A stretch of 64,000 bases of DNA, from the NCBI GenBank assembly GCA_018675975.1, contig JABGXB010000002.1:318098-382097 (forward strand), read 5' to 3'. Below, in pieces: positions 1 through 64,000 of this stretch. Below the pieces are notes generated by a model. That model worked only from the letters and a program-made list of their open reading frames with translations, ran no database searches and was not told where the DNA came from. Origin of the DNA: Candidatus Woesearchaeota archaeon. GTDB lineage: Archaea; Nanobdellota; Nanobdellia; Woesearchaeales; JABGXB01. Made by a program: the position numbers and the translations under genes. Numbering within the stretch: the first letter of the stretch is position 1; each line of letters opens with the position of its first letter.

Positions 1-698
1 TTACAACCAGAGACATTGATCCAATAATATCACAATTTAAATTATCAATTAATACAGTATTAAATTTAGTTTATTATCATAAAGAAGACGAAATTAAAAC
101 AATATTGAAAAATAATTTTGATTATTATTTAAAACAAAAATCAAATAAAAAAACTAACATAATTAATTCATATAATAATAGATTAAAATTATTAAAAAAA
201 TTAGAATTTATTGACCAAGATAATATTTTAACAAATAAAGGAATTTTTGCAAGGCACATATATAGTAATGAAATTTTAATTGGTGAAATATTTAATTCTC
301 AAAATATAAATAATTTAAATGAAAAAGAATTATTAGTTTTAATAGGTTTAATTGTATATGAGCCCAAAAGATCAAATAGATTTAAAATATCTAGAAAATA
401 TAAAAATCATTTAATTGTATTTAATAAATTAAAATCAAATAATTACTTTTTTAAAAATTGTAATCAAACACATTTAGCATATATGGATTTCATTATAAGA
501 AATTGGATTAATAATTATAATATAAGTGAATTATTAAATCATTGTAATTTACAAGAAGGTGATATAATAAGACTATTTAGACAAATAATTGACGTAATGA
601 GACAAATAAAAAAAGCAAATGTAGATCAAAATTTACAAAATAAATTAACTAAAGCAATTGAAATAATAAATCAAGACATAATTAAAGTAGAATTCTAA
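1..698 (+). CDS. Ski2/Mtr4-like RNA helicase, C-terminal part (5' end outside window)
   Basis: The reading frame is open from the left edge (first full codon at base 3), so the TTG at 105 is not the real start. The visible ~230 residues resemble the DSHCT domain that closes Ski2/Mtr4-type (DOB1) superfamily 2 helicases. A 'LTNKGIFARHIYSNEILIGEIF' type segment matches the usual G-x-x-A..I...E-L...E pattern. Near the end, the EGDIIRLFRQIIDVMRQI stretch matches the family's 'EG-IIR-xRR-x-E-xLRQ' helix. Such helicases unwind RNA for exosome decay or, in archaea, act in DNA repair (Hel308-like relatives). The helicase core lies upstream of the window. The gene converges on the permease with a 4 bp overlap. 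The domain call is fairly secure; the exact subfamily is not. Confidence 0.75.
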   Translation, partial: TTRDIDPIISQFKLSINTVLNLVYYHKEDEIKTILKNNFDYYLKQKSNKKTNIINSYNNRLKLLKKLEFIDQDNILTNKGIFARHIYSNEILIGEIFNSQNINNLNEKELLVLIGLIVYEPKRSNRFKISRKYKNHLIVFNKLKSNNYFFKNCNQTHLAYMDFIIRNWINNYNISELLNHCNLQEGDIIRLFRQIIDVMRQIKKANVDQNLQNKLTKAIEIINQDIIKVEF

Positions 699-1954
699 AA
701 AATAAATGAAAAAATAAGTCCAATTATAATTAATAAGAATCCATATAAAATAATTTTTATTGGCATACTAAATAAAAGAAATAGACAAACTAATATACCA
801 AAAAAAGGTATAATTGGAAATTTACCAAAATTAAATGGAACCTTAAATGGACGTTTTAAATTTGGTTTGGTATACCTCAATACAATTAAAGATAAATTAA
901 TTACAATAAAAATAAAAAATAATGTGAAATTTGTTAAATTTGCAACTAATAAAATATCATTAAAAAACAAAAATGAAATTGAAATTAAACAAATAATAAT
1001 AATTGAAACCCAAGGTGTTCTATTAATTTTATGAACTTTTGAAAAAATATTTGGAAGTGATTTACTTTTTGACATTCCATAAATAATTCTAGAAGTTGAA
1101 AGTAATAATAATAAGGAAGTATTTGCTGTTGCAAATAATGCAATTATTGCTAATATTAAAGATGCATTATCACCTAATGCTGTTTGCGCCACATCACTTA
1201 ACGGTGCATTAGATACACCTAAAGCTTCAGGAGACATTACTGAAACCGCTGAAATTGCCACCAAAACATAAATGATTGTAGTAAAAATAACCGAATAAAT
1301 TATTGCACGTGGAATATTTGTTTTTGGTTTTTTAGTTTCTTCAGATAAACGCACAATATCTTCAAAACCCATATATGCAAAAAAAATTAATGCCGCAGAA
1401 GTAAATAATCCTGACAAGGATGGCATATCAAAATAATTAATATTTACCATATCAAATTTAGGAAGACCAATAAAAATAATCATAATTAAACCTGCAGCTT
1501 CAATTAAAGTAAAAACTACTGCAATATTAGTTGAAAAATTAATACCTTTAAATAATAAATAACAAATTATTAATAATAAAATAATTGCAGGAACTATTAT
1601 TGACGTATTAAAAATTGAACTAAAATATCCACCAAAACCTGATGCAACAGTTGAAGAAGAAATTATTCCACCAAAAATTGCAAGCCACCCAATTAAAAAA
1701 GCAAATTTAAGTCCAAATGCTTTTTTTGTATATATATATTCAGCAGATGATTTTGGAAACATTGAACTTAGTTCAGCAAAACTTAAACCAGAAAAAACTG
1801 CCACTAGTGCAGCAATCAAAAAGGAAATCCACATGGCATTCCCAGCTAAAAAAGCAGCCTTTCCAATTAAAGCATAAATACCTGCACCCAATATAATTCC
1901 AATACCAGAAATTGTGACTTTCCATAAACTCAAACTTCTTTTAAGTTTCACCAT
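695..1954 (-). CDS. APC-family amino acid permease
   Basis: A 419-residue polytopic membrane protein. The unwound first helix carries the amino acid-polyamine-organocation signature GIGIILGAGIY (residues 17-27), and about 12 hydrophobic segments follow. It probably takes up amino acids by proton or sodium coupling; the substrate cannot be read from sequence. The frame is open upstream to 2092, but that extension is Asn/Phe-rich and overlaps the divergent doxX start. The ATG at 1954 puts the 'MVKLKRSLSLW' pre-helix exactly where the family begins. A TATA-like stretch (AAATATATA) lies about 10-20 nt upstream of this ATG, which suggests a leaderless or near-leaderless mRNA. It converges with the helicase gene. 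Confidence 0.85.
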   Translation of the reverse strand: MVKLKRSLSLWKVTISGIGIILGAGIYALIGKAAFLAGNAMWISFLIAALVAVFSGLSFAELSSMFPKSSAEYIYTKKAFGLKFAFLIGWLAIFGGIISSSTVASGFGGYFSSIFNTSIIVPAIILLLIICYLLFKGINFSTNIAVVFTLIEAAGLIMIIFIGLPKFDMVNINYFDMPSLSGLFTSAALIFFAYMGFEDIVRLSEETKKPKTNIPRAIIYSVIFTTIIYVLVAISAVSVMSPEALGVSNAPLSDVAQTALGDNASLILAIIALFATANTSLLLLLSTSRIIYGMSKSKSLPNIFSKVHKINRTPWVSIIIICLISISFLFFNDILLVANLTNFTLFFIFIVINLSLIVLRYTKPNLKRPFKVPFNFGKFPIIPFFGILVCLFLLFSMPIKIILYGFLLIIIGLIFSFIF

Positions 1955-2055
1955 GTAGATTAATATATATTTCACATAATAAAGGTTATTGTTTAAATTT
2001 AGAAAATTAATAAAATTAATAAATAAAAATAATTTTTTAAATAAAAGGTGATAAG

Positions 2056-2448
2056 ATGGAATTTTTTTTTGAAGAAAAAAGCGATTATTCAACTACGTTT
2101 ATCAGACTTGCATTAGGTATTATTATGACTTTAGCAGGTTTTGGAAAAGTAATGAAAGGTAATGAAGGAATTACAAGTATGGCCACAAGTATGGGTTTTC
2201 CAGTAATTTTAATGTGGGCAGCTGCATTAATAGAATTAATTGGTGGAATTTTAATATTAGTGGGTTTTTATACTAGGACAAGTGCATTTTTAATTGCATG
2301 CGTAATGTTAGTTGCAACTATTGTTGTAATAAATGGAGGAGCACCATTTATGGGTGGAAGTTCATTTTGGGCATGGCCTTTAGTAAATTTTCTAATGGCA
2401 GTATCATTACTATTTTCTGGAACTAAGGTCATTAGTGTAGATAAATAA
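2056..2448 (+). CDS. DoxX family membrane protein
   Basis: 130 residues with four hydrophobic segments. The DoxX pattern is an early 'RLALGIIMTLAGFGKVM' helix, a 'W..A.IELIGGILILVGFYTR' second pair and a 'GG.PFMGGSSFWAWPLVNFLMA' end. The family is widespread and associated with quinone or thiosulfate redox proteins and membrane integrity; no specific role can be assigned here. A good Shine-Dalgarno, AAAGGTGAT, ends 3 nt before the ATG. That is unlike many first genes in this window, which look leaderless. It is divergent from the permease and convergent with the HTH/zinc gene; a T-rich run at 2487-2496 may end transcription. Confidence 0.85.
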   Translation: MEFFFEEKSDYSTTFIRLALGIIMTLAGFGKVMKGNEGITSMATSMGFPVILMWAAALIELIGGILILVGFYTRTSAFLIACVMLVATIVVINGGAPFMGGSSFWAWPLVNFLMAVSLLFSGTKVISVDK

Positions 2449-2494
2449 TAAAAACCAGTAAGAATAGACAAATCTTTTAGTACATAATTTTTTT

Positions 2495-2971
2495 TTATTT
2501 TAATTTATTTAATTTATTTTTATCCAAACAAGCAAAACAAGATTTACAAACATAAACATTTTTTTTCCACTTAATAACAGAATTTAATTTTTTATAAGAA
2601 TTACATAATCTACAAGTATAACCACCTCGTTTTTCAGATTCAATAAATTCTTCATCTTTTTTTAATTGTTTTTGATTTTGTGAATTTAAAGAACCCAAAT
2701 TACTAGTATCAATTTTTTGAGATAATACTTTTTTAGATTTTGTATTAAATTTTTTATTATCATAATTACTAAGCTCATCATTAAAATTATCTAAATTTAC
2801 ATTATCACCTGAAATTTGTAAATGAGTAATATATTTTTTTATAGTATCAACTGAAAGACCAAAATAATTTGCAATTTGAATAACGGTTTTACCTTCACCC
2901 AACATCTCTTTAGTTATTTTAATACGCTTAGACATTTCAGAATTTGCATTTTTTGCATTAATTATCGCCAT
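2495..2971 (-). CDS. HTH and zinc-ribbon protein, putative transcription regulator
   Basis: 158 residues. Residues ~19-52 form a helix-turn-helix of the resolvase/homeodomain-like type (TKEMLGEGKTVIQIANYFGLS...IKKYI). A Ser/Asn/Lys-rich linker follows. The C-terminus holds a four-cysteine zinc site, C120-x2-C123 and C142-x2-C145. This architecture suggests a DNA-binding regulator, but no target is visible. The ATG at 2971 is preferred over the longer frame (to 3013) because GTGAT lies directly before it and the extra residues have no HTH character. The divergent ABC-F gene with its leader starts about 200 bp away, so regulation of that gene is possible but unproven. Confidence 0.6.
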   Translation of the reverse strand: MAIINAKNANSEMSKRIKITKEMLGEGKTVIQIANYFGLSVDTIKKYITHLQISGDNVNLDNFNDELSNYDNKKFNTKSKKVLSQKIDTSNLGSLNSQNQKQLKKDEEFIESEKRGGYTCRLCNSYKKLNSVIKWKKNVYVCKSCFACLDKNKLNKLK

Positions 2972-3058
2972 ATCACATAAAACAATAAATAGATTATTAA
3001 ATTTTCGTAGCAAAAATATTTATTTTATTATAAAGTAATGAATAAAACAATAAAAAAG

Positions 3059-3067
3059 TTTATAATA
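3059..3067 (+). promoter_or_regulatory. TATA box of the ABC-F transcript
   Basis: TTTATAATA is centred about 26 nt upstream of the ATG at 3089. That is the usual archaeal TATA-to-start distance. If it is used, transcription would begin at or next to that ATG and the ABC-F mRNA would have a leader of roughly 90 nt. Confidence 0.5.
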
Positions 3068-3088
3068 TTTAGTTGATTACATACAATT

Positions 3089-3112
3089 ATGAGACGGTTA
3101 TCAAATAACTAA
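3089..3112 (+). CDS. Candidate 7-codon leader peptide upstream of ABC-F
   Basis: ATG AGA CGG TTA TCA AAT AAC TAA encodes MRRLSNN and sits 26 nt after a TATA box, so it could be the leaderless first ORF of the ABC-F mRNA. Antibiotic-resistance ABC-F genes in bacteria are often controlled by short leader ORFs that stall ribosomes. The two consecutive arginine codons (AGA, CGG) are rare-looking in this AT-rich genome. A seven-codon ORF can occur by chance, and nothing here proves translation. Confidence 0.3.
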   Translation: MRRLSNN

Positions 3113-3141
3113 ATTAATGTATTAAGTTTGTTCTAATAATA

Positions 3142-3159
3142 ATACATCTGTTGATGTAT
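3142..3159. repeat. Inverted repeat in the ABC-F leader
   Basis: ATACATC-TGTT-GATGTAT is a perfect 7-bp stem with a 4-nt loop. It lies between the candidate leader ORF (stop at 3112) and the ABC-F start, 22 nt before the ATG at 3182. It could be an RNA hairpin controlling access to the AGGT ribosome binding site, or a DNA operator. No T-run follows, so it is not a classic terminator. Confidence 0.5.
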
Positions 3160-3181
3160 AGACATTAATGAGGTAATGATA

Positions 3182-4708
3182 ATGTTTACAATAAATAATT
3201 TGTCAAAGACATATGGTAATGATTACATAATAATAAATGGTAAAATAGTAATAAATACACATGATAAGTGTGCATTAGTTGGAAAAAATGGTAGTGGAAA
3301 AACAACCATAATGAATATAATTAATGGAAATACTGATTATGAAGGAAATTTGGAAAAAAACGACATTACTATTTGTAAATTTAATCAAATTGAAGAAATT
3401 CAGGATACAGCACAAAATTATTTGATTGACTATCAAAATTATGATTATGAAAAAGAAAATATAATACATCAATTAATTGATATGTTTGAATTAGATTCAA
3501 ATATTTTACTCAAACAATTTAATACATTGAGTGGAGGACAAAAATCAATAATTAGATTAATAAAAACATTATCCTCAAAATCAGATTTACTTCTTTTAGA
3601 TGAACCAACGAATCATTTAGATTTTAAATCTATTAATATATTAATTAATTGGCTAAAAAAATTTGAAAAAAGCTATGTAATAATTAGCCACGATAGATTT
3701 TTTTTAAATGAAATTTCAAATAAAGTTATTGAAATTGAAAACAAGTTAATAAACTCATATAATTGTAATTATGATGAATATATAAAAAGAAAGAAAAAAA
3801 GAATTGAAAATGAAGAAGAAAATTATCAAAAAAATATTAAAGAAAAAAAAAGGTTAAATACCATTAAACAAGAACAAGACAAATTTAAAAATAAATTAAA
3901 TACTAAATTGTCAAAATTAAAATTAATTCATGGACCAAATAAAGCAGCAGCATGTTCCGCTAGACAAAAAGGAGAAAAAAGTCAAATTAGATATGGTAAA
4001 AATATTTCTGTAACAGATCAAAAGATTGAAAATTTAAATTTAATAAAACCAAATATAGATAATAATAGACTGAGAATTGAGCTATTTCAAACAAATAAAT
4101 CTAATTATGAAGTTATAGAGTTAGATGAATGTAGTAAGTCAATTGAGGATAATTTAATATTAAATAAAATTAATTTAGAAATTTTAAGAAATGATAAAAT
4201 TTTTATTAGTGGAAATAGTGGTAGTGGAAAAACTACATTAATTAATTCAATTATAAATAAAAAATTTGATAATGGAAATTTAAAATTAGGAGATAATATC
4301 ATCATTGGACAAATTTCACAAGAAAAATTTCATTTACAAAAAGAAATTAAAATAATTGACTATTTTAAAAAAAAATATTCAAAAATAGATTTAGGTATAA
4401 TGAGAAATTATTTAGCTGCATTTTTATTTAAAAAAAATGAAATTAATAAAAAATTAAATGAGCTTTCAGGTGGAGAATTAATGAGAATTGATTTACTGGA
4501 TTGTTTAATTAAAGGCAGTAATTTATTAATATTTGATGAACCAACAAATAATTTAGACTTAGAATCAATAGAAGCATTAGAAAAAGCCATCATTGAATTT
4601 GAAGGTACTATAATTGTAATTAGTCATGACAAAAAATTAATTGAAAATTGTGCTAATAAAAAATATGAATTAAAATGTGGAAAATTAATAAAAAAAGTTA
4701 CTTTCTAA
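3182..4708 (+). CDS. ABC-F family ATPase (ribosome-associated)
   Basis: About 508 residues with two ABC ATPase domains in one chain and no membrane segments, which defines ABC-F. Numbered from the ATG at 3176, domain 1 has Walker [10 protein letters not shown] at 36-44, signature LSGGQ near 118 and [12 protein letters not shown] near 140. Domain 2 has Walker [10 protein letters not shown] near 346, signature LSGGE near 429 and [12 protein letters not shown] near 453. The 60-100 residue Lys/Glu-rich linker between them is the part that reaches the P-site tRNA in this family. ABC-F proteins rescue stalled ribosomes or protect them from antibiotics. An ATG also lies at 3176, but AGGT at 3171-3174 is spaced properly (7 nt) only for 3182. 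Its 3' end overlaps lonB by 11 bp. Confidence 0.88.
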
Positions 4709-6608
4709 AATCTTTTTTAAATTTACTTAAAATTGCTTTTTTACCAGTCCAATCAAAAGCATGTTCCACCACATCTAAAATTGTTTTTACACTTACAATT
4801 TTAATTTTACTTTTTTCTTCTTTACTTAAAACTATGTCATCATAATTAGATTGTGGTATAATAACAAAATCCATATTTGCACTTATTGCAGCTTTTATTT
4901 TTGCACTAACCCCACCAATTGGTAAAACTTCACCTTTTAATGATAAACTACCAGTCATTGCACAATTTTGTTTAATTGGTATATTTTTTACTGAACTAAT
5001 TAATGCAGTAGCTACTGCAATACTTGCTGAATCTCCTTCAACACCTTCATAAGTTTGTAAAAATTGTACAAAAATATCTTTATTTTTTAAATCATCACCA
5101 AAATATTTTTTCATTATTGCACTTACATTAATAATAGATTCTTTTGCAATTTCACCCAATTTACCTGTAGCTAAAATTTCTCTTGATTTTCCACCAGATG
5201 TAATTTCACTCTCAATTGGTAAAATTATACCTGATAATGTAGTCCCATGGCCAATTACAGCTAAACCATTAACACGACCCGTAAGACTTCCTTTATTTTG
5301 AATTAATGAATATTCTTTTTTACGTTCTACAATTTTTTCTGCAATTTGTCCTTCTAAAGGCTTTGCAATTTTTAATGCTTTATCTATATGACTTACTTCA
5401 ACTAATTTATCTCCATTTTCAACTGCAATATCACCTGATGATCGTACAACACCACTAAGTTCTCTAAATCTTAAAGTTATATGATTTTTTCTATTTGCAT
5501 ACATTCTTGCAATATCTATAATTTTCTCAACCGCAGCTTTAGAAAAATGAGGTATTTTACCATCATTTTTAATTTCTTGTGCAATAAATTGCGCAATTGC
5601 ATATTTAATTGCAGGTGTTTCTTTAATAGTATCATCCATATATACTTCATAACCATAACCACGAATTCTACTACGTAATGCTGGATGTAAATTTTTTAAA
5701 CCATCTAAATTACCAGAAGCAACTAAAATAAAATCACATGGAACTGGTTCTGTACTAACCATTGATCCTGCACTTTTTTCACTTTGACCAGTAATTGAAA
5801 ATTTTTTTTCTTGCATAACTGTTAATAATTGTTGTTGAGATTCAATTGACAAAGTTGCAATTTCATCAATAAATAATACACCCTTATGTGCCTTATGTAT
5901 CATACCACCAATTACACGCTCATGTGCAGGAGTTCCCAAACCCCCTGATTGAAGCGGGTCATGAAGTACATCACCAAATAATGCACCGCTATGGGCCCCT
6001 GTTGCATCAATAAATGGTGCATTTTTTTCTAAACTTCTATCAATAATTATTTTTGGAGTGTTTCCAACTTTAATTTTAATTCTTTTATTAAAATTAATAT
6101 ATACAAAAAACATAAAAAACATAAATAATGTTCCAATTGAAAAAGTAAAAAACATAATTGCACCTGCAACAGTACTTGCTAATGTTTTAGAATAATGATC
6201 TAATGCATACCATGGTAAAAATATAGAAATTGCAAGTAATATAATAAAAACAACCATTTGAAAATTATTCATACCACCAATTAATGTTTGACCTTGTCTT
6301 AATTTTTGACCTTCACCAGCTTTTGTAATTCTAATTAATGGTTTATTGCTGTCATTTACATTTTCATATGCCAAAACATCAACTAAATTTTCACTAGGTA
6401 AAATTTCTGAAATTGCTTGACCAAGCATACTTTTTCCAGTTCCAGGTTCACCAATTAAAAGAACATTTCTTCTTTGTTTAGCTGCCTTCATAACAATATC
6501 TTTAGCTCTTTCCTGGCCTATTACTTGATCAATGATTTTAGAACCAACAGATATTTCTGAAGTTGTCTTAAAATCATTTATTTTTTTATTTTTCAACTTA
6601 AATGCCAT
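4698..6608 (-). CDS. lonB: ATP-dependent protease LonB, membrane-anchored archaeal Lon
   Basis: 636 residues in the archaeal LonB layout. An AAA+ domain has Walker A GEPGTGKS (53-60) and Walker B VLFIDE (244-249). Two transmembrane helices (about 118-136 and 142-170) are inserted between them. The C-terminal protease domain has the Ser-Lys dyad: S527 in GDSAS and K570 in [10 protein letters not shown], 43 residues apart as in other Lon enzymes. LonB degrades misfolded and regulatory proteins at the inner face of the membrane and is often the only general processive protease besides the proteasome in archaea. The start 'MAFKLKNKK' has no clear Shine-Dalgarno. It converges with the ABC-F gene; the MscS-like gene lies 40 bp upstream on the same strand. 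Confidence 0.95.
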
Positions 6609-6648
6609 AAAAATCTTCTATTTTAAAAGTATTATGTTAATTAAATAT

Positions 6649-7179
6649 TTACTTAGACTTTATTATTATTGAATTCATTAAATAAGAATTAGGAATATAG
6701 ACAAAATCACCATTTTTTGATTTTATAATAGTTTCAATTAAACCAATAGTTTGAACATATCCTTCAACACCATTACATTTAATCAAAGATCCAATTTTTA
6801 TATTTTTATTAATATTATAACTTGCATATAAATTGGGAAAAAAGTCTTTTATAGTAAAAAGAATACTAATAAACACAACAATTAAAATAATTATACCCAA
6901 AATATCAAAAACATAAGGTGCTAAATTTAAACTTATTTCATCCATTGCCTTTATTATAAAAAATAAATAAATTATTAATTCGATAAAATAAGAAAAATAA
7001 ATTGAAAATGAAATATTAATATCTAATTTTTTTAATAAATCATCAATTTTTATTGTTTTTAAAAAAATATTAATTATTTTATATGAAAATTTAGCAATTA
7101 CATAACCTATTAAAATTAATAATACTGCAATTATGTATTCATTTACAAATAGTTTATTATATGTTTCAATAAACACCAT
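6649..7179 (-). CDS. Small MscS-like mechanosensitive channel family protein
   Basis: 176 residues. Four hydrophobic segments (about 15-40, 55-78, 90-115) precede a short beta-type domain, 'NIKIGSLIKCNGVEGYVQTIGLIETIIKSKNGDFVYIPNSYLM', which is the MscS middle domain. The usual C-terminal alpha/beta vestibule domain is absent, so the protein ends soon after the beta domain. Members open under membrane tension to release solutes. The pore helix is less glycine/alanine-rich than in E. coli MscS, so gating properties cannot be inferred. It probably shares a strand and perhaps a transcript with lonB, 40 bp away. Confidence 0.75.
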   Translation of the reverse strand: MVFIETYNKLFVNEYIIAVLLILIGYVIAKFSYKIINIFLKTIKIDDLLKKLDINISFSIYFSYFIELIIYLFFIIKAMDEISLNLAPYVFDILGIIILIVVFISILFTIKDFFPNLYASYNINKNIKIGSLIKCNGVEGYVQTIGLIETIIKSKNGDFVYIPNSYLMNSIIIKSK

Positions 7180-7214
7180 ATTTTAAATTAGAATAATGTA
7201 TATATAAATATTGT

Positions 7215-7529
7215 TTATTGTTTGTCATTATTATAATAGTCTTTAATATTATCATCAATATCTGCAATAGCACCACCAGTTAAATTATAATAAATCTTTT
7301 GAGAACTCTCTCCCCAACTAAAATTTCCTTTCTCATTTATTATTTTATTAATTTCAAAATCACCTATGTTTGTACCATATTTTAAGTGATAATAAATAGA
7401 ACGTGAAGTTACACGACCATAAATTTTTATATATTTTTTAAAAATATCATAACCAGTTAAAGGAGAATAAAAATATAATATGTTTATTACATTCTGCCTA
7501 ATTTTACTACCTTTTGGTCTACCTCTCAT
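7215..7529 (-). CDS. Small winged-helix (PadR-like) DNA-binding protein
   Basis: 104 residues. After a basic 'MRGRPKGSKIRQ' AT-hook-like start comes a predicted winged helix: 'NVINILYFYSPLTGYDIFKKY', then 'RSIYYHLKYG' as the recognition helix and 'FSWGESSQKIYYNLT' as the wing. This layout resembles PadR/MarR-type or conserved archaeal small wHTH proteins; the subfamily is not certain. The open frame continues upstream to 7598, but that part is only the reverse reading of the tRNA-Ile gene and is discarded. The ATG at 7529 is 11 nt downstream of the tRNA-Ile 3' end, so the mRNA is probably part of the tRNA transcript. Confidence 0.6.
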   Translation of the reverse strand: MRGRPKGSKIRQNVINILYFYSPLTGYDIFKKYIKIYGRVTSRSIYYHLKYGTNIGDFEINKIINEKGNFSWGESSQKIYYNLTGGAIADIDDNIKDYYNNDKQ

Positions 7530-7540
7530 TTTTATATAAA

Positions 7541-7614
7541 TGAGTCCGATGGGATTTGAACCCACGACCTCTTGATTATCAGTCAAGTGCTCCACCAAAC
7601 TAAGCTACGGACTC
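7541..7614 (-). tRNA. tRNA-Ile (GAT anticodon)
   Basis: A 74-nt cloverleaf on the minus strand. The acceptor stem is GAGTCCG/CGGACTC with discriminator A. The anticodon arm is CTTGA-CTGATAA-TCAAG with anticodon GAU, and the T arm contains GTTCAAATC. CCA is not encoded and no intron is present. It lies 5 nt after the tRNA-Asn gene. Confidence 0.95.
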
Positions 7615-7619
7615 GAAAA

Positions 7620-7692
7620 CGCCTCTGGCCAGACTCGAACTGGCGACCTGTCGGTTAACAGCCGACTGCTCCACCAACTAAGCTACAGAGGC
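7620..7692 (-). tRNA. tRNA-Asn (GTT anticodon)
   Basis: A 73-nt cloverleaf on the minus strand. The acceptor stem is GCCTCTG/CAGAGGC with discriminator G. The anticodon arm is GTCGG-CTGTTAA-CCGAC with anticodon GUU, and the T arm is GCCAG-TTCGAGT-CTGGC. CCA is not encoded. It is the first gene of a tRNA-Asn, tRNA-Ile, wHTH run. Confidence 0.95.
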
Positions 7693-7720
7693 AAAATTAT
7701 AATTCTATGGTTAATAAAAT

Positions 7721-7730
7721 CTTTATAAAC
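7721..7730 (-). promoter_or_regulatory. TATA box of the tRNA-Asn/tRNA-Ile transcript
   Basis: GTTTATAAAG on the minus strand is centred about 33 nt upstream of the mature tRNA-Asn 5' end. That is the expected position for a start a few nucleotides before the tRNA. Confidence 0.55.
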
Positions 7731-7872
7731 ATTCCGGTAATGAGCCAATTAAAATTAAAAAATTAAAAAAAAATTAATTAAATTAATAAATAAAAATACA
7801 AAACTTTATAAGAAAAATATCATGAAATTAAGACATTAGAATTATTTTTTTAATTTTAAAAAGAGGGCGATT

Positions 7873-8124
7873 ATGGAAGAAAATATGTATAATAAATTAC
7901 TTTTACTATATTCTACTTCTCACTTAAACAGTACAGACAAAGTAAAATTTTATTATGCATTAAAAGGAAGAGATGGCAAAAGCGGAATTGTAAAACAATT
8001 AAATATAAGACAATTAGCAAAATCAGTTCTATTAGTTGATCACCATCATCAAGAAGATATTACAAGTTTTTTTAATCATTGGGAATGTCCAACTGAACTT
8101 AATCATATTATGATAAAAAAATGA
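7873..8124 (+). CDS. Small protein of unknown function, 83 aa
   Basis: No family recognised with confidence. The protein is soluble, with a central 'KVKFYYALKGRDGKSGIVKQLNIRQLAKSVLLV' stretch that looks like a compact, probably conserved alpha/beta domain, and a His-rich 'VDHHHQED' segment that could bind metal. A GAGGGCGAT Shine-Dalgarno-like sequence precedes the ATG by 2 nt. Its stop overlaps the start of the giant secreted protein (ATGA), so the two are translationally coupled. Confidence 0.6.
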   Translation: MEENMYNKLLLLYSTSHLNSTDKVKFYYALKGRDGKSGIVKQLNIRQLAKSVLLVDHHHQEDITSFFNHWECPTELNHIMIKK

Positions 8125-11100
8125 AAAAAATAATTATATTCGTGATGATTTTGTTTATCACGAGCATAATTATAAATGCAAACAACTCATACAATATTTA
8201 TATCGAAAAGGAACTATCGAAACAAACAGAATTCTACAATAAATATGAATTAAATAAATTACAATTTAATAATGATTTTCATACAATAATTAATAATGAT
8301 AGTTTAAAAAAATTTAATTTTAATGAATTAATTATTTTAAGTCAAGTAGATTCGCTCACCGGATTAAATGACATAATAGAAAAAGCAAATCAAATTAATT
8401 ATGTTGATGAACGAAAGTTTGAAATTACAATAAATTCTCTTGAAAATCAAATAATTAATTTAGAACATAATAAAATAATAATATTAAGTGAAGAATCAGA
8501 ATTTTTTAATAACAAATTAAATGACATATTTACAAATGTAAGCATAGAAAAAGAACAAATTAAAATAGAATTAGAAAATTGTCAAACATGTTATGAAATA
8601 AAAGATAGTTATCAATGGCTTGAAATTGATTTTAATAATATAGATGAAAAATATGTTATTGCATATTTAGATAAACTTAAAGACTTTAAAAGATCAGCAA
8701 AATCAGATATTAGTTGTAAAAGAAATAATTTAAAAGAATGTACATTACAAAAATTAATAATAAATTTTGAAGAAAAAACAAAAAATAATTTGATTGATCA
8801 TTTGAAAAATGGTAAAAAAAAAATACCAGAATATACAAAATTCAATAAAGAAATTAATAAAATAAATAAGATAATAGATGAATTAGAACAAAATAAAAAT
8901 ATAATAAAACAAATTTTAGATAAAATTAATGATAAACAAGTATTTGATGATAATTTATTAAATAAATTAAAATCAATAAGTAAAAAAAAAGTGAATAATT
9001 CTAATTTAATAGAAATAAAAAATCAAGCAAAAGAATATATACAATTATTAGAAACTCCACTAAATATTGAATTAAAACAAAATAAACAATTAGATTTCAA
9101 TTTTGAGTCAAATATACAAAGAATAATGGATCAATTAAAAAGAAATAATGAATTAAGACTAAATCAAATATCATTTCTAAATATAATCTTAAATTCATTT
9201 TATTTTTATGAAAGTGAAAATGAATTAGAAAAAATATATTATGAATTAATTAATGAAATACTATTAAAATATACAAAAAAAAATGAAAATAAAAAATCAA
9301 TTAAAAAAAATGTAATTAATGACATTCAAATATTGAAATATAATTATGTATCTATTAAAAAAACATTAAATGATGAGAAAAAACCAAATTATTATGATAA
9401 AAAAACAATTAAAAAAATAATCGAAAGTTATAATAATCTTTTAAAAGAAATGCTAACAAAAATAGATGAAGATAAAAACTATGATTTAACTTATTATAAT
9501 ACTGAAGATAATGAAAAGCAATTTATTATTAAAACAAATAAAATTAAAGACATAATTGACCAAATATCAAGTGCATTAAACAAATTAAAAGCAAATGAAA
9601 ATTTAATATTTGAACAAAAAGAAGATTACTATACAGTTGGAATAGAAGATAATTTTTATAAAAAAGTTCTAAATTGGTTGGGAATATACATTCAAAAGAA
9701 TAATATAGACAGACTAAAAAAATCAAATGAAAAATATTTATTAATTAATAGCGAGGATAAATTTTCAAAACAACAATTATTAAATATAAACCAAAGTGAA
9801 ATTATTGAGATTTCCAAAGATAAAATATCATTAATTAATAAATTACAAAGAGAAATAAATGAATTTGATATAAAATATGAATATAAACAAGATGAAATTG
9901 AAGAATTACTAAATTTAATAGATTATTATTTTTTTATTAATTATTTAATTGAAAATGATATTAATTCTTTTTTAACCAAAATAAATATTGATTTTAAATT
10001 TAATGAATATTTAAACAATATTGCATATAATAAATTATCAAAATTTAAATCAGAAAATAAACAAAATTTTGTAAAAAACACATATAATTCATTAATTGCA
10101 AATAGACTTAATCTAAATTCCCACTTCATAAAAGAAATTCAAAAAGAATTTAATCAAAAAGAAACAATTGAAATAATAAATGAATTTACAAATGAATCAA
10201 ATATATTAAATATTAATATATTTGAAAAAGCCAAATGGGATATTACACCAATTAATAATAATAACATTAGTAAAAATAAAGTTTTACTAGATAAAAAAAA
10301 TTTTGAAATATTAAAATATGCAATTATGTCAATTAATAAAGAATTTGAACAAACAAAATTAAATAAAGAAATTAAAGAACCCTATAATTTTAAAATTGAA
10401 AATATCAATAATAATGATAAATATTCAAAATTAACATATCACAATAATTTAGATTTTCACAATAGATTATCTGAAAATAAAAATAATTTAACTTATGCAG
10501 ACATTGTGATTTTTTTAAAAGATAGAATAAATATTGCAATAATAAATAAAATTTTACAATCAAATATTAATAAAATAAATAATACACAAACTTATAATGA
10601 CATAATAAGTGAAATTTCTGAATTAAAATATGCAGAATTATCATTATTAATTAACTCAGAATTTGATAGCTATAGTAATGATCCATTTAATAATAATTAT
10701 TTAAATTTAGTAAATAAAAAAGGCGTAGATCCCTTAATTAATTATTTAAATAGTTTAATTCAAAAAGAATACTTTTACAAATATAGTAGAGAACATGGAT
10801 TGACTCAACTCTATTCCATTAAAAAAACAAATAAAGTAAATGACAATAATATTGAACTATTACAGAAATTATTTAATAATAGAAAAAACGGCTATATAAT
10901 AAGTCAAAATGAAGAAGAGATCATATTAAAAAAGGCATTAAATGAAACCATAAATAAAATAATAAATAAGAACATATTCACCTCACATTCAAATTATAAT
11001 GAAACATATAAAATAAGAAGACAAGAATTTTTAGATCTATTAGATGTTCATTTTAAATTAAAATTAATTTTAGAAGCAATAGAATTTCATGGTTTTGAAA

Positions 11101-12464
11101 TAAATATTTTATATGATGAAATCAATACTGAAAATGAAAAAATAATAAAACAATATTTAACAAAAGATAATTATAATCTTGCAATCGAATATAATATCAT
11201 AAAATCAAATATAATTTCAAAATATAAATTAATTAAATCTGAACAAAAAGAAAATGAAGATATTTTATATTTAGAATTTAATCAAATAATTAAGGATTTA
11301 ATATATAAATTAGATAATTACAAGAATTTACAAATTGATGATGTCGTTTATAATTTAGAAAATGCAGATTCAAAAATAATTTCCTTAATTGAAATTGCAA
11401 AAGAAACTAATGATATTAAAAAAGAAACAATTTTATCAGACATTCACGACATAATAATAAAAATCAATTCTAATATAATAAGATTACAAAAAATAAATGA
11501 TAATATTAAAACAGATTTAATTACAATTTCAATATTTCCAACAATAATTGAAAAAGAAATTAAAAATACAAATAGTATTGAAATTATTAAAGTTGATAGA
11601 ACAATACAAAATTCAAAAAATATAATAAATGAAATTAATTCAAATAATAAAATAAATATATATGAAATAAAACAATTTGCAAAAATAATTAATTATTTGA
11701 ATATTTCAAATAAAGATTCTTGCCTAAAAAGCATAAGAGAATTGAATAATATCAATATTAATGAAAACAATATAAATTTAATTCAAAATTATATTGTTCA
11801 ATGTCAAACATATTTAAATTCAATTTTTAATGAAAAAATGTCTGAAGATCAAATAGAAAAACATTTTTATTTAATTAACAAAATTAATACTAATTATTAC
11901 ATTTATTTACAAAATAATGAATTATTTAGTTCATATTTGAAATCATTGAAAAATAATAGAGAAGTTTTATTGATATTAAAATCTAATTTTGATAAATATA
12001 AATTTAAAGAAAAAAGTATGTTTGAAAAAATATCAGAATGGATCGGTGCATCAAAAAAACAAATAAGTAATTTTAATGAAGAAGAATATATAATTAATAA
12101 TATTTTAAATTCAATAAATAATATTGAAAAAGACATAATATCCAATAAAAAGTTTAAAACAGAATTAAATAAAAAACAATTTGAATATAAGATATTTGAT
12201 TTAATATCAAAACAAATAAGATTCATAAATAAATTAACAAATATTAAAATAAATGAATATTCAAAAGGAAAAAATTTATTTTATTTTGATTTAAATTCAT
12301 ATTCAACTAATGCTATAGAAGAAATTGTTAAAATTGAAAATTATAGAATTGATCATTATGATGAAAATGAAAAAAAATGGTTAACATATAATCCTGAAAA
12401 TAAAGAACACTCAGACTTCGATCAATTTACAAATAATAATTATTATGTTATTACGATTAATTAA
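8121..12464 (+). CDS. Giant secreted coiled-coil protein of unknown function, 1447 aa
   Basis: An N-terminal signal peptide (about residues 3-20, 'KIIIFVMILFITSIIINA') is followed by some 1,400 residues rich in Asn, Ile, Lys and Glu. Heptad-like spacing predicts long alpha-helical coiled coils. No enzymatic motif is visible. There is a weak internal repeat: 'FYKKVLNWLGIYIQ' near residue 511 and 'SMFEKISEWIGASKK' near residue 1298, each followed by a charged helix. There are very few cysteines and no C-terminal membrane anchor. It could be an extracellular filament, tether or adhesin, but function cannot be inferred. It is translated from an ATGA overlap with the preceding 83-aa gene. Its 3' end overlaps the convergent FG-GAP gene by 8 bp. 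Confidence 0.7.
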   Translation: MKKIIIFVMILFITSIIINANNSYNIYIEKELSKQTEFYNKYELNKLQFNNDFHTIINNDSLKKFNFNELIILSQVDSLTGLNDIIEKANQINYVDERKFEITINSLENQIINLEHNKIIILSEESEFFNNKLNDIFTNVSIEKEQIKIELENCQTCYEIKDSYQWLEIDFNNIDEKYVIAYLDKLKDFKRSAKSDISCKRNNLKECTLQKLIINFEEKTKNNLIDHLKNGKKKIPEYTKFNKEINKINKIIDELEQNKNIIKQILDKINDKQVFDDNLLNKLKSISKKKVNNSNLIEIKNQAKEYIQLLETPLNIELKQNKQLDFNFESNIQRIMDQLKRNNELRLNQISFLNIILNSFYFYESENELEKIYYELINEILLKYTKKNENKKSIKKNVINDIQILKYNYVSIKKTLNDEKKPNYYDKKTIKKIIESYNNLLKEMLTKIDEDKNYDLTYYNTEDNEKQFIIKTNKIKDIIDQISSALNKLKANENLIFEQKEDYYTVGIEDNFYKKVLNWLGIYIQKNNIDRLKKSNEKYLLINSEDKFSKQQLLNINQSEIIEISKDKISLINKLQREINEFDIKYEYKQDEIEELLNLIDYYFFINYLIENDINSFLTKINIDFKFNEYLNNIAYNKLSKFKSENKQNFVKNTYNSLIANRLNLNSHFIKEIQKEFNQKETIEIINEFTNESNILNINIFEKAKWDITPINNNNISKNKVLLDKKNFEILKYAIMSINKEFEQTKLNKEIKEPYNFKIENINNNDKYSKLTYHNNLDFHNRLSENKNNLTYADIVIFLKDRINIAIINKILQSNINKINNTQTYNDIISEISELKYAELSLLINSEFDSYSNDPFNNNYLNLVNKKGVDPLINYLNSLIQKEYFYKYSREHGLTQLYSIKKTNKVNDNNIELLQKLFNNRKNGYIISQNEEEIILKKALNETINKIINKNIFTSHSNYNETYKIRRQEFLDLLDVHFKLKLILEAIEFHGFEINILYDEINTENEKIIKQYLTKDNYNLAIEYNIIKSNIISKYKLIKSEQKENEDILYLEFNQIIKDLIYKLDNYKNLQIDDVVYNLENADSKIISLIEIAKETNDIKKETILSDIHDIIIKINSNIIRLQKINDNIKTDLITISIFPTIIEKEIKNTNSIEIIKVDRTIQNSKNIINEINSNNKINIYEIKQFAKIINYLNISNKDSCLKSIRELNNININENNINLIQNYIVQCQTYLNSIFNEKMSEDQIEKHFYLINKINTNYYIYLQNNELFSSYLKSLKNNREVLLILKSNFDKYKFKEKSMFEKISEWIGASKKQISNFNEEEYIINNILNSINNIEKDIISNKKFKTELNKKQFEYKIFDLISKQIRFINKLTNIKINEYSKGKNLFYFDLNSYSTNAIEEIVKIENYRIDHYDENEKKWLTYNPENKEHSDFDQFTNNNYYVITIN

Positions 12465-14043
12465 TTGTTAATTTTTGATTAATTGAAATATCATTAAACA
12501 CTTTCACATCACCATTTAGAAAGTTAATTTTTAATTGTTCAATATTATCATTATCACCAATACCAAAAGAAATTTGATTACTTGAATCACTCATTAATCC
12601 CGCACCAAAAGTTATAATTCTACTTTGATTAAATTTATTACCAATCAGTTCAATAATAGCACCATTAAATCTAAGCGTATCTGGTACATTTAACATCAAA
12701 TAATTATAATTTAAATCTTTATTTAAAAAAATCCTAACTGGGCCATCCATATTTACATAAACTACATCAGGTATATTATCATCATTAAAAAAACCACTTA
12801 ATACATTTTGACCATAATAAAAGTTACTAACCTTACTTGCCATTGTTGAGGGAATAAATTTATTATCATCCCCCATTAATAATAATCTGCCAGGTGCCTT
12901 AGTAATTTTATTTGAAAATAAATTTAAATAATTTTCACTAACAATTAAATCCATTTTTCCATCCATATTAAAATCATTAGAATTTGCACCCCATCCAAAT
13001 TCATAATTATCTAATCTGATATCATCAATTCTTTGTTTAAAATTAAAATTACCTAAATTCTCATAATAGACCCACTCATTTTGTAATATTTGTTCATCTA
13101 ATAAATCACCTTTGGCAATAAAATTAGGAATTGAATTTCCTATATTTGAAAAAAATAAATCAAAATCACCATCATTATCAAAATCGGCAGGAACTGAACC
13201 CATCCAATAACCAATATCAGATAAATCTATTTTTTGAAAAGAATTTCCTAAATTTTTAAATAAAACAATTTTATCTGTATTTGGACTAATTACTAAATCT
13301 TGTAATCGGTCCCCGTCCAAATCAATAAAATAAGATAAAAATGTATTTTGATTATAATTTAAACCATATTTATTTGTAACATCAGTAAAAGTATTATCTC
13401 TATTATTTAATAACATAATATTTTTTGTTTTATGGCTTTCATCATTAAATGTCCCAGATTTAAATAAATCAAATTTTATGAACGTATTCACATAAATATC
13501 AAAATAACCATCATTATTCAAATCAGTTATAGCAAAACTCATTGGAATTGAATTATCATCAAAATTAATATTAACTTTTTTTTCAATAAATATATTATTT
13601 TCATTAATATAAAAAAATACACCATCCTCCCTTGCAACAATTAAATCTACATCTAAGTCATTATCAATATCAATTGAAACAGAACCAAATGTTGCAGAAT
13701 CATTATTTAAATCAATATCAATTTCATTAAATTTTAAACTTAATTCATCATAATCCAATATTTTATCAGTTTGACCACGTGAACTACCAATAAAAATTTC
13801 ATCCATACCATCACCATCATAATCAATTATACTAGAAGCCAAAAAAGAATAGGTTTCACCATCATAATTATGATTTGACCCTGAATAAGTTAAATCAAAA
13901 TCAGGAACAATAAGACCAATATCATTTAAAGTATCTTTTGACAATTCAGGAATTTCTACATTTTGAAATATCAATGGCCTAAATAATAATATTAAAAATA
14001 GTAATAATAAAAATAAAAATATTATAATATGTTTTTTATTCAT
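12457..14043 (-). CDS. FG-GAP/VCBS-repeat surface protein with ASPIC/UnbV C-terminal domain
   Basis: 528 residues. An N-terminal signal anchor ('IIIFLFLLLLFLILLF') is followed by several ~60-residue FG-GAP/VCBS blades. Each contains a Ca-binding loop of the type DxDxDG, for example DYDGDGMDEIF, DIDNDLDVDLIV, DLNNDGYFDIYV, DFDNDGDFDLFF and DFNMDGKMDLIV. These build a beta-propeller outside the cell. The end ('RFNGAIIELIGN...FGAGLMSDSSNQISFGIG...LKINFLNGD') is the ASPIC/UnbV domain seen after such repeats in CRTAC1-like proteins. A role in adhesion or calcium-dependent surface assembly is likely. It reads away from the TctA-like gene. Confidence 0.85.
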   Translation of the reverse strand: MNKKHIIIFLFLLLLFLILLFRPLIFQNVEIPELSKDTLNDIGLIVPDFDLTYSGSNHNYDGETYSFLASSIIDYDGDGMDEIFIGSSRGQTDKILDYDELSLKFNEIDIDLNNDSATFGSVSIDIDNDLDVDLIVAREDGVFFYINENNIFIEKKVNINFDDNSIPMSFAITDLNNDGYFDIYVNTFIKFDLFKSGTFNDESHKTKNIMLLNNRDNTFTDVTNKYGLNYNQNTFLSYFIDLDGDRLQDLVISPNTDKIVLFKNLGNSFQKIDLSDIGYWMGSVPADFDNDGDFDLFFSNIGNSIPNFIAKGDLLDEQILQNEWVYYENLGNFNFKQRIDDIRLDNYEFGWGANSNDFNMDGKMDLIVSENYLNLFSNKITKAPGRLLLMGDDNKFIPSTMASKVSNFYYGQNVLSGFFNDDNIPDVVYVNMDGPVRIFLNKDLNYNYLMLNVPDTLRFNGAIIELIGNKFNQSRIITFGAGLMSDSSNQISFGIGDNDNIEQLKINFLNGDVKVFNDISINQKLTIN

Positions 14044-14165
14044 AATATATTTTAATAAATTTGATTTATAATTATTACCATTATTTTAAATAAAAACACC
14101 AATTACTTGAAAATCTTTCAATTTAAATTTTATAACAATATAAATTTAAAAAACAGAAGAAATGT

Positions 14166-15341
14166 GTGTTATTCGAAATATTATTATCAATAACTTTTGG
14201 CATATTGGCAGGCATAATTACAGGCCTAATCCCAGGAATTCACATTAATTTGATTTGTAGTATACTTTTAATTATTTTACCAAAATATAACTTAGACATA
14301 AAATTATCAATTTGTTTTATAATTTCAATGGCAATAACTCATACTTTTTTAGATACAATACCATCCATATTTTTAGGCGCCCCAGACCCTAATGTATGTG
14401 AATTAATATTACCAGCACACAAAATGCTATTAAAAGGAAATGGATTCTTTGCTTATATCCTAACGTGTACAGGCAGTTTAATATCATTACTTTTTTGTAT
14501 ATTTTCATTATATTTTTTTATAAAAATAATTAAAATAATAGATATTTCAATAAAAAATTACATATGGATTATTTTAATTTTAATTATTATTTTTATAATA
14601 TTTTCCAATAAAAATAAAATAGAATGTATTAAAATTTATTTAATAAGTGGAATTTTAGGATTAATTTGCTTTAATATTAATTTAGAGCAACCGTTATTTC
14701 ATTTACTTTCAGGTTTGTTTGGAATTAGTGGGCTTTTAATTTCCATATATTCAAAAAATGAAATACCAGAACAAAATAATGAATGTAATTTTAAAAAAAT
14801 AATTAAACCTAGCACATTTGCCACAATAATGGGATTCATAGCAGCCTTTCTACCTGGATTTGGAACTAGTCAGGCTGCATTTTTAATTAATAAATTAACA
14901 AAAATAAATGATGAATTTTATTTAATATTAATTGGAGCCCTTTCAACATCAAATATGATATTTTCAACTCTCACTTTATTAGAATTAAATAAAGCTAGAA
15001 ATGGAGCAATACTAGCAGTAAAAGAAATTGCTGGACAAATAAATTTTAATATATTTTTATTAATGATTTTAGTAATTATTATATCTGGTTCAATTGCATG
15101 TATTATTGGAATCAACATATCAAAAAAAATATCAAATTATATAAAAAAAATTAATTATACAAAATTAATTATTTCAATTATAATTTTAATTATAATAATT
15201 AGCTTCATTTTAGATAATTTTATGGGTGTTCTAATAATTATCATATCAACTGCAATTGGAATTTATTGTAATTTAAAATCAGTACCACGAAATTTAATGT
15301 TAGGTTGTATAAATTTACAAGTAATTTTATTTTTTCTGTAA
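14166..15341 (+). CDS. TctA/DUF112-type multi-span membrane protein
   Basis: 391 residues with about ten hydrophobic segments. Two copies of the hallmark loop are present: GIITGLIPGIH near residues 17-25 and GFIAAFLPGFGTSQ near residue 222. They correspond to the two halves of TctA-like permeases; archaeal members were called DUF112. TctA itself is the large membrane subunit of tripartite tricarboxylate transporters, but no TctB or TctC partner is nearby, as is usual for the archaeal branch. Substrate unknown. Translation starts at GTG 14166; the ATG at 14162 is out of frame. There is no Shine-Dalgarno. Confidence 0.75.
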   Translation: MLFEILLSITFGILAGIITGLIPGIHINLICSILLIILPKYNLDIKLSICFIISMAITHTFLDTIPSIFLGAPDPNVCELILPAHKMLLKGNGFFAYILTCTGSLISLLFCIFSLYFFIKIIKIIDISIKNYIWIILILIIIFIIFSNKNKIECIKIYLISGILGLICFNINLEQPLFHLLSGLFGISGLLISIYSKNEIPEQNNECNFKKIIKPSTFATIMGFIAAFLPGFGTSQAAFLINKLTKINDEFYLILIGALSTSNMIFSTLTLLELNKARNGAILAVKEIAGQINFNIFLLMILVIIISGSIACIIGINISKKISNYIKKINYTKLIISIIILIIIISFILDNFMGVLIIIISTAIGIYCNLKSVPRNLMLGCINLQVILFFL

Positions 15342-15373
15342 CAATAAACTTTTAAACAAAAATTCATTAAAAA

Positions 15374-16156
15374 ATGAATATGGAAGTATGCGTAATCTCA
15401 TCAGGTTCTAAAGGAAATTGTTATTTATTAAATGTAAATAATAAAAACATATTAATTGATTGCGGAATAAATTATAAAGAATTAGAAAAAAGGTTAAATA
15501 AAATAAATAAAAGTGCTAAAAGTATAGATGCAGTATTCATTACTCACGAACATACAGACCATATAAGTGGTTGTAAAACCCTATCAAATAAAATAAACAA
15601 TATTAAATTTTTTTTTAATAAAGAAACATATCATAATTGTAAATTTACAATACCAGAAAATCAAATTGAGTTTTTTAAAAATGGTATATTTCATTATAAC
15701 AATATTGAAATTAATGCCTTATCAAAAAATCATGATGCTGCAAATCCCGTTTCATTTTCATTTAAATTTGACAATAAAAAAAGTAGTTTTATTACTGATA
15801 TTGGAAGTGTTTGTAATAATGTTATTAATCAAATAAAAAATTCTAATATTTTAATATTTGAGTTTAATCATGATGAAAGTATGTTATTTGGTGGAAGTTA
15901 TCCTGAATATTTGAAACAAAGAATAGGTAGCAATAAAGGACATTTATCAAATATTGAAGCGGTTAATTGCCTAAGTCAAAATATTGATATTAATTTAAAA
16001 CATTTATTTTTATCACACATTAGCTCAAAAAATAATAATAAAAATTTAGCAAAATTAATGATAGAAAAAGAATTAAAACAAAAAAGAAAGGATATAAAAG
16101 ACATAAATATACTTATTGCACATGAATATGAAAATTCTGAAGTTGTAAAAGTTTAA
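15374..16156 (+). CDS. MBL-fold metallohydrolase, YycJ/WalJ-like
   Basis: 260 residues. The metallo-beta-lactamase metal-binding motif H58-E-H-T-D-H63 is preceded by the family's start 'VISSGSKGNCYLL', which is typical of the YycJ/WalJ group. Later histidines ('SKNHDA', 'HLFLSHISSKNN') complete a two-metal site. The bacterial homologue is a nuclease-like hydrolase linked to cell-wall and DNA-damage phenotypes; the archaeal role is unknown. A second ATG two codons in (15380) could equally be the start. It overlaps the convergent GT2 gene by 4 bp. Confidence 0.85.
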   Translation: MNMEVCVISSGSKGNCYLLNVNNKNILIDCGINYKELEKRLNKINKSAKSIDAVFITHEHTDHISGCKTLSNKINNIKFFFNKETYHNCKFTIPENQIEFFKNGIFHYNNIEINALSKNHDAANPVSFSFKFDNKKSSFITDIGSVCNNVINQIKNSNILIFEFNHDESMLFGGSYPEYLKQRIGSNKGHLSNIEAVNCLSQNIDINLKHLFLSHISSKNNNKNLAKLMIEKELKQKRKDIKDINILIAHEYENSEVVKV

Positions 16157-16866
16157 TTAATTAATTTAAATGATTTAAATCTCCATTTTAAAAAAGTCCA
16201 AACAGCCTCAACACCATCTTTCCAATTAATATGTTTACCTTCTGCAACAGTTCTTGGATAATAATTTATTGGAACTTCTAAAATAGTTTCACCAATTCTC
16301 CATAATTTAGCTGTTACTTCGGGCTCCCATTCAAAATGATTACCTTCAATTGGAATTTTTTTTATTAAATCTGTTTTAAATGTTTTATAACATGTTGGTT
16401 CATCTGTTATCCATTTAAAAAATAAGATATTTCCAACTAAAGTAACCAATAAACCACCTAAAAAAAAACTAAGACCAGAATATTGAACATTATTTTTTAA
16501 TCTGCGAGATCCATAAACAACATTAGTTTTGCCATTTAATATTGGATCAATACATGCCTGATAATCACAAGGATCATATTCCAAATCCGCATCTTGAACA
16601 ATACAAATATCCCCAGTTGCTTCTTTAATTGCATATTTTACTGCAGAACCCTTACCACCATTTTCTTTTTTAAAAACTTTTATACCAAGTTCCGGATTAT
16701 TTTTTGCATATTCTTGAATTACTTCATAAGAATTATCACGACTTCCGTCATCTACAATAATAATTTCTTTTTTTAAACTAACATTACAATCTCTAATTTT
16801 ATTAAGAATTAAATGTATAGTTTTTTCTTCATTATAAGCTGGCATTAAAATTGATAATTTATCCAT
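16153..16866 (-). CDS. Family 2 glycosyltransferase, DPM1-like polyprenyl-phosphate sugar transferase
   Basis: 237 residues in a GT-A fold. The motifs are LMPAYNEEKTI at the start, IVDDGSRDNS, the KENGGKGSAVK loop, D92-A-D94 in 'VQDADLEYDP', and 'GSRR...YSGLSFFLGG'. These match the dolichyl-phosphate mannose/glucose synthase group, which loads a sugar from a nucleotide onto a polyprenyl-phosphate at the cytoplasmic face. It ends a minus-strand run behind a GT-C-like protein and two SMR half-transporters, so it probably makes the lipid-linked sugar they use. There is no transmembrane domain, unlike GtrB/ArnC types. Confidence 0.85.
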   Translation of the reverse strand: MDKLSILMPAYNEEKTIHLILNKIRDCNVSLKKEIIIVDDGSRDNSYEVIQEYAKNNPELGIKVFKKENGGKGSAVKYAIKEATGDICIVQDADLEYDPCDYQACIDPILNGKTNVVYGSRRLKNNVQYSGLSFFLGGLLVTLVGNILFFKWITDEPTCYKTFKTDLIKKIPIEGNHFEWEPEVTAKLWRIGETILEVPINYYPRTVAEGKHINWKDGVEAVWTFLKWRFKSFKLIN

Positions 16867-16926
16867 ATTTTTTAAATTATTTATTAATTTTTAAATTATT
16901 CTATTATTAAAAAATAAAAACGTAAA

Positions 16927-17256
16927 TTAAATAATTAAAAATACCACTCCAAATATAATTAATGATAAACCTAATATTTTTTTTAAAGTGATTTTTTCAT
17001 TTAAATATACTTTTGCAAGCATCAAACTCCAAATATATGTTGTAGAAGTTAATGGAAAAACTACTGTTACATCCAAATATTTTAAAGCCCATATATTTGC
17101 TAATGCACCAAAACCATATAAACCATACCCCAAAATTGTATATTTATTAATGAAATGTTTTTTATTAGTACTTTTTTTTAACATAAATGCAGCAATAGCT
17201 CCAATAAAAGATCCAAATATAACTAAAAAAATAATTAAACTATTTGCTACTGCCAA
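16927..17256 (-). CDS. SMR/EamA-type half transporter, second of a pair
   Basis: 109 residues, four transmembrane helices, 'LTSTTYIWSLMLAKVYLNEKITLKKILGLSLIIFGVVFLI' at the end as in small multidrug resistance/EamA half-transporters. The start is a TTG at 17256, inside the last codons of the upstream SMR gene (17 bp overlap), so expression is coupled; no ATG is available in this frame. SMR pairs such as ArnE/ArnF flip sugar-linked polyprenyl phosphates across the membrane. The GT2 gene downstream makes that role attractive here, but this is inference. Confidence 0.75.
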   Translation of the reverse strand: MAVANSLIIFLVIFGSFIGAIAAFMLKKSTNKKHFINKYTILGYGLYGFGALANIWALKYLDVTVVFPLTSTTYIWSLMLAKVYLNEKITLKKILGLSLIIFGVVFLII

Positions 17257-17575
17257 TAAAAATAACCCCCATAATTATTAAAAATATACCAATTAATTTA
17301 GAAATTGTAAATAATTCACCAAGAAAAATTATTCCAATTAAAAATACCCACACATAACCCAAACTCAAAAAAGGATGAATTTTTGAAAGATCTGAAAATT
17401 TTAAAGCATATGTTAAAAAAAACGCACCAGCCACATATAATAAACAACCAATAATTAAACTATAATTTAAATATATTATATAAATATTAAATTCTTGCAT
17501 ACCAAGCTTCCACATAATTTGACCTAATGCAGTTAAAATAGTACAAATTAATATTAATATTATTCCCTTATTCAT
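17240..17575 (-). CDS. SMR/EamA-type half transporter, first of a pair
   Basis: About 111 residues from the ATG at 17575, four transmembrane helices. It begins 'MNKGIILILICTILTALGQIMWKLGM', closely matching SMR/EamA half-transporters (Q-W-K near the end of helix 1), and ends 'LGELFTISKLIGIFLIIMGVIFIG'. The frame is open to 17611, but that extension lies within the upstream gene and has no membrane-protein character. It overlaps the upstream GT-C-like gene by 8 bp and the next SMR gene by 17 bp, so the three are one operon. The pair likely forms a heterodimer. Confidence 0.75.
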   Translation of the reverse strand: MNKGIILILICTILTALGQIMWKLGMQEFNIYIIYLNYSLIIGCLLYVAGAFFLTYALKFSDLSKIHPFLSLGYVWVFLIGIIFLGELFTISKLIGIFLIIMGVIFIGSSK

Positions 17576-19415
17576 TTTGAATTTTATATAAGATTGCCAC
17601 TTTATTTTCATTCATATCATATGACCAAACTTCTGACATCAGTTCATTTAAATCTTCTTTCCAAGGTTGAGGTGAATTTCTATAATTATTATAAGTAATT
17701 AAAAATAAATCCATTTTTTTATATTTATCCCCACGCCCAGAAGGATCTAACCAATAATTTAATTTTTCATAAATAACTCCATTTTCATCAAGTTGAATTT
17801 CATTTCCTTCACCATCATCAATTAAAATTAACGGATCATAAATACCCACTATTTGATTATTTTGAACTTGAAATTCAGATGAAAACCAATTTACATCCCA
17901 ATATAAATATTTAATTTTAAATTTTTTAATTAATTGTTTTTTTACTTCTGTATTATTACCATATAAAATAATTGCAGCCGCAGCTTGTCTTTCTTCCATA
18001 TCCATAAACGGATCTGTTTGTGCACGGCGAGTTACAAGAAGTTTTCGTCCACTAACCCCATTTAATGCAAAACTTAATTCATTTGTAGATAATACAACAT
18101 CATTGACATTAGTATTTTCTAATAAATATTTGTTAAGTGAATTATATGGTTCAGTAAGTTCAACCTTCCCACCAGGAGTCCATTGACTTTTTTCAAAACT
18201 TTCATATTTACCACTAATATTAAAATTTAATAGAAATATAATTAATAATATTAAAATTATATTAAATAATTTTTTGTTCTTTTGAAAATAAGACAAAAAT
18301 GATATTTTATACACTGCATATACTGATAGTAAAATAAAACAAGTTGAAAGTAAAAATTCATTCATTTTAAATGGAATTAAAACCACACCCAATAAAGGTT
18401 CTGTAATAAAATAAGAATATGTTAATGTAAATGAAATTAAAAAATAAGACAATAAAAATTGTTCTATTTTTTCTTTTTTAGATTTAAATAAATAAATTAA
18501 ACCAGCAATATTTAATATTGAAAAAATAATTTTGTAAACTGAGCTAAAATTAAATAAATATTTATTAAAAAAATCCATTAAAAAGTTTATTTTATTTTCC
18601 CACAATGTAAAATCGGGAAAACTCCATTGTTCTGAGAGTGATAATGTTTTTCCATGATGTATAAAAATTGGTTCATACCACCAAATTAAAGAAATTAAAA
18701 ACATTAAGATAAAAACAATAAATAAATTAATCAATCTTTTTTTATCTAATTTTATTTTTTTTATTTTTAATGTATTATCTTTATATGAAATTGACTCAAA
18801 TAAATAATAAAATAATTCAAATCCAAATAATAATAAAATAAAAATAGGAAATGCGGCACCGTGAGATAAACAAAAAATACCACCAATAATTCCAAAAATA
18901 ATACTATATTTATAATTTTGTTTCCTAATATAAAATAAAAATAAAATTAATGGTATAAAAAATAGTTTAAAAAATGGAGAATATTTGAATACTGGAAAAT
19001 TTTGAAATGATATTAATACAACAATTCCAAATAATGAAATTAATTTATTATTAAATATTTTATAAAATAATAAATAAGAAATTATTAAGCTAAAAATTAA
19101 TATTAAATAAGAAGATATAATCATAGATTCAAAAGGAGTTTTATCTAATAAATTTCCTAAAAAACCATTAATAATTGAATAAGTATAAAAGTAAGACGGT
19201 CGCCCATCCAATGTATTACTTGAGTCAAAAATAGTACTAATATTTGATTCCATAACATGATAAATGGCACCTTGTTGATGATATAAATCCCCACCTAAAA
19301 TTGGACCAGGTGGACTTTTTAATTGTCCAGTTATTCCAGAAAGAAAAAAAATATATACTAATATAATAATTAAAAGCAAAATTTCGTACTTATACTCTTT
19401 TAATTTAATAATCAT
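17568..19415 (-). CDS. GT-C-like multi-span membrane glycosyltransferase (putative)
   Basis: 615 residues, about eleven transmembrane helices in the first ~420 residues, then a ~190-residue extracellular domain. The first outer loop after helix 1 contains an acidic 'GGDLYHQQGAIYH' segment, as expected of GT-C enzymes that use polyprenyl-phosphate sugars outside the membrane. The C-terminal domain contains 'NTNVNDVVLSTNELSFALNGVSGRKLLVTRR', similar to the soluble ends of archaeal DUF6541-like or mannosyltransferase-like proteins. First gene of an operon with the SMR pair and the GT2 gene. The catalytic assignment is inference from topology and context. Confidence 0.6.
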   Translation of the reverse strand: MIIKLKEYKYEILLLIIILVYIFFLSGITGQLKSPPGPILGGDLYHQQGAIYHVMESNISTIFDSSNTLDGRPSYFYTYSIINGFLGNLLDKTPFESMIISSYLILIFSLIISYLLFYKIFNNKLISLFGIVVLISFQNFPVFKYSPFFKLFFIPLILFLFYIRKQNYKYSIIFGIIGGIFCLSHGAAFPIFILLLFGFELFYYLFESISYKDNTLKIKKIKLDKKRLINLFIVFILMFLISLIWWYEPIFIHHGKTLSLSEQWSFPDFTLWENKINFLMDFFNKYLFNFSSVYKIIFSILNIAGLIYLFKSKKEKIEQFLLSYFLISFTLTYSYFITEPLLGVVLIPFKMNEFLLSTCFILLSVYAVYKISFLSYFQKNKKLFNIILILLIIFLLNFNISGKYESFEKSQWTPGGKVELTEPYNSLNKYLLENTNVNDVVLSTNELSFALNGVSGRKLLVTRRAQTDPFMDMEERQAAAAIILYGNNTEVKKQLIKKFKIKYLYWDVNWFSSEFQVQNNQIVGIYDPLILIDDGEGNEIQLDENGVIYEKLNYWLDPSGRGDKYKKMDLFLITYNNYRNSPQPWKEDLNELMSEVWSYDMNENKVAILYKIQNE

Positions 19416-19542
19416 AACTAATTGTTTTATATTTTCTTTATAAAATTAATTTAAAATTTATTATATATATTCAGCCACACATTAGTAATATTAAAGAAAA
19501 ATCATTCCAAAAATTTAAAAGAGAAATGTGCTTTTTTTAAAT

Positions 19543-20955
19543 ATGAATTTTAAAATTTTAGTAATTGGTGAAGCCATGGTAGATAAGTATATCCATGGTA
19601 TTGTTGATAGAATATCACCTGAAGCCCCAGTACCAGTTGTTTTATTTAATAAAAATACAGAAAATTTAGGCGGGAGTGCTAATATTTGTCAAAATTTAGC
19701 AAATTTGGATGCAGATGTACATTTAATTTCAATTGTGGGAAAAGATGAACACGAACCAATACTTACAAAATTATGTCAAAATAATAATATAAATTTAATT
19801 CCAATATATTTGAATAGACCAACTATAGTAAAACAAAGAATTGTTGCTAATAATCAACAAATAATGAGAGTAGATTTTGAAAACAATAATAATTTAGATT
19901 CAGAAGAAGAAAAAATAGTAATTGAACAAATAAAAAAAGTCTCAAAAGAATATGATGCAATAATATTATCAGACTATAAAAAAGGCCTATTTACAAAAAA
20001 TATTATTGAAACTATTTTTAATCATTTTAATAATAATTTCATTTTGGCTGATAGTAAACCAGATAAAATTGATTTATTTAAACGTGCAAACATAATAAAA
20101 TCAAATTTTAAAGAATTTAAAGATTATTGTAAACAAAAAAATATTGAAGTAAGTAATGATGATAGTTCAATAGAAAATACATATAATAAATTCATTTATA
20201 ATTTCAATTCATTTTTATTAACAAGAAGTGAAAAAGGAATGAGTTTTTTATCCAAAGATAAATTTGAACACATTCCAACTAATGCAAAAAGAGTATATGA
20301 TGTGACCGGGGCAGGAGATAGTGTAACTGCCGCATACATAATTAAGTATTTAGAAACTAAAAAAGAAGAAATATCTATGAGTTTTGCAAATAAAGTTGCA
20401 GGCATAGTTGTTAGTAAACCGGGATGTGTTGCCATTGAAAAAGAAGATTTAAAATTAAAAAATGAAAATAAAAAAATAATAAATTCATATGAAAAAATTG
20501 AATCAATAGTTAATAAATTAAAAAAAGATAAAAAAAAAATAGTATTTACTAATGGATGTTTTGATTTATTACATAGTGGACATGCAGATTATTTAAAAAA
20601 AGCCAAAGAAATGGGAGATATTTTAATTGTTGGACTAAATTCAGATGAATCTATAAAAAAAATAAAAGGTGAAAATAGACCCATAGTGGATCAAAATTCC
20701 AGATTAGAATTAATTTCAAGTTTAGAAAGCGTAAACTATTGTATTTTATTTGAAGAAGATAATCCAATAAATATTTTGTCATATATCAAACCAGACATTC
20801 ATGTAAAAGGATCAGATTATAAAAATAAATATATGATTGAAAGAGACATGGTTGAAATAAATGGTGGACAAATAGGTTTTATTGAAATAAAAACAAATGA
20901 AAACAATAAAATAAGTACTAGCGATATTATTGAAAAAATAAAAAATGAACATTAA
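19543..20955 (+). CDS. hldE: Bifunctional HldE-type heptose 7-phosphate kinase / heptose 1-phosphate nucleotidyltransferase
   Basis: 470 residues with two domains. Residues 1 to ~310 are a PfkB/ribokinase-family kinase: 'GEAMVDKYIHG', 'DRISPEAPVPV', 'NLGGSANI' and the catalytic DVTGAGDS with D259. From ~328 there is a HIGH-type nucleotidyltransferase: 'VFTNGCFDLLHSGHADYL' with HSGH, and later 'KGSDYKNK'. This is the order and length of HldE (RfaE), which makes ADP-heptose for lipopolysaccharide in bacteria. The frame begins at GTG 19528, but the ATG at 19543 starts exactly at the kinase's first strand. Two GT9 heptosyltransferase homologues follow on the same strand, 92 bp downstream, which supports a heptose pathway. 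Archaea lack LPS, so the product is probably another glycan. Confidence 0.88.
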   Translation: MNFKILVIGEAMVDKYIHGIVDRISPEAPVPVVLFNKNTENLGGSANICQNLANLDADVHLISIVGKDEHEPILTKLCQNNNINLIPIYLNRPTIVKQRIVANNQQIMRVDFENNNNLDSEEEKIVIEQIKKVSKEYDAIILSDYKKGLFTKNIIETIFNHFNNNFILADSKPDKIDLFKRANIIKSNFKEFKDYCKQKNIEVSNDDSSIENTYNKFIYNFNSFLLTRSEKGMSFLSKDKFEHIPTNAKRVYDVTGAGDSVTAAYIIKYLETKKEEISMSFANKVAGIVVSKPGCVAIEKEDLKLKNENKKIINSYEKIESIVNKLKKDKKKIVFTNGCFDLLHSGHADYLKKAKEMGDILIVGLNSDESIKKIKGENRPIVDQNSRLELISSLESVNYCILFEEDNPINILSYIKPDIHVKGSDYKNKYMIERDMVEINGGQIGFIEIKTNENNKISTSDIIEKIKNEH

Positions 20956-21046
20956 AAGTAACATTTTAATAATACACACAATTTGTAAAATAGCTGATGA
21001 AACTTTTACTCACTAAATTTATAAATAAAAAATTAGATTTTTTAAT

Positions 21047-22108
21047 ATGATTAGCTTTATTAGAATGATTGACAAATATATTGGAAATTTAATATTGTTT
21101 TTATTACCACAAAATAAAAAATTAAATAATGGTAAAAATATTTTAATAATTCGTTTATGGACATTAGGTGAAAGTTTGCTAACTCTACCAATGATTAAAA
21201 AATTAAAAGAAGAAGGTTATAATATTAATATTTTAGTAACTGACAGATCTAAGTCGGTTTTTGAAAATGTCAATTTTATTGATGATATTATTAATTTAAA
21301 AAATATATTTAGTATAATAAAAAATTTAAATAAATATGATATTGCAATAGATACAGAACCCTATTTAAAAATATCAAGTATAATTTCTTGGTGGCTTTCT
21401 AAATTTAGTATCGGTTGGGATAATAGAAAATATTCAATTAATTTGAAATATAATGATAAAATACATACAGTTAATAATTTTTGCAGATTAATTGAACCCT
21501 TAAATATTAAATATGAACCTAAAGAATTAATTCCATTAAATTACAAAAATGAAAATAAAATAAAAGTTAATGATTTAATTAAGGATATTAAAAATCAAAA
21601 TAAAAAAATAATTGGAATTCATGCAGGAATGGCCGAAAGTTCACCATGGAGAAGTTGGAAAAACTTCCCAGAATTAATTAATAATTTAAATGAAAAATAT
21701 AATATAATATTAACTGGATCAAATGAAGAAAAGAAAATTAATAAATCAATTATTTTAACATTAAACAATATAAATAATATTTCTGATTTTTCTGGAAATA
21801 CAAATTTACTTGATTTATCTTATTTATTAACACAAATTGACTTATTCATTTCAAACGATACTGGACCAATGCACCTGAGTGCAGCAATGAAATGCAAAAC
21901 AATTGGGTTATTTGGGCCAAATTTACCAGAAAGGTTTGGACTATATGGAGAAAATAATATTTCAATATATGAAGGTAAAAAATTAGGTTGTAGTCCATGT
22001 ATTAATGTTCATAAAGGAAGTTTTCCAAATTGTCCAATTAATGGAAAATGTATGGATTTAATTAAAGTAAATGATGTTTTAAAAAAAATTGAAGAGGCAT
22101 TAAGTTGA
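21047..22108 (+). CDS. Family 9 glycosyltransferase (heptosyltransferase-like) 1
   Basis: 353 residues in a GT-B fold. 'NILIIRLWTLGESLLTLPMIKKLK' at the N-terminus matches the GT9 start (I-R-x-x-x-x-GD-x-x-x-x-P), and the C-terminal domain has the GT9 signature N270-D-T-G-P-M-H276. A C-terminal cysteine set ('GCSPCINVHKGSFPNCPINGKC') matches the cysteines seen in many GT9 enzymes. GT9 enzymes transfer heptose from ADP-heptose. The TATA-like TTTATAAAT at 21016-21024 is about 26 nt ahead of the ATG, suggesting a leaderless mRNA. Its stop overlaps the next gene's TTG start. Confidence 0.88.
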   Translation: MISFIRMIDKYIGNLILFLLPQNKKLNNGKNILIIRLWTLGESLLTLPMIKKLKEEGYNINILVTDRSKSVFENVNFIDDIINLKNIFSIIKNLNKYDIAIDTEPYLKISSIISWWLSKFSIGWDNRKYSINLKYNDKIHTVNNFCRLIEPLNIKYEPKELIPLNYKNENKIKVNDLIKDIKNQNKKIIGIHAGMAESSPWRSWKNFPELINNLNEKYNIILTGSNEEKKINKSIILTLNNINNISDFSGNTNLLDLSYLLTQIDLFISNDTGPMHLSAAMKCKTIGLFGPNLPERFGLYGENNISIYEGKKLGCSPCINVHKGSFPNCPINGKCMDLIKVNDVLKKIEEALS

Positions 22109-23067
22109 AAATTTTATTATTTAAAATTGGTGCATTAGGAGATATTTTAATGACAACACCATTAATAAGACAATTAAGAAAAAAATATCCAGATGCACAA
22201 ATTGATTACTTATGTGGAAAAAGTTTTTCACAGATTATAATCAATAATAAAAATTTAAATAACAGTATAACCTTTGATGAAAATATAATATATAATAAAA
22301 AAATATTTAAATGCCTAAATTTAATTAAAAAAATTAAATTAAAAAAATATAATAAGATATATGTTTTAGACAAACATTGGATATTTAGTCTATTTTCATT
22401 TTTATCTAAAATAAAAGAAAGAATAGGTTTTTATAGAGATTTCCCATCAAAAATATTTTTAACAAAACATATCAAGTATAAAACAGTAAAACATGAAATT
22501 TATTATTATCTAAGTCTGTTAAACAAATATAATAAAACAGATACAAAATTAGATTTTTATATTTCAAACAACGATGAGAAAAAAATTAAAAAATATTTAA
22601 AAAATAAACAAATAAATAAATTTATTGTTTTCATAAATAGCGGTGGGGACAATCCAGGAGAAAAGAATAATATTAGAAAACTATCCAATCGGGAATTTTT
22701 AAATGAATTAGAAAAAATAAATTATAAAAATAATAATATTATACTCGTAGGAGGAAAAAATGACAAAAAGTATTATGATGAAATGTTAAAAAGAATAAAA
22801 AATAACCAACTTAAAAATAAAATTTTTAATGTTGCAGGAAAATTTAATCTCAGAGAAAGTACAGCCATAATGAAGTATGCAAAAAATATTAAAACTACAG
22901 ATTGTGGGGCAATGCATTTAGCAAGTACCGTTAATAAAAAATTATCATGTTATTTTAAACCAACAAATCCAAAAAGAAAAGCGCCCTTAATAAAAAATAT
23001 AAAAATAATTTGGAAAAATAAAAACAAATATAATGAAAAATATGATTTATATGGAAAAATCAATTAA
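22105..23067 (+). CDS. Family 9 glycosyltransferase (heptosyltransferase-like) 2
   Basis: 320 residues. Starts at TTG 22105, overlapping the upstream TGA, so it is translationally coupled. The N-terminus 'ILLFKIGALGDILMTTPLIRQLRKKYPDAQID' is a textbook GT9 start. The C-terminal signature is D266-C-G-A-M-H271, with Cys where most members have Ser/Thr. It lacks the cysteine cluster of the preceding GT9. It probably adds a second heptose or related sugar. A third glycosyltransferase (GT4) overlaps its last 35 bases in another frame. Confidence 0.85.
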   Translation: MKILLFKIGALGDILMTTPLIRQLRKKYPDAQIDYLCGKSFSQIIINNKNLNNSITFDENIIYNKKIFKCLNLIKKIKLKKYNKIYVLDKHWIFSLFSFLSKIKERIGFYRDFPSKIFLTKHIKYKTVKHEIYYYLSLLNKYNKTDTKLDFYISNNDEKKIKKYLKNKQINKFIVFINSGGDNPGEKNNIRKLSNREFLNELEKINYKNNNIILVGGKNDKKYYDEMLKRIKNNQLKNKIFNVAGKFNLRESTAIMKYAKNIKTTDCGAMHLASTVNKKLSCYFKPTNPKRKAPLIKNIKIIWKNKNKYNEKYDLYGKIN

Positions 23068-24127
23068 AAAAAATAAATATTTACTAGTGATGGAATACTT
23101 CTCACCACACATAATGGGAGGTGCTGAAATTAGTGGTCAAATTATGTATGACATTTTTAAAAAAACAAAACTAATTCACATTTTAACGCCAAATTATGAT
23201 AAATTTAAATTAAGTATAAAAAATAATATAATTAAATATCCAAGTTTCAGATATTTCTTATATAAAAACAAAACAAAAAGTACAAAATTAAGACAAAAAA
23301 ATAAAAAAATATTTTCAAAATTACAAAATGTATTTTTTATAATCTCAGCAATTGAAATGTCAATCTGGATTTTTTTTATAAAAATAATTTATAATAAAAA
23401 CATTATTCATGGAAATAATTTTGAATCGAACTTAGCAGTATTATTGTCACCAGTTAATTCCAAAAAATACATCCATTTAAGAGATACCATCTTTTTTGAT
23501 AAAAAAAGAAGTTTACTGAGAAAATTAATAAAAACTTTATTTAAATGGCAAAGTAATAAATATTTTTGTATAAGTGAATATATAAAAAAACAATATATAA
23601 AAATACTAAAAGACAAAAAAAACAAATACATTATTAGATATAACAACACAGATAAAACTCAAATATCAGATTTAAATAAATATGAATCAAGAAAAATATT
23701 AAAATTACCAGAAAATAAAAATATAATTTTATATGTTGGTAGTTTAACTGAAGAAAAAGGCATAGATTATGTATTTGAAAATCTAATTAACAAATTTCCA
23801 AGTTCTCTTTTTTTAATATGTGGGGATGGATACTTAAAAGAAAAACTCACAAAATATAAAAAGAAATATAATAACTTTATTTTGAAAGGAAATATTAAAA
23901 ATGAAAAATTAAAATATTATTATAAAGCATCAGACATAACTATTGTCCCAAGCAAATGGAATGAACCATATGGAAGAGTCAGTATTGAATCTCAAATTAA
24001 TCAAACTTATACTATTGTTTCCGATAAAGGTGGTCTTCCTGAAACTATAATTTCAAAAAAAACAGGGATTTGTACAAAATTACATAATTTTGAAAAAATA
24101 ATAAAACTTAAATTAAAAAAATTTTAA
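23033..24127 (+). CDS. Family 4 glycosyltransferase
   Basis: 364 residues, GT-B fold. The N-terminal domain begins 'YLLVMEYFSPHIMGGAEISGQIM' (the GG-AE loop of GT4). The C-terminal domain has 'ILYVGSLTEEKGIDYVFE', 'LFLICGDGYLKEKL' and the EX7E motif E311-P-Y-G-R-V-S-I-E319. Retaining enzyme that transfers sugars from nucleotide donors; acceptor unknown. Several in-frame ATGs (23033, 23042, 23051) are possible, all overlapping the preceding GT9 gene. It follows the GT9 genes as part of one operon and converges with another GT4 gene by 15 bp. Confidence 0.85.
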   Translation: MKNMIYMEKSIKKNKYLLVMEYFSPHIMGGAEISGQIMYDIFKKTKLIHILTPNYDKFKLSIKNNIIKYPSFRYFLYKNKTKSTKLRQKNKKIFSKLQNVFFIISAIEMSIWIFFIKIIYNKNIIHGNNFESNLAVLLSPVNSKKYIHLRDTIFFDKKRSLLRKLIKTLFKWQSNKYFCISEYIKKQYIKILKDKKNKYIIRYNNTDKTQISDLNKYESRKILKLPENKNIILYVGSLTEEKGIDYVFENLINKFPSSLFLICGDGYLKEKLTKYKKKYNNFILKGNIKNEKLKYYYKASDITIVPSKWNEPYGRVSIESQINQTYTIVSDKGGLPETIISKKTGICTKLHNFEKIIKLKLKKF

Positions 24128-25123
24128 ATAATGAAATACTTCATCTCGAAATAAATTTACTTGTCTTTCTTCTGAATAATATGATGCAATTTTCTTTGAT
24201 TTCTCAGATAGTTTTTTAATTTTATCCTCACTTAAACTATTTAACCAAATTATTATATTTGCAATATCTTCAATAGTATTTTTACTAGAAACAAGTTTTT
24301 TAGAAACTTTACATACCATAAAAGAATTGCCCACCCTTTCATTAGTAATAACAATCAACCCAGAAGCCATTGCCTCAATTATTGAATTAGATGCAGCATC
24401 AAATAAACCTGGTTGAATATAATATTTACATAAAGAAACATATTTTTTTGGATCTTGAAAACCCTTAATTTTTACAAAATCAAATTTATTAAGTTTAAAT
24501 TCTATATTCTTATTTAAAACTGGCCCAAGAATAAAAAAATTTAAATTTTTAGTTAATTTTTTATAAGCACTATAAATTGATTTTGCAGAGAGTAATGTTC
24601 CCTTACAATCATTTTTTTCTATACTACCTATTAATAAAAAATTAGAAGACTTGTAATTTGGATTTAAATTTAAGTATCTTTTATCTGATAAAAATTCATT
24701 AACTTCACATATTTTTGAATTAACATTTTTTTTTTTAATTATTCCGCTAATAAAAGGAGAACATGAAATAAATAAATCAACATTTTTATATGCCAGAGAA
24801 AAAATCATATTTTTTAAAATAGAGTGCATTTTTTCTTCATAAATATTATCATTCACTCTATGAATTATAACTATTTTTCTAAATGAAAATATTTTTTTAA
24901 AACAAACACATAAAAGTGAAAAAGAATTACAAACTAAATATACCTTATGTTTTGGAATTTTTATAGAATAATAAATAAGTTTTAAAAATTCAAATAAGAA
25001 TAAATTAGGTTTATCTAAGTTATAATATAAACCATAAAAAACATTAGTGACTGATTTTGCAAAAGAAAGAGATGTTTTATGAGCATATTTGAAAACATAA
25101 ACATAAGCAATATCGGCAGTCAT
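24113..25123 (-). CDS. Family 4 glycosyltransferase, divergent
   Basis: 336 residues. The N-terminal half is poorly conserved; the C-terminal domain shows 'NFLLIGSIEKNDCKGTLLSAKSI', 'FFILGPVLNK' and 'YYIQPGLFDAASNSIIEAMASGLIVI', the GT4 nucleotide-sugar pocket. The first Glu of the EX7E pair is replaced by Asp (D-A-A-S-N-S-I-I-E). The ATG at 25123 is used; the frame extends only to a TTG at 25132. It is divergent from the PIG-L/GT4 fusion, with a shared 53-bp spacer that must hold both promoters. Confidence 0.75.
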   Translation of the reverse strand: MTADIAYVYVFKYAHKTSLSFAKSVTNVFYGLYYNLDKPNLFLFEFLKLIYYSIKIPKHKVYLVCNSFSLLCVCFKKIFSFRKIVIIHRVNDNIYEEKMHSILKNMIFSLAYKNVDLFISCSPFISGIIKKKNVNSKICEVNEFLSDKRYLNLNPNYKSSNFLLIGSIEKNDCKGTLLSAKSIYSAYKKLTKNLNFFILGPVLNKNIEFKLNKFDFVKIKGFQDPKKYVSLCKYYIQPGLFDAASNSIIEAMASGLIVITNERVGNSFMVCKVSKKLVSSKNTIEDIANIIIWLNSLSEDKIKKLSEKSKKIASYYSEERQVNLFRDEVFHYLKFF

Positions 25124-25176
25124 ATAGAACAATTTATAATTAAATTTAAAAATATACCTATATTTTTAAAAATTAA

Positions 25177-26934
25177 ATGAAAGAAAAAAGCCAAATTACA
25201 ATTATTGCCCCACACCCAGATGATGAATGGATAGGCTGTGGATGTACAATTCTTAATAATATAAATAGTAAAAATATAAAAATAATTTATGTAACCAATA
25301 GACTCGAAAATAGAACTGTTTTGGCAAAAGAAAATTCAAAAGAATTTGGATATGAAATAATATTTTTAAAACACAATGAAAAAAATATAAATATAAATGA
25401 TTTAAAAAAACAATTAATAAAGGAAGTAGGAATTAATGACATAGTATATATTCCAACTATAGATACACACCCGGATCACCAACTTATAAATATCATATCC
25501 AGAGAAGTTTTAAAAAATAAAAAATACGAATATGCAATATATAATAATTCCAATAATATTTTTATTAAAATAAAAAATGCAATAAAACAAAAAATTACAG
25601 GAATAAATACAGCCAGTTTTTCAAAAGGAAAAAGTATAGTAATTAAAGGCGACATTAAAAAAAAAATACAAATTATAAAAAAATATGGTGAAATACCAAG
25701 AAATTATGACATTATTAGAGAATCCAAGAGTAAATTATTAATGGGGCCATATAACATAGTATTTTTAACTAAAGATTATAACATAAAAACAGTAGATGCA
25801 GGGTTTACAGCAATAATAGACTTATCAATTGAATTTAAAAAACTAGGACACAATCCAATATTAATAAGTAACAAAGGAGGATCATTTTGGGAACCTGCCG
25901 CTAATAAAAAACACGAAATATTTAAAGGCATAGACATTTACAGGCCGTATGGAATTACGTTTTTAAATGATGGAAATACTTTATTTAATCCAGGAATAAT
26001 TTTTAATAAATTTTTTTCTCACGGATTTGGATTAAACTATGTAAAAAATAAAAATAAAATAAAATTTGATTTTATTCATGGATCTAGTTCATCACCAATT
26101 TTATTTTTTAATGTTTTATTTTCAAAAATATTTAGTTGGAATTCAAAATTAGTACACACAATTAGATCGGAAAGTATATATAAAAATGCATATGATAAAA
26201 TATTCTGCAAAATAATAAATTTATCTGATTTAATTATTGTCAATTTAAATACTTTAAAATTAAAATTAATTAAAGGAGGAGTAGATTTTAGAAAAATAAA
26301 ACTAATTTTATCAGGGGTCAAAAGAGAAAACTTTTCAAAAAGAATTGTAAACCATACTTTGAAAAATAAATTGGGAATTAAAGAAAATGAAAAAGTAGTT
26401 TTATATTATGGAAAAGGTGGAAAAAACAAAGGAGTTGAATACTTAATTAACGCAACAAATTTAATATCAAAAAAAGAAAAAATTAAATTTGTTCTTATAC
26501 ACCCAGTTGTTTGGCTCCCACACATAATAAAAAAGGTTAATGAAAGTAAAAATAAGGATAAAATTATATTAAAAACTGGAAAAATAAAAGTATCCGAATT
26601 TTTATCTTTAGCTTCAGTCTTAGTTTTGCCATATTTAACATTAAAAGGGACAGAAGGAAACCCTTTATGTTTAATTGAAGGAATGATAAACAAAGTACCA
26701 ATAGTCACCACTAATCAACCAGAATTAAGAGAAATTGTTAAAAATGAATCTGAAGTTTTAATGGCTCAACCCGGAAATTCCAAATCTCTATTAGAAAATA
26801 TTAAAAAAATATTAAATAATAAAAAATTAGCAAAAAAATTAACACAAAATTGTGAAAAAATTATAAAAAAATTTTCCATAGAAAATATTGCAAACCAACA
26901 CATTTATGAATACCATATATTAAAAAATAAATAA
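25177..26934 (+). CDS. Fusion of PIG-L/LmbE deacetylase and family 4 glycosyltransferase
   Basis: 585 residues. Residues 1 to ~180 are a PIG-L/LmbE zinc deacetylase: APHPDDE at 11-17, where His and two Asp bind Zn, and THPDH at 97-101. From ~189 a complete GT4 enzyme follows: 'TVDAGFTAIIDLSIEFKKLGHNPILIS', 'VVLYYGKGGKNKGVEYLINA' and the donor-site 'GTEGNPLCLIEGMINKVPIV' near 490. PIG-L enzymes remove acetyl from GlcNAc linked to lipids or other acceptors. A one-chain pair suggests that the sugar added by the GT4 half is, or is next to, the N-acetylated sugar deacetylated by the other half, as MshA and MshB act in turn in mycothiol synthesis. Substrate unknown. Confidence 0.85.
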   Translation: MKEKSQITIIAPHPDDEWIGCGCTILNNINSKNIKIIYVTNRLENRTVLAKENSKEFGYEIIFLKHNEKNININDLKKQLIKEVGINDIVYIPTIDTHPDHQLINIISREVLKNKKYEYAIYNNSNNIFIKIKNAIKQKITGINTASFSKGKSIVIKGDIKKKIQIIKKYGEIPRNYDIIRESKSKLLMGPYNIVFLTKDYNIKTVDAGFTAIIDLSIEFKKLGHNPILISNKGGSFWEPAANKKHEIFKGIDIYRPYGITFLNDGNTLFNPGIIFNKFFSHGFGLNYVKNKNKIKFDFIHGSSSSPILFFNVLFSKIFSWNSKLVHTIRSESIYKNAYDKIFCKIINLSDLIIVNLNTLKLKLIKGGVDFRKIKLILSGVKRENFSKRIVNHTLKNKLGIKENEKVVLYYGKGGKNKGVEYLINATNLISKKEKIKFVLIHPVVWLPHIIKKVNESKNKDKIILKTGKIKVSEFLSLASVLVLPYLTLKGTEGNPLCLIEGMINKVPIVTTNQPELREIVKNESEVLMAQPGNSKSLLENIKKILNNKKLAKKLTQNCEKIIKKFSIENIANQHIYEYHILKNK

Positions 26935-26989
26935 CAAATATATAATTCAAATTGATAAAACATATAAACAAATAGTATAAAAATTACAA

Positions 26990-27784
26990 ATGAATAGAAC
27001 CTTATTAAAAATAATAAAAAAAATAGTACCAAAAAAATTTTATTTTTATCTTTTAGAAATATATTTTTTCCTAAGACATTTTAAATATCTAGGTAAAGGA
27101 TTTAAATGTTCTTTTTGTCAAAAATCATTTAAAACATTTTTAACATCTGGTATAGATGTCCCAGTTCTAAAATTAAAAAAAGTAATAGGTGGCGAATTAA
27201 ATAAAAATTGTTTATGCCCAAAATGTAATTCGTCCGACAGAGAAAGATTAATCCACGTATTCATAAAAAAAAATAAACACTTAGAAAAAATAAAAAATAA
27301 AAAAATTCTTCACATAGCACCAGAAAAGAATTTACTGAAATTTTTTAAACACCAAAATCCAAAAGAATATATTGACGCAGACTTAAATAAAATTAGGGCA
27401 ACACATGAAATGAATTTAACAAATATAATATTCAAAGATAATTATTTTGATATTATTATTTGCAATCATGTTTTAGAACACATTGAAAATGATGGGAAAG
27501 CAATTAAAGAATTATATAGGGTTTTAAAACCTAATGGGTGGGCAATTTTACAAGTACCAATTTCAGAAAACTTGAAAAATACATTTGAAAATAATAAAAT
27601 AAAAAGTAAAAAAGAAAGATTAAAATTTTTTGGTCAATCTGATCACGTAAGAATTTATGCAAAAGACTATAAAAAAAGATTAACCCAAAAAGGATTTAAA
27701 GTTAATTTAAAAAAATTATCAAAAAGAGAAATAAATAAATATAATTTAAATAAAAAAGAATATATTTATTTTTGTAAAAAATAA
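26990..27784 (+). CDS. Class I SAM-dependent methyltransferase with N-terminal zinc site
   Basis: 264 residues. A treble-clef-like zinc site, C40-x2-C43 and C76-x2-C79, precedes a Rossmann methyltransferase: 'ILHIAPEKNLLKFF' (motif I), 'YIDADLNK' with Asp for SAM ribose, 'FDIIICNHVLEHIENDGKAIKELYRVLKPNG' (motif IV-V). This type is common in surface polysaccharide clusters and probably methylates a sugar. A TATA-like CATATAAAC lies about 30 nt before the ATG. Confidence 0.8.
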   Translation: MNRTLLKIIKKIVPKKFYFYLLEIYFFLRHFKYLGKGFKCSFCQKSFKTFLTSGIDVPVLKLKKVIGGELNKNCLCPKCNSSDRERLIHVFIKKNKHLEKIKNKKILHIAPEKNLLKFFKHQNPKEYIDADLNKIRATHEMNLTNIIFKDNYFDIIICNHVLEHIENDGKAIKELYRVLKPNGWAILQVPISENLKNTFENNKIKSKKERLKFFGQSDHVRIYAKDYKKRLTQKGFKVNLKKLSKREINKYNLNKKEYIYFCKK

Positions 27785-27857
27785 ACAAATTAAATAATTC
27801 TTGTATATAAAAATTTATAAATTAAAACTATTAATTAAATTCATTATTTAAAATAAA

Positions 27858-28703
27858 ATGAACAAAGAAACTTTAAAAAATAAAGTAAAAGAGCATTGGA
27901 ATAATAACCCCATGGATTATGATAATATTAAAAGTAAAAAATATAGTAAAGAATACTATGATGAAATAAATAAACAATTTCGAAATGTACATTTTTTTGC
28001 ACAAAAAAAAAAAAAAAAACTATTTTCAAAAATCATAAATTATAAAAACATTAAAAATAAAACAGTCCTAATAATTGGGTGTGGATGTGGAACCTTAACT
28101 ACAGAAATGGTGAAATCAGGAGCAAAAGTAACAGCAATAGACATTACACCAACTGCCATTAAAAATACTAAAAGACAATTAAAAGAAAATAAACTCAAAG
28201 CAATAGTTTTTGAAGCAGATGCAGAACAGTTACCATTTAAAAATGAAAGTTTTGATTTTGTTTGGTCATGGGGAGTCATACACCACACACCAAATACAAA
28301 AAAAGCAGCACAAGAAATATTAAGAGTTTTAAAAAAAGGATGTCACGCAAAAGTAATGATATATCATAAAAACTCAATATTTTATTATATATTAATAATG
28401 TTCATTAGGGGAATACTACAAGGAAAATTATTATTTCAAAAACCACAAGAACTTTTAAATAAATATACTGACCATAGTCACAAAGGTGGCACACCACTAG
28501 GAAAAACATATACAAGTAACCAAGCTAAAAAATTATTCTCAGGAAGTAAAAACATTAAAACACAAGTATATGGGCTCAGAAATGAATTATATTTTATACC
28601 ACACATAAGAAACATGTGTTACAAACTACCAGATCTAATACCTAAATTAATTCTTGAAAAATTAAGGCTTGGATGGTTCTTAGTTTTAAAAATTAAAAAA
28701 TAA
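27858..28703 (+). CDS. Class I SAM-dependent methyltransferase
   Basis: 281 residues. Motif I is 'VLIIGCGCGTL' (70-80), followed by 'VTAIDITPTAI' and 'LPFKNESFDFVWSWGVIHHTPNTKKAAQEILRVLKKG', the UbiE/type 11 pattern. A C-terminal 'YTDHSHKGGTPLGKTYTSNQAKKLF' extension is typical of methyltransferases in archaeal glycan clusters. The gene contains a run of 17 A (28003-28019) inside codons 49-54. Acceptor unknown, probably a sugar or lipid-linked glycan. It converges with asnB, one base apart. Confidence 0.82.
   Translation: MNKETLKNKVKEHWNNNPMDYDNIKSKKYSKEYYDEINKQFRNVHFFAQKKKKKLFSKIINYKNIKNKTVLIIGCGCGTLTTEMVKSGAKVTAIDITPTAIKNTKRQLKENKLKAIVFEADAEQLPFKNESFDFVWSWGVIHHTPNTKKAAQEILRVLKKGCHAKVMIYHKNSIFYYILIMFIRGILQGKLLFQKPQELLNKYTDHSHKGGTPLGKTYTSNQAKKLFSGSKNIKTQVYGLRNELYFIPHIRNMCYKLPDLIPKLILEKLRLGWFLVLKIKK
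28003..28019 (+). repeat. Poly-A tract of 17 within a methyltransferase gene
   Basis: Seventeen consecutive A residues after 'GCAC', coding for Gln-Lys5. A tract this long is prone to polymerase and sequencing slippage; the frame is intact at the length shown. Confidence 0.9.
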
Positions 28704-30494
28704 TTAAGCCCAGTTTTTATACCAATTATTAAACATAAAAATTTTAAAAAATAAATCACTATAATCTTTTTTATTTAATTGATGTTCATCCCAACACGTT
28801 TTAATAATTTTCTTATCATAATAATTATAACCATTAAAATTAAATATTTCATTATAAAATATATCTTTTAAGTCATTTTTAATATATTCTGAAAGCGGAA
28901 ATACAAAACCTTGTTTTTTTCTATTAACAAATTTACTACCCATGAAACGAGACAATATTGATTTTAATATAATTTTACCTTTATTAAAATTTGAAAAATT
29001 ACTCAATGAAGTAGAATTTATATATTTTACAAAATTATGATCTAAAAAAGGAAACCTCCCCTCAATACTGTGCGCCATACAACACATATCTTCTTTATAT
29101 AATAAATCATTTGGTAAATATTCAGACTGATCAAACAAAATAGCATCATCAACAGAACCACTCTTAAAATATTTATTCAAATTATTTTTAAAGTCTTTTG
29201 AATTACAAATTACTCTCTTATCATAAAGATTAAAAAGTTTAGAATATATTTTGAAATAACTATCACTATCATATAATAAATAATTTAGTTTTGAAAAATA
29301 TTTAAAAGAATTAAATGGTCTAATAATTATTTTAATAAGATTTTTAAAAAATGACGGTAATTTTACTAAATACTTTAAAATATTAAAATGAAAATATCTC
29401 TTATACCCACAAAATAATTCGTCACCCCCTGCACCACTCAAAACTACAGTTACATGTTCACTTGCTAATTTAGAAACTAAATAATTTGGAATTATCGAAT
29501 TATCACCCAAAGGTTCATCAAACTGATTTATTATTTCTGGCAATAACTTAATAATATCTTTTGAAGTAAATTTTTTTTCATAATGCATAGTATTAAATTT
29601 TTTAGAAACTAATTTTGCATATTGAGATTCATCATAATTTGAATTATCAAAAGAAATAGTAAACGTTTTTAAGTTTTTAATTTTATTTTTCAATAAGCAA
29701 ACAAGAAGAGAACTATCAATACCACCAGATAATAAAACACCAACAGGCCTATCACTTATTGTCCTATACGCTATGCTTTTTTCTAAATGACTATGAATAT
29801 TGTTTTTCAAATTTACTTTATTATCCCTATTAATTATATTATCCCAATATTTTTTATATTCCATAACCTCTTTTGATTTTAAATTATAAATTAAATAATG
29901 ACTTGGCATTAATTTTCTAATATTCTCAAAAATTGAAAATTCTAATGGACAATATCCAAATAATAAATAATGTTTTAATGAATAATTATTAATTTTTTTA
30001 TTGATATTTTTAAATTCTAAAATAGCTTTCAATTCAGAAGCAAAAATAAATGTTTCACCATCTAGATAATAATATAATGGTTTAATCCCCATTCTATCTC
30101 TAGCAATAAATATTGTTTGCTTTTTTTTATCATAAATTGCAAAAGAAAATTGACCGTTAAAATAATCAAGACACTTTTCACCATAATATTTATAATAATA
30201 AAGTATGACTTCAGTATCAGTATTAGATTTAAACTTTATATTTCTTTTATTTAATTCATGTTTTAATTCAATAAAATTAAAAATTTCACCATTAAAGACG
30301 ATTGAATAATCATCCAACTCCATAGGTTGTTTACCACACTCACTTAAATCTTGTATTGATAATCTTTTATGTCCAAAAGTCAAATTAGTATAAAATTTAT
30401 AACCAGATTGATCAGGGCCCCTGTGATGAAGAGAATTTAACATTTTTACTATTAGTTTTTTATCGATCCAATTAAAACCAACTATGCCACACAT
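28704..30494 (-). CDS. asnB: Asparagine synthase (glutamine-hydrolysing), AsnB-type
   Basis: 596 residues. The mature N-terminus would expose Cys2 (MCGIVGF), the glutaminase nucleophile, followed by 'LHHRGPDQSG', 'GHKRLSIQDLS' and 'FNGEIFNF'. The synthetase domain has the ATP pyrophosphatase loop 'VGVLLSGGIDSSLL', and 'GDELFCGYKRY' further on. The enzyme transfers ammonia from Gln to an activated carboxylate. Its position inside the glycan cluster raises the possibility that it amidates a uronic acid or other glycan component, as related genes do in capsule loci, rather than only making asparagine. It is divergent from a methyltransferase gene. Confidence 0.9.
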   Translation of the reverse strand: MCGIVGFNWIDKKLIVKMLNSLHHRGPDQSGYKFYTNLTFGHKRLSIQDLSECGKQPMELDDYSIVFNGEIFNFIELKHELNKRNIKFKSNTDTEVILYYYKYYGEKCLDYFNGQFSFAIYDKKKQTIFIARDRMGIKPLYYYLDGETFIFASELKAILEFKNINKKINNYSLKHYLLFGYCPLEFSIFENIRKLMPSHYLIYNLKSKEVMEYKKYWDNIINRDNKVNLKNNIHSHLEKSIAYRTISDRPVGVLLSGGIDSSLLVCLLKNKIKNLKTFTISFDNSNYDESQYAKLVSKKFNTMHYEKKFTSKDIIKLLPEIINQFDEPLGDNSIIPNYLVSKLASEHVTVVLSGAGGDELFCGYKRYFHFNILKYLVKLPSFFKNLIKIIIRPFNSFKYFSKLNYLLYDSDSYFKIYSKLFNLYDKRVICNSKDFKNNLNKYFKSGSVDDAILFDQSEYLPNDLLYKEDMCCMAHSIEGRFPFLDHNFVKYINSTSLSNFSNFNKGKIILKSILSRFMGSKFVNRKKQGFVFPLSEYIKNDLKDIFYNEIFNFNGYNYYDKKIIKTCWDEHQLNKKDYSDLFFKIFMFNNWYKNWA

Positions 30495-30619
30495 AATAAT
30501 AGTTCTGACAATATTTTAATAAATCTTTCTAATAAAAATTAAAATCAAAAGATTTATATAAATACATAATACCAAAAATAATATTTTCAAACTAAATTAA
30601 AATTAAATTATAAAATAAA

Positions 30620-31252
30620 ATGAAAGAATCTAAAAAATACAGAAGAGCATCAAAAAATTTACACAACACAATTATTAAATTGGCAGAAAAATATAAACCT
30701 AAAAGAATTATTGATTTAGGTAGTGGCTACGGAGGTGTACCATTGAAACTTGTAAAAGAAGGATTTCAAGTTACCTCTACAGACATAAATCCAAAAATTA
30801 ATAGAGCACAGAATATAAATTGTATAAAAGTAGATTTAAATAAAAAAATAAAAATAAAAAACAAATATGATATGGTAATATGCACAGAAGTTATTGAACA
30901 TTTGTATAATACAAAGAAATTATTAAATGATGCGCACAACATATTAAATAAAGAAGGATTATTTATATTTTCAACACCAAATAATCAAAATTGGTTTTCA
31001 AGGTTATTTTTTTTATTTACAGGAAAATTCCCATCATTTTTAGGAATTCCACATGGAAAAGACAGAGATTGGTTTGAACCACACATAACACCAATATTTA
31101 CTTGGCAAATAAATTTATTAATTAAAGATTTATTTAAGATTAAAGAAATTACCTTTAACAGAAGCGTAACACCAATAATACATATAAATTTACCAATTAA
31201 AAATTTATTTTTTGGACAAAATCTAATTATGGTTTTAAAAAAAATTAATTAG
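30620..31252 (+). CDS. Class I SAM-dependent methyltransferase, small
   Basis: 210 residues. 'RIIDLGSGYGGVPLKLV' (30-46) is motif I, 'VTSTDINPK' binds SAM ribose, and 'YDMVICTEVIEHLYNTKKLLNDAHNILNKEGLFIFSTPN' is the UbiG/type 11 core. Third methyltransferase of the glycan region. Its stop overlaps the convergent sulfatase-like gene by 8 bp. A TATA-like ATTTATATAAAT lies about 60-70 nt upstream, so this mRNA probably has a leader. Confidence 0.8.
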   Translation: MKESKKYRRASKNLHNTIIKLAEKYKPKRIIDLGSGYGGVPLKLVKEGFQVTSTDINPKINRAQNINCIKVDLNKKIKIKNKYDMVICTEVIEHLYNTKKLLNDAHNILNKEGLFIFSTPNNQNWFSRLFFLFTGKFPSFLGIPHGKDRDWFEPHITPIFTWQINLLIKDLFKIKEITFNRSVTPIIHINLPIKNLFFGQNLIMVLKKIN

Positions 31253-32768
31253 TTTTTAAATAATTTTCTTTTGTTTTCCAAAGCAAATAATAATCTAATA
31301 TTTGTAACCAAGATAAAATTAAAAAAACCACCATTTTTTCATAAATATTTTTACCAACATAAGCACGCCAATCAGATTTTGATTTGTCAATTATACTATG
31401 TTTTTTATAATTCACAAAATTAAAATTAACATCAAACAATTTAAATTTTGATTTATTTATATGATATATTTTATCCAAAGAATAATTTAAATCATTAGAT
31501 TTTATTGCTAAAACTAAATCAAAATTATCAATATTTTTTTTAATAAGTTTATAATCCATTATTTTAACAAAATTAGTTTTTGATAAAATATCAAAACAAA
31601 AATTTAATAAAAAGCTATTTCCATAATTATACATAATTATTTTTTTATTATTTAGTTTAAATAAATCAGAATAATCTACTTTTTCTATAAGTAAAGATTG
31701 AATGTTAGTTTTTGCAAAAATTTGAGTTTCTTCATAAAAATTTTTCAAAGCTAAAAAATTATATTCATCAAAATGAGGTTTTAAAGATTTTTTCCAATTC
31801 AGTTCAGAATTATCTCTTTTGTACAAAGTATATTTTTGATTATTAATAATTAATTCATAATTATTATTTCTTATAACTGTAATTTTATAATCTTGACCAA
31901 TAAATCTATTATCTATTCTTATTAAACGTTCATTAAATTTAGAATTAATATTTAAATCCGTTGGATTTTCAAGTAATTTTTTAAATGAAATTGCCCTTTT
32001 ATTTTCTCGCCCATATTTAAAATTTAAATAATCAAAAATAGTTTCAAAAATATCAAAAAGCCCAACTTGTGCATTAATATTAATTTTTGAGGAATTTTTA
32101 TTTTCAAAAGGTAATTTTAGTGCCAAATTAGCACGATAACAATCTTCAGTTGAATAAATACTATGATTTCTAGGCTTCATTAACCAACCAATTGGTTTAT
32201 ATGAACCAAAATCAGTATATCCATGATCAGAAGAAATTATAATAAAAGAATTTTCATATAAATTTTTTTCTTTTAAATATTTTAATGTATTTTCAACCAT
32301 ATTATTTTGATCATTTGTTGGAGCAAAATGAATATATAAAAAATTAGGGCCATTAAAATTAAATTTCTTTTCCATTATGTGTTTAAAAGAATTCCAAACA
32401 GTACCATTACCACTTTTATATTCATTATCAGTCCTAAACACATTTAATTTTTTTTTATAAAATTCTGAACCCTCCCTACAAAAAAAAGTACTATTTATAG
32501 TATATCCATTTTTTTTCAATTCATCAAAATAACTATGGGTCTCAAAGTCCTTCAAAGCTGAATGGTCATAATACAAATCATGTGAAAACATACCTGTAAA
32601 AAATGAACTAGTAGACATTAAAGTTGAAGTTGCTGATGCAATAGCCGTTTTAAAATTCAAAAATTCAAAAGGAAGTTCATCATATATTTTCAATCTCCCA
32701 TATCCATCATTACTTTTAAAAAATCTATTACCTTCTGTTGCAATCCAAATAATATTATTATGTTTCAT
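31245..32768 (-). CDS. Alkaline-phosphatase-superfamily (sulfatase-like) hydrolase or transferase
   Basis: 507 residues. The N-terminal ~290 residues follow the sulfatase/phosphotransferase fold: 'NIIWIATEGNRF' (usually D-x-x-R, here Glu), the nucleophile region 'TAIASATSTLMSTSSFFTGM', and the metal motif 'IISSDHGYTDFG' with D181 and H182. The sulfatase CxPxR modification motif is absent, so a Ser/Thr nucleophile is likely, as in phosphoethanolamine and phosphoglycerol transferases. The C-terminal ~200 residues are unlike known domains. It shares a divergent promoter region with the phosphonate genes, so it may move a phosphonate or phosphate head group onto a glycan. This last step is inference. 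Confidence 0.65.
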   Translation of the reverse strand: MKHNNIIWIATEGNRFFKSNDGYGRLKIYDELPFEFLNFKTAIASATSTLMSTSSFFTGMFSHDLYYDHSALKDFETHSYFDELKKNGYTINSTFFCREGSEFYKKKLNVFRTDNEYKSGNGTVWNSFKHIMEKKFNFNGPNFLYIHFAPTNDQNNMVENTLKYLKEKNLYENSFIIISSDHGYTDFGSYKPIGWLMKPRNHSIYSTEDCYRANLALKLPFENKNSSKININAQVGLFDIFETIFDYLNFKYGRENKRAISFKKLLENPTDLNINSKFNERLIRIDNRFIGQDYKITVIRNNNYELIINNQKYTLYKRDNSELNWKKSLKPHFDEYNFLALKNFYEETQIFAKTNIQSLLIEKVDYSDLFKLNNKKIIMYNYGNSFLLNFCFDILSKTNFVKIMDYKLIKKNIDNFDLVLAIKSNDLNYSLDKIYHINKSKFKLFDVNFNFVNYKKHSIIDKSKSDWRAYVGKNIYEKMVVFLILSWLQILDYYLLWKTKENYLKTN

Positions 32769-32790
32769 AAAAGTATTTTCTTAATAATTA

Positions 32791-32804
32791 CTTTATATAT
32801 ATTA
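32791..32804 (-). promoter_or_regulatory. TATA box for the sulfatase-like gene
   Basis: The minus strand reads AATATATATAAAG, centred about 29 nt upstream of the ATG at 32768, so the mRNA is probably leaderless. The opposite gene (32900) instead has a clear AAAGGAG Shine-Dalgarno at 32885-32891 and a TATA-like stretch near 32833-32842. Confidence 0.45.
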
Positions 32805-32899
32805 TGAATTTCAAATAATTATTAATAAAGAATTATTTATAATAAAATTTTTAAAGAAAAAAATTTACAAACAATTAATAAATCAAAGGAGAATAAAAT

Positions 32900-34198
32900 A
32901 TGAAAAAAGTATACGTTGGAATGAGTGCAGATTTATTACACACAGGTCATTTAAATATAATTTCAGAAGCAGCAAAATTAGGGGAATTAACAGTTGGAAT
33001 TCTAACGGATGAAGCAATTTCAAGTTATAAAAGATTACCACATTTACCTTTCGAAGATCGAAAAAAAATAGTAGAATCAATTAAAGGAGTGCATGAAGTT
33101 ATTCCTCAAGAAACTCTTGATTATGTACCCAATTTAGAAAAGATAAAACCAGATTTTGTAGTCCACGGAGATGATTGGAAAACAGGTATACAAAAATCAA
33201 CACGCGAAAGAGTTCTAAATACAATTCAAAACTGGGGGGGAAGACTAATAGAGCCAAAATATACAAGTAATATTTCTTCAACTAAATTAAATCAAGCTTT
33301 AAAAGAAATTGGAACAACCCCAGAAATAAGATTAAAAAGATTAAGAAGGTTATTAAATGCAAAAAGTATAGTTAGAGTTCTTGAAGCACATAATGGTTTA
33401 ACAGGATTAATTGTTGAAAACGCAGAAGTCATTAAAAATGAAGTAAAAAAAGAATTTGATTGTATGTGGTTGAGCAGTTTAACTGATTCAACTGCAAAAG
33501 GAAAACCAGACATAGAATTAGTAGATATAACTTCAAGATTAAACACAATAAATGATATTTTAGAAGTAACAACTAAACCCATAATTTATGACGGAGATAC
33601 TGGAGGCAAACCAGAACATTTTCCTTTTTTTGTGAAATCATTAGAAAGATTAGGAATTTCTGCAGTTATAATTGAAGATAAAATTGGATTAAAAAAAAAT
33701 TCACTTTTTGGAACTGATGTGGAACAACAACAAGACACACCAGAAAATTTTGCAAAAAAAATTAATATTGGAAAAAAAGCCCAAATTACAGAAGATTTTA
33801 TGATAATTGCAAGAATTGAAAGTTTGATTTTAAAACAAGGTTTAGATGATGCAATTGAAAGAGCAAAAATATACATAGATGCAGGTGCTGATGGAATTAT
33901 GATTCATAGTAAAGAAACAGATCCAAATGAAATTTTAATGTTTTGTCACAAATTTAAATCTTTTGAAAAAAAAGTACCTTTGGTAGTAGTACCTTCAACA
34001 TATAATGAAATAACTGAACAAGAATTAATTGATGCAGGAGTAAACATAGTTATTTATGCAAATCATTTGTTAAGAAGTGCATATCCTGCAATGATAAATA
34101 CTGCAAAAATAATTTTAGAAAATGACAGATCATTAGAAGCAAACAATTCATGTATGCCAATTAAAGAAATTTTAAATTTAATACCGGGTGGAAAATGA
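32900..34198 (+). CDS. pepM: Phosphoenolpyruvate phosphomutase fused to an N-terminal nucleotidyltransferase
   Basis: 432 residues. Residues 1 to ~135 are a HIGH-type (cytidylyltransferase-like) nucleotidyltransferase with H14-T-G-H17. From ~150 is a PEP mutase: '[11 protein letters not shown]', '[15 protein letters not shown]', 'IIYDGDTGG', and the diagnostic EDK-x5-NS (E259 to S268), which separates true PEP mutases from isocitrate-lyase relatives. PEP mutase makes the C-P bond of phosphonopyruvate. The fused domain probably activates the pathway's end product, or a related alcohol phosphate, with CTP. AAAGGAG precedes the ATG. The ATGA overlap with the decarboxylase and the following Fe-ADH give a full phosphonate operon. 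Confidence 0.92.
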
Positions 34199-35310
34199 TT
34201 AATGTAATAAATTTTATAAATTTTTTAAAAAATCAAGGAATTGATTATTATACTGGAGTTCCAGATAGCTTAATGAAAAATTTCTGTGATTATATAAATT
34301 CAAATAAAGAAATTAATAATATAGTAAATCACAATGAAGGAGGTGCAATTGCATTTGCCGCAGGAAATTATTTAACAAATAAAAAACCGTGTTTAGTATA
34401 TTTACAAAATTCAGGACAAGGAAATTGCATAAATCCATTAATAAGTCTAACACACCCTAAAGTTTATTCAATACCAATGTTATTGTTAATTGGTTGGAGA
34501 GGTGAACCAGAAATTAAAGATGAACCACAACATATGAAACAAGGAGAAATAACTGAAGAATTATTGCAATTATGTGACATACCTTTTGAAATATTAGATA
34601 TTGAAAATTGGAAATCACAAATTGAAAAAGCAAACAATTTTATGATAGAAAATAAATCACCTTTTGCAATATTAGTTAAAAAGAATACTTTTGAAAAAAC
34701 TAATATAGTTAAAAAAGAGAATAATTTTAATCTAGTAAGAGAAAATGTATTGAAAAAAATAATACAAAATACTAATGATGATCAAATAATTTTTAGTACA
34801 ACAGGAAAAATAAGTAGAGAAATATATGAAGTTAGAAAAGAATTAAATAAAGAATCAGATTTAGATTTTTATAATGTAGGTGCAATGGGTCACGTAAGTC
34901 AAATTGCACTTGGAGCTTCATTTAAGACCAATAAAAAAATATTATGTATAGATGGTGATGGTTCATTAATAATGCACATGGGAACATTAGCGACAATCGG
35001 AAGTTATCAACCAAATAATTTTGTACACATATTAATAAATAATGAAGCACACGAATCTGTTGGCGGTCAAAAAACTGCAAGTAGTGAAATTAATTTTTTA
35101 GAAATTGCTAAAGGTTGTAATTATAAATATATAAAAAGTATAATTAATGAACAAGAGTTAGATGATTTTTTAAAAAATTCAGAGTTAAAATATCCAGCAT
35201 TTATTGAAATAAAAGTAAAATTAATGTCAAGAGATAATTTGAAACGCCCAGAAGACACAACTTTAGAAAGAAAAGAAAAATTTTTAAATAAATTAGAAAA
35301 TGCAAATTAA
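34195..35310 (+). CDS. Phosphonopyruvate decarboxylase
   Basis: 371 residues, a thiamine-diphosphate enzyme. The PYR half holds '[16 protein letters not shown]' and '[16 protein letters not shown]', with Glu that activates TPP. The PP half holds '[32 protein letters not shown]', the GDG...NN Mg-TPP motif. The length and '[14 protein letters not shown]' loop match phosphonopyruvate decarboxylases rather than larger acetolactate synthases. It makes phosphonoacetaldehyde and pulls the unfavourable PEP mutase step forward. It starts by a 4-bp ATGA overlap with pepM and its end overlaps the Fe-ADH gene by 11 bp. Confidence 0.92.
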
Positions 35311-36439
35311 CGAATTTATTGGAATTGATTGTTTAAATCAAATAACAGAAATAATCAAATCTGAAAATATTCAAAATATATTTTTAGTAACAGGAAAAAA
35401 AAGTTTTGAAAATTCTGGAGCAAAAGAAAAATTAGATGAGTTAATAAAAAATTTAAACATAACACATTATTTTGATTTTGAAGTCAATCCAAAATTTGAA
35501 GATGTATTAAAAGGAATAGATCTATTTAAACAAAATAATTGTGAATTAATAATTTCTTGTGGTGGCGGAAGTGCAATGGATATTGCCAAATCAATAAGTA
35601 TATTATCAAGTCAAAAAGAAACAAATTTAAGAGAAACTGTAATAAAGAATTCAATAATAGAAGATAACAAATATACACACATAGCAATTCCAACTACTGC
35701 AGGCTCAGGAAGTGAAGTAACTCATTTTGGTGTTATTTATGTAAATAATAAAAAATATAGTTTAACACACAAGTCAATGAAACCAAATTTTTATTTTTTA
35801 GATCCATCTTTATTAATGAGTAATAGTGAATATCAAAAAGCTACTAGCGGAATTGATGCATTTTCACAAGCAATTGAGAGTTTTTGGTCTGTAAATTCAA
35901 ATACAGAAAGTATTGAATATAGTATTAAAGCAATAGAATTACTATGGCACAATTTAGAAGATGCAGTAAAAACACCAACAATAGAAAATTTACAAAAAAT
36001 CTTTTTAGGTTCAAATTATGCAGGTAAAGCAATTAATATTGCAAAAACAACAGCCTCACATTCAATTTCATATCCAATTACTACTTTTTTTAAAATATCT
36101 CATGGTCATGCCGTTTATTTAACAATACCTGAAATGTTTTACTTTAATTCCAATATAACAGAAAAAGATTGTAATGATAAAAGGGGAGTAAATTATGTAA
36201 AAGAAAAAATGAAAAAATTGCAACAAATGTTTGGAGGAAATAGTTTTTTAGAAGCAAAACAAAATTTAGAATTATTTGGAAAAAATTTAAATTTAGAAAA
36301 TTTATTATCAAACCTTGGAATTAATAGAGAAAATATAAATTTAATTATACAAAATGGATTTAATCCACAAAGAGTTAAAAACAATCCCAGATATTTAAAT
36401 GAAGAAAATTTAAAAACAATATTAGAAAAAATATATTAA
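35300..36439 (+). CDS. Iron-containing alcohol dehydrogenase, probable phosphonoacetaldehyde reductase
   Basis: 379 residues, group III metal-dependent ADH. NAD-binding is seen in 'LIISCGGGSAMDIAKSI' and 'IPTTAGSGSEVTHF'. The metal site differs from the usual D-x3-H: it reads D186-A-F-S-Q190 in 'GIDAFSQAIESFWSVNS', a pattern I recall as typical of phosphonoacetaldehyde reductases; other ligands lie in 'TASHSISYPI' and 'ISHGHAVYL'. It should convert phosphonoacetaldehyde to 2-hydroxyethylphosphonate, the alcohol branch of phosphonate metabolism. No AEP aminotransferase is present in the operon. Confidence 0.85.
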   Translation: MQINEFIGIDCLNQITEIIKSENIQNIFLVTGKKSFENSGAKEKLDELIKNLNITHYFDFEVNPKFEDVLKGIDLFKQNNCELIISCGGGSAMDIAKSISILSSQKETNLRETVIKNSIIEDNKYTHIAIPTTAGSGSEVTHFGVIYVNNKKYSLTHKSMKPNFYFLDPSLLMSNSEYQKATSGIDAFSQAIESFWSVNSNTESIEYSIKAIELLWHNLEDAVKTPTIENLQKIFLGSNYAGKAINIAKTTASHSISYPITTFFKISHGHAVYLTIPEMFYFNSNITEKDCNDKRGVNYVKEKMKKLQQMFGGNSFLEAKQNLELFGKNLNLENLLSNLGINRENINLIIQNGFNPQRVKNNPRYLNEENLKTILEKIY

Positions 36440-36447
36440 TAAAATAA

Positions 36448-37887
36448 TTAAATTAAAACATCTATTTCTTTACCATATTTGGTATAAATACAATATAAAT
36501 ACATAAAGTAAAAAAAGGAAAAAATTATACCTAAATAAATAATTGAATTAATAAAAGAATATAACATTACAATTAAAAAAAGACTAAAAAATATTGTTAA
36601 AAAAACATTAAAATTAAATAAATTGTATACATCAAATTTATTTTTAATAAAATGAGAACTTAAAAAGAATATTAATAAATAACTAATAAAAGTTGATATG
36701 GCTGCACCTAAAATTCCATATGTTGGAATTAAAAAGAAATTTAATAAAACATTTACTAATGCTGAAATAATATTGACAAAAAGGATTATTTTTGTATTAT
36801 AATAAGAATATATAAATTGAAAATTAATTAAATTTAATGAATTTAATAAAACACCAAAAACTAATACAATAAAAACATATTGACCAGATAAATATTTAAT
36901 ATCAAATAAAAAACCCAAATATTTAATTCCAAAAAAAGCTACAAATATAAAAATTGGTAAAGATAATAATAAAAAGCCATTAATGATTTTTTTATAAAAA
37001 ATATTAGCTTTTAAAAAATTATTTTTTATATTTTTTCTTAAATAAGGAACAATAAATAAAATAATCGGAGAGGCTAAAAGCAACAATACTGATGCCGAAG
37101 GTAATAATACATTATATATACCAACATCAATTAATGATTTCATACTAGTTAACATAAAAGTATCAAAATAATTAATAAATCTCCCACCTAAATCACTTAA
37201 AATTAATGGAAAAGAAAAAAAAAGAAAATTGGGAATTATAGTATAATCATTAGCTCCAACATTTGTAAACTTAGAAATTAATTTTGATAAACTAGGAATA
37301 AATATTAGAAATACAAATATGGGCGTAACTACAAGAGCTAAAATTGCCGAAATCAAACTATCAAAAAAATAATTAAAAATTAAAAATAATATGACAATTA
37401 AAAGATTTTTTAATGGTTCAAAAGTATTTATTTGTTTAGACATATAAAAAATTCTAAAAATGGGTCTTAATAATAAACTCAATAAACTTGTTACAAAATA
37501 AATACTAAAAACTTTAAACAAAAATGAAGAATATAATAAATTAAAATAATTTTGAGCTAAAAAATCAGAAATAAAAATAAAAATAAATACAAAAATAGTC
37601 GAAATAATAAATTGGGATGAAATTACAAAACATAGTAAACTTCTTAATGCATTAAAATTTTTTTTAGATAGAAAATCAGAACCAAATTTAACAACACCCT
37701 GATTAAAACCCAAATTTCTAAAAACTAAAAAAAAAAGTATAAAATTTAACATAGAATAAAATAAACCATATTCTTCAAGACTAAGATTAGATGCTAAAAT
37801 AATTCTAAATAAATAAGAAAAGAATAAAGAAAATATTGCACCAATAATATAAAAAATACTTCCTTTAATAAATAAATTTTTAATCAT
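36448..37887 (-). CDS. Wzx-like oligosaccharide flippase
   Basis: 479 residues with about 12-14 transmembrane helices and a MATE/MOP (PST) layout: 'GSIFYIIGAIFSLFFSYLFRIILASNLSLEEYGLFYSMLNF' at the start. It probably flips the completed lipid-linked oligosaccharide outward for AglB. Its ATG overlaps the AglB stop by 4 bp (ATGA), so flippase and transferase are made together, a strong functional link. Confidence 0.85.
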   Translation of the reverse strand: MIKNLFIKGSIFYIIGAIFSLFFSYLFRIILASNLSLEEYGLFYSMLNFILFFLVFRNLGFNQGVVKFGSDFLSKKNFNALRSLLCFVISSQFIISTIFVFIFIFISDFLAQNYFNLLYSSFLFKVFSIYFVTSLLSLLLRPIFRIFYMSKQINTFEPLKNLLIVILFLIFNYFFDSLISAILALVVTPIFVFLIFIPSLSKLISKFTNVGANDYTIIPNFLFFSFPLILSDLGGRFINYFDTFMLTSMKSLIDVGIYNVLLPSASVLLLLASPIILFIVPYLRKNIKNNFLKANIFYKKIINGFLLLSLPIFIFVAFFGIKYLGFLFDIKYLSGQYVFIVLVFGVLLNSLNLINFQFIYSYYNTKIILFVNIISALVNVLLNFFLIPTYGILGAAISTFISYLLIFFLSSHFIKNKFDVYNLFNFNVFLTIFFSLFLIVMLYSFINSIIYLGIIFSFFYFMYLYCIYTKYGKEIDVLI

Positions 37888-40800
37888 TTTATAATAAAAT
37901 CAGAAAAAGATAAAGTTTTATTATTTAATAAAATAATATGATAACCAAATTGACTCTCAATTGGTTTACTTATTTCACCAACATTTAATTCTTTTGCCGC
38001 ATCACTAAATTCAAGAACAAATCCATTAAGATCACCAAGACCCATATTACCACCATTAACAACAACACTAGGATCCTCACTAAATTCAATTGCCTTTTCT
38101 TTAAAATTATGTATAGTTAAATTGTTTAAAACATCATTTGTAAATTTTAAGGCTTCTTCTTTTGTTCTATTAATATTTAATTGTGGAACTTCACTATGAC
38201 CAATTAAAATATGACTAACATTATATAAATAGTTTTTTGGTTTAGTCATTTCATTACTATCCCAGTCAATTAACCAACTACTTATTTTAAATCCACTTTG
38301 GCTTCTTTGTTCGTCAAAGAATTTAAAATTTTTCAAACCAAGACCATTTAAATAAAACAATCTACTAAACATAGAGCCAGCTAAATCTGGATGAGATATT
38401 GAAACTAAAAGTCTTCCATCATTTTCATATAATGTTAAAGCAAAATTAATACTTGCATTTTCATAATTTATTGATTCAAATTCATAATCAGAATTTAAAT
38501 AATTAAAAGAATGAGGTTTTTGATTATTTTGAAAACTACCTTGGTTATTTTTCAAATTATGAGTATATATTAAAGCACCCTGGGGCGTATTGACATTACA
38601 AATTATTTCATTTTCATTTTTTTGACAAGGATAGTTTCCCACATAATTTGGAAAACCACTAATCCAATAATTTGCACTTTCTTCATCATATGCATTAACA
38701 TTCATACTATCAATTAATTTGTCAGGATTTTTAATATTTTTTTCATTTAATATTTTAATTTGGTCATCATATAGTAAATCGTTAGTGCTTTTCCAAGCAT
38801 AAGCTCGATCAAAATTCCAACCACCAAAATGAGCCCAGACAGCCGCTTTTGAAACCATATCTTGTGAAGTTATAAAAATTCCATCTTGTGGAGTACAATG
38901 GGTCATTCCTAAAAATACATCAACTTCTTCAACACTATAATTTTCATTTAATAAAATTTGTTTTGCATTTTCTTTCGAAGAAAAAATAACTGTTTCAATT
39001 AATCTTAAAGTATCATAATTATCATATTTTTTTTCTAATTCCTTACCAAATCTATGATTTGAACAATGCAACATACGCAAAATATTTTTTGCCTCACTTT
39101 CATTATTAGTTAATAAACTTCGCCCAACCCAATGCGCTAATTCACCTAATTGAGAACCACCATCAAAGGTTGCACCCCTGTTTGAAACCGTAATAAATTG
39201 ATGACCAAAATCCCACCAAGAAGTTATTATCGAATCATTATGAGTTTCTGTTTTTATTTTATTTAAATCCGAAACCCACGCGTCATTTAAACTTGGTAAG
39301 GATTGTGAACCAAATGCATAAACTGTATTTAACGGAAAAATTAAATTTAATAATAAAAATACCAATACAAAAATACACAAATTTGAAGTAATCAAAGATA
39401 ACTTAAATTCCTTATTTGAAAATTCAGACAAATATTTTGAAATTTTACCAAAAAATATTGAAATTATAAATGCAAATGGTAAAACTGTAACCATAATAAA
39501 TCTAACACCTGAAAAAGTAGTCCAAAATAAAACAATAAACCAAACAAAGCCCAAAATTGAAAGTTTTATATTAAAATTTGAATTTTTTCTTTCAACAAAT
39601 AATATAATTAAACCAATAAATCCAAGAATGGTTAATAGTATACCTTTAGATAAACTACCCCCTCCAGATAAACTAGAAAAAGTATTTAAAAAATTACTTG
39701 GATTTAACTCCGCTACTGTTGTATAAACATTAGGCCAAATGCTTATCCCTTTAGTAGTTTCTTTTAATAATAAAAAACCAAATGGTCCTTTAAAAAGTGA
39801 AATTAAAGAACCCACACCTTTTATTAAAACAACAAAAATTGATCCTAAAACAAAATAAGAAAATGAATAATAAAATGTATTTTTTATTTCTACATCATAT
39901 TTAAAAAGATTAAAACTTTTTTTTAACTTATATTCTTTAATGACTAATATGATCAAATATAAAAATAATGAAATTAATAAAATTAAAAAGAAATACCAAT
40001 AACCCCCCCAAGCAAAAGAAAATAAACCAGTAAAAAATGATGCAAAAATTAAATTAGTTATTTTCCATTTTATTTTTTTTAATTGAAATACATTTATTAT
40101 AAAATAAAGTATTATTAAAGGAAAAAATATCACATACATATCAGTATCTGAAAAACCACCAACAGTTCTTTGAAATATACTTGTATGAAATCCAACTAAA
40201 TATGAAAATATAAAACCACCTAATGTATTAGTAATTTGTCTACCAATTAAAAATGCAAAAATTATTGCAATCCCTATTCCAATAATCGGTAAAATAAAAA
40301 ATGTTTTATATAATGAAATGTCGATAAAAAAATTTAATATTTTATATGAATATACAGCAAAATATGGGTGTAAAGAATTAGTTAATGGTTGTTCATTATT
40401 ATTAGGAGCCAATCTAAATTTATCAATAGATTGACCTTCAATTAATATCTCCCCAACATGCCCATTATTCAATAAATTTCTTGCTTGTCTATAATAGTAA
40501 TAAGGATCAATTGCAACTAAATATGTCTCCCCATCTTCATTTTGAAATTCTGCTTTAATTCTATCTGACAAAATTTCTGTTTGTTGATCTATTACTTGTT
40601 TATTTTGTTCAGAGAATTCAATCCATCTTTTTTGTGCTAATTGTTGTTTTCCTTGTGAATCAACATTAGGAAATTGAGAATTAATTTCATTTAATTGAGA
40701 ATTTAAAAAATTTTGTCGTATACTTTGTTCAGCCCACTCTTCTGAAATATCAACATTTAAATTTTGAGTTCTTACATCAAAATTTACAAATAATAAAGTC

Positions 40801-40928
40801 AATAATAAAAAAATCCAAATATATTTTTGAATAAATTTTGAAAATCTATATTTAGGGTTATCATTAAATGGATCTAATAAATAATTTTTCCAATTTGAAA
40901 AATCTAATTTAAATTCTTTTTCTTCCAT
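37884..40928 (-). CDS. aglB: AglB/STT3 oligosaccharyltransferase with C-terminal parvulin PPIase domain
   Basis: 1014 residues. About 13 helices span residues ~35-530. The first outer loop has 'AIDPYYYYRQARNLL' with metal-binding D141, and the second carries 'GGFSDTDMY' (DxD). The soluble domain has the N-glycosylation signature W571-W-D-F-G575 and 'FDGGSQ'. This is an archaeal oligosaccharyltransferase that moves a lipid-linked glycan to Asn-X-Ser/Thr. Unusually, residues ~904-1010 ('SHILIGHSEVPQ...EFSEDPSVVVNGGNMGLGD...GEISKPIESQFGYHIILLNNK') are a parvulin (PpiC/rotamase) prolyl isomerase domain. An AAGGGAT Shine-Dalgarno precedes the ATG. Very confident for AglB; the PPIase reading rests on clear motif matches. 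Confidence 0.93.
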   Translation of the reverse strand: MEEKEFKLDFSNWKNYLLDPFNDNPKYRFSKFIQKYIWIFLLLTLLFVNFDVRTQNLNVDISEEWAEQSIRQNFLNSQLNEINSQFPNVDSQGKQQLAQKRWIEFSEQNKQVIDQQTEILSDRIKAEFQNEDGETYLVAIDPYYYYRQARNLLNNGHVGEILIEGQSIDKFRLAPNNNEQPLTNSLHPYFAVYSYKILNFFIDISLYKTFFILPIIGIGIAIIFAFLIGRQITNTLGGFIFSYLVGFHTSIFQRTVGGFSDTDMYVIFFPLIILYFIINVFQLKKIKWKITNLIFASFFTGLFSFAWGGYWYFFLILLISLFLYLIILVIKEYKLKKSFNLFKYDVEIKNTFYYSFSYFVLGSIFVVLIKGVGSLISLFKGPFGFLLLKETTKGISIWPNVYTTVAELNPSNFLNTFSSLSGGGSLSKGILLTILGFIGLIILFVERKNSNFNIKLSILGFVWFIVLFWTTFSGVRFIMVTVLPFAFIISIFFGKISKYLSEFSNKEFKLSLITSNLCIFVLVFLLLNLIFPLNTVYAFGSQSLPSLNDAWVSDLNKIKTETHNDSIITSWWDFGHQFITVSNRGATFDGGSQLGELAHWVGRSLLTNNESEAKNILRMLHCSNHRFGKELEKKYDNYDTLRLIETVIFSSKENAKQILLNENYSVEEVDVFLGMTHCTPQDGIFITSQDMVSKAAVWAHFGGWNFDRAYAWKSTNDLLYDDQIKILNEKNIKNPDKLIDSMNVNAYDEESANYWISGFPNYVGNYPCQKNENEIICNVNTPQGALIYTHNLKNNQGSFQNNQKPHSFNYLNSDYEFESINYENASINFALTLYENDGRLLVSISHPDLAGSMFSRLFYLNGLGLKNFKFFDEQRSQSGFKISSWLIDWDSNEMTKPKNYLYNVSHILIGHSEVPQLNINRTKEEALKFTNDVLNNLTIHNFKEKAIEFSEDPSVVVNGGNMGLGDLNGFVLEFSDAAKELNVGEISKPIESQFGYHIILLNNKTLSFSDFIIK

Positions 40929-40985
40929 ATTATCCCTTATTATCTTAAACTATGTTTTTGAAAACTATTTATAAATTTTGAGTTA

Positions 40986-41693
40986 TTAATTATTATTAAA
41001 TAATAATCTGAATTTTCGAATAATCATTTTGAAGGCAACAAATATGCTTCTTTTTATTAATGCATAAAAATTATGTTTTTTAATTACATATGGATTGTAA
41101 TTAATAATAACAGGAATTTCTTTATATTTTATTTTTTTTATACCAATTTCATCAATTATTTCACTTGCATGAGCCATACAGTTTTCTTTAATTTCAATAC
41201 ATTTCGCAGCATATCTATTCATAACTCTATACCCATTATGAGTATCAGTTAAATTAATATGTGAAATTAAAAGAGTAAATACCAAGCTTAATTTTAATAA
41301 AAACCATTTTATAAAAGGCATATTAGATTTTTTACATAAAAATCTACTTCCAAGAGTAATTTCACATTTTTTATCAATAACCGGTTTTAACATATTATTT
41401 AAATCTTCAATTCTATGTTGACCATCCGCATCAAAAGTTACTATATATTTACATTTTGATTGCTTAAGGCAATAATTTATACCATGTCTTAATGCCGCAC
41501 CTTGACCTCTATTTTTTTTATGATTAATTACATAAGCATATTTTTTTGAAATTTTATGAGTATTATCACTAGAATTATCATTTATAACAATTATTTTAAA
41601 ATATCCATTTTTATTTAATTTTTTTAAAACAGACCCAATAATTTTTTCTTCATTATATGCAGGAATTACAAAATATATAGAATTTTTATTCAT
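40986..41693 (-). CDS. Family 2 glycosyltransferase, DPM1/polyprenyl-phosphate type
   Basis: 235 residues. 'FVIPAYNEEKIIGSVLKKL', 'IVINDNSSDNT', 'NRGQGAALRHGI' and D88-A-D90 in 'TFDADGQHRIEDL' define a GT2 of the dolichyl-phosphate sugar synthase/undecaprenyl-phosphate sugar type. 'TDTHNGYRVMN' matches the acceptor-side motif of the DPM1 clade. It probably charges a polyprenyl phosphate with a sugar for the AglB pathway. It has no transmembrane domain and lies 57 bp upstream of aglB on the same strand. Confidence 0.85.
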   Translation of the reverse strand: MNKNSIYFVIPAYNEEKIIGSVLKKLNKNGYFKIIVINDNSSDNTHKISKKYAYVINHKKNRGQGAALRHGINYCLKQSKCKYIVTFDADGQHRIEDLNNMLKPVIDKKCEITLGSRFLCKKSNMPFIKWFLLKLSLVFTLLISHINLTDTHNGYRVMNRYAAKCIEIKENCMAHASEIIDEIGIKKIKYKEIPVIINYNPYVIKKHNFYALIKRSIFVAFKMIIRKFRLLFNNN

Positions 41694-41787
41694 TAATTAT
41701 ATTTTTAAATTTCAGTTTAAAAGTATTATGAATAAATGATAAATTTTTATAAAAATATATATAAATGTATTATTTGGAAACAATAAT

Positions 41788-43053
41788 ATGAATTTAATAA
41801 AACAAATATTTGAAGAATTTAATAAAAATAAAATAAATTATTCAATAATTAGAAATTATGAATTTTTAGTTCAAAACAAAGAATATTATGATGGAAAAGA
41901 TATTGATATTTTAGTTAAAAAATCAGATTATAAAAAATTAGAAAACCTTATTTTAAAAAATAATTTTTTTAAAATTGATTTAAATTATGGAACAAATCAC
42001 AAAGCTTTTGTAAATACAAAAAATAAACAAATAATATCATTACACATCCATTTAGGTGGAATTAGTGGCACATCAACAATATATTTAAATGAAAAAATAT
42101 TAATTAATAAAAAATTAAAAAATAGTTTTTACACACTTGATGAAAAAGATCAATTTATTGCATTAATTTTACATATAATTTTAGATGGCAAAGAATGGAG
42201 AGAAACTTATAAGACTCAAGCAATTGAATTAATTGAAAAATCTAATAAATTATATACTTATTTTTCAAAAAATATTGCAAATGAAATTATTGAAAAAATA
42301 AAAAATAAAGAATTTGATAATTTTAATGTAAAAAAATATAAATTAAATTATAAATTAAATAATCCTTCATTTACGTTTAGTAAAATTTCATATATGATAA
42401 AATCATTCATTTGGGTTTTAAAAAGAATATTTAAAGGTGGAAATTTAATTGCAGTAGTTGGCTTAGATGGAACTGGAAAAACAACATTAACTGATAATGT
42501 AAATAATTATTATAAAAAATCATTAATTAGAACAAAATTAATTTATTTTGGAAGGGGTAAAAACAATATAATACCAATAAAAAAAATATCAGCCCCATTT
42601 ATTAAAAAAAAAGAAAAAATACATGAAAACAGCCCAACAGTTGGAAAAACAAAAAAAACTAGCATTTTATTCACATTAGGATCAATAGTATTTTTTATTG
42701 ATTTAATATTAAGATATTTTTTTACTATAAAAATATCCAAAATAAAATACGACTTAGTTTTAACCGATAGATTTGCAACAGATTTAATTTTGATGAATGG
42801 AGTTCCTTTTTGGTTGAGAAAAATGTATTTTTATTTAATTCCGAAACCAAATATAATGATTTATTTATATAATGATATAAATACTTTAAATATAAGAAAA
42901 AAACATCCAATAGATGATTTAAAAAGACAAGAAGAAATATATTCATATTTAATTAAAAAATATAATTTTTTTAAAATAAAATCTGAAAATATAGAACAAG
43001 TGAAAACCGAATCATTAATTAAAATAAATGAATTATTAAATTATAAAAAATGA
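41788..43053 (+). CDS. Nucleotidyltransferase-like and thymidylate-kinase-like fusion protein
   Basis: 421 residues. The N-terminal ~200 residues carry a minimal polymerase-beta-type nucleotidyltransferase motif, 'GKDIDILVKKSDY' (D38-I-D40). From ~215 there is a P-loop kinase related to thymidylate kinase: Walker A G225-L-D-G-T-G-K231-T-T, then 'LVLTDRFATDLI' (DR-Y/F motif). Such two-part proteins occur in polysaccharide clusters, where the kinase half is thought to phosphorylate a small molecule or lipid; the true substrate is unknown. A TATA-like AATATATATAAATG lies about 30 nt upstream. The stop overlaps the next gene by 4 bp. Confidence 0.75.
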   Translation: MNLIKQIFEEFNKNKINYSIIRNYEFLVQNKEYYDGKDIDILVKKSDYKKLENLILKNNFFKIDLNYGTNHKAFVNTKNKQIISLHIHLGGISGTSTIYLNEKILINKKLKNSFYTLDEKDQFIALILHIILDGKEWRETYKTQAIELIEKSNKLYTYFSKNIANEIIEKIKNKEFDNFNVKKYKLNYKLNNPSFTFSKISYMIKSFIWVLKRIFKGGNLIAVVGLDGTGKTTLTDNVNNYYKKSLIRTKLIYFGRGKNNIIPIKKISAPFIKKKEKIHENSPTVGKTKKTSILFTLGSIVFFIDLILRYFFTIKISKIKYDLVLTDRFATDLILMNGVPFWLRKMYFYLIPKPNIMIYLYNDINTLNIRKKHPIDDLKRQEEIYSYLIKKYNFFKIKSENIEQVKTESLIKINELLNYKK

Positions 43054-43850
43054 ATATAACTGAAAGCAAATTTATTAAAAAATATGAAGAAGAATGTCCT
43101 AGTTTTAAATTAATAGATATAAAATCCATAAAAAAGACAATTAGATTAGATAATATTAAATCAGTTGAATTAGAAAAATATAAAATAAAATTAGAAAAAA
43201 TTAAAAAAAATTTATATTCATATAATGCAGATTTTAATATTACAAGTACATTACCATATTTAGATGGAAAATTTTTCATTCAAGGGGAACCTAGTTTTGA
43301 TACAGTTGAATTATTAGATCCAAATTCAAATGAAATCATATTAGATATGTGTGCAGCACCCGGTTCAAAAACAACTCACACCTCAAATTTAATGAAAAAT
43401 AAAGGAACCATAGTTGCAATTGAAAATAATGCTAATAGATTTAAAAAATTAAAATTCAATTTAGAAAAAAGTAAATGTGAAAATATAATCTGTATTCAAG
43501 AAGATGCTACAATATTTGAGTCAAAAGTAAAATTTGATAAAATTTTAATTGATGCACCATGTTCAGGAAATTATACAGTAGAAAAAGATTGGTTTGAAAA
43601 AAGAACAGATTTTGATATTGAAAATAAAGCAAGAGTACAAAAAAAATTAATTAAAAATGCATGTAATTTAATTAAAAAAAATGGAATTTTAATATATTCA
43701 ACATGCAGTCTTGAAAAAAAAGAAGATGAAGAAATAGTCGAATATGCCAAAAAATTGGGATTTAAAGTATTATATGAAAAAAAATACTGGCCCCATATAG
43801 AAAATACTATAGGATTTTATATGGCAAAATTAGAATATATAGGCAGTTAA
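43050..43850 (+). CDS. RNA m5C methyltransferase, NOP2/RsmB/Sun family
   Basis: 266 residues. SAM site 'ILDMCAAPGSKTTHTSNLM' (C101) and the two catalytic cysteines of m5C enzymes, C171 in 'DAPCSGNY' and C219 in 'YSTCSLEKKE', are all present. It methylates cytosine C5 in tRNA or rRNA. It lacks the N-terminal PUA or NusB-type domain of larger homologues but keeps a short RNA-binding N-terminus. It lies just upstream of the 5S rRNA gene on the same strand and is coupled (ATGA) to the kinase gene. Confidence 0.9.
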   Translation: MNITESKFIKKYEEECPSFKLIDIKSIKKTIRLDNIKSVELEKYKIKLEKIKKNLYSYNADFNITSTLPYLDGKFFIQGEPSFDTVELLDPNSNEIILDMCAAPGSKTTHTSNLMKNKGTIVAIENNANRFKKLKFNLEKSKCENIICIQEDATIFESKVKFDKILIDAPCSGNYTVEKDWFEKRTDFDIENKARVQKKLIKNACNLIKKNGILIYSTCSLEKKEDEEIVEYAKKLGFKVLYEKKYWPHIENTIGFYMAKLEYIGS

Positions 43851-43851
43851 T

Positions 43852-43859
43852 TTTATAAA
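43852..43859 (+). promoter_or_regulatory. TATA box of the 5S rRNA gene
   Basis: TTTATAAA is about 26 nt upstream of the 5S 5' end, as expected for an archaeal promoter. It overlaps the stop region of the preceding methyltransferase gene. Confidence 0.55.
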
Positions 43860-43881
43860 TAAAATGAAAAACCATTTAATT

Positions 43882-43995
43882 GGAACGGTCATAGCGGAGA
43901 GGTTACACCTGAACCCATTTCGAACTCAGAAGTTAAGGGCTCCAGCGAAGTCATGTGTACTGGACTTATGTCCGGGAAATTGTATACGCTGTTCC
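43882..43995 (+). rRNA. 5S ribosomal RNA, solitary gene
   Basis: About 114-116 nt. The helix I ends GGAAC/GTTCC pair (extended by T43881-A43996). The conserved loop segment 'CACCTGAACCCATTTCGAACTCAGAAGTTAAG' is present in two contiguous blocks, followed by 'CTCCAGCGAAGT'. No 16S or 23S genes are adjacent, as in other archaea with unlinked rRNA genes. Confidence 0.95.
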
Positions 43996-44040
43996 ATTCT
44001 TTATATATAATTTTATAATTAAATCTATTGTAATCATATT

Positions 44041-45093
44041 ATGAATAGTTATCAAATATATAATTTAATAAAAGAAATTCAATTAATTAAAGAATCTAGA
44101 ATTAATAATATTAGTTTATGTGAAGATTATTCAATTTTAATAGAATTATATTCTGCAAGCATTAAAAAAAAATATTTGCACATAAAGGTACCTAATTTTT
44201 TATTTTTAAGAAATGAGAAATGTGATATAATACAAGCAAATTCATTCACTAAAACATTAAGAGAAAAATTATTAGGATCTATTATTAAAGAAATAATACA
44301 ATGCGGTGCAGATAGAATTATTGAATTTAAATTGTCAAATGATAAAAAATTAATAATAGAATTATTTTTACGTGGAAATATAATTATTCTTGATAATGAC
44401 AATAAAATTGAATTAATAATGGATAAAAAGAAATTTGAAAATAAAAAATCCAATATTGGTGAAGAATATAATATAGTAAATCCAGCATTTGAATATAAAA
44501 AAATAACTTATGAAAAAATCAATAAATTAATTGAAAATAATAAAGGAGACACAATAGGTCTTTTTATTGCAACAAAATTAAATTTAGCAAAAGAAATATC
44601 AGAATTTTTATGTAATGAATTAAATTTTGATAAAAATAAATTTATGAATGAATTAAAAAAAGAAGAAAAAGAAAATTTGATCAAAAAAATTAAAGAAATT
44701 TTAAAAATAAAACCCTCAATTAATATTAATAAAAATTCACTATTAACCATACCTGATAATAATAAAAGTCAATTTGATACAATAAGTGAAGGTTTTAAAA
44801 AAATTAATGAACAGTTAAAAGAAAAAATAACAAACACCAAATATACTAATCAAATAAATAAAATAAAAAATATAATAAAAAAACAAAATAAATTATTAGA
44901 AATTAATAAAAAAAAAGAAGAAGAATATAATTTAGTTGCAAATAAATTATATGAAAATTTTGAAAATAATGAAGCAATTTTAAATAAAATCAAAGATGAT
45001 AATAAAATAATTGAAAATAATACATTTATTAAAAAGAACAATATATTAAAAATAAATAAGAAGAATAAAACATTAATAATTAAAATTCAATAA
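44041..45093 (+). CDS. NFACT/RqcH-like protein lacking the NFACT-R domain
   Basis: 350 residues. Residues 1 to ~190 resemble the NFACT-N domain ('YQIYNLIKEIQLIKESRINNISLCEDYSILIEL', 'KKYLHIKVPNFLFL', 'FTKTLREKLLGSIIKEIIQCGADRIIEFKL'). A Lys/Glu-rich coiled coil (about 255-320) follows. RqcH/NEMF recognise stalled large subunits with peptidyl-tRNA and add C-terminal tails. The usual archaeal protein is ~600-700 residues and ends with the NFACT-R RNA-binding domain. That part is missing here: the frame stops cleanly one base before the next gene. It starts 45 bp after the 5S rRNA gene. Confidence 0.75.
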   Translation: MNSYQIYNLIKEIQLIKESRINNISLCEDYSILIELYSASIKKKYLHIKVPNFLFLRNEKCDIIQANSFTKTLREKLLGSIIKEIIQCGADRIIEFKLSNDKKLIIELFLRGNIIILDNDNKIELIMDKKKFENKKSNIGEEYNIVNPAFEYKKITYEKINKLIENNKGDTIGLFIATKLNLAKEISEFLCNELNFDKNKFMNELKKEEKENLIKKIKEILKIKPSININKNSLLTIPDNNKSQFDTISEGFKKINEQLKEKITNTKYTNQINKIKNIIKKQNKLLEINKKKEEEYNLVANKLYENFENNEAILNKIKDDNKIIENNTFIKKNNILKINKKNKTLIIKIQ

Positions 45094-45447
45094 TTATTTT
45101 CTTTTTCTAACAATAATTCTGTGTCTTTTTACAACACCAAAAGAAAATATACTAAATAAAAATAAAACTCCAATCATAAAATAGTTTGAAACATTAGAAG
45201 TTTCAATGCCCGTTAAACTAAATGCACCAGTAAATAAATTGGCTGAAAAAAAATCAAATATATTTGTATATTCCCCAGTAAAAGACAGAACAAATAAACC
45301 AAATAGCCCAATACCTAATACTTTTATTACTTGCATATATTTATCCTCAGAAGTAAAATCATCAGTAACTTTAGGATTATCAGAAAAAGTTAGACGATTT
45401 GTTAAAAAAGAATTTAAATTTTCTTTTTTCAAATTAGTTTTTGCCAT
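45094..45447 (-). CDS. Small membrane protein with two transmembrane helices
   Basis: 117 residues from the ATG of 'MAKTNLKKENLNSFL' at 45447. The frame is open to 45480, but without support. A basic/polar N-terminus is followed by helices at ~43-60 ('VIKVLGIGLFGLFVLSF') and ~88-106 ('YFMIGVLFLFSIFSFGVV') and a very basic tail 'KRHRIIVRKRK'. No family recognised. It is the last gene of the surface-protein operon that begins at 50191, 34 bp after the preceding gene. Confidence 0.6.
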   Translation of the reverse strand: MAKTNLKKENLNSFLTNRLTFSDNPKVTDDFTSEDKYMQVIKVLGIGLFGLFVLSFTGEYTNIFDFFSANLFTGAFSLTGIETSNVSNYFMIGVLFLFSIFSFGVVKRHRIIVRKRK

Positions 45448-45481
45448 AATAAAAATTAGTTTTTTTGATTTATAAAACAAA

Positions 45482-48289
45482 CTATTTTTTATTATCTAAT
45501 AATATTTTTGTTTTTTTTACAAAACTACCCACGTCATCTTTTGAAAATTTATAAATTGAAATAAAAATTAATAATATTAATATAATTGTTATAAATAATG
45601 CCACATTTTTTGTATTTTTAATAAAATTAGTATCAGTTATAATTTCTTTTGCAGTTTGTTCTTCAATTTTTGTTGTAGTTTTAATATTTAATTTAGTACC
45701 ACTTACACCAACAAGACTAAAAACAACATCTGCAACTCCATCTAAATCTAAATCAATATAATTTGAAATTCCTTTTTTAAATATAATTTCTTGTCCAGTT
45801 GATTCAATTTTACCTATGATTATATCATTTTTTGCATCACTTATACTAATTTCATAATCTTTATTTTCATATTCAATTAATAATACATCAGATTGCTCAA
45901 TAATTGCAGAACGAGTATTATCATCAATCTCACCATAATCTACAACTCTCGCATCATATTCATCACTATATCCAATAATTGCATCAACAATTTCACCACA
46001 TTTTTTTTGTTCAACTGGTTTTAATGAACTAGAATCACAAGATGTTGTTTGACTACAAGATCTTGTTTGAATATTATTTGAACAAACAGACCAATCATCA
46101 CAATTATAATCTTCTTCACAAATTTTTTCTTCATATAATACTTGTTCTTGAATTGAAACTTCTGTACAAGATCTTTGAATTGAAGGTGAAGAACCACCAC
46201 AACTTGAAACTTCATCACACGTTCTAGATTGTAAACTAGACTGACAAGTTGTCCAAGAAGAACAATCCCATGCAGAAACACACTCTTTATTCATTTCAGC
46301 TTCAGCAGCTTCTTTTTCAGCTTTAGCTTTATTAAAAGCTTGTGAATTACTACTACCGCCTCCACCACCACCAGAACTTGATGAAGAAGATGAACTTGAA
46401 GATTCAACAACATCACTTATAGTTAATGAAGTATTTAATGAACCACCTTCATAATTACTATCATCAACAATTAATCTTATTTCATAATCACCAGGATCTG
46501 CAATAGAATATGAAGTTGAGTAATTAGTTACATCAGTCGCAATACTTGTTGATGAAGTTTTATATAAAAAAATATCAAAAGGAGCATCATAAGTTGAATT
46601 TGCAATAAAATTAAATGATGTATCTTCATTAATAGTAAATGCGCTTGCAGAAACACCATTTAATGCAAAAGATAAATTATATACATTATTTTTACTAATA
46701 TTTATAGTCCCTGTTTTTGTATTAATATTACCACTATCATCTTTTGAATTTATTACATAAACATAATTTGATACATTTAATATACTCAAATTAAATAAAT
46801 ATTTTTGATTAGTTCCATTAATTTCAGAAACACTAGAATTTTCCTTGGGATTAAGTTCTGCAAAAATAGTTCTCTGACCAATAAGTAATGTGCTTTGATT
46901 AATATTAGAACCATCAGTTGAATTAAAAAATAAATATCGATTTGAATTAATATAATAAGATAAATTTGAAAATAGATCTATATTTGAAATATTTGGTAAA
47001 GCAGTATCTTTAACTTGTACTGATATTGTAAAATCAGTTTCATAGCCAGCATCATTTGTAGTTGTAAAATTAACTTGATAATAACCAGGATCTAATAAAC
47101 TAGCATTTACTATATTAGTTCCATTTACTATAAATTCAGGACTCGAATCTAATATAGAAGTTACAGTATTATCACCTAAAAAACTAATATTAATATTAAT
47201 AGGCGTATTATACTCATAAAAATAACTTGAATTTACCACAATTATATTTTGACTTGAATTTGATATTACTAAAGGAAAATTAATTGTTTGAGAGTCATAA
47301 TTATCATCGCCTTTTGTTATAAGTTCAATTTGATAACTACCTATAGATAAATCTAAATAAATATCATTATTATCAATATATGAATTATTATCATTGGTTG
47401 CATTTAATTTTACATATGTAGCATTAACAAAAGAACCCAAATCAAAAACTTCTTGGCTATTGGATAAAATTCTTAATGAATAATTATTTTCCGTTGTATT
47501 TATATCAATAGAAAAATTATATTTTGTATTATTAAAAATGGAAATAATAAATAAATCACTACCAATAAAAGAAATATTAGTATCATCATTTTTTAAAATT
47601 GAATATGAGTAATTTATACTATTAATATTACCAGCTCTGTCAGCAGCAGTAATATTGAAAATATAATCACTAGCATTAAAATCATTTAATTCTAAAAAAA
47701 ACTCATTTCCTAAATCAGTTAAATTATATGTCGTTTCATTTATTTTTATTGTTATATAATCAATATCATCAGATTCAGTAAAATTAACTGTAAAATTATA
47801 ATTTTGTCTTAGGTATTTGGATCCATTAGGCACACTTGGAATAAAATATTGAAATTGTGGTGCTAAAAGGTCAACAGCAGGTAATGTTGTAAAATTTTTA
47901 ATTGATGAATTTTTTACACTTGCACTATCATTTGATTGTATTTTATAATAATATAAAGTTGATGAATTTAAACCATCAAGCAAATAATTATGTGCTAATA
48001 AAGATGAAGAATTTGTTTCGTTCATTGACAAATTCAAATCAGCCCCGTAAAAAATTACGGTTGTACTATTAATTGAATTAGACCAATTTAATTCAACTGA
48101 ATTTGAAGTAATATTGTTTGAAGTTAAACCCACAATATTTAAACTAAAACTAATTTGTATAGTTCCAACTTGATTATTTTGTGAAATTAAATCTCCAGTA
48201 AAACTATTTTCAAATAGGGATACTCCTTGTACAACTAATAAAATACTCCATAAAAACAACGATATCTTTAATAATTCTTTATTTATCAT
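45482..48289 (-). CDS. Large surface protein with FnIII-like repeats, Ser/Gly linker, TSP1-like cysteine repeats and C-terminal anchor
   Basis: 935 residues. Signal peptide; Thr/Asn-rich beta-sandwich region with a fibronectin-III-like first repeat ('LTSNNITSNSVELNWSNSINS', ending 'LLDGLNSSTLYYYKIQS'); several Ig-like repeats with many N-x-S/T sequons. A pure Ser run then Gly run near residue 635 leads to two cysteine repeats with the thrombospondin-1-like W-x-CSSW-x2-C...R-TC pattern ('CVSAWDCSSWTTC', 'CEEDYNCDDWSVC'). One transmembrane helix near 905-925 precedes a basic tail. Probably an N-glycosylated AglB substrate. The ATG at 48289 overlaps the upstream TGA (ATGA). Confidence 0.75.
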   Translation of the reverse strand: MINKELLKISLFLWSILLVVQGVSLFENSFTGDLISQNNQVGTIQISFSLNIVGLTSNNITSNSVELNWSNSINSTTVIFYGADLNLSMNETNSSSLLAHNYLLDGLNSSTLYYYKIQSNDSASVKNSSIKNFTTLPAVDLLAPQFQYFIPSVPNGSKYLRQNYNFTVNFTESDDIDYITIKINETTYNLTDLGNEFFLELNDFNASDYIFNITAADRAGNINSINYSYSILKNDDTNISFIGSDLFIISIFNNTKYNFSIDINTTENNYSLRILSNSQEVFDLGSFVNATYVKLNATNDNNSYIDNNDIYLDLSIGSYQIELITKGDDNYDSQTINFPLVISNSSQNIIVVNSSYFYEYNTPININISFLGDNTVTSILDSSPEFIVNGTNIVNASLLDPGYYQVNFTTTNDAGYETDFTISVQVKDTALPNISNIDLFSNLSYYINSNRYLFFNSTDGSNINQSTLLIGQRTIFAELNPKENSSVSEINGTNQKYLFNLSILNVSNYVYVINSKDDSGNINTKTGTINISKNNVYNLSFALNGVSASAFTINEDTSFNFIANSTYDAPFDIFLYKTSSTSIATDVTNYSTSYSIADPGDYEIRLIVDDSNYEGGSLNTSLTISDVVESSSSSSSSSSGGGGGGSSNSQAFNKAKAEKEAAEAEMNKECVSAWDCSSWTTCQSSLQSRTCDEVSSCGGSSPSIQRSCTEVSIQEQVLYEEKICEEDYNCDDWSVCSNNIQTRSCSQTTSCDSSSLKPVEQKKCGEIVDAIIGYSDEYDARVVDYGEIDDNTRSAIIEQSDVLLIEYENKDYEISISDAKNDIIIGKIESTGQEIIFKKGISNYIDLDLDGVADVVFSLVGVSGTKLNIKTTTKIEEQTAKEIITDTNFIKNTKNVALFITIILILLIFISIYKFSKDDVGSFVKKTKILLDNKK

Positions 48290-48711
48290 TTTATACAATC
48301 ATATTCAAATTTAACTTTACCCTCATATTTGCCCAAAGGAAACTCATTAGCACTAATTGCCAAACCCATTTCCAATTCTTTTTGCTCAGACTTATTTAAA
48401 ATAAAATTATTATTATCAATAAAAATACTTTTTGCCAATGGTCCTTCCACTAAAATATTTACAATACAATTTTTATCAAAATCATTTGAAATAGTAAACC
48501 ATCGTTTTCTAACATGAGAGTCATTTACATACATAGAACCAAAATGAATTTTATCATTATCCGCATTAAAACCATATTCTTCTGATTTAATAATATATGC
48601 ATCATATTCAAAATATTTTACTTTTGGTTTTTCAATTAAAAAAAAAGAAGCAATTAAGATTACAATACAAATTAACAAAATAAAATAAAATTTATTTTTA
48701 TTTGAAATCAT
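48286..48711 (-). CDS. Membrane-anchored extracellular protein, 141 aa
   Basis: An N-terminal transmembrane anchor ('KFYFILLICIVILIASFFLI') is followed by a ~110-residue extracellular beta-type domain ('FGSMYVNDSHVRKRWFTISNDFDKNCIVNILVEGPL...PLGKYEGKVKFEYDC') that resembles archaeal 'DUF1573-like' or Ig-type domains, though I cannot place it in a family. Two cysteines (CIV, DCI) could form a disulphide. It overlaps its upstream neighbour by 14 bp and is linked to the FnIII protein by ATGA, so it is the middle gene of a surface operon. Confidence 0.65.
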   Translation of the reverse strand: MISNKNKFYFILLICIVILIASFFLIEKPKVKYFEYDAYIIKSEEYGFNADNDKIHFGSMYVNDSHVRKRWFTISNDFDKNCIVNILVEGPLAKSIFIDNNNFILNKSEQKELEMGLAISANEFPLGKYEGKVKFEYDCIK

Positions 48712-50191
48712 CTAATATATCCCTCTTTTTTGCATTTTTAAAATGTCTATTAAAATAATTATCATAATCATCAGAATTTGATGAAATTTTATTATTATTA
48801 TTATTTATTACATTATTTACACTTTCAAAATTTGATTTAATATCATTCCAAGACATTTTAGATTTTGCAGTATTAATATTAAATTGTTTGTCATTATTAA
48901 ATTTATTAGTTTTATTTAATATTGGCACACCACTAGGTTTTTGTCTTAAATTAATATTAGTATTAATATGATTATTCGAACTATTTGCATAAACAATATT
49001 ATTATTAATATTTTTATTGTTAGAAATTATCTTTTTACTATGAGTTAAATGTCTTTTATGTTTTTTTCCAAAAAATTCATAACAAAATAATATAATTGCT
49101 AAAATTAAAATAATTAATCCAAAATAAAAATAACCACCATTAGCATTTGCATTTTTATATGCAATACTTTCTGTTATATCAATTACATTAACTTCAAAAG
49201 TTTTTAAAGTTTGTTTTTCAACACCCTTATAAACATATTTTAAATCAACAGTTAAATTGTATTTTCCATTCAATACATTTTTTAAATCAATAAATCCCTT
49301 CAAATTACCTTTAAACCAAGATTTCAATTCAATTGTTGGAGAATTAGATTCAGAAACAGTTTTACCATTTTTTTTTAAAATATAATTCGCTCGAACGTTT
49401 GTTAAATCACCATTCCACCTACTATCTATTTCAACATCCATTTCATTGATTATATTAGTAACAAATTCATTTGTTATATTTACAACATCTACAAAAACAT
49501 CACCTAATTTAAAATCACCTTTTGAAAAAGAATTTTTATCTTCTCCATAAAAAACAGATACATCATATTTGTAAATATCAGGTCTTCTTTTATTAACATC
49601 CCAATCAAAAATTAAAGGTTTTTCATCATATAAATTTAATTCAAAACCCTCGTGTTTTAAAGTATCCAATTTATTTCCATCAATATCATAAATATTTAAT
49701 ATTGCATCAAAATTATTTATAGTTTTATTACCTAAACTTATTACTTTAAATTTAATACCTGAATAATCATTTTTAGTATATTGTTTTTGGTCAAGTCCAA
49801 CAGTCATATATTGAATATTAAAATGTTTTATAATAAACAAAGAATACGCTACGGCAGCTTGAGCCATACCTTGATTTTTACCTAATGGTTGTATAACAAT
49901 ATGATATTTGTGTTCACCTGGTGAAATAGAATCAAAAGGTACATTTAAATCAAAAGTAAAGAACATAGTATCACCAGTTACATTTACTATTTTTCTTTTT
50001 TCTTTAAAAAAAGGAGCACTAAAATCAAATTGAATTACATCATAATTTGCAAGCTGACCGACCATAAATTTAATTTTACCATTAAAATCATGATCTAAAA
50101 CTAAAGTGTCTTTTGGAGGAGATAAAGAAACTGAATTTGAAAAAGTAGAGAACAAAAATACAAATATTAAAAAAAAAATTACTCTTTTCAT
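48698..50191 (-). CDS. Surface protein with signal peptide, beta domains, transmembrane helix and Asn-rich cytoplasmic tail
   Basis: 497 residues. Signal peptide ('FFLIFVFLFSTFSNSVS'), then ~330 residues of predicted beta-sandwich ('GKIKFMVGQLANYDVIQFDFS', 'NGKYNLTVDLKYVYKG') outside, a transmembrane helix at ~352-370 ('YFGLIILILAIILFCYEFF') and a ~125-residue cytoplasmic tail rich in Asn and Lys with no known motif. An S-layer-associated or signalling-type anchor is possible. A TATA-like TTTTTATAAATAG is about 25 nt before the ATG. First gene of a three- or four-gene surface operon. Confidence 0.65.
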   Translation of the reverse strand: MKRVIFFLIFVFLFSTFSNSVSLSPPKDTLVLDHDFNGKIKFMVGQLANYDVIQFDFSAPFFKEKRKIVNVTGDTMFFTFDLNVPFDSISPGEHKYHIVIQPLGKNQGMAQAAVAYSLFIIKHFNIQYMTVGLDQKQYTKNDYSGIKFKVISLGNKTINNFDAILNIYDIDGNKLDTLKHEGFELNLYDEKPLIFDWDVNKRRPDIYKYDVSVFYGEDKNSFSKGDFKLGDVFVDVVNITNEFVTNIINEMDVEIDSRWNGDLTNVRANYILKKNGKTVSESNSPTIELKSWFKGNLKGFIDLKNVLNGKYNLTVDLKYVYKGVEKQTLKTFEVNVIDITESIAYKNANANGGYFYFGLIILILAIILFCYEFFGKKHKRHLTHSKKIISNNKNINNNIVYANSSNNHINTNINLRQKPSGVPILNKTNKFNNDKQFNINTAKSKMSWNDIKSNFESVNNVINNNNNKISSNSDDYDNYFNRHFKNAKKRDILDDFK

Positions 50192-50256
50192 ATTAAAAAA
50201 ATAGAATCACTATTTATAAAAATAATTAAAAAAAAATAAAATTAAAAATTAAAAAA

Positions 50257-50937
50257 TTAACTTGCACTCGCAATAAAAGTAACATTTAAAATTCTATTAC
50301 TTACCGCAGCTTGCCCAACTGGAACAGTCATGTTTGCAACAACATTAATACCTTTAGTAGTTGATAAATAACCACAATCATCACCAATCATTCTTGAAGT
50401 ATTTAAAGCTACAGCACTTGAATTCCAAATTGGATATGTTTGACCATTAACAGCAGTACAATTACTACCACTTACATAAAGTCCATATTCCCAAATTGCA
50501 GATTCATTAATATACCGACAATCACCTGCAGCTGCAGTTTCATAAATAGAACACGAACTAGACGTAAGAGTCCAAGGACTTTGTAAATCATTGTTTGAAG
50601 AATGATATGCACCTAATGCAATGTTACCTGTACCATTATTAATAAGTACAATTTGATTTGCCGCATTAGCTGCTGCAGAACCACCATCAATACCAGATGT
50701 TGACACTGTAGTTACACCTGCAGTTAAATTTGTCATAATTATACCAGATTTTACTATTTGTAAACTAATTAAAGAACTAAGTGTTACATTAACAGTTCCT
50801 GATTGATTATTTTCGGTTACCAACAAACCGCTTAATTGAGCTGGATTATTTAAAACAAAAAATGTTCCACCTAATGAAACAACAATTGTAACAGCTAACA
50901 ATGCAGCTAATGTTCTATTTGAAATATCTTCCGCCAT
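50257..50937 (-). CDS. Secreted/membrane-anchored surface protein, 226 aa, type IV pilin-like N-terminus
   Basis: From the ATG at 50937 ('MAEDISNRTLAALLAVTIVVSLGGTFFVL'), which has GGTGAT at 50945-50950 as Shine-Dalgarno (7 nt spacing). The N-terminal hydrophobic helix after a short polar leader with N-R-T-L-A is paralogous to the next gene upstream. A long Thr/Ser/Asn-rich extracellular part follows with several N-x-S/T sequons and three cysteine pairs (SCSIYE.., GDCRY, SNCTAV, DDCGYL). No enzyme motif. Perhaps an S-layer or pilin-like subunit; inference only. Confidence 0.65.
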   Translation of the reverse strand: MAEDISNRTLAALLAVTIVVSLGGTFFVLNNPAQLSGLLVTENNQSGTVNVTLSSLISLQIVKSGIIMTNLTAGVTTVSTSGIDGGSAAANAANQIVLINNGTGNIALGAYHSSNNDLQSPWTLTSSSCSIYETAAAGDCRYINESAIWEYGLYVSGSNCTAVNGQTYPIWNSSAVALNTSRMIGDDCGYLSTTKGINVVANMTVPVGQAAVSNRILNVTFIASAS

Positions 50938-51169
50938 ATTTTTCATCACCTTTATTATCGTTAAATGACACTACAACCTGCCCTGTAATTGAATCAGTTT
51001 CTGGGGCACTCATACTAATTTCTAAAGTACCCACGGCTTCCGGTTCGTTTACCCGCAATTCAGTATCTGTTGTGTAACCGGACATAACCATCCAAGTTCC
51101 AACAACTGATAAAACTAAAACTACAGCCACAAGAACGGCAAGTGTTTGTCTTGAAAGATCTCCTGTCAT
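50915..51169 (-). CDS. Small surface protein, 84 aa, paralogous N-terminal helix
   Basis: From the ATG at 51169 ('MTGDLSRQTLAVLVAVVLVLSVVGTWMVM'), preceded by a GAGGGA Shine-Dalgarno on the minus strand. The leader and transmembrane segment match the 226-aa neighbour (D-L/I-S-x-R/Q-T-L-A-x-L), so the two are paralogues in the part that anchors or targets them. The remaining ~50 residues ('NEPEAVGTLEISMSAPETDSITGQVVVSFND') are short and acidic. The frame extends to 51223, but the longer start has no support. Its stop region overlaps the downstream gene's start and contains that gene's Shine-Dalgarno. Confidence 0.65.
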   Translation of the reverse strand: MTGDLSRQTLAVLVAVVLVLSVVGTWMVMSGYTTDTELRVNEPEAVGTLEISMSAPETDSITGQVVVSFNDNKGDEKYGGRYFK

Positions 51170-51288
51170 TTTTTTCCCTCTTTTTAGAGTAAATACTCTT
51201 AGTATTAAATGAGAAATTACCATTTATAAATGTTTCTGAGGGCGTAATAAATAAATAATTATATAAACAAAAAAAAAAAGTAAATATT

Positions 51289-51693
51289 ATGGAATCATAT
51301 GAAAATTTATTAAAAAAAGCAATTAGTGAAATTCCCGAGAGTGCATCCAATAAAGAAAGATTTGAATCACCAAAAATTATATCAATTATACAAGGTAATA
51401 AAACAATTATTCAAAATTTTACACAAATATGTGATCAATTATCTAGAAAGCCATTACACTTACAAAAATATTTGTTAAGAGAACTTGCAGCACCAGGCGA
51501 AGTATTTAAAAGTTCATTGAAAATTGGTTCAACAATAAAAAAAGAAAAATTAGAACAAAAATTAGAATCATATATTAATACATTTGTTTTATGTAATGAA
51601 TGCAATAGGCCCGATACTAAATTAGAAAAAGATGAAAAGGGAATTATAAGAAAAAAATGTATGGCTTGTGGTACAATTGTAGTAGTTAAGTAA
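51289..51693 (+). CDS. Translation initiation factor aIF2 beta subunit
   Basis: 134 residues, the normal archaeal length. 'NFTQICDQLSRKPLHLQKYLLRELAAPG' is the conserved middle domain, and C102-x2-C105...C124-x2-C127 form the zinc ribbon. aIF2-beta is part of the heterotrimer that brings Met-tRNAi to the ribosome. A TATA-like ATTATATAAAC lies about 27 nt upstream, so a leaderless transcript is likely. DUF424 follows 65 bp later. Confidence 0.95.
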   Translation: MESYENLLKKAISEIPESASNKERFESPKIISIIQGNKTIIQNFTQICDQLSRKPLHLQKYLLRELAAPGEVFKSSLKIGSTIKKEKLEQKLESYINTFVLCNECNRPDTKLEKDEKGIIRKKCMACGTIVVVK

Positions 51694-51758
51694 TTTTAAA
51701 TCAACATTATTGAATAATAAATCAAAAAATTTTTAATTGAGTAATATTCTTTTTTAAT

Positions 51759-52046
51759 ATGCTTTATAATTTACACGAAACGGAAAATGGAATTTTATTA
51801 ACATTATGTGATAAAGAATTATTAGGTTTAAAATTAAAAAGTGAGTTCATGGAAATAAAAATTAGCTCACAAATATATGGTGGGAAAAATTTTAATGAAA
51901 ATACAATAAATAATATTGAATTTGATTCAATTAATGCAATTGGTAAAAAAAGTGTTTCTGTTTTAAAAAAAAAAGGACTTTTAAAAAATAATGAAACAGT
52001 ATTTATACAAAATAATCCATATGTACATATAGAAAAACAATTTTAG
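51759..52046 (+). CDS. DUF424 family protein
   Basis: 95 residues. 'LHETENGILLTLCDKELLGLKLKSE' at the start and 'INAIGKKSVSVLKKKGLL...VFIQNNPYVHI' at the end match the archaeal DUF424 family, found only in archaea and often next to translation genes. Its function is not known. Probably cotranscribed with aIF2-beta. Confidence 0.8.
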   Translation: MLYNLHETENGILLTLCDKELLGLKLKSEFMEIKISSQIYGGKNFNENTINNIEFDSINAIGKKSVSVLKKKGLLKNNETVFIQNNPYVHIEKQF

Positions 52047-52054
52047 TCTATTAT

Positions 52055-52954
52055 TTATTTAAAAAAATTAGGAGTTACATAAACTTCAAGTAATCCAGAT
52101 ATTAATAGAATTGCTATTGCGATAACAACTAATACAATAAAATCATATAATATTTTATCAAATTTTTCTGTTTTATAATCACCATTAACGATTGCAGCAC
52201 TTAAAATCCCACCGGCAAAACCAGCGAGTAAATAAGAAAATAGTTCAGGTAAACCATGAATTAAATAACGTAATGTTGATTGATAGAATGACATAAACGT
52301 GGCAGCAATAGTAGAATAATCCTTTACCATGTAAATCATATAATATTTATTAAAAAAACTTGAGAAGGCTGCCGCTAAAACACTCCCATTCCAAACTAAA
52401 ATAAAAAGGGCACCAACTCCAAAAATTAATGAAAAAATTAAACTAAATATTAATACGCGTATATTATTTGAAACTATTTTAAGAAAAGTGTCATAATTTT
52501 GTTTTAAAAAATTTCCAGTATTTAAATTAAAACCACCAAAAATTTGAACCATTTTTCCATTAAAAGTATTTTTATTTAAATCATGAATTGTTTGATTTTG
52601 AACTGTAAACATTTGACTTGATAAATTATCTGGCAAAATATAATACCACATAAAAAATGCAAGTGTTATACCTAAAAATAAAAAAAAGTACATTAAAACA
52701 GCTTTTTCATGAAATCTAAGAATATCACCTTCAGATTTATAATTCAATTCATTTACTTCTTCACTCCTTAATAATTTGTAAATAAGTGGTATTCCAATCA
52801 TAGTTGTAAAAAAAACTAAAATTATAGAAGGATTAGTTTTAAAAGTCCATAAACTTAGTAAAACACCAACAGTTGCAAATAATAAACCCACATAAAAAAG
52901 ATCAAACGGTTTAGTTGATTTTTTATCTAGTTTAACAATAGACTCTAATACCAT
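52055..52954 (-). CDS. SpoIIM-family (DUF95) integral membrane protein
   Basis: 299 residues with about seven transmembrane helices. 'NNIRVLIFSLIFSLIFGVGALFILVWNGSVLAAAF' and 'HGLPELFSYLLAGFAGGILSAAI' are the SpoIIM core, where the H-G-x-x-E motif is diagnostic. In Bacillus SpoIIM works with peptidoglycan hydrolases in engulfment; archaeal members have no cell wall of that kind and an unknown role. An AAAGGA sequence precedes the ATG by about 10 nt. Confidence 0.8.
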   Translation of the reverse strand: MVLESIVKLDKKSTKPFDLFYVGLLFATVGVLLSLWTFKTNPSIILVFFTTMIGIPLIYKLLRSEEVNELNYKSEGDILRFHEKAVLMYFFLFLGITLAFFMWYYILPDNLSSQMFTVQNQTIHDLNKNTFNGKMVQIFGGFNLNTGNFLKQNYDTFLKIVSNNIRVLIFSLIFSLIFGVGALFILVWNGSVLAAAFSSFFNKYYMIYMVKDYSTIAATFMSFYQSTLRYLIHGLPELFSYLLAGFAGGILSAAIVNGDYKTEKFDKILYDFIVLVVIAIAILLISGLLEVYVTPNFFK

Positions 52955-53014
52955 AACATATTTTCCTTTTTTTAATTTATAAAATAATTGATTTTAATAA
53001 TTTCTTTTTATTAT

Positions 53015-53896
53015 TTATTCTAAAACTTTTAAAACACCAGGTTTAATTTCAAAAACTTCACCTTCTTTTAATAAGTTTTCAAGTATGTCATCAGACCCAT
53101 TAAATTCATTTTCAATTAATTGAATTAAACAACCCGAACCAGTATCATTTTTTCTAATAAAATTAATTATTTTAATTTGAATTGAATCTTCAGATAATTC
53201 AGTTACTTCTTCATCATTTGAATTGTCAGTTTTAATTTCATTTGATTTTAATTCACTTACATTATTATTTTCCTCTAATTTATTATCACTAAGATTATTT
53301 ACAAATTTAGGTTCATAATCATTTTTGGTTTTATTTAAAGACAAATCATCTTCTTCAAACTCCATTTGATTTAATTGATTACTTTCATTTGAATTATTTT
53401 CATTAAATACTTCAGAAGTCGTATTAATATTAGCATTATTATTATTATTAGTTGTATTAGCATTATCTAAATATTTTTTATCAAAATCATTTTGTTTTTC
53501 AAATAATTCATTTTCTAAATTTCTATATATTATCCATTTAGGGTCATTTAATACTTTTACAATTTCTGGCAATATATATTTAATATTATTATATTCTTTA
53601 ACTTTTCCAATTACTAAAATAATGTTTCCTTTTATTATTTTTTTCAAGTAAACAGATTCAAAATCACGAATTTCAATACCAGCAGACCCATCATCTAATA
53701 TTATAGTATCTTGTGAAAATTCGCCATCAATATTAGTATCAATTACAGTTCCTATAATACTAACTCTACTAACTTTTCTATTATCATTTAATTGAACATA
53801 ATTAGGTAACCATCCATCTTGTTTAACATAATTTGAAATATGCAGATCAGAAATTCTTATTTTATATGCAATTTCACGTTTAATATTTGATTCCAT
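53015..53896 (-). CDS. OB-fold nucleic-acid-binding protein with acidic linker and C-terminal winged helix (RPA32-like)
   Basis: 293 residues. Residues ~15-120 form an OB-fold ('VSIIGTVIDTNIDGEFSQDTIILDDGSAGIEIRDFE...IKGNIILVIGKVKEYNNIKYILPEIVKVLND'). An Asn/Glu/Asp-rich linker follows, then a winged-helix domain at ~240-290. This order matches the RPA32 subunit of single-strand DNA-binding RPA and the archaeal COG3390-like proteins. It is directly downstream of mcm on the same strand, which fits a replication role. No zinc finger is visible. Confidence 0.7.
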   Translation of the reverse strand: MESNIKREIAYKIRISDLHISNYVKQDGWLPNYVQLNDNRKVSRVSIIGTVIDTNIDGEFSQDTIILDDGSAGIEIRDFESVYLKKIIKGNIILVIGKVKEYNNIKYILPEIVKVLNDPKWIIYRNLENELFEKQNDFDKKYLDNANTTNNNNNANINTTSEVFNENNSNESNQLNQMEFEEDDLSLNKTKNDYEPKFVNNLSDNKLEENNNVSELKSNEIKTDNSNDEEVTELSEDSIQIKIINFIRKNDTGSGCLIQLIENEFNGSDDILENLLKEGEVFEIKPGVLKVLE

Positions 53897-53941
53897 TTTT
53901 TTTTAATTTATTATTTTATTAATAATGATTTATATTTTTCA

Positions 53942-54943
53942 TTATAACCTAGAATAAAAACCTCTTTTTGGTTCATATATATCACCAGTTCTTTTTAATT
54001 TTTCTAATCCTTCTTCAATTTCTGAAACATCCAAACCAAGTTTCTCTGCTTTTTTTAATATATCATCAATAGGAATAACTTTTCCAACTTCATCCTCTAA
54101 TTCTTTAATAATTTTATTTAAATTCATTATTTTAGATCTTTGAGATTGACTCATTCCAACAGAACTAATTTTGTCAATATCAATTTTACCAGTTTCTTTA
54201 TCTAATGCAATTTCACTCAAACAATGATGTAAAAGGTCAATTGCAATTCTTGCATCAGAAAAATCAACAGTTTCAGATAATCTTGTTTTTGCACTAGCTT
54301 CAGCTAAACGAAGTAGACCTTCTAATTGTCTTGTTGTTATAGCAACACCCCGTACCGAACCATCTTCACTAATACCACTACTTCTCATTTCAACATAATA
54401 TTTTTTTATTTCTGCTAATGCCTCAACAGACAATTGAGGATTACAAGTTTTTCTTGAGTATGCAACAAATTTTCTTATTAATTCAGTTTCTATAGGTGGC
54501 GCATCAAAAGTATTTGTTTGATGAATTTTTAAAATAAAATCCGCAAGTAAATCATCTTTAAATCTGTCCGGAACATCTTTTATTGGAAAAATTAAATCAA
54601 ATCTTGAAATTAATGCAGGTGGTAAATCAATTTGATCATTAATTGGTGCATATGGATCAAAACGACCAAATTTTGGATTAGCTGCAGCAAGTACTGTCGT
54701 TTCACATCTTAATGTTGCTTGAATATTTGCTTTTGCAATTGTAACTGTTTGTTGTTCTAAACATTCGTGCATGGCAGATCGATCCTCAGTAGTCATTTTA
54801 TCCATTTCATCAATAAAACAAAAACCATTATTGGCAAGAACCATCGCTCCCGCTTCAAGAGACCAAGACCCAGTCATTTCATCTCTTATTACACTTGCAG
54901 TTAAACCGGCACCAGTTGTACCCTTACCAGAAACTGATTTTAT
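53942..54943 (-). CDS. mcm: MCM replicative helicase, C-terminal part after a frameshift
   Basis: Second reading frame of the mcm gene. From the residues 'KSVSGKGTTGAGLTASVIRDEMTGSW' it continues with Walker B 'NGFCFIDEMDKM', the sensor 'VLAAANPKFGRF', the arginine finger 'LISRFDLIFPI' and the C-terminal winged helix ('IPIDDILKKAEKLGLDVSEIEEGLEKL'). It joins the N-terminal frame at 54940-54945: one extra A in the AAA run would read P-K-I-K-S-V-S-G-K-G, the correct family spacing. The ATG at 54877 is an internal Met, not a start. Confidence 0.88.
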   Translation of the reverse strand: MKSVSGKGTTGAGLTASVIRDEMTGSWSLEAGAMVLANNGFCFIDEMDKMTTEDRSAMHECLEQQTVTIAKANIQATLRCETTVLAAANPKFGRFDPYAPINDQIDLPPALISRFDLIFPIKDVPDRFKDDLLADFILKIHQTNTFDAPPIETELIRKFVAYSRKTCNPQLSVEALAEIKKYYVEMRSSGISEDGSVRGVAITTRQLEGLLRLAEASAKTRLSETVDFSDARIAIDLLHHCLSEIALDKETGKIDIDKISSVGMSQSQRSKIMNLNKIIKELEDEVGKVIPIDDILKKAEKLGLDVSEIEEGLEKLKRTGDIYEPKRGFYSRL

Positions 54944-55968
54944 TTAGGTGCAACAACAGCCATTCGCCTCATAATTTGTGTTTTACCTGCACCAGGGTCC
55001 CCAATTAATAAAATATGCATATCACCCCTAGTGCTAACACCATCCGGTCTCATTTTACGAGAACCACCAAATAATTGTAAAACTAATGCTTGCTTTACTC
55101 GATCATAACCATAAATTGTAGGACAAAGTGAATTAGTAATTTTTTCAAATACATCTTTATCATTAGCTAATTCTTTTATTTTTTTTTCTTCTTCTTTAGT
55201 TATTTTAATATCATCAAAATCCTCACTTAAAGAAATATAGTTATTACCTTCTATTAATAAATCATAATTTACAGTTTTTGCACCACTTTTTCCTTCAATG
55301 GGAACTTCTTTTAAAATACCAACAACTTCTATTTTCATACCTGGATTTGTTTTTTTATCATTAAAAGGACTAACTAAATCACTAAATAAAATCATTTTTA
55401 ATTTTTTAGGTTGTGTTGATCCACCAATATCTTCATGGCCTTCTTCTAAATCAAGTATTTGTGCATCAATTAATTTTTTATCTGCTAATTTAAATTTACC
55501 TTTTCTACCACAACTAGAACACATAGACGGTTCATTAAACTTTTTTTCTAATTGTGCTAATTCAATAATATTTCCACAACTAGGACATTCAAAATTTGCT
55601 AAAACACATTTAGGTCTTATTTCACTTTTTGTTTTTACAATACCTTTAAATTTTAATAATTTTGAAATGTGTCTTGTCCTTGCATGAGAAATTTTAATTT
55701 CTACACTATCAGGTAAATTAAAAAATCTAACTTTTACTTCTTCAATTCCATCAGGCAAACCCATATTTTGAATTGCTAATTCTGCAGCTTTAATTGTAGT
55801 ATCTGGTTGTTCTAATAAATCTTCAGATGCTTTTATATTAAATTTAGCTAGTTTTTCAAAATCAACAGAAATTGTATGGTAAACTTCATTAAAAGAATCC
55901 ATTATATCCTTAGAATAATTTTTCTCAAAAAATTTACCAAATTCTAAAACTAGTTCTGCCCCTTCCAA
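54940..55968 (-). CDS. mcm: MCM replicative helicase, N-terminal part, ends at a frameshift
   Basis: First 342 residues of MCM: N-terminal domain, zinc site ('NFECPSCGNI', 'SMCSSCGRKG'), beta-hairpin OB region and Walker A G323-D-P-G-A-G-K329-T. The frame stops with TAA at 54940-54942 directly after 'VAPK', where other MCMs continue. The combined length of the two parts (~675 residues) is normal for archaeal MCM, so the gene is one unit with a single-base deletion or a sequencing error. Start is TTG 55968 ('MEGAEL'); no ATG lies between it and the upstream stop. A TATA box at 55991-56000 is about 28 nt away, which supports a leaderless TTG start. Confidence 0.88.
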   Translation of the reverse strand: MEGAELVLEFGKFFEKNYSKDIMDSFNEVYHTISVDFEKLAKFNIKASEDLLEQPDTTIKAAELAIQNMGLPDGIEEVKVRFFNLPDSVEIKISHARTRHISKLLKFKGIVKTKSEIRPKCVLANFECPSCGNIIELAQLEKKFNEPSMCSSCGRKGKFKLADKKLIDAQILDLEEGHEDIGGSTQPKKLKMILFSDLVSPFNDKKTNPGMKIEVVGILKEVPIEGKSGAKTVNYDLLIEGNNYISLSEDFDDIKITKEEEKKIKELANDKDVFEKITNSLCPTIYGYDRVKQALVLQLFGGSRKMRPDGVSTRGDMHILLIGDPGAGKTQIMRRMAVVAPK

Positions 55969-55990
55969 TGTATTTATTGGGATTAGAAAT

Positions 55991-56000
55991 TGTATATAAA
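55991..56000 (-). promoter_or_regulatory. TATA box of mcm
   Basis: The minus strand reads TTTATATACA centred about 28 nt upstream of the TTG start, which fits leaderless initiation. Confidence 0.5.
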
Positions 56001-56109
56001 GATAACTTCAATTAAATTAAAAAAAAAATAAAATATATTCATTAAAAAATAATTATTGAAAAATATTTGTTAGAAAATAAATATTGAAATTTGTTTTATT
56101 TGAAAATTA

Positions 56110-56679
56110 TTATTTTTTATTTATACCTTTTAAAATAACTAATAATTTTTCAATTGATCTTTCTACTTGTGCTTCATCTTTAGTTCCAGTACAAACAATT
56201 TTACCATTTCTAAATAATAAGAACGTAGCACCTTTTCTATCAGATTCATCAGGTAATCTAAATACTAAACCAGGAAATTGTTCAGGTTCATATTCTGTAT
56301 TTTCTAATTGTAAAGCTAATTGATTTAAATTTAAATCTATTCCAATATTACCTTTTGCAACCATATTTACAACTTCAAAAGCAGGATCTCTTACTGGTAT
56401 TTTTATACCAATTGATTCTACTATTTCAATTAATCTTGCAATTGATCTTTTAACATCTTCAAGTGAAGTTGTACCAGTTGAAACTATTTTCCCACTTGAG
56501 AAAATTAATGCAGTTGATACTGGTTTATCAATTCTTAAAACTAAACCAGGAAATTGTTCAGGATTATATTCAGTATTTGGCAAAGTTGCTGCCATTTTTT
56601 CTAATGGAACATCATGTTCCAAACTTGATGAAACTACAATATTTGTAATTTTTGTTTCTTTTTTATGATCAAATGCCAT
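56110..56679 (-). CDS. tbp: TATA-binding protein (TBP)
   Basis: 189 residues in two direct ~90-residue repeats, the TBP saddle. Repeat 1 has 'NTEYNPEQFPGLVLRIDKP...ALIFSSGKIVSTGTTSLEDVKRSIARL'; repeat 2 has 'NTEYEPEQFPGLVFRLPDE...TFLLFRNGKIVCTGTKDEAQVERSIEKL'. TBP binds the TATA boxes noted throughout this window. The ATG at 56679 has GGAG 6 nt upstream; the frame extends only to a TTG at 56691 and is not used. It lies upstream of mcm on the same strand and is divergent from the prepilin peptidase operon. Confidence 0.97.
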   Translation of the reverse strand: MAFDHKKETKITNIVVSSSLEHDVPLEKMAATLPNTEYNPEQFPGLVLRIDKPVSTALIFSSGKIVSTGTTSLEDVKRSIARLIEIVESIGIKIPVRDPAFEVVNMVAKGNIGIDLNLNQLALQLENTEYEPEQFPGLVFRLPDESDRKGATFLLFRNGKIVCTGTKDEAQVERSIEKLLVILKGINKK

Positions 56680-56709
56680 TTTAGTCTCCAAACTAAGTGT
56701 TTATATTAT

Positions 56710-56719
56710 CTTTATAAAG
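56710..56719 (-). promoter_or_regulatory. TATA box of tbp
   Basis: The minus strand reads ACTTTATAAAG, an almost palindromic TATA box about 36 nt upstream of the ATG. The leader would be short and would include GGAG. Confidence 0.5.
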
Positions 56720-56777
56720 TGGGTCTAAATTTATAAAGGTATGTTTTTAAAAAAACGTATAAAATACACAATAAATC

Positions 56778-56787
56778 ACATATAATA
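56778..56787 (+). promoter_or_regulatory. TATA box of the prepilin peptidase/Hxs operon
   Basis: ACATATAATA is followed about 26 nt later by the palindrome at 56812-56823, so transcription would start at or just before that palindrome, with a leader of roughly 25 nt to the ATG at 56834. Confidence 0.4.
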
Positions 56788-56811
56788 GACAAAAAAGGTA
56801 AATTAATTAAA

Positions 56812-56823
56812 TGAGTTAACTCA
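56812..56823. promoter_or_regulatory. 12-bp perfect palindrome, candidate operator of the Hxs operon
   Basis: TGAGTTAACTCA is a perfect 12-bp palindrome in an otherwise AT-only leader, 10 nt before the prepilin peptidase ATG and about 26-30 nt after a TATA-like box. Its position at the expected transcription start suits a repressor site. It could also be chance. Confidence 0.4.
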
Positions 56824-56833
56824 AAAAATAAAT

Positions 56834-57574
56834 ATGGACATATTATTTTTAATTCAAATCATCACATATGTAATATTTGGTACTCTAATCACATATAATG
56901 ATATAAAATATGCTAAAATTTACAATAAACATATTATTCTATTATTTTTTTTATCTATAGCAATGAATTTTGGTGAATTGTTTACAGTTGATTTTTATTT
57001 AATCAACATTATTTCCTTTATTGTATTTTATTTATTATATAAATTAAAATTAATAGGCGCAGGAGATTCAAAATTATTAATTGTTAGTATATTATATTTT
57101 TCAAATTTAATTGTTGAATTAAATCAAATAATTGAATTTTTAAAATATCCAATAATTTTATTTGTTATTTGGAATTTCATTTTATTTTTAAAAAAATTTA
57201 AAAATTTTGAAGTAGATATACAAGAATTTTTATTTAAATGTTTATTATATATCTTAGGATCCATAATATATTTAAAATATTTTAATTTAGGATGGGAACA
57301 TTTTTTAATCTATATTCTTATAATTGGAATATTTTATTCACAGATTAAAAAATATTTAATTAAAAAATTTGAATATAGTCAAATATATTTCCTTTTAAGT
57401 TTAATTAGTATAATTTTATTTTTTATATTATCTATTGGATTTATAGAATTATTATATAGAATTAGTTTTATTTTATTAATTCTGTTATCTGAACAAATTA
57501 TTTTACACAATAGTGAAAATATTAAATTTGGCCCATATATTATTTTAGGTGTTTTAATTTATGCAATCTCATAA
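56834..57574 (+). CDS. Type IV prepilin-like (A24) leader peptidase
   Basis: 246 residues and about seven to eight transmembrane helices. The two aspartates of aspartyl A24 peptidases are present: D23 in 'TYNDIKYAKIYN' and D78 in 'LIGAGDSKLL' (the GxGD motif). These enzymes (FlaK, EppA, PibD) cut class III signal peptides from archaellins and pilins at the cytoplasmic face. It is the first gene of a five-gene overlapping operon ending in a radical SAM maturase, so it may process the same secreted protein that the maturase modifies. Its end overlaps the next gene by 14 bp. Confidence 0.85.
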   Translation: MDILFLIQIITYVIFGTLITYNDIKYAKIYNKHIILLFFLSIAMNFGELFTVDFYLINIISFIVFYLLYKLKLIGAGDSKLLIVSILYFSNLIVELNQIIEFLKYPIILFVIWNFILFLKKFKNFEVDIQEFLFKCLLYILGSIIYLKYFNLGWEHFLIYILIIGIFYSQIKKYLIKKFEYSQIYFLLSLISIILFFILSIGFIELLYRISFILLILLSEQIILHNSENIKFGPYIILGVLIYAIS

Positions 57575-58313
57575 AATTAGAGCTGATTTGAAAGAGAAAT
57601 TTAAAATAAAAAATTTATTTCTTTTAAAAAAAGGAAATGATTATTTTATATTTAGAAGTGGATTTGAAATATATTCAGTTTACTTTAATATTGAAGATTT
57701 TAATAGCGTTAAAGAACGCCTTGAAAAATTAGATAAAAATTTTGAAGAATATGATTTAAAATTAATTATAATATCAATTGAAAAAGAAGGTCTTTTAAAT
57801 TATATTAAAAAAAAATTAATAAGTGATTATTTTATTATAAAATTTGTTAAATTAATTAAAAAAATACATAATAAATATAATACTAAACTTGAAAATTTTA
57901 ATTATATTACACAAATCAGATATGATTGTAAATTAGATGATGAGAATTTTGTAAATGAAAATTTAGATAAAATACAAAATTTACTTTTAAATATTAAAAC
58001 TGTAAATGCGATTATTGAAATAAATAATAAAAAAATTCAATTGTTTAATATTAAATATAAAAAAGAAAAAATTCACAAAAATTATAAAACATATCTCAAT
58101 GATAAATTTGGTATTGAAAGTGAACTTGATAATCCTAATTTATATTTATCTATTTTAAATTTAAATAATGTAGTTTTTGGAAATGAATGCCACATAATTG
58201 ACTATAATAACTTAGGTTTAATGTCTAAAGAAGATGGATTTAAAATATTAAAAAAATTATTAGGAAAAAAATATAAATTATTCGAAAAAGAATATAACAA
58301 AAATGAAAAGTAA
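57561..58313 (+). CDS. Protein of unknown function, 250 aa, in the Hxs operon
   Basis: No recognisable family. The protein is soluble, Lys/Asn/Ile-rich, mixed alpha/beta; an N-terminal ~55-residue segment ('KNLFLLKKGNDYFIFRSGFEIYSVYFNIEDF') looks like a small beta domain that could bind a peptide or protein partner. The start overlaps the prepilin peptidase stop by 14 bp and the end overlaps hxsD by 11 bp, so its product is made with both. HxsC, the second radical SAM enzyme of canonical Hxs loci, is not what this is: no CxxxCxxC is present. Confidence 0.55.
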   Translation: MQSHKIRADLKEKFKIKNLFLLKKGNDYFIFRSGFEIYSVYFNIEDFNSVKERLEKLDKNFEEYDLKLIIISIEKEGLLNYIKKKLISDYFIIKFVKLIKKIHNKYNTKLENFNYITQIRYDCKLDDENFVNENLDKIQNLLLNIKTVNAIIEINNKKIQLFNIKYKKEKIHKNYKTYLNDKFGIESELDNPNLYLSILNLNNVVFGNECHIIDYNNLGLMSKEDGFKILKKLLGKKYKLFEKEYNKNEK

Positions 58314-58623
58314 TATAGATTATTATCAAATAAAAGAGAATAGGATTTTTCTAAAAATTAATACATCAGTTTATAGTTTTGAAGTAATAATTTCAACTTT
58401 ATATCCATATTTAGAAGATAATTATATAATTTTAGATGGAGATAGAAATTCAACAGTAAATGTTGAAATTAAACCAAAAAGAAAAATAGATTTAGATGAA
58501 TTTGCTAATGAAATATTTAATAGATTATTTCTATATAATATACATGAAATGAGTCAAAATAAAAATCGGGACATTATTGATAATATAATGAAAAATACAT
58601 TAAATAAATTTAATAAAAAATGA
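58303..58623 (+). CDS. hxsD: HxsD-like protein
   Basis: 106 residues. 'IFLKINTSVYSFEVIISTLYPYLEDNYIILDGDRNSTVNVEIKPKRKIDLDEFANEIFNRLFLYNIHE' follows the HxsD pattern: a hydrophobic 'Y-x-x-E-V-I-x-x-x-YP' helix, a 'V-x-V-x-I-x-P' strand and an 'E-F-x-x-E-x-x-N-x-L-L' helix. HxsD proteins accompany HxsB/HxsC radical SAM enzymes and are thought to help recognise the substrate. Overlaps the 250-aa gene and the next gene (ATGA). Similarity is from memory of the family, not a search. Confidence 0.7.
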   Translation: MKSNIDYYQIKENRIFLKINTSVYSFEVIISTLYPYLEDNYIILDGDRNSTVNVEIKPKRKIDLDEFANEIFNRLFLYNIHEMSQNKNRDIIDNIMKNTLNKFNKK

Positions 58624-58841
58624 AATTAAATAAAAAAATTTACAAAAAATCAAATATTATTGAAAGTAATTTAAAGTTTAAAGATCAATTTAGTATTATT
58701 GAAAAAGATCAACATTTTGAAATAGAATTTAAAGATAATATGGTTCACGAAAACATAAAAAAAAGAATGCTATACGAATTTGCAAATTATATTTTTGAAA
58801 TTCAAATAGAAAAAGGTGATTTTGATAGAAACAGTTGTTGA
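58620..58841 (+). CDS. Second small HxsD-like protein, 73 aa
   Basis: Shorter than HxsD but with the same end: 'HFEIEFKDNMVHENIKKRMLYEFANYIFEIQI' compares to 'NVEIKPK...DEFANEIFNRLF' in the preceding gene. It is probably a diverged paralogue that lost the N-terminal helix, though unrelated origin is possible. It starts at the ATGA overlap with hxsD and its last 26 bases overlap the radical SAM gene, which is translated from another frame. Confidence 0.55.
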   Translation: MKLNKKIYKKSNIIESNLKFKDQFSIIEKDQHFEIEFKDNMVHENIKKRMLYEFANYIFEIQIEKGDFDRNSC

Positions 58842-60234
58842 TTTTCCATTAAAAGATTTTGTATTTAATAGATTTAGATTTAAAAAATATTTAGGAAATT
58901 ATTTAGTAATTGGAAATGATGGTGGAAGTATTTTTTTAACAGAAAATGAGTTTAAGGACATGTTAGAAAAAAGAATTATCCATGGAAGTGAATTATATAA
59001 TAAATTAATTAATTCTAGAATTATAATTGATGGAAGTAACTTGGGTCAATTAGAAAAAGGAATAATTAACAGATATCATTTCATTAAAGGATATCCCACA
59101 TTAAATATTGTTGTAATTTCAAATAGGTGCACACATAAATGTGTTTATTGTCATGCTGCAAGTGCACAAGCAGCTAAAGAAGAATTTGATTTAAGTTTAG
59201 AAAATGCAAAAAAAACCTGTGACACAATATTAAGTAATCCAAGTAAAAACATTTTAATTGAATTTCAAGGTGGAGAGCCATTAATTAATTTTGAAGCAAT
59301 TCAATTTATTGTTGAATATGCAAGAAAAAATGCTAATGGAAAAAAAATTAATTTTGCATTAGTAACTAATTTAGAATTAATGGATGATTTGAAATTTGAA
59401 TATTTAATTAAAAATAATATAAGTATATGTACTAGTTTAGATGGAAATGAGGAAGTTCATAATTTTAATCGTAAAAGTGAAAATAAAGAATTTAATAGTT
59501 TTTTAAATATTGTTAAATGGATTGAAAAAATAAAAAAAGTCCAAAAACCTGCGGCATTGGTTACAGTTACAAAAAAAGGTATTGAAAATTATAAAGAAAT
59601 TATTGATACATATATAAAACTGGGTTTTGAGAGTATTTTTTTAAGACCATTACATTTTTTAGGGACTGCAAAAAGTACAATCAGTTCAATTGGGTATACT
59701 GGCTCAGAATTTATTGAATTTTATAAAAAATCATTAAATTATATTATTGAAAAAAATAAACAAGGAATTAAATTAGTTGAAATGAATGCATTATATAAAA
59801 TGCATAAAATAACTGATAGACCAGACCCGTGTTTAAGTGAATTAATGAGCCCATCTGGAAGTTGTATTGGTCAAATTGCATATAATCATGATGGTCGCGT
59901 ATTTAGTTGTGATGATGGCCGTAATGAAAGTAGTAGCGATGGATTTTTTCAAATTGGTGTAGCTGGCGAAGATATTAATACAATATTATCTAGAGATAAG
60001 GTAAAATTAATAGTTGAATCATCAATAAATGACAAATATGATTGTGATTTGTGCGTATATAAACCATTTTGTGGATTTAGCACACCACAAAATTATGGAA
60101 AATTAAATACAATTGTACCAATTAATATTGAAGATAGTCGATGTAAAATTGCAATGGGTGAATTTGATTTCCTATTTGAAAAAATGAAAAATAATAAAGA
60201 AGATTGGAATGTATTATATTCTTGGATTAATTAA
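58816..60234 (+). CDS. hxsB: HxsB-like radical SAM/SPASM maturase
   Basis: 472 residues. Radical SAM cluster C105-x3-C109-x2-C112 ('SNRCTHKCVYCHAAS'), then the HxsB-typical 'ILIEFQGGEPLINFE' (147-160). The C-terminal SPASM domain, which holds auxiliary Fe-S clusters, has C350, C365, C410-x2-C413-x5-C419 and C443. The N-terminal ~90 residues ('FPLKDFVFNRFRFKKYLGNYLVIGNDGGSIFLT') match the HxsB precursor-binding region. Hxs maturases modify a His-Xaa-Ser-containing secreted protein. GTG 58816 is used as start within GGTGAT; TTG 58822 is an alternative. Last gene of the operon, convergent with a candidate substrate. Confidence 0.85.
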   Translation: MILIETVVDFPLKDFVFNRFRFKKYLGNYLVIGNDGGSIFLTENEFKDMLEKRIIHGSELYNKLINSRIIIDGSNLGQLEKGIINRYHFIKGYPTLNIVVISNRCTHKCVYCHAASAQAAKEEFDLSLENAKKTCDTILSNPSKNILIEFQGGEPLINFEAIQFIVEYARKNANGKKINFALVTNLELMDDLKFEYLIKNNISICTSLDGNEEVHNFNRKSENKEFNSFLNIVKWIEKIKKVQKPAALVTVTKKGIENYKEIIDTYIKLGFESIFLRPLHFLGTAKSTISSIGYTGSEFIEFYKKSLNYIIEKNKQGIKLVEMNALYKMHKITDRPDPCLSELMSPSGSCIGQIAYNHDGRVFSCDDGRNESSSDGFFQIGVAGEDINTILSRDKVKLIVESSINDKYDCDLCVYKPFCGFSTPQNYGKLNTIVPINIEDSRCKIAMGEFDFLFEKMKNNKEDWNVLYSWIN

Positions 60235-60728
60235 CCAAAAAATCCACCAGACTCTTCATTAGAGTGGTTAACATAAGACCATGTTTTTTTAACTACTTGA
60301 AGACAATTATGATGTTTTAAAATAGCATCATCAAAAATATTATCTATTGCTAAATTATTTGAATGAAAAAAATAATTTTTTGAATCAATGTATTTTGGAT
60401 TATCAATTACACTTTGTTGAGAACCATGATGATCTGTATATTGTGCAGGTTTATTTAATTCATAAGGATTGGTACTAAACTCCCCATTTGTTGATAAATC
60501 TAAAATGCCACCTTCAACAATTTCCATACCATAACATTTCCCAAATAATAATTCATGATTAAGGGTAGGTATGTCTTTTGATTGAGCTGCAGAAACAGAA
60601 TCCATTAATAATACCAATAATGCAATATTAACTACATTTTTAGATTTTACATTACCATCTTGATTTGAAATAAAATTATTGTTTTTTAAAAAAGATGATA
60701 TTTTTTTTTTTATTTTTGGTATAAACAT
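60231..60728 (-). CDS. Small secreted protein ending in GGFFG, candidate Hxs substrate
   Basis: 165 residues. A basic N-terminus ('MFIPKIKKKISSFLKNNNF') precedes a hydrophobic segment ('VVNIALLVLLMDSVSAA', about 33-49) with a signal-peptide-like end. The exported part is His/Ser/Asn-rich near the C-terminus: 'YTDHHGSQQS' contains one H-x-S, with 'FFHSNN' and 'VNHSNEES' further on, and the last five residues are GGFFG. It is convergent with the radical SAM gene (4 bp overlap). The ATG at 60728 is used; TTG 60734 is the only longer start. The link to Hxs is inference from position and composition; only one true His-Xaa-Ser triplet is present. Confidence 0.55.
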   Translation of the reverse strand: MFIPKIKKKISSFLKNNNFISNQDGNVKSKNVVNIALLVLLMDSVSAAQSKDIPTLNHELLFGKCYGMEIVEGGILDLSTNGEFSTNPYELNKPAQYTDHHGSQQSVIDNPKYIDSKNYFFHSNNLAIDNIFDDAILKHHNCLQVVKKTWSYVNHSNEESGGFFG

Positions 60729-60843
60729 AATCAAAAAAGAATTAATACAAATATAAATCTTACTGTGAATAAATTTAAAAATAAAAAGTTAATAATGTTT
60801 ATAAAATAAGAAACATTTAATTGAATATAAAAAGGGGTAATAA

Positions 60844-63800
60844 ATGAATAAAAAAATAGTTTATTTAATAATATTTATACTAATATTTAATTATCCCTCA
60901 ATTTTTGCAAAACCAATTCAAAGTTCATCTTATGAACCATTAAGAACAATTGATTTTAGAACAAGAGATTTTTCATTAACAAATCCAGAAAAAAGTGGAA
61001 TATTTGGAATTATTTTAGTTGGAGAAAATGGACAGTATTTTGAATTTGAAAAAAAATATTCTACAAATATGGATGAAAATACAGATGAAGATTCATATCT
61101 AAAAAATTTAAATACTAAAGCATTACCAAAAATAATTAGAGATAAAACAGAAAGAGAAATTGCAGAAGCAAATAATGCTGTGAAATTAAATGAATATTAT
61201 CCATATTTTAATGATAAATTTTATTTTTACACAAAGCCATATTATTTTTATAATGATGTTGATGGGAAAAATGAAGTAATTGAATTAGAAAATGGTGGTG
61301 CAAATTATTTTTCAAAATCTCAAATCTCACAAGGCATAAATGTGTTTAATTCTGAATATGGTAGGATAACTTATGATTATTTTAACTCAATAAAGCCCGA
61401 TTTTTCAAGCAGAGCTCCTAAATTTCAAAGTATTTCTGGATTACTTGACAATTCTAATATTGAAAATTTTGAATTTGATAAAAGATATAATCCAAATAAT
61501 ATTAAATTATTAAAAGATACACCAAAAGTATATGTAGCAAACACAAATATTTTTTGTGAAAATAAAAACTTCAATATTGATTTTTATGATGAAAAATTTT
61601 GTACAAATAAAAAACAAAACGGTGGATGCCAACCAAATGATGAAACTTGGGTATATCAAGATAATTTTTGTTGTGGTAATTCGAAAATAAATGTTAATGG
61701 TTTAACATATATAGCAGATGCGGGATTACCAAGAATATCAGGTGGAATTATTATGGACCCTGTATGTATTTATGAAGAAGTTGCAGGAAAAAAGGCATTT
61801 GGATTTAAAAGAATGACATATAATGAAATATTTCAGTTTAAGGGTGGAAATTTTGAACATTCAGTAATTCAATCAAATGATTTTAATAGGAATATAAAAT
61901 TTAATTTTTGTAAAACTAAGAAAGCATATGAATTAGATCAAAAATTAGAACCAACAGGTGAAAATTGGAATAAATATGAAACTAATGAACAAATTAATCA
62001 AAATACAAATATAGTAATTATAAATAAACAATATGATGAAGAAAAAGAAGAAATAATATGTAAAGATAATTCTTATACCACTGCAAGATATTTAAGATGT
62101 TTAGATGAATTTGATAATGATTTAAATTTAAAACCACATGCAGGTGGCGATGAAAATAATTTAAAACAAGGAGAATCAATATATAAAGAAACTTGGAATC
62201 TTGATGATAGTGACTATATAGATGTTAAAGATAATACCGCAATTAGTTTAAAAGAAAATAATTTTATAGATTCAAAAAATATTACATTAAGTTTTGATTT
62301 TATAGGTGATGAAATTGGAGCACCACAATTAGAAATAGAAGCTTACTCATATGAATTTGAAAATCAGAATATTGATCCAATAATAATTCAAATAAAACCA
62401 GAAAAATATTACCCGAATAAAAAAACAAAAATAAATCAATTTATTGAAATAGAAAATTTCACAAAATTTCACATAGAATGTACATCTCCAGAAGCAAAAG
62501 AATTATGTAAAATAAAAAATATAAGAGTTTACACGGATAAAGAATTTAATAAAATTAAAAATATTTGTTCAAATAATAGATCTTTCATTTCAATTAATAA
62601 CTTGAAAAATTTAGACCAAGATGAATCACTAAGTACAAGTCAAACAATATGTGAAAAAAGTTCAGACCACAATAAATATATAATTAATGGATCTAATGAA
62701 CTTGGTACATATCGAACTTGTTGTATACCAGATAAAAATGATTACTTCTTAGGAAAAAATGGTGCATGTATTAGTGGAAATTATATTGATAATGAAAATT
62801 ATAATAATATAAATAATGATAATGTATTTACTTCAACTGGATTTTTATTAGTATATAAAGAAATAGATGGAAGTGAAAAAACAAAATTCATTTCAAACAT
62901 TTATGCAAATTCAAATTATAAAATAGAAAAAACTCCATTAAATAATATAACAAGAGTACATATAGAAAATTTAGATGAACTTTATTATAATATAAGTAAA
63001 AATGAAAATAATGAAATAATTGAATTAAAAAATTATTATCCTAATATAATTTATTCAGATAAAGTTTATACATGTGGAATAGATAACTCTCATTTTAATA
63101 GTGCTTTTAAAAGTATATATGATGAGAAATTAAAAACAAATATAAATAAATTATCATTATTTCCAGAATTAACAGAGGATGGTTCTAAATTAGACTATCC
63201 AGATAATAACTATTGTAAAAATATTGGTGAATTTTTTTGTAATATTGATGGAACATTTAAAATCGCAGATACTAGTTTATTACAATTTCATAATTTTACA
63301 AATGATAAATCTTACATATATCCAGATAATATTTCTGAATTAGTTACAACACCAACTGAAATATCAGGATTAACTAAAGATAGTGAAATTAATTTAGAAA
63401 CTGATAAACAAAATTTAGCTTGTTGTCCAGGAAATAGTTGTTATGATGGAAATGAATGTATTGAAAATCAAGCACAATTCCCTTCAGTAGATTTTGAATA
63501 TTCTAATTATATAAATTTAGAAAAAGGACAAAAATACAAAAGAGAAACAAATAAAAATGGAATGCCATATAAATTTGATTCAATTGAAAAGCCAAAAATA
63601 TGTGCAGGTAAATTTTTAGAAAAAAAATATGAAGTTGACGAAGTTGCAGATGGTTGGATAGATTATGAAGAAATTGTGGATTGGACAGGAAATTATAAAG
63701 GAAGTTGTATGCCAAAGCAATGTTTAACGCCAATATTCTTATTAGATAAACAAAGTAAGGACTATATTAAAGAATCAAGTGAAAATCAATTAATTAATTT

Positions 63801-64000
63801 TAGATCAACATTACAAGATAAACAATTTGTTTGTGTAGATCATGGATTTTTTACAAAAGATCATATTTGTTCATATAAAAATGAAACAGAAACAAAAGGT
63901 GTATGGAGTACTAGAACAAGTGTAATTATTAAAGAATTAGCTAAAAAAGTAAATAAAACTATTGAAGAAAGTCCAGATAAATATAATTATATGATTCATT
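60844..64000 (+). CDS. Giant Cys-rich secreted protein, N-terminal 1052 residues (runs off window)
   Basis: Open from the ATG at 60844 to the right edge with no stop. A signal peptide ('IVYLIIFILIFNYPSIFA') is followed by Asn/Lys/Glu/Tyr-rich sequence with many cysteines, including doublets such as 'DNFCCGNSK', 'RTCCIPD' and 'LACCPGNSCYDGNECIENQ', the style of DPANN extracellular domains stabilised by disulphides. A GGGG Shine-Dalgarno-like sequence at 60834-60837 and a TATA box at 60798-60806 ('TTTATAAAA') support expression. No enzyme domain seen. It lies directly after the Hxs locus and divergent from the candidate GGFFG substrate; it may be an adhesin or a second substrate. Confidence 0.7.
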   Translation, partial: MNKKIVYLIIFILIFNYPSIFAKPIQSSSYEPLRTIDFRTRDFSLTNPEKSGIFGIILVGENGQYFEFEKKYSTNMDENTDEDSYLKNLNTKALPKIIRDKTEREIAEANNAVKLNEYYPYFNDKFYFYTKPYYFYNDVDGKNEVIELENGGANYFSKSQISQGINVFNSEYGRITYDYFNSIKPDFSSRAPKFQSISGLLDNSNIENFEFDKRYNPNNIKLLKDTPKVYVANTNIFCENKNFNIDFYDEKFCTNKKQNGGCQPNDETWVYQDNFCCGNSKINVNGLTYIADAGLPRISGGIIMDPVCIYEEVAGKKAFGFKRMTYNEIFQFKGGNFEHSVIQSNDFNRNIKFNFCKTKKAYELDQKLEPTGENWNKYETNEQINQNTNIVIINKQYDEEKEEIICKDNSYTTARYLRCLDEFDNDLNLKPHAGGDENNLKQGESIYKETWNLDDSDYIDVKDNTAISLKENNFIDSKNITLSFDFIGDEIGAPQLEIEAYSYEFENQNIDPIIIQIKPEKYYPNKKTKINQFIEIENFTKFHIECTSPEAKELCKIKNIRVYTDKEFNKIKNICSNNRSFISINNLKNLDQDESLSTSQTICEKSSDHNKYIINGSNELGTYRTCCIPDKNDYFLGKNGACISGNYIDNENYNNINNDNVFTSTGFLLVYKEIDGSEKTKFISNIYANSNYKIEKTPLNNITRVHIENLDELYYNISKNENNEIIELKNYYPNIIYSDKVYTCGIDNSHFNSAFKSIYDEKLKTNINKLSLFPELTEDGSKLDYPDNNYCKNIGEFFCNIDGTFKIADTSLLQFHNFTNDKSYIYPDNISELVTTPTEISGLTKDSEINLETDKQNLACCPGNSCYDGNECIENQAQFPSVDFEYSNYINLEKGQKYKRETNKNGMPYKFDSIEKPKICAGKFLEKKYEVDEVADGWIDYEEIVDWTGNYKGSCMPKQCLTPIFLLDKQSKDYIKESSENQLINFRSTLQDKQFVCVDHGFFTKDHICSYKNETETKGVWSTRTSVIIKELAKKVNKTIEESPDKYNYMIH

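Follow-up and report, generated by a model that had tools for sequence, protein, structure and literature searches.

An AglB oligosaccharyltransferase of Woesearchaeota fused to a predicted parvulin domain, and other putative prolyl isomerase domains at the same junction in its relatives

A single reading frame of a Woesearchaeota archaeon was found to join the oligosaccharyltransferase (OST) AglB to a C-terminal domain of the parvulin type, and relatives in the same order carry a parvulin, an FKBP or, in one case, a cyclophilin at the same place. Sequence comparison directly supports the joining of both parts in one chain, the recurrence of this architecture, the assignment of three folds (from profile matches), the common junction and the retention of active-site residues; that the domain lies outside the cytoplasm (deduced from OST topology), is catalytically active and has the acceptor chain for a substrate is inferred. 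It is considered probable that the added domain is a tethered prolyl isomerase or foldase that works close to the site of glycosylation, on the acceptor chain during its translocation, with catalysis being predicted and not supported by any biochemistry.

Identification of the AglB–parvulin fusion

The window analysed here is a stretch of 64,000 nucleotides from contig JABGXB010000002.1 of a Candidatus Woesearchaeota archaeon, and the features discussed below are collected in Table 1. A sequence-only reading had proposed that a single AglB–parvulin chain is encoded at 37884-40928 on the reverse strand. The coordinates proved to be exact: the region is one open reading frame without any internal stop, and both STT3 and Rotamase models matched it above their cut-offs. 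No other STT3-family gene is present in the window genome (n = 1).

Table 1. Features of the AglB–parvulin gene and its neighbours (positions in the window).
Feature	Position	Strand	Remarks
AglB–parvulin fusion gene	37884..40928	-	1014 aa, one open frame
STT3 transmembrane catalytic region	39348..40550	-	residues 127-527; PF02516
AglB extracytoplasmic C-terminal globular domain	38250..39347	-	residues about 528-893
WWDFG motif (WWDYG signature of OST catalytic subunits)	39204..39218	-	residues 571-575; invariant in alignment A3
Parvulin/PpiC prolyl isomerase domain	37917..38246	-	residues 895-1004; Rotamase_3
His906	38211..38213	-	invariant in 26/26 fused domains
His997	37938..37940	-	invariant in 26/26 fused domains
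Wzx-like polysaccharide flippase	36448..37887	-	Polysacc_synt E 2.2e-17
Family-2 glycosyltransferase	40986..41693	-	PF00535 E 8.9e-26; just upstream of the AglB fusion

The AglB body was recognised by the Pfam STT3 model with an E-value of 2.5e-37 (129.8 bits against a curated cut-off of 24.5) and by STT3-PglB_core at residues 565-643, while NCBIfam models pointed to PglB and phmmer to PglB/STT3 structures. Within the STT3 region, the D261-T-D263 motif and the EL5 motif TVAE407 are invariant in an alignment with relatives (A3), and so is D141. The segment ESEAKNILRML (residues 610-620), located after WWDFG, does not exactly fit the DK or MI consensus, as judged by eye only. With the STT3 model, the WWDXG motif, the EL5 glutamate and DXD-type aspartates all present, the protein meets these criteria of the AglB/STT3 family; glycan transfer itself is inferred. 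The protein is thus built like AglB, STT3 and PglB, with the STT3 transmembrane region followed by an extracytoplasmic C-terminal domain. The latter ends in a conserved strand preceding the added domain, the boundary being set by blastp against unfused AglB proteins. In Archaeoglobus fulgidus AglB the C-terminal globular domain spans residues 499-868 (PMC8342417). Unlike described AglB proteins, which stop at this domain (PMC8342417), the window protein continues into an isomerase domain.

The fused parvulin domain

The prediction of a PpiC/rotamase domain after the end of AglB was confirmed by running the STT3 and Rotamase profiles. Rotamase_3 matched the tail with an E-value of 5.4e-18 (66.1 bits, cut-off 22.5) and Rotamase (PF00639) matched residues 906-1002 with an E-value of 2.5e-14 (54.4 bits, cut-off 21.7), far beyond chance expectation and well above the level at which the prediction would have failed. 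Rotamase_2 gave a weaker match, the sole Pfam domain match of the protein that is not above its curated cut-off. All three motifs named in the sequence-only reading (SHILIGHSEVP, GGNMGLGD and GYHIILL) are present. NCBIfam searches with the tail retrieved PrsA and SurA, and phmmer retrieved structures of SurA, PrsA and Pin1; the same three structures were found with a profile built from 26 fused tails.

The two catalytic histidines (Table 1), which we take to be equivalent to His59 and His157 of Pin1, are invariant together with two core phenylalanines in all fused parvulins identified, although these are only 31-44% identical to the window domain. The hydrophobic proline pocket is represented by F974, M962 and F970. 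Membership in the PpiC-type parvulins is therefore met on the Rotamase models, the two histidines and the pocket, and isomerase activity is inferred from them. AlphaFold models, made both for the isolated tail and for the complete protein, had a pLDDT of 37, too low to be informative, with an input limited to the window protein and two relatives. The parvulin fold of the tail is thus inferred from the profile matches to solved parvulins, and that it can reach the OST site is an assumption.

Genomic context

The start of the flippase gene overlaps the stop of the AglB gene by 4 bp, so both are probably co-transcribed. A phosphonate biosynthesis set adjoins the N-glycosylation genes (window 32900-36439, forward strand). 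It comprises a cytidylyltransferase–PEP mutase fusion, a TPP-dependent decarboxylase resembling phosphonopyruvate decarboxylase and an iron alcohol dehydrogenase, a predicted gene content consistent with a hydroxyethylphosphonate decoration of a surface glycan. The protein encoded at 41788-43053 (forward strand) is weakly nucleotidyltransferase-like in its N-terminal part, and its C-terminal P-loop part (GLDGTGKTTL) weakly resembles thymidylate kinase.

The window genome also encodes three FKBP matches and two cyclophilins, hence the fused parvulin is not its sole prolyl isomerase. A second rotamase-like protein of 313 aa with an N-terminal hydrophobic segment is encoded at L002:1342-2280 (reverse strand). 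Its catalytic histidines are apparently missing, and this genome may thus have no intact parvulin besides the fused domain. Elsewhere in the order another fusion of folding factors was observed, a SurA-like parvulin followed by a C-terminal thioredoxin-like domain with the motif WCPHC (L028:685-2430, forward strand).

Isomerase fusions across the order

The order (Woesearchaeota) was surveyed in 352 genomes, in which the window genome is the only member of its genus and family. Fusions were sought via Rotamase matches in frames of 780-1218 aa and via AglB matches extending to the query end. This sample is biased toward well-scoring AglB proteins and includes all visible rotamase matches, so the proportions given here are not frequencies. 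Among 139 classified AglB C-termini, 26 carried a parvulin, 27 an FKBP and 86 neither. The AglB–parvulin architecture was found in 26 genomes of 10 GTDB families (f1, f10, f24, f30, f47, f60, f61, f64, f86 and f88), and every one of these tails gave a Rotamase match in Pfam. The sequence-only reading was aware of no standard AglB protein with such a domain, which holds for those described; a fusion private to the window genome was rejected, as 25 further genomes share it. The recurrence also rules out a merger of two genes by faulty gene calling. A gene-calling or assembly artefact, for which no supporting evidence was found, retains a practically negligible probability in view of the uninterrupted frame, the number of genomes with the same architecture and the similar GC content of the two gene parts (0.247 and 0.242). 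The latter also gives no sign of a recent import in the window.

FKBP was first noticed in AglB proteins with tails of about 120 aa at the same position and without parvulin. All 27 aligned FKBP tails matched FKBP_C in Pfam. They belong to families f4, f28, f35, f51, f72, f81 and f83, and in the f51 representative the gene is broken into two frames. Three further FKBP fusions identified later brought the number in the order to 30. One contig, JACPID010000007.1 (L034, Candidatus Woesearchaeota), encodes an AglB–FKBP protein that contains the one of genome G022. In the FKBP tails, the tyrosine of VxxNYIGW, the aspartate of FDSS, the tyrosine of GYG and the phenylalanine of TLxF are invariant or at least 90% conserved; degenerate tails also exist (e.g. 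L115, L199). An insert is present in the flap region of the FKBP domains of these fusions. It bears an N-x-S/T sequon in 19 of the 27 aligned tails (column 89 of alignment A2; e.g. L144:6722-7171), which makes the isomerase itself a possible glycosylation target of the OST to which it is joined.

When the order was searched for cyclophilins, a single long frame emerged, an AglB–cyclophilin on a 512-kb contig of genome G213 (L235:2577-5924, reverse strand; Pro_isomerase E 3e-48). The recruitment of cyclophilin therefore rests, as far as sequence matches go, on one example. All three isomerase types start directly after the last conserved strand of AglB, W-x-V-D-W-x-G. None of the AglB proteins examined in the order bears two isomerases, and no GTDB family showed both parvulin and FKBP fusions among the classified C-termini. 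A separate observation was made in genome G305, where three tandem AglB genes (L122:1377-10108, forward strand) all lack an isomerase tail.

Tails of at least 20 aa are present in 35 of the 86 AglB proteins without parvulin or FKBP. A Pfam scan of these 35 tails matched no family, and the examples examined appear acidic and of low complexity. By profile match, the recognisable domains at the junction are exclusively prolyl isomerases, of three unrelated folds in 57 proteins. This pattern speaks against a neutral merging of neighbouring genes without functional consequence, as does the conservation of active sites despite deep divergence. Such an origin could be invoked for small DPANN genomes and would agree with a frequent gain or loss of the domain, and the lone AglB–cyclophilin might have arisen by a recent merger; as a general explanation it is nevertheless very improbable.

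A draw of 281 genomes of the class was searched with the parvulin and FKBP tail profiles, and every fused frame belonged to this order. About 210 of the genomes represent other orders; their matches were confined to free FKBPs and to frames that were short or resembled SurA. A fusion common throughout the class was thus rejected for this draw. The survey was restricted to one archaeal class, other archaeal phyla being outside its range.

History of the fusions

The distribution of the tails was mapped on trees of the AglB core, from which the tails were excluded (FastTree, 136 rows; IQ-TREE, 79 rows). Counting gains and losses together, at least 12 changes were required for the parvulin label and 5-6 for the FKBP label; branches with strong support forced 10 and 5 of these, respectively. 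The tree of the parvulin domain by itself forces just one origin, while the AglB tree implies at least 10 changes, so that a single origin of the parvulin fusions is not settled. Few gains with many losses, or an exchange of domains, are both possible. Parvulins, FKBPs and cyclophilins have no common fold; what they share is the binding of extended peptides and prolyl isomerisation. The presence of three non-homologous folds at one junction thus requires at least three independent acquisitions.

Family f24 has no parvulin other than the fused one in 17 of 17 genomes, and its 11 genomes with an AglB free of the domain lack parvulins altogether. Order-wide, 23 of 26 fusion genomes lack another parvulin, a count confounded by relatedness. 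The many AglB proteins of the order without an isomerase domain, together with the frequent label changes, indicate that the domain is dispensable, a point against the tethered isomerase favoured below. It is also very improbable that the isomerase works on AglB itself, helping AglB loops to fold or gate, or that it merely stabilises the C-terminal domain. Location on the same chain and the large size of that domain would be compatible with such a role, but many AglB proteins in the order and those described do without it, and an identical structural contact made by three different folds at one site is unlikely.

Discussion

Under the reading that we favour, AglB would come with a built-in prolyl cis-trans isomerase positioned outside the cytoplasm. 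The AglB part would move the lipid-linked glycan onto Asn-X-Ser/Thr as the exported chain leaves the translocon, and the tethered isomerase would bind X-Pro bonds nearby on the same unfolded chain and accelerate their isomerisation. The result may be a prompt folding of the glycoprotein, for instance one of the surface layer or elsewhere in the envelope, or an extended state lasting until the chain is glycosylated. Relatives would fill the same need by placing one or another module at this C-terminal junction, namely a parvulin, an FKBP or a cyclophilin. The C-terminal domains of OSTs face the outside, as known from STT3/AglB topology, and the fused isomerase should therefore do so as well. 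That one chain both glycosylates and isomerises had already been suggested by the sequence-only reading; the idea has gained strength from two unrelated isomerase folds in the same place, and the activity on nascent glycoproteins remains inferred.

The repeated placement at one site and the retained active-site residues argue for selection on isomerase activity next to the glycosylation site. Non-catalytic use of the domain is the main rival, possible but rather unlikely: it could serve as a peptide-binding or holdase module that catches unfolded acceptor segments with prolines and hands them to the OST site, or recruit another envelope factor. Members of all three isomerase families bind extended peptides in any case, and the active site is weak in a few of the FKBP tails. 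The human FKBP11 binds the OST-A translocon beside STT3A (SEC61-OST), and an adaptor role, with its active site buried, has been argued for it there (PMC12804085). Against this stand the catalytic histidines, retained without exception in the 26 parvulins, and most active-site positions of the FKBP tails.

As an isomerase-family protein at the site of N-glycosylation (PMC12804085), FKBP11 is the nearest functional parallel to the catalytic fusion proposed here. It is however a separate eukaryotic membrane protein, an FKBP only and thought to be an adaptor. The FKBP11 type, a separate membrane-anchored FKBP, is not met here, since the window parvulin and the FKBP tails of relatives sit on AglB. 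The likeness is functional only, without any hint of a common descent of the arrangement.

With regard to known foldases, the window domain resembles SurA, PrsA and NmPin in its profile match, its two active-site histidines and its expected outside location. Those proteins are free, lipoprotein or membrane-bound foldases, and SurA and PrsA own chaperone domains, whereas the window parvulin is a bare catalytic domain joined to an OST. The archaeal NmPin is an active parvulin at the outer face of the membrane with a proposed role in S-layer protein folding (PMC4922055). No report of AglB fused to parvulin, FKBP or cyclophilin was found in the openly licensed literature; one match for AglB and cyclophilin was an unrelated Aspergillus proteome paper. 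A survey of archaeal PPIases makes no mention of OST or DPANN (PMC8530231).

How a chain's N-glycosylation is coordinated with its own folding has not been settled. The eukaryotic links are loose accessory factors with a disputed catalytic role, whereas here the link is covalent. Three folds at one position make the idea that an OST benefits from an adjacent prolyl isomerase directly testable, using soluble domains and point mutants, and natural single-chain OST–foldase enzymes become available for glycoengineering. The data suggest that, on the surface of these archaeal cells, the attachment of sugars is coupled to folding steps that depend on proline. On balance we lean, with somewhat less assurance than for the tethered isomerase itself, toward an exchangeable C-terminal OST module, recruited independently as parvulin, FKBP and cyclophilin, which would couple N-glycosylation to prolyl isomerisation under direct selection.

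Follow-up and report, generated by a model that had tools for sequence, protein, structure and literature searches.

A His-Xaa-Ser system variant without HxsC in a woesearchaeal genome, with a neighbouring HxsA-like probable substrate and an A24 prepilin-type peptidase

What is a peptidase of the prepilin type doing beside a radical SAM maturase in an archaeon? The question is raised by a locus in a window of 64,000 nucleotides (the whole stretch of DNA analysed here) from a Candidatus Woesearchaeota genome. An initial annotation described five overlapping genes and read them as a secretion-coupled modification system for pilin-like or signal-anchored proteins. The five plus-strand genes were confirmed, with successive overlaps of 14, 11, 4 and 26 bp: an A24 peptidase gene, here named HxsP (56834..57574, 246 aa); an orphan gene for a 250-aa protein (57561..58313); hxsD (58303..58623); a short HxsD-like gene, HxsD_rel or hxsD' (58620..58841); and the gene for the HxsB radical SAM/SPASM maturase (58816..60234), which has a GTG start and encodes a CTHKCVYC motif. 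Neighbouring genes are of archaeal type and encode TBP, MCM, an IF2B/IF5-domain factor and STT3; a DPANN lineage would fit with the many small relatives. No pilus assembly genes were seen in the immediate neighbourhood of the locus.

Assignment of the maturase to HxsB withstood the HMM check, as the protein scores 389.7 bits against TIGR03978 (cut-off 370). The hxsB gene is present in a single copy in its own genome. In a tree of HxsB proteins, three proteobacterial sequences are split with full support from a group in which archaea, candidate phyla and a Spirochaete are represented. The window HxsB has a long branch and is placed basally in the archaeal group, with support values that are modest (88/75). 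The long branch marks the window as a divergent member, a condition that fits with its short peptidase, its orphan gene and its repeat-poor HxsA. Absence of HxsC was likewise upheld: none is found at the locus, and the best score of the genome against TIGR03977 is 49.9 bits, compared with a cut-off of 267.9. In several relatives, an HxsC4-like radical SAM gene lies 3' of hxsB, with scores well under the cut-offs.

The two HxsD-like proteins fall into the families proposed for them, but both score under the curated cut-offs (36.8 bits against 50 for TIGR03976, and 33.4 against 41 for NF038315). The match of the window HxsD spans nearly the whole TIGR03976 model, and 22 relatives encoded next to hxsB align with it; in one relative (L046), HxsD reaches 49.9 bits against the same cut-off. 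The AF2 model of HxsD (pLDDT 82) predicts a beta-beta-alpha-beta-beta-long helix fold, and its top matches among solved structures are weak ones to subunits of the Rpb11/RpoL type (E 0.02, TM about 0.5). As a lead only, a fold of this kind would suit an HxsD-HxsD' heterodimer. A role of HxsD as an RRE (a PqqD-like winged helix) was also considered and rejected, as no such match appears in the best 50 structures for the model. HxsD is probably an accessory or substrate-handling protein.

The initial annotation had also reported that an obvious HxsA repeat protein was missing, and in this respect it was mistaken: an HxsA counterpart is encoded within the very span that it described, by a minus-strand ORF of 165 aa (60231..60728) convergent with hxsB. 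A profile built from 18 HxsA proteins of relatives, without the window sequence, recovered this ORF among 2897 ORFs at E 6.6e-7, and its other non-seed matches were HxsA-like ORFs in hxs loci. The leader search by regular expression that preceded the profile gave one false positive (L073), which was dropped before the profile was built. When the window protein was included in the profile, 60231..60728 was the only match in its own genome at E<=10. Orientation on the strand opposite to hxsB is not odd, because it is shared by five other loci (L044, L045, L056, L057 and L067). The NCBIfam model HxsA3 (NF038309) is matched by 24 of the 26 HxsA proteins of the set at E<=0.01, and by the window HxsA at E 0.03 only.

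His-Xaa-Ser motifs are scarce in this protein, which carries one HxS and two HxNxL motifs, HSNNL (residues 122-126, 60351..60365, minus strand) and HHNCL (residues 139-143, 60300..60314, minus strand). Across the set, HxNx[LMV] is found in 16 of 26 HxsA proteins, compared with a mean of 1.1 and a maximum of 5 in 500 shuffles, and it occurs mostly in those poor in HxS, including that of the window. HxNxL is a candidate modification site, HSNNL being one example. The HxsA relative encoded next door is the probable substrate of the Hxs enzymes.

The N-terminus of HxsA provides a possible link with the peptidase. A leader with the consensus PK[IL]KKK[IL]..FL..E[ED]G/K[IV][ST]K (the slash marks the proposed cut) is common to archaea, Gracilibacteria (translated with code 25), Buchananbacteria and a Spirochaete. 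In the window, the leader runs through Gly25 (60654..60728, minus strand); it begins with MFIPKIKKKISSFL, ends in SNQDG and continues with NVKSK. This N-terminus, with QDGNVKSK followed by a hydrophobic stretch and SVSAA, resembles the HxsA N-terminus encoded on a Buchananbacteria contig (L003). The residue at the proposed cut is Gly in 25 of 26 HxsA proteins and Ala in the remaining one. The hydrophobic maximum starts +8 to +14 from the cut residue, and the hydrophobic segment has an Ala-rich, AxA-like end in most HxsA.

Archaeal prepilins are cut ahead of their H-domain, and most of the listed pilins have Gly or Ala there (PMC4371748), a pattern that favours cleavage of HxsA after its Gly. 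This Gly has the place that it has in class III signals, ahead of a hydrophobic segment, which might suggest that the A24 enzyme acts on pilin-like proteins and that HxsA is itself a modified pilin or filament subunit; membership of the peptidase in the A24 family points the same way, and a large protein of class III type (KGQVSIF) starts at window-equivalent 65628. However, HxsA lacks the hallmarks of EppA-type pilins: Gln is missing at +1, Glu is not constant at +5 (the position is variable), and the helix start is not uncharged, as +1 is mostly Lys and Lys is also found at +4 and often at +9. In addition, similar class III proteins lie several kb off and in some loci only, and pilins could be served by a second A24 gene that is present in the genome. 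We therefore consider that HxsA is unlikely to be a pilin. The acidic residues before the Gly and the Lys after it also differ from most classical prepilins, a trait that we counted against A24 cleavage of the leader.

Identification of the A24 prepilin peptidase was borne out by a PF01478 match of 30.3 bits (cut-off 26.5), and the aligned columns of the catalytic Asp pair, D23 and GAGD78, are conserved in 28 of 29 and 29 of 29 relatives. When two of the peptidases were compared with NCBIfam models, no model matched. The window enzyme is a short form that lacks the C-terminal Arc_PepC region, and it would be expected to cleave a membrane-inserted precursor. Because the second A24 gene lies elsewhere in the genome, on another contig, the Hxs-linked enzyme can be a dedicated one. 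In the sole case in which Gln replaces the first Asp of the alignment (L051), the HxsA-like neighbour is also devoid of the EEGKISK motif, a single case judged by eye.

Association between the peptidase and the Hxs genes was examined in 371 genomes of the phylum. TIGR03978 matches were found in 37; two of them (G318, 207 bits; G314, 188 bits) were dropped, as they fall under the cut-off of 370 and have neither HxsD, HxsA nor A24 nearby, leaving 35 hxsB loci. In 27 of these, hxsB has an A24 gene no more than 5 kb away, usually directly upstream of hxsD, and the commonest order is A24-hxsD-hxsD'-hxsB-hxsA. A close-relative search of named genomes gave bacterial loci only, which are useful as outgroups, and a search of viral contigs for related loci gave no match.

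The gene order that is conserved is therefore not the one anticipated in the initial annotation: peptidase-hxsD-hxsD'-hxsB-hxsA is kept, while the strict five-gene order with the 250-aa gene is not, because a search of 59 relatives yielded no credible homologue of the 250-aa protein (two weak matches only, E > 0.002). This protein matches no family above cut-off in searches with NCBIfam/Pfam-type models, and its AF2 model, made from a single sequence, is poor (pLDDT 46). The idea that it might be a detached C-terminal domain of the peptidase was discarded, as it does not match the peptidase profile. The 250-aa gene lies outside the conserved Hxs gene set.

Could the peptidase be an accidental neighbour, hitchhiking in the operon without a functional link? 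Its short form in the window, and the orphan gene that parts it from hxsD, would be in keeping with such an accident. However, the adjacent loci belong to many families, and in a genome of around 1.3 Mb, one or two A24 genes would be expected to adjoin hxsB in well under 1 of 35. Adjacency and the co-occurrence of peptidase and leader described below already contradict mere hitchhiking, which we regard as highly improbable.

A search of the 371 genomes with the peptidase alignment, whose profile was seeded from genes near hxsB, yielded 41 strong matches (>=77 bits) separated by a gap from general A24 enzymes (<=53 bits). Of the 35 hxsB genomes, 33 have a peptidase of this Hxs type, as do 8 of the 336 others (Fisher 3e-37, genome relatedness ignored); the hxsB genomes in which none was found are G068 and G090. 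All 31 genomes that encode an HxsA leader have an Hxs-type A24, including five without hxsB. Among hxsB-negative genomes, several of which are one family, the peptidase is found in 5/5 leader carriers and in 3/331 others (Fisher 1.6e-9, relatedness ignored). In one carrier (G213), the HxsA gene lies at a contig end, so the missing hxsB may reflect an assembly gap. Pairing is also seen away from hxsB: HxsA and A24 adjoin in G013 (L090), a second HxsA lies beside A24 in G369 (L038), and HxsD and A24 adjoin in G025 (L092). Co-occurrence of leader and A24, together with pairing away from hxsB, indicates that the peptidase is tied to the leader and not to HxsB. As judged from conservation, coupling between Hxs and A24 is strongly supported.

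These counts bear on a further possibility. As AxA-like sites follow the hydrophobic core in most HxsA, signal peptidase I could process the protein without A24; the N-terminal extension would then be just a leader by which HxsB/HxsD recognise HxsA, and the A24 enzyme would mature another protein that the system needs. The HxsA-type proteins of Klebsiella, Methylobacter and Sphingobium, which start at a plain Sec signal without extension and have no A24 annotated within 6 kb, agree with such processing. On the other hand, the leader tracks A24 even where hxsB is missing, the genes for leader and peptidase pair physically away from hxsB, and the Gly is better conserved than the Ala-rich site. 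Cleavage by signal peptidase I alone is accordingly regarded as rather unlikely, though clearly less so than a pilin role for HxsA.

The interpretation that we favour, as a reasonably probable one, is that the locus represents a His-Xaa-Ser system variant without HxsC, in which HxsB and HxsD would modify HxsA in the cytosol and a dedicated A24 enzyme would cut the leader after Gly. Against this reading count the divergent HxsA, the short peptidase and the long-branched HxsB of the window, as well as the two hxsB genomes that show no such peptidase. The HxsA precursor would comprise a basic leader ending in Gly, a Sec-type hydrophobic segment and, as its secreted part, a His-rich region that carries the HxNxL and HxS motifs. 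HxsB, aided by HxsD and HxsD', would introduce a radical modification into the His-rich part in the cytosol. During or after membrane insertion by Sec, the A24 peptidase would cleave on the cytoplasmic side, behind the conserved Gly, and release the leader. The product may be freed by a further cut, at the Ala-rich end, or the hydrophobic segment may stay as an anchor. The earlier notion of a secretion-coupled modification system can thus be retained in what concerns Hxs/A24 coupling and must be changed in what concerns the substrate, which would be the neighbouring HxsA relative and not some unidentified pilin.

In hxsB-negative genomes, Hint (intein-like) domains are found in proteins headed by the Hxs-type leader, which is also joined directly to HxsD-like domains. 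A more speculative extension, which we hold as possible but somewhat doubtful, is that in these archaea and candidate phyla the leader and the Hxs-type A24 make up a module for export processing in its own right, with Hxs modification as only one of its uses; HxsD might then be a leader-side chaperone freed by the A24 cut, a role suggested by these arrangements.

In the literature searched, we found neither an experimental study of the product or function of a His-Xaa-Ser system nor a paper joining radical SAM maturation and a prepilin-type peptidase in archaea. As far as we could find, the locus would be the first in which a peptidase of this type is linked to a radical SAM maturation system. 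Since the variant names a probable substrate, the residue after which it would be cut and a protease seemingly devoted to it, the pathway becomes directly testable by co-expression and mass spectrometry.

RiPP pathways such as those of SCIFF and ranthipeptides offer an analogy, as they likewise have a leader, a modified C-terminal part, a radical SAM/SPASM maturase and a dedicated leader protease; in the window, however, the part of leader protease would fall to a membrane enzyme of the A24 family, and HxsD has no RRE-like match. The peptidases FlaK/PibD and EppA are also A24 enzymes with two catalytic Asp that cut ahead of a hydrophobic domain (PMC4371748). EppA shows that archaeal prepilin peptidases can be substrate-specific, and together with its pilins it is a precedent for a dedicated enzyme-substrate pair (PMC4371748). 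In contrast to the substrates of those enzymes, the one proposed here is HxsA, a His-rich protein whose leader is longer and has acidic residues ahead of the Gly, with Lys following it; in most relatives, the peptidase also has a longer C-terminal region. Among the NCBIfam families HxsA3 (NF038309), HxsA4 (NF038313), HxsD_rel (NF038315) and HxsC4 (NF038332), HxsA3 is matched by most HxsA proteins of the set, and HxsD_rel by the short HxsD. The proteobacterial HxsA-HxsB-HxsC-HxsD system (TIGR03976-03979; Klebsiella plasmid NZ_CP069856) shares with the window HxsB, an HxsD homologue and a small, His-rich, secreted neighbour. Unlike it, the window lacks HxsC and has an additional HxsD-like protein, an HxsA with an N-terminal leader extension and a putatively dedicated A24 peptidase. 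HxsA is not filed as a pilin, and the locus is a variant of the His-Xaa-Ser system.

Among relatives that lack hxsB, the HxsA-type leader (a basic N-terminal extension with the EEGKISK motif) also precedes other protein bodies. At locus L085 (7835-8518, minus strand) it is followed by a Gly/Cys-rich part and a Hint-like domain, the Hint matches falling just under the cut-off. At L086 (7393-9342, minus strand) the leader is fused with an HxsD-like domain and several Hint-like domains (PF07591, 71.6 bits), and the L088 protein (8061-8642, minus strand) combines an HxsD-like domain, the leader and a Gly-rich tail. An Hxs-type A24 peptidase gene is present in all three genomes.

The peptidase at locus L051 (7610-8656) is the sole Hxs-type A24 in which the first catalytic Asp is missing in the alignment, with Q in its place. 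Its HxsA-like neighbour (10452-11048) is devoid of the EEGKISK motif.

Beyond the hxs locus of the window lie two very large surface-type genes (60844-64000 and onward). The first encodes a secreted protein of 1595 aa, with no Pfam match in the portion searched; the second starts at window-equivalent 65628, and its product, of class III type (MKKGQVSIFIILG), has weak relatives near some other hxs loci.

Elsewhere in the window, the MCM helicase gene is broken into two minus-strand ORFs (54940-55968 and 53942-54877). The break (54878-54939) is an apparent -1 frameshift close to a AAATAAAA stretch; it is probably a sequencing error, and possibly recoding. An STT3/AglB-type oligosaccharyltransferase (37884-40928, minus strand) carries a PPIC-type rotamase domain fused at its C-terminus, a fusion that is not known from earlier examples.

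Some of the archaeal loci carry a second radical SAM gene after hxsB (L043, 10325-11281; L045, 8114-9025; L059, 230-1219; and others). Its closest NCBIfam model is HxsC4, with a score far under the cut-off, and the gene might substitute for HxsC.
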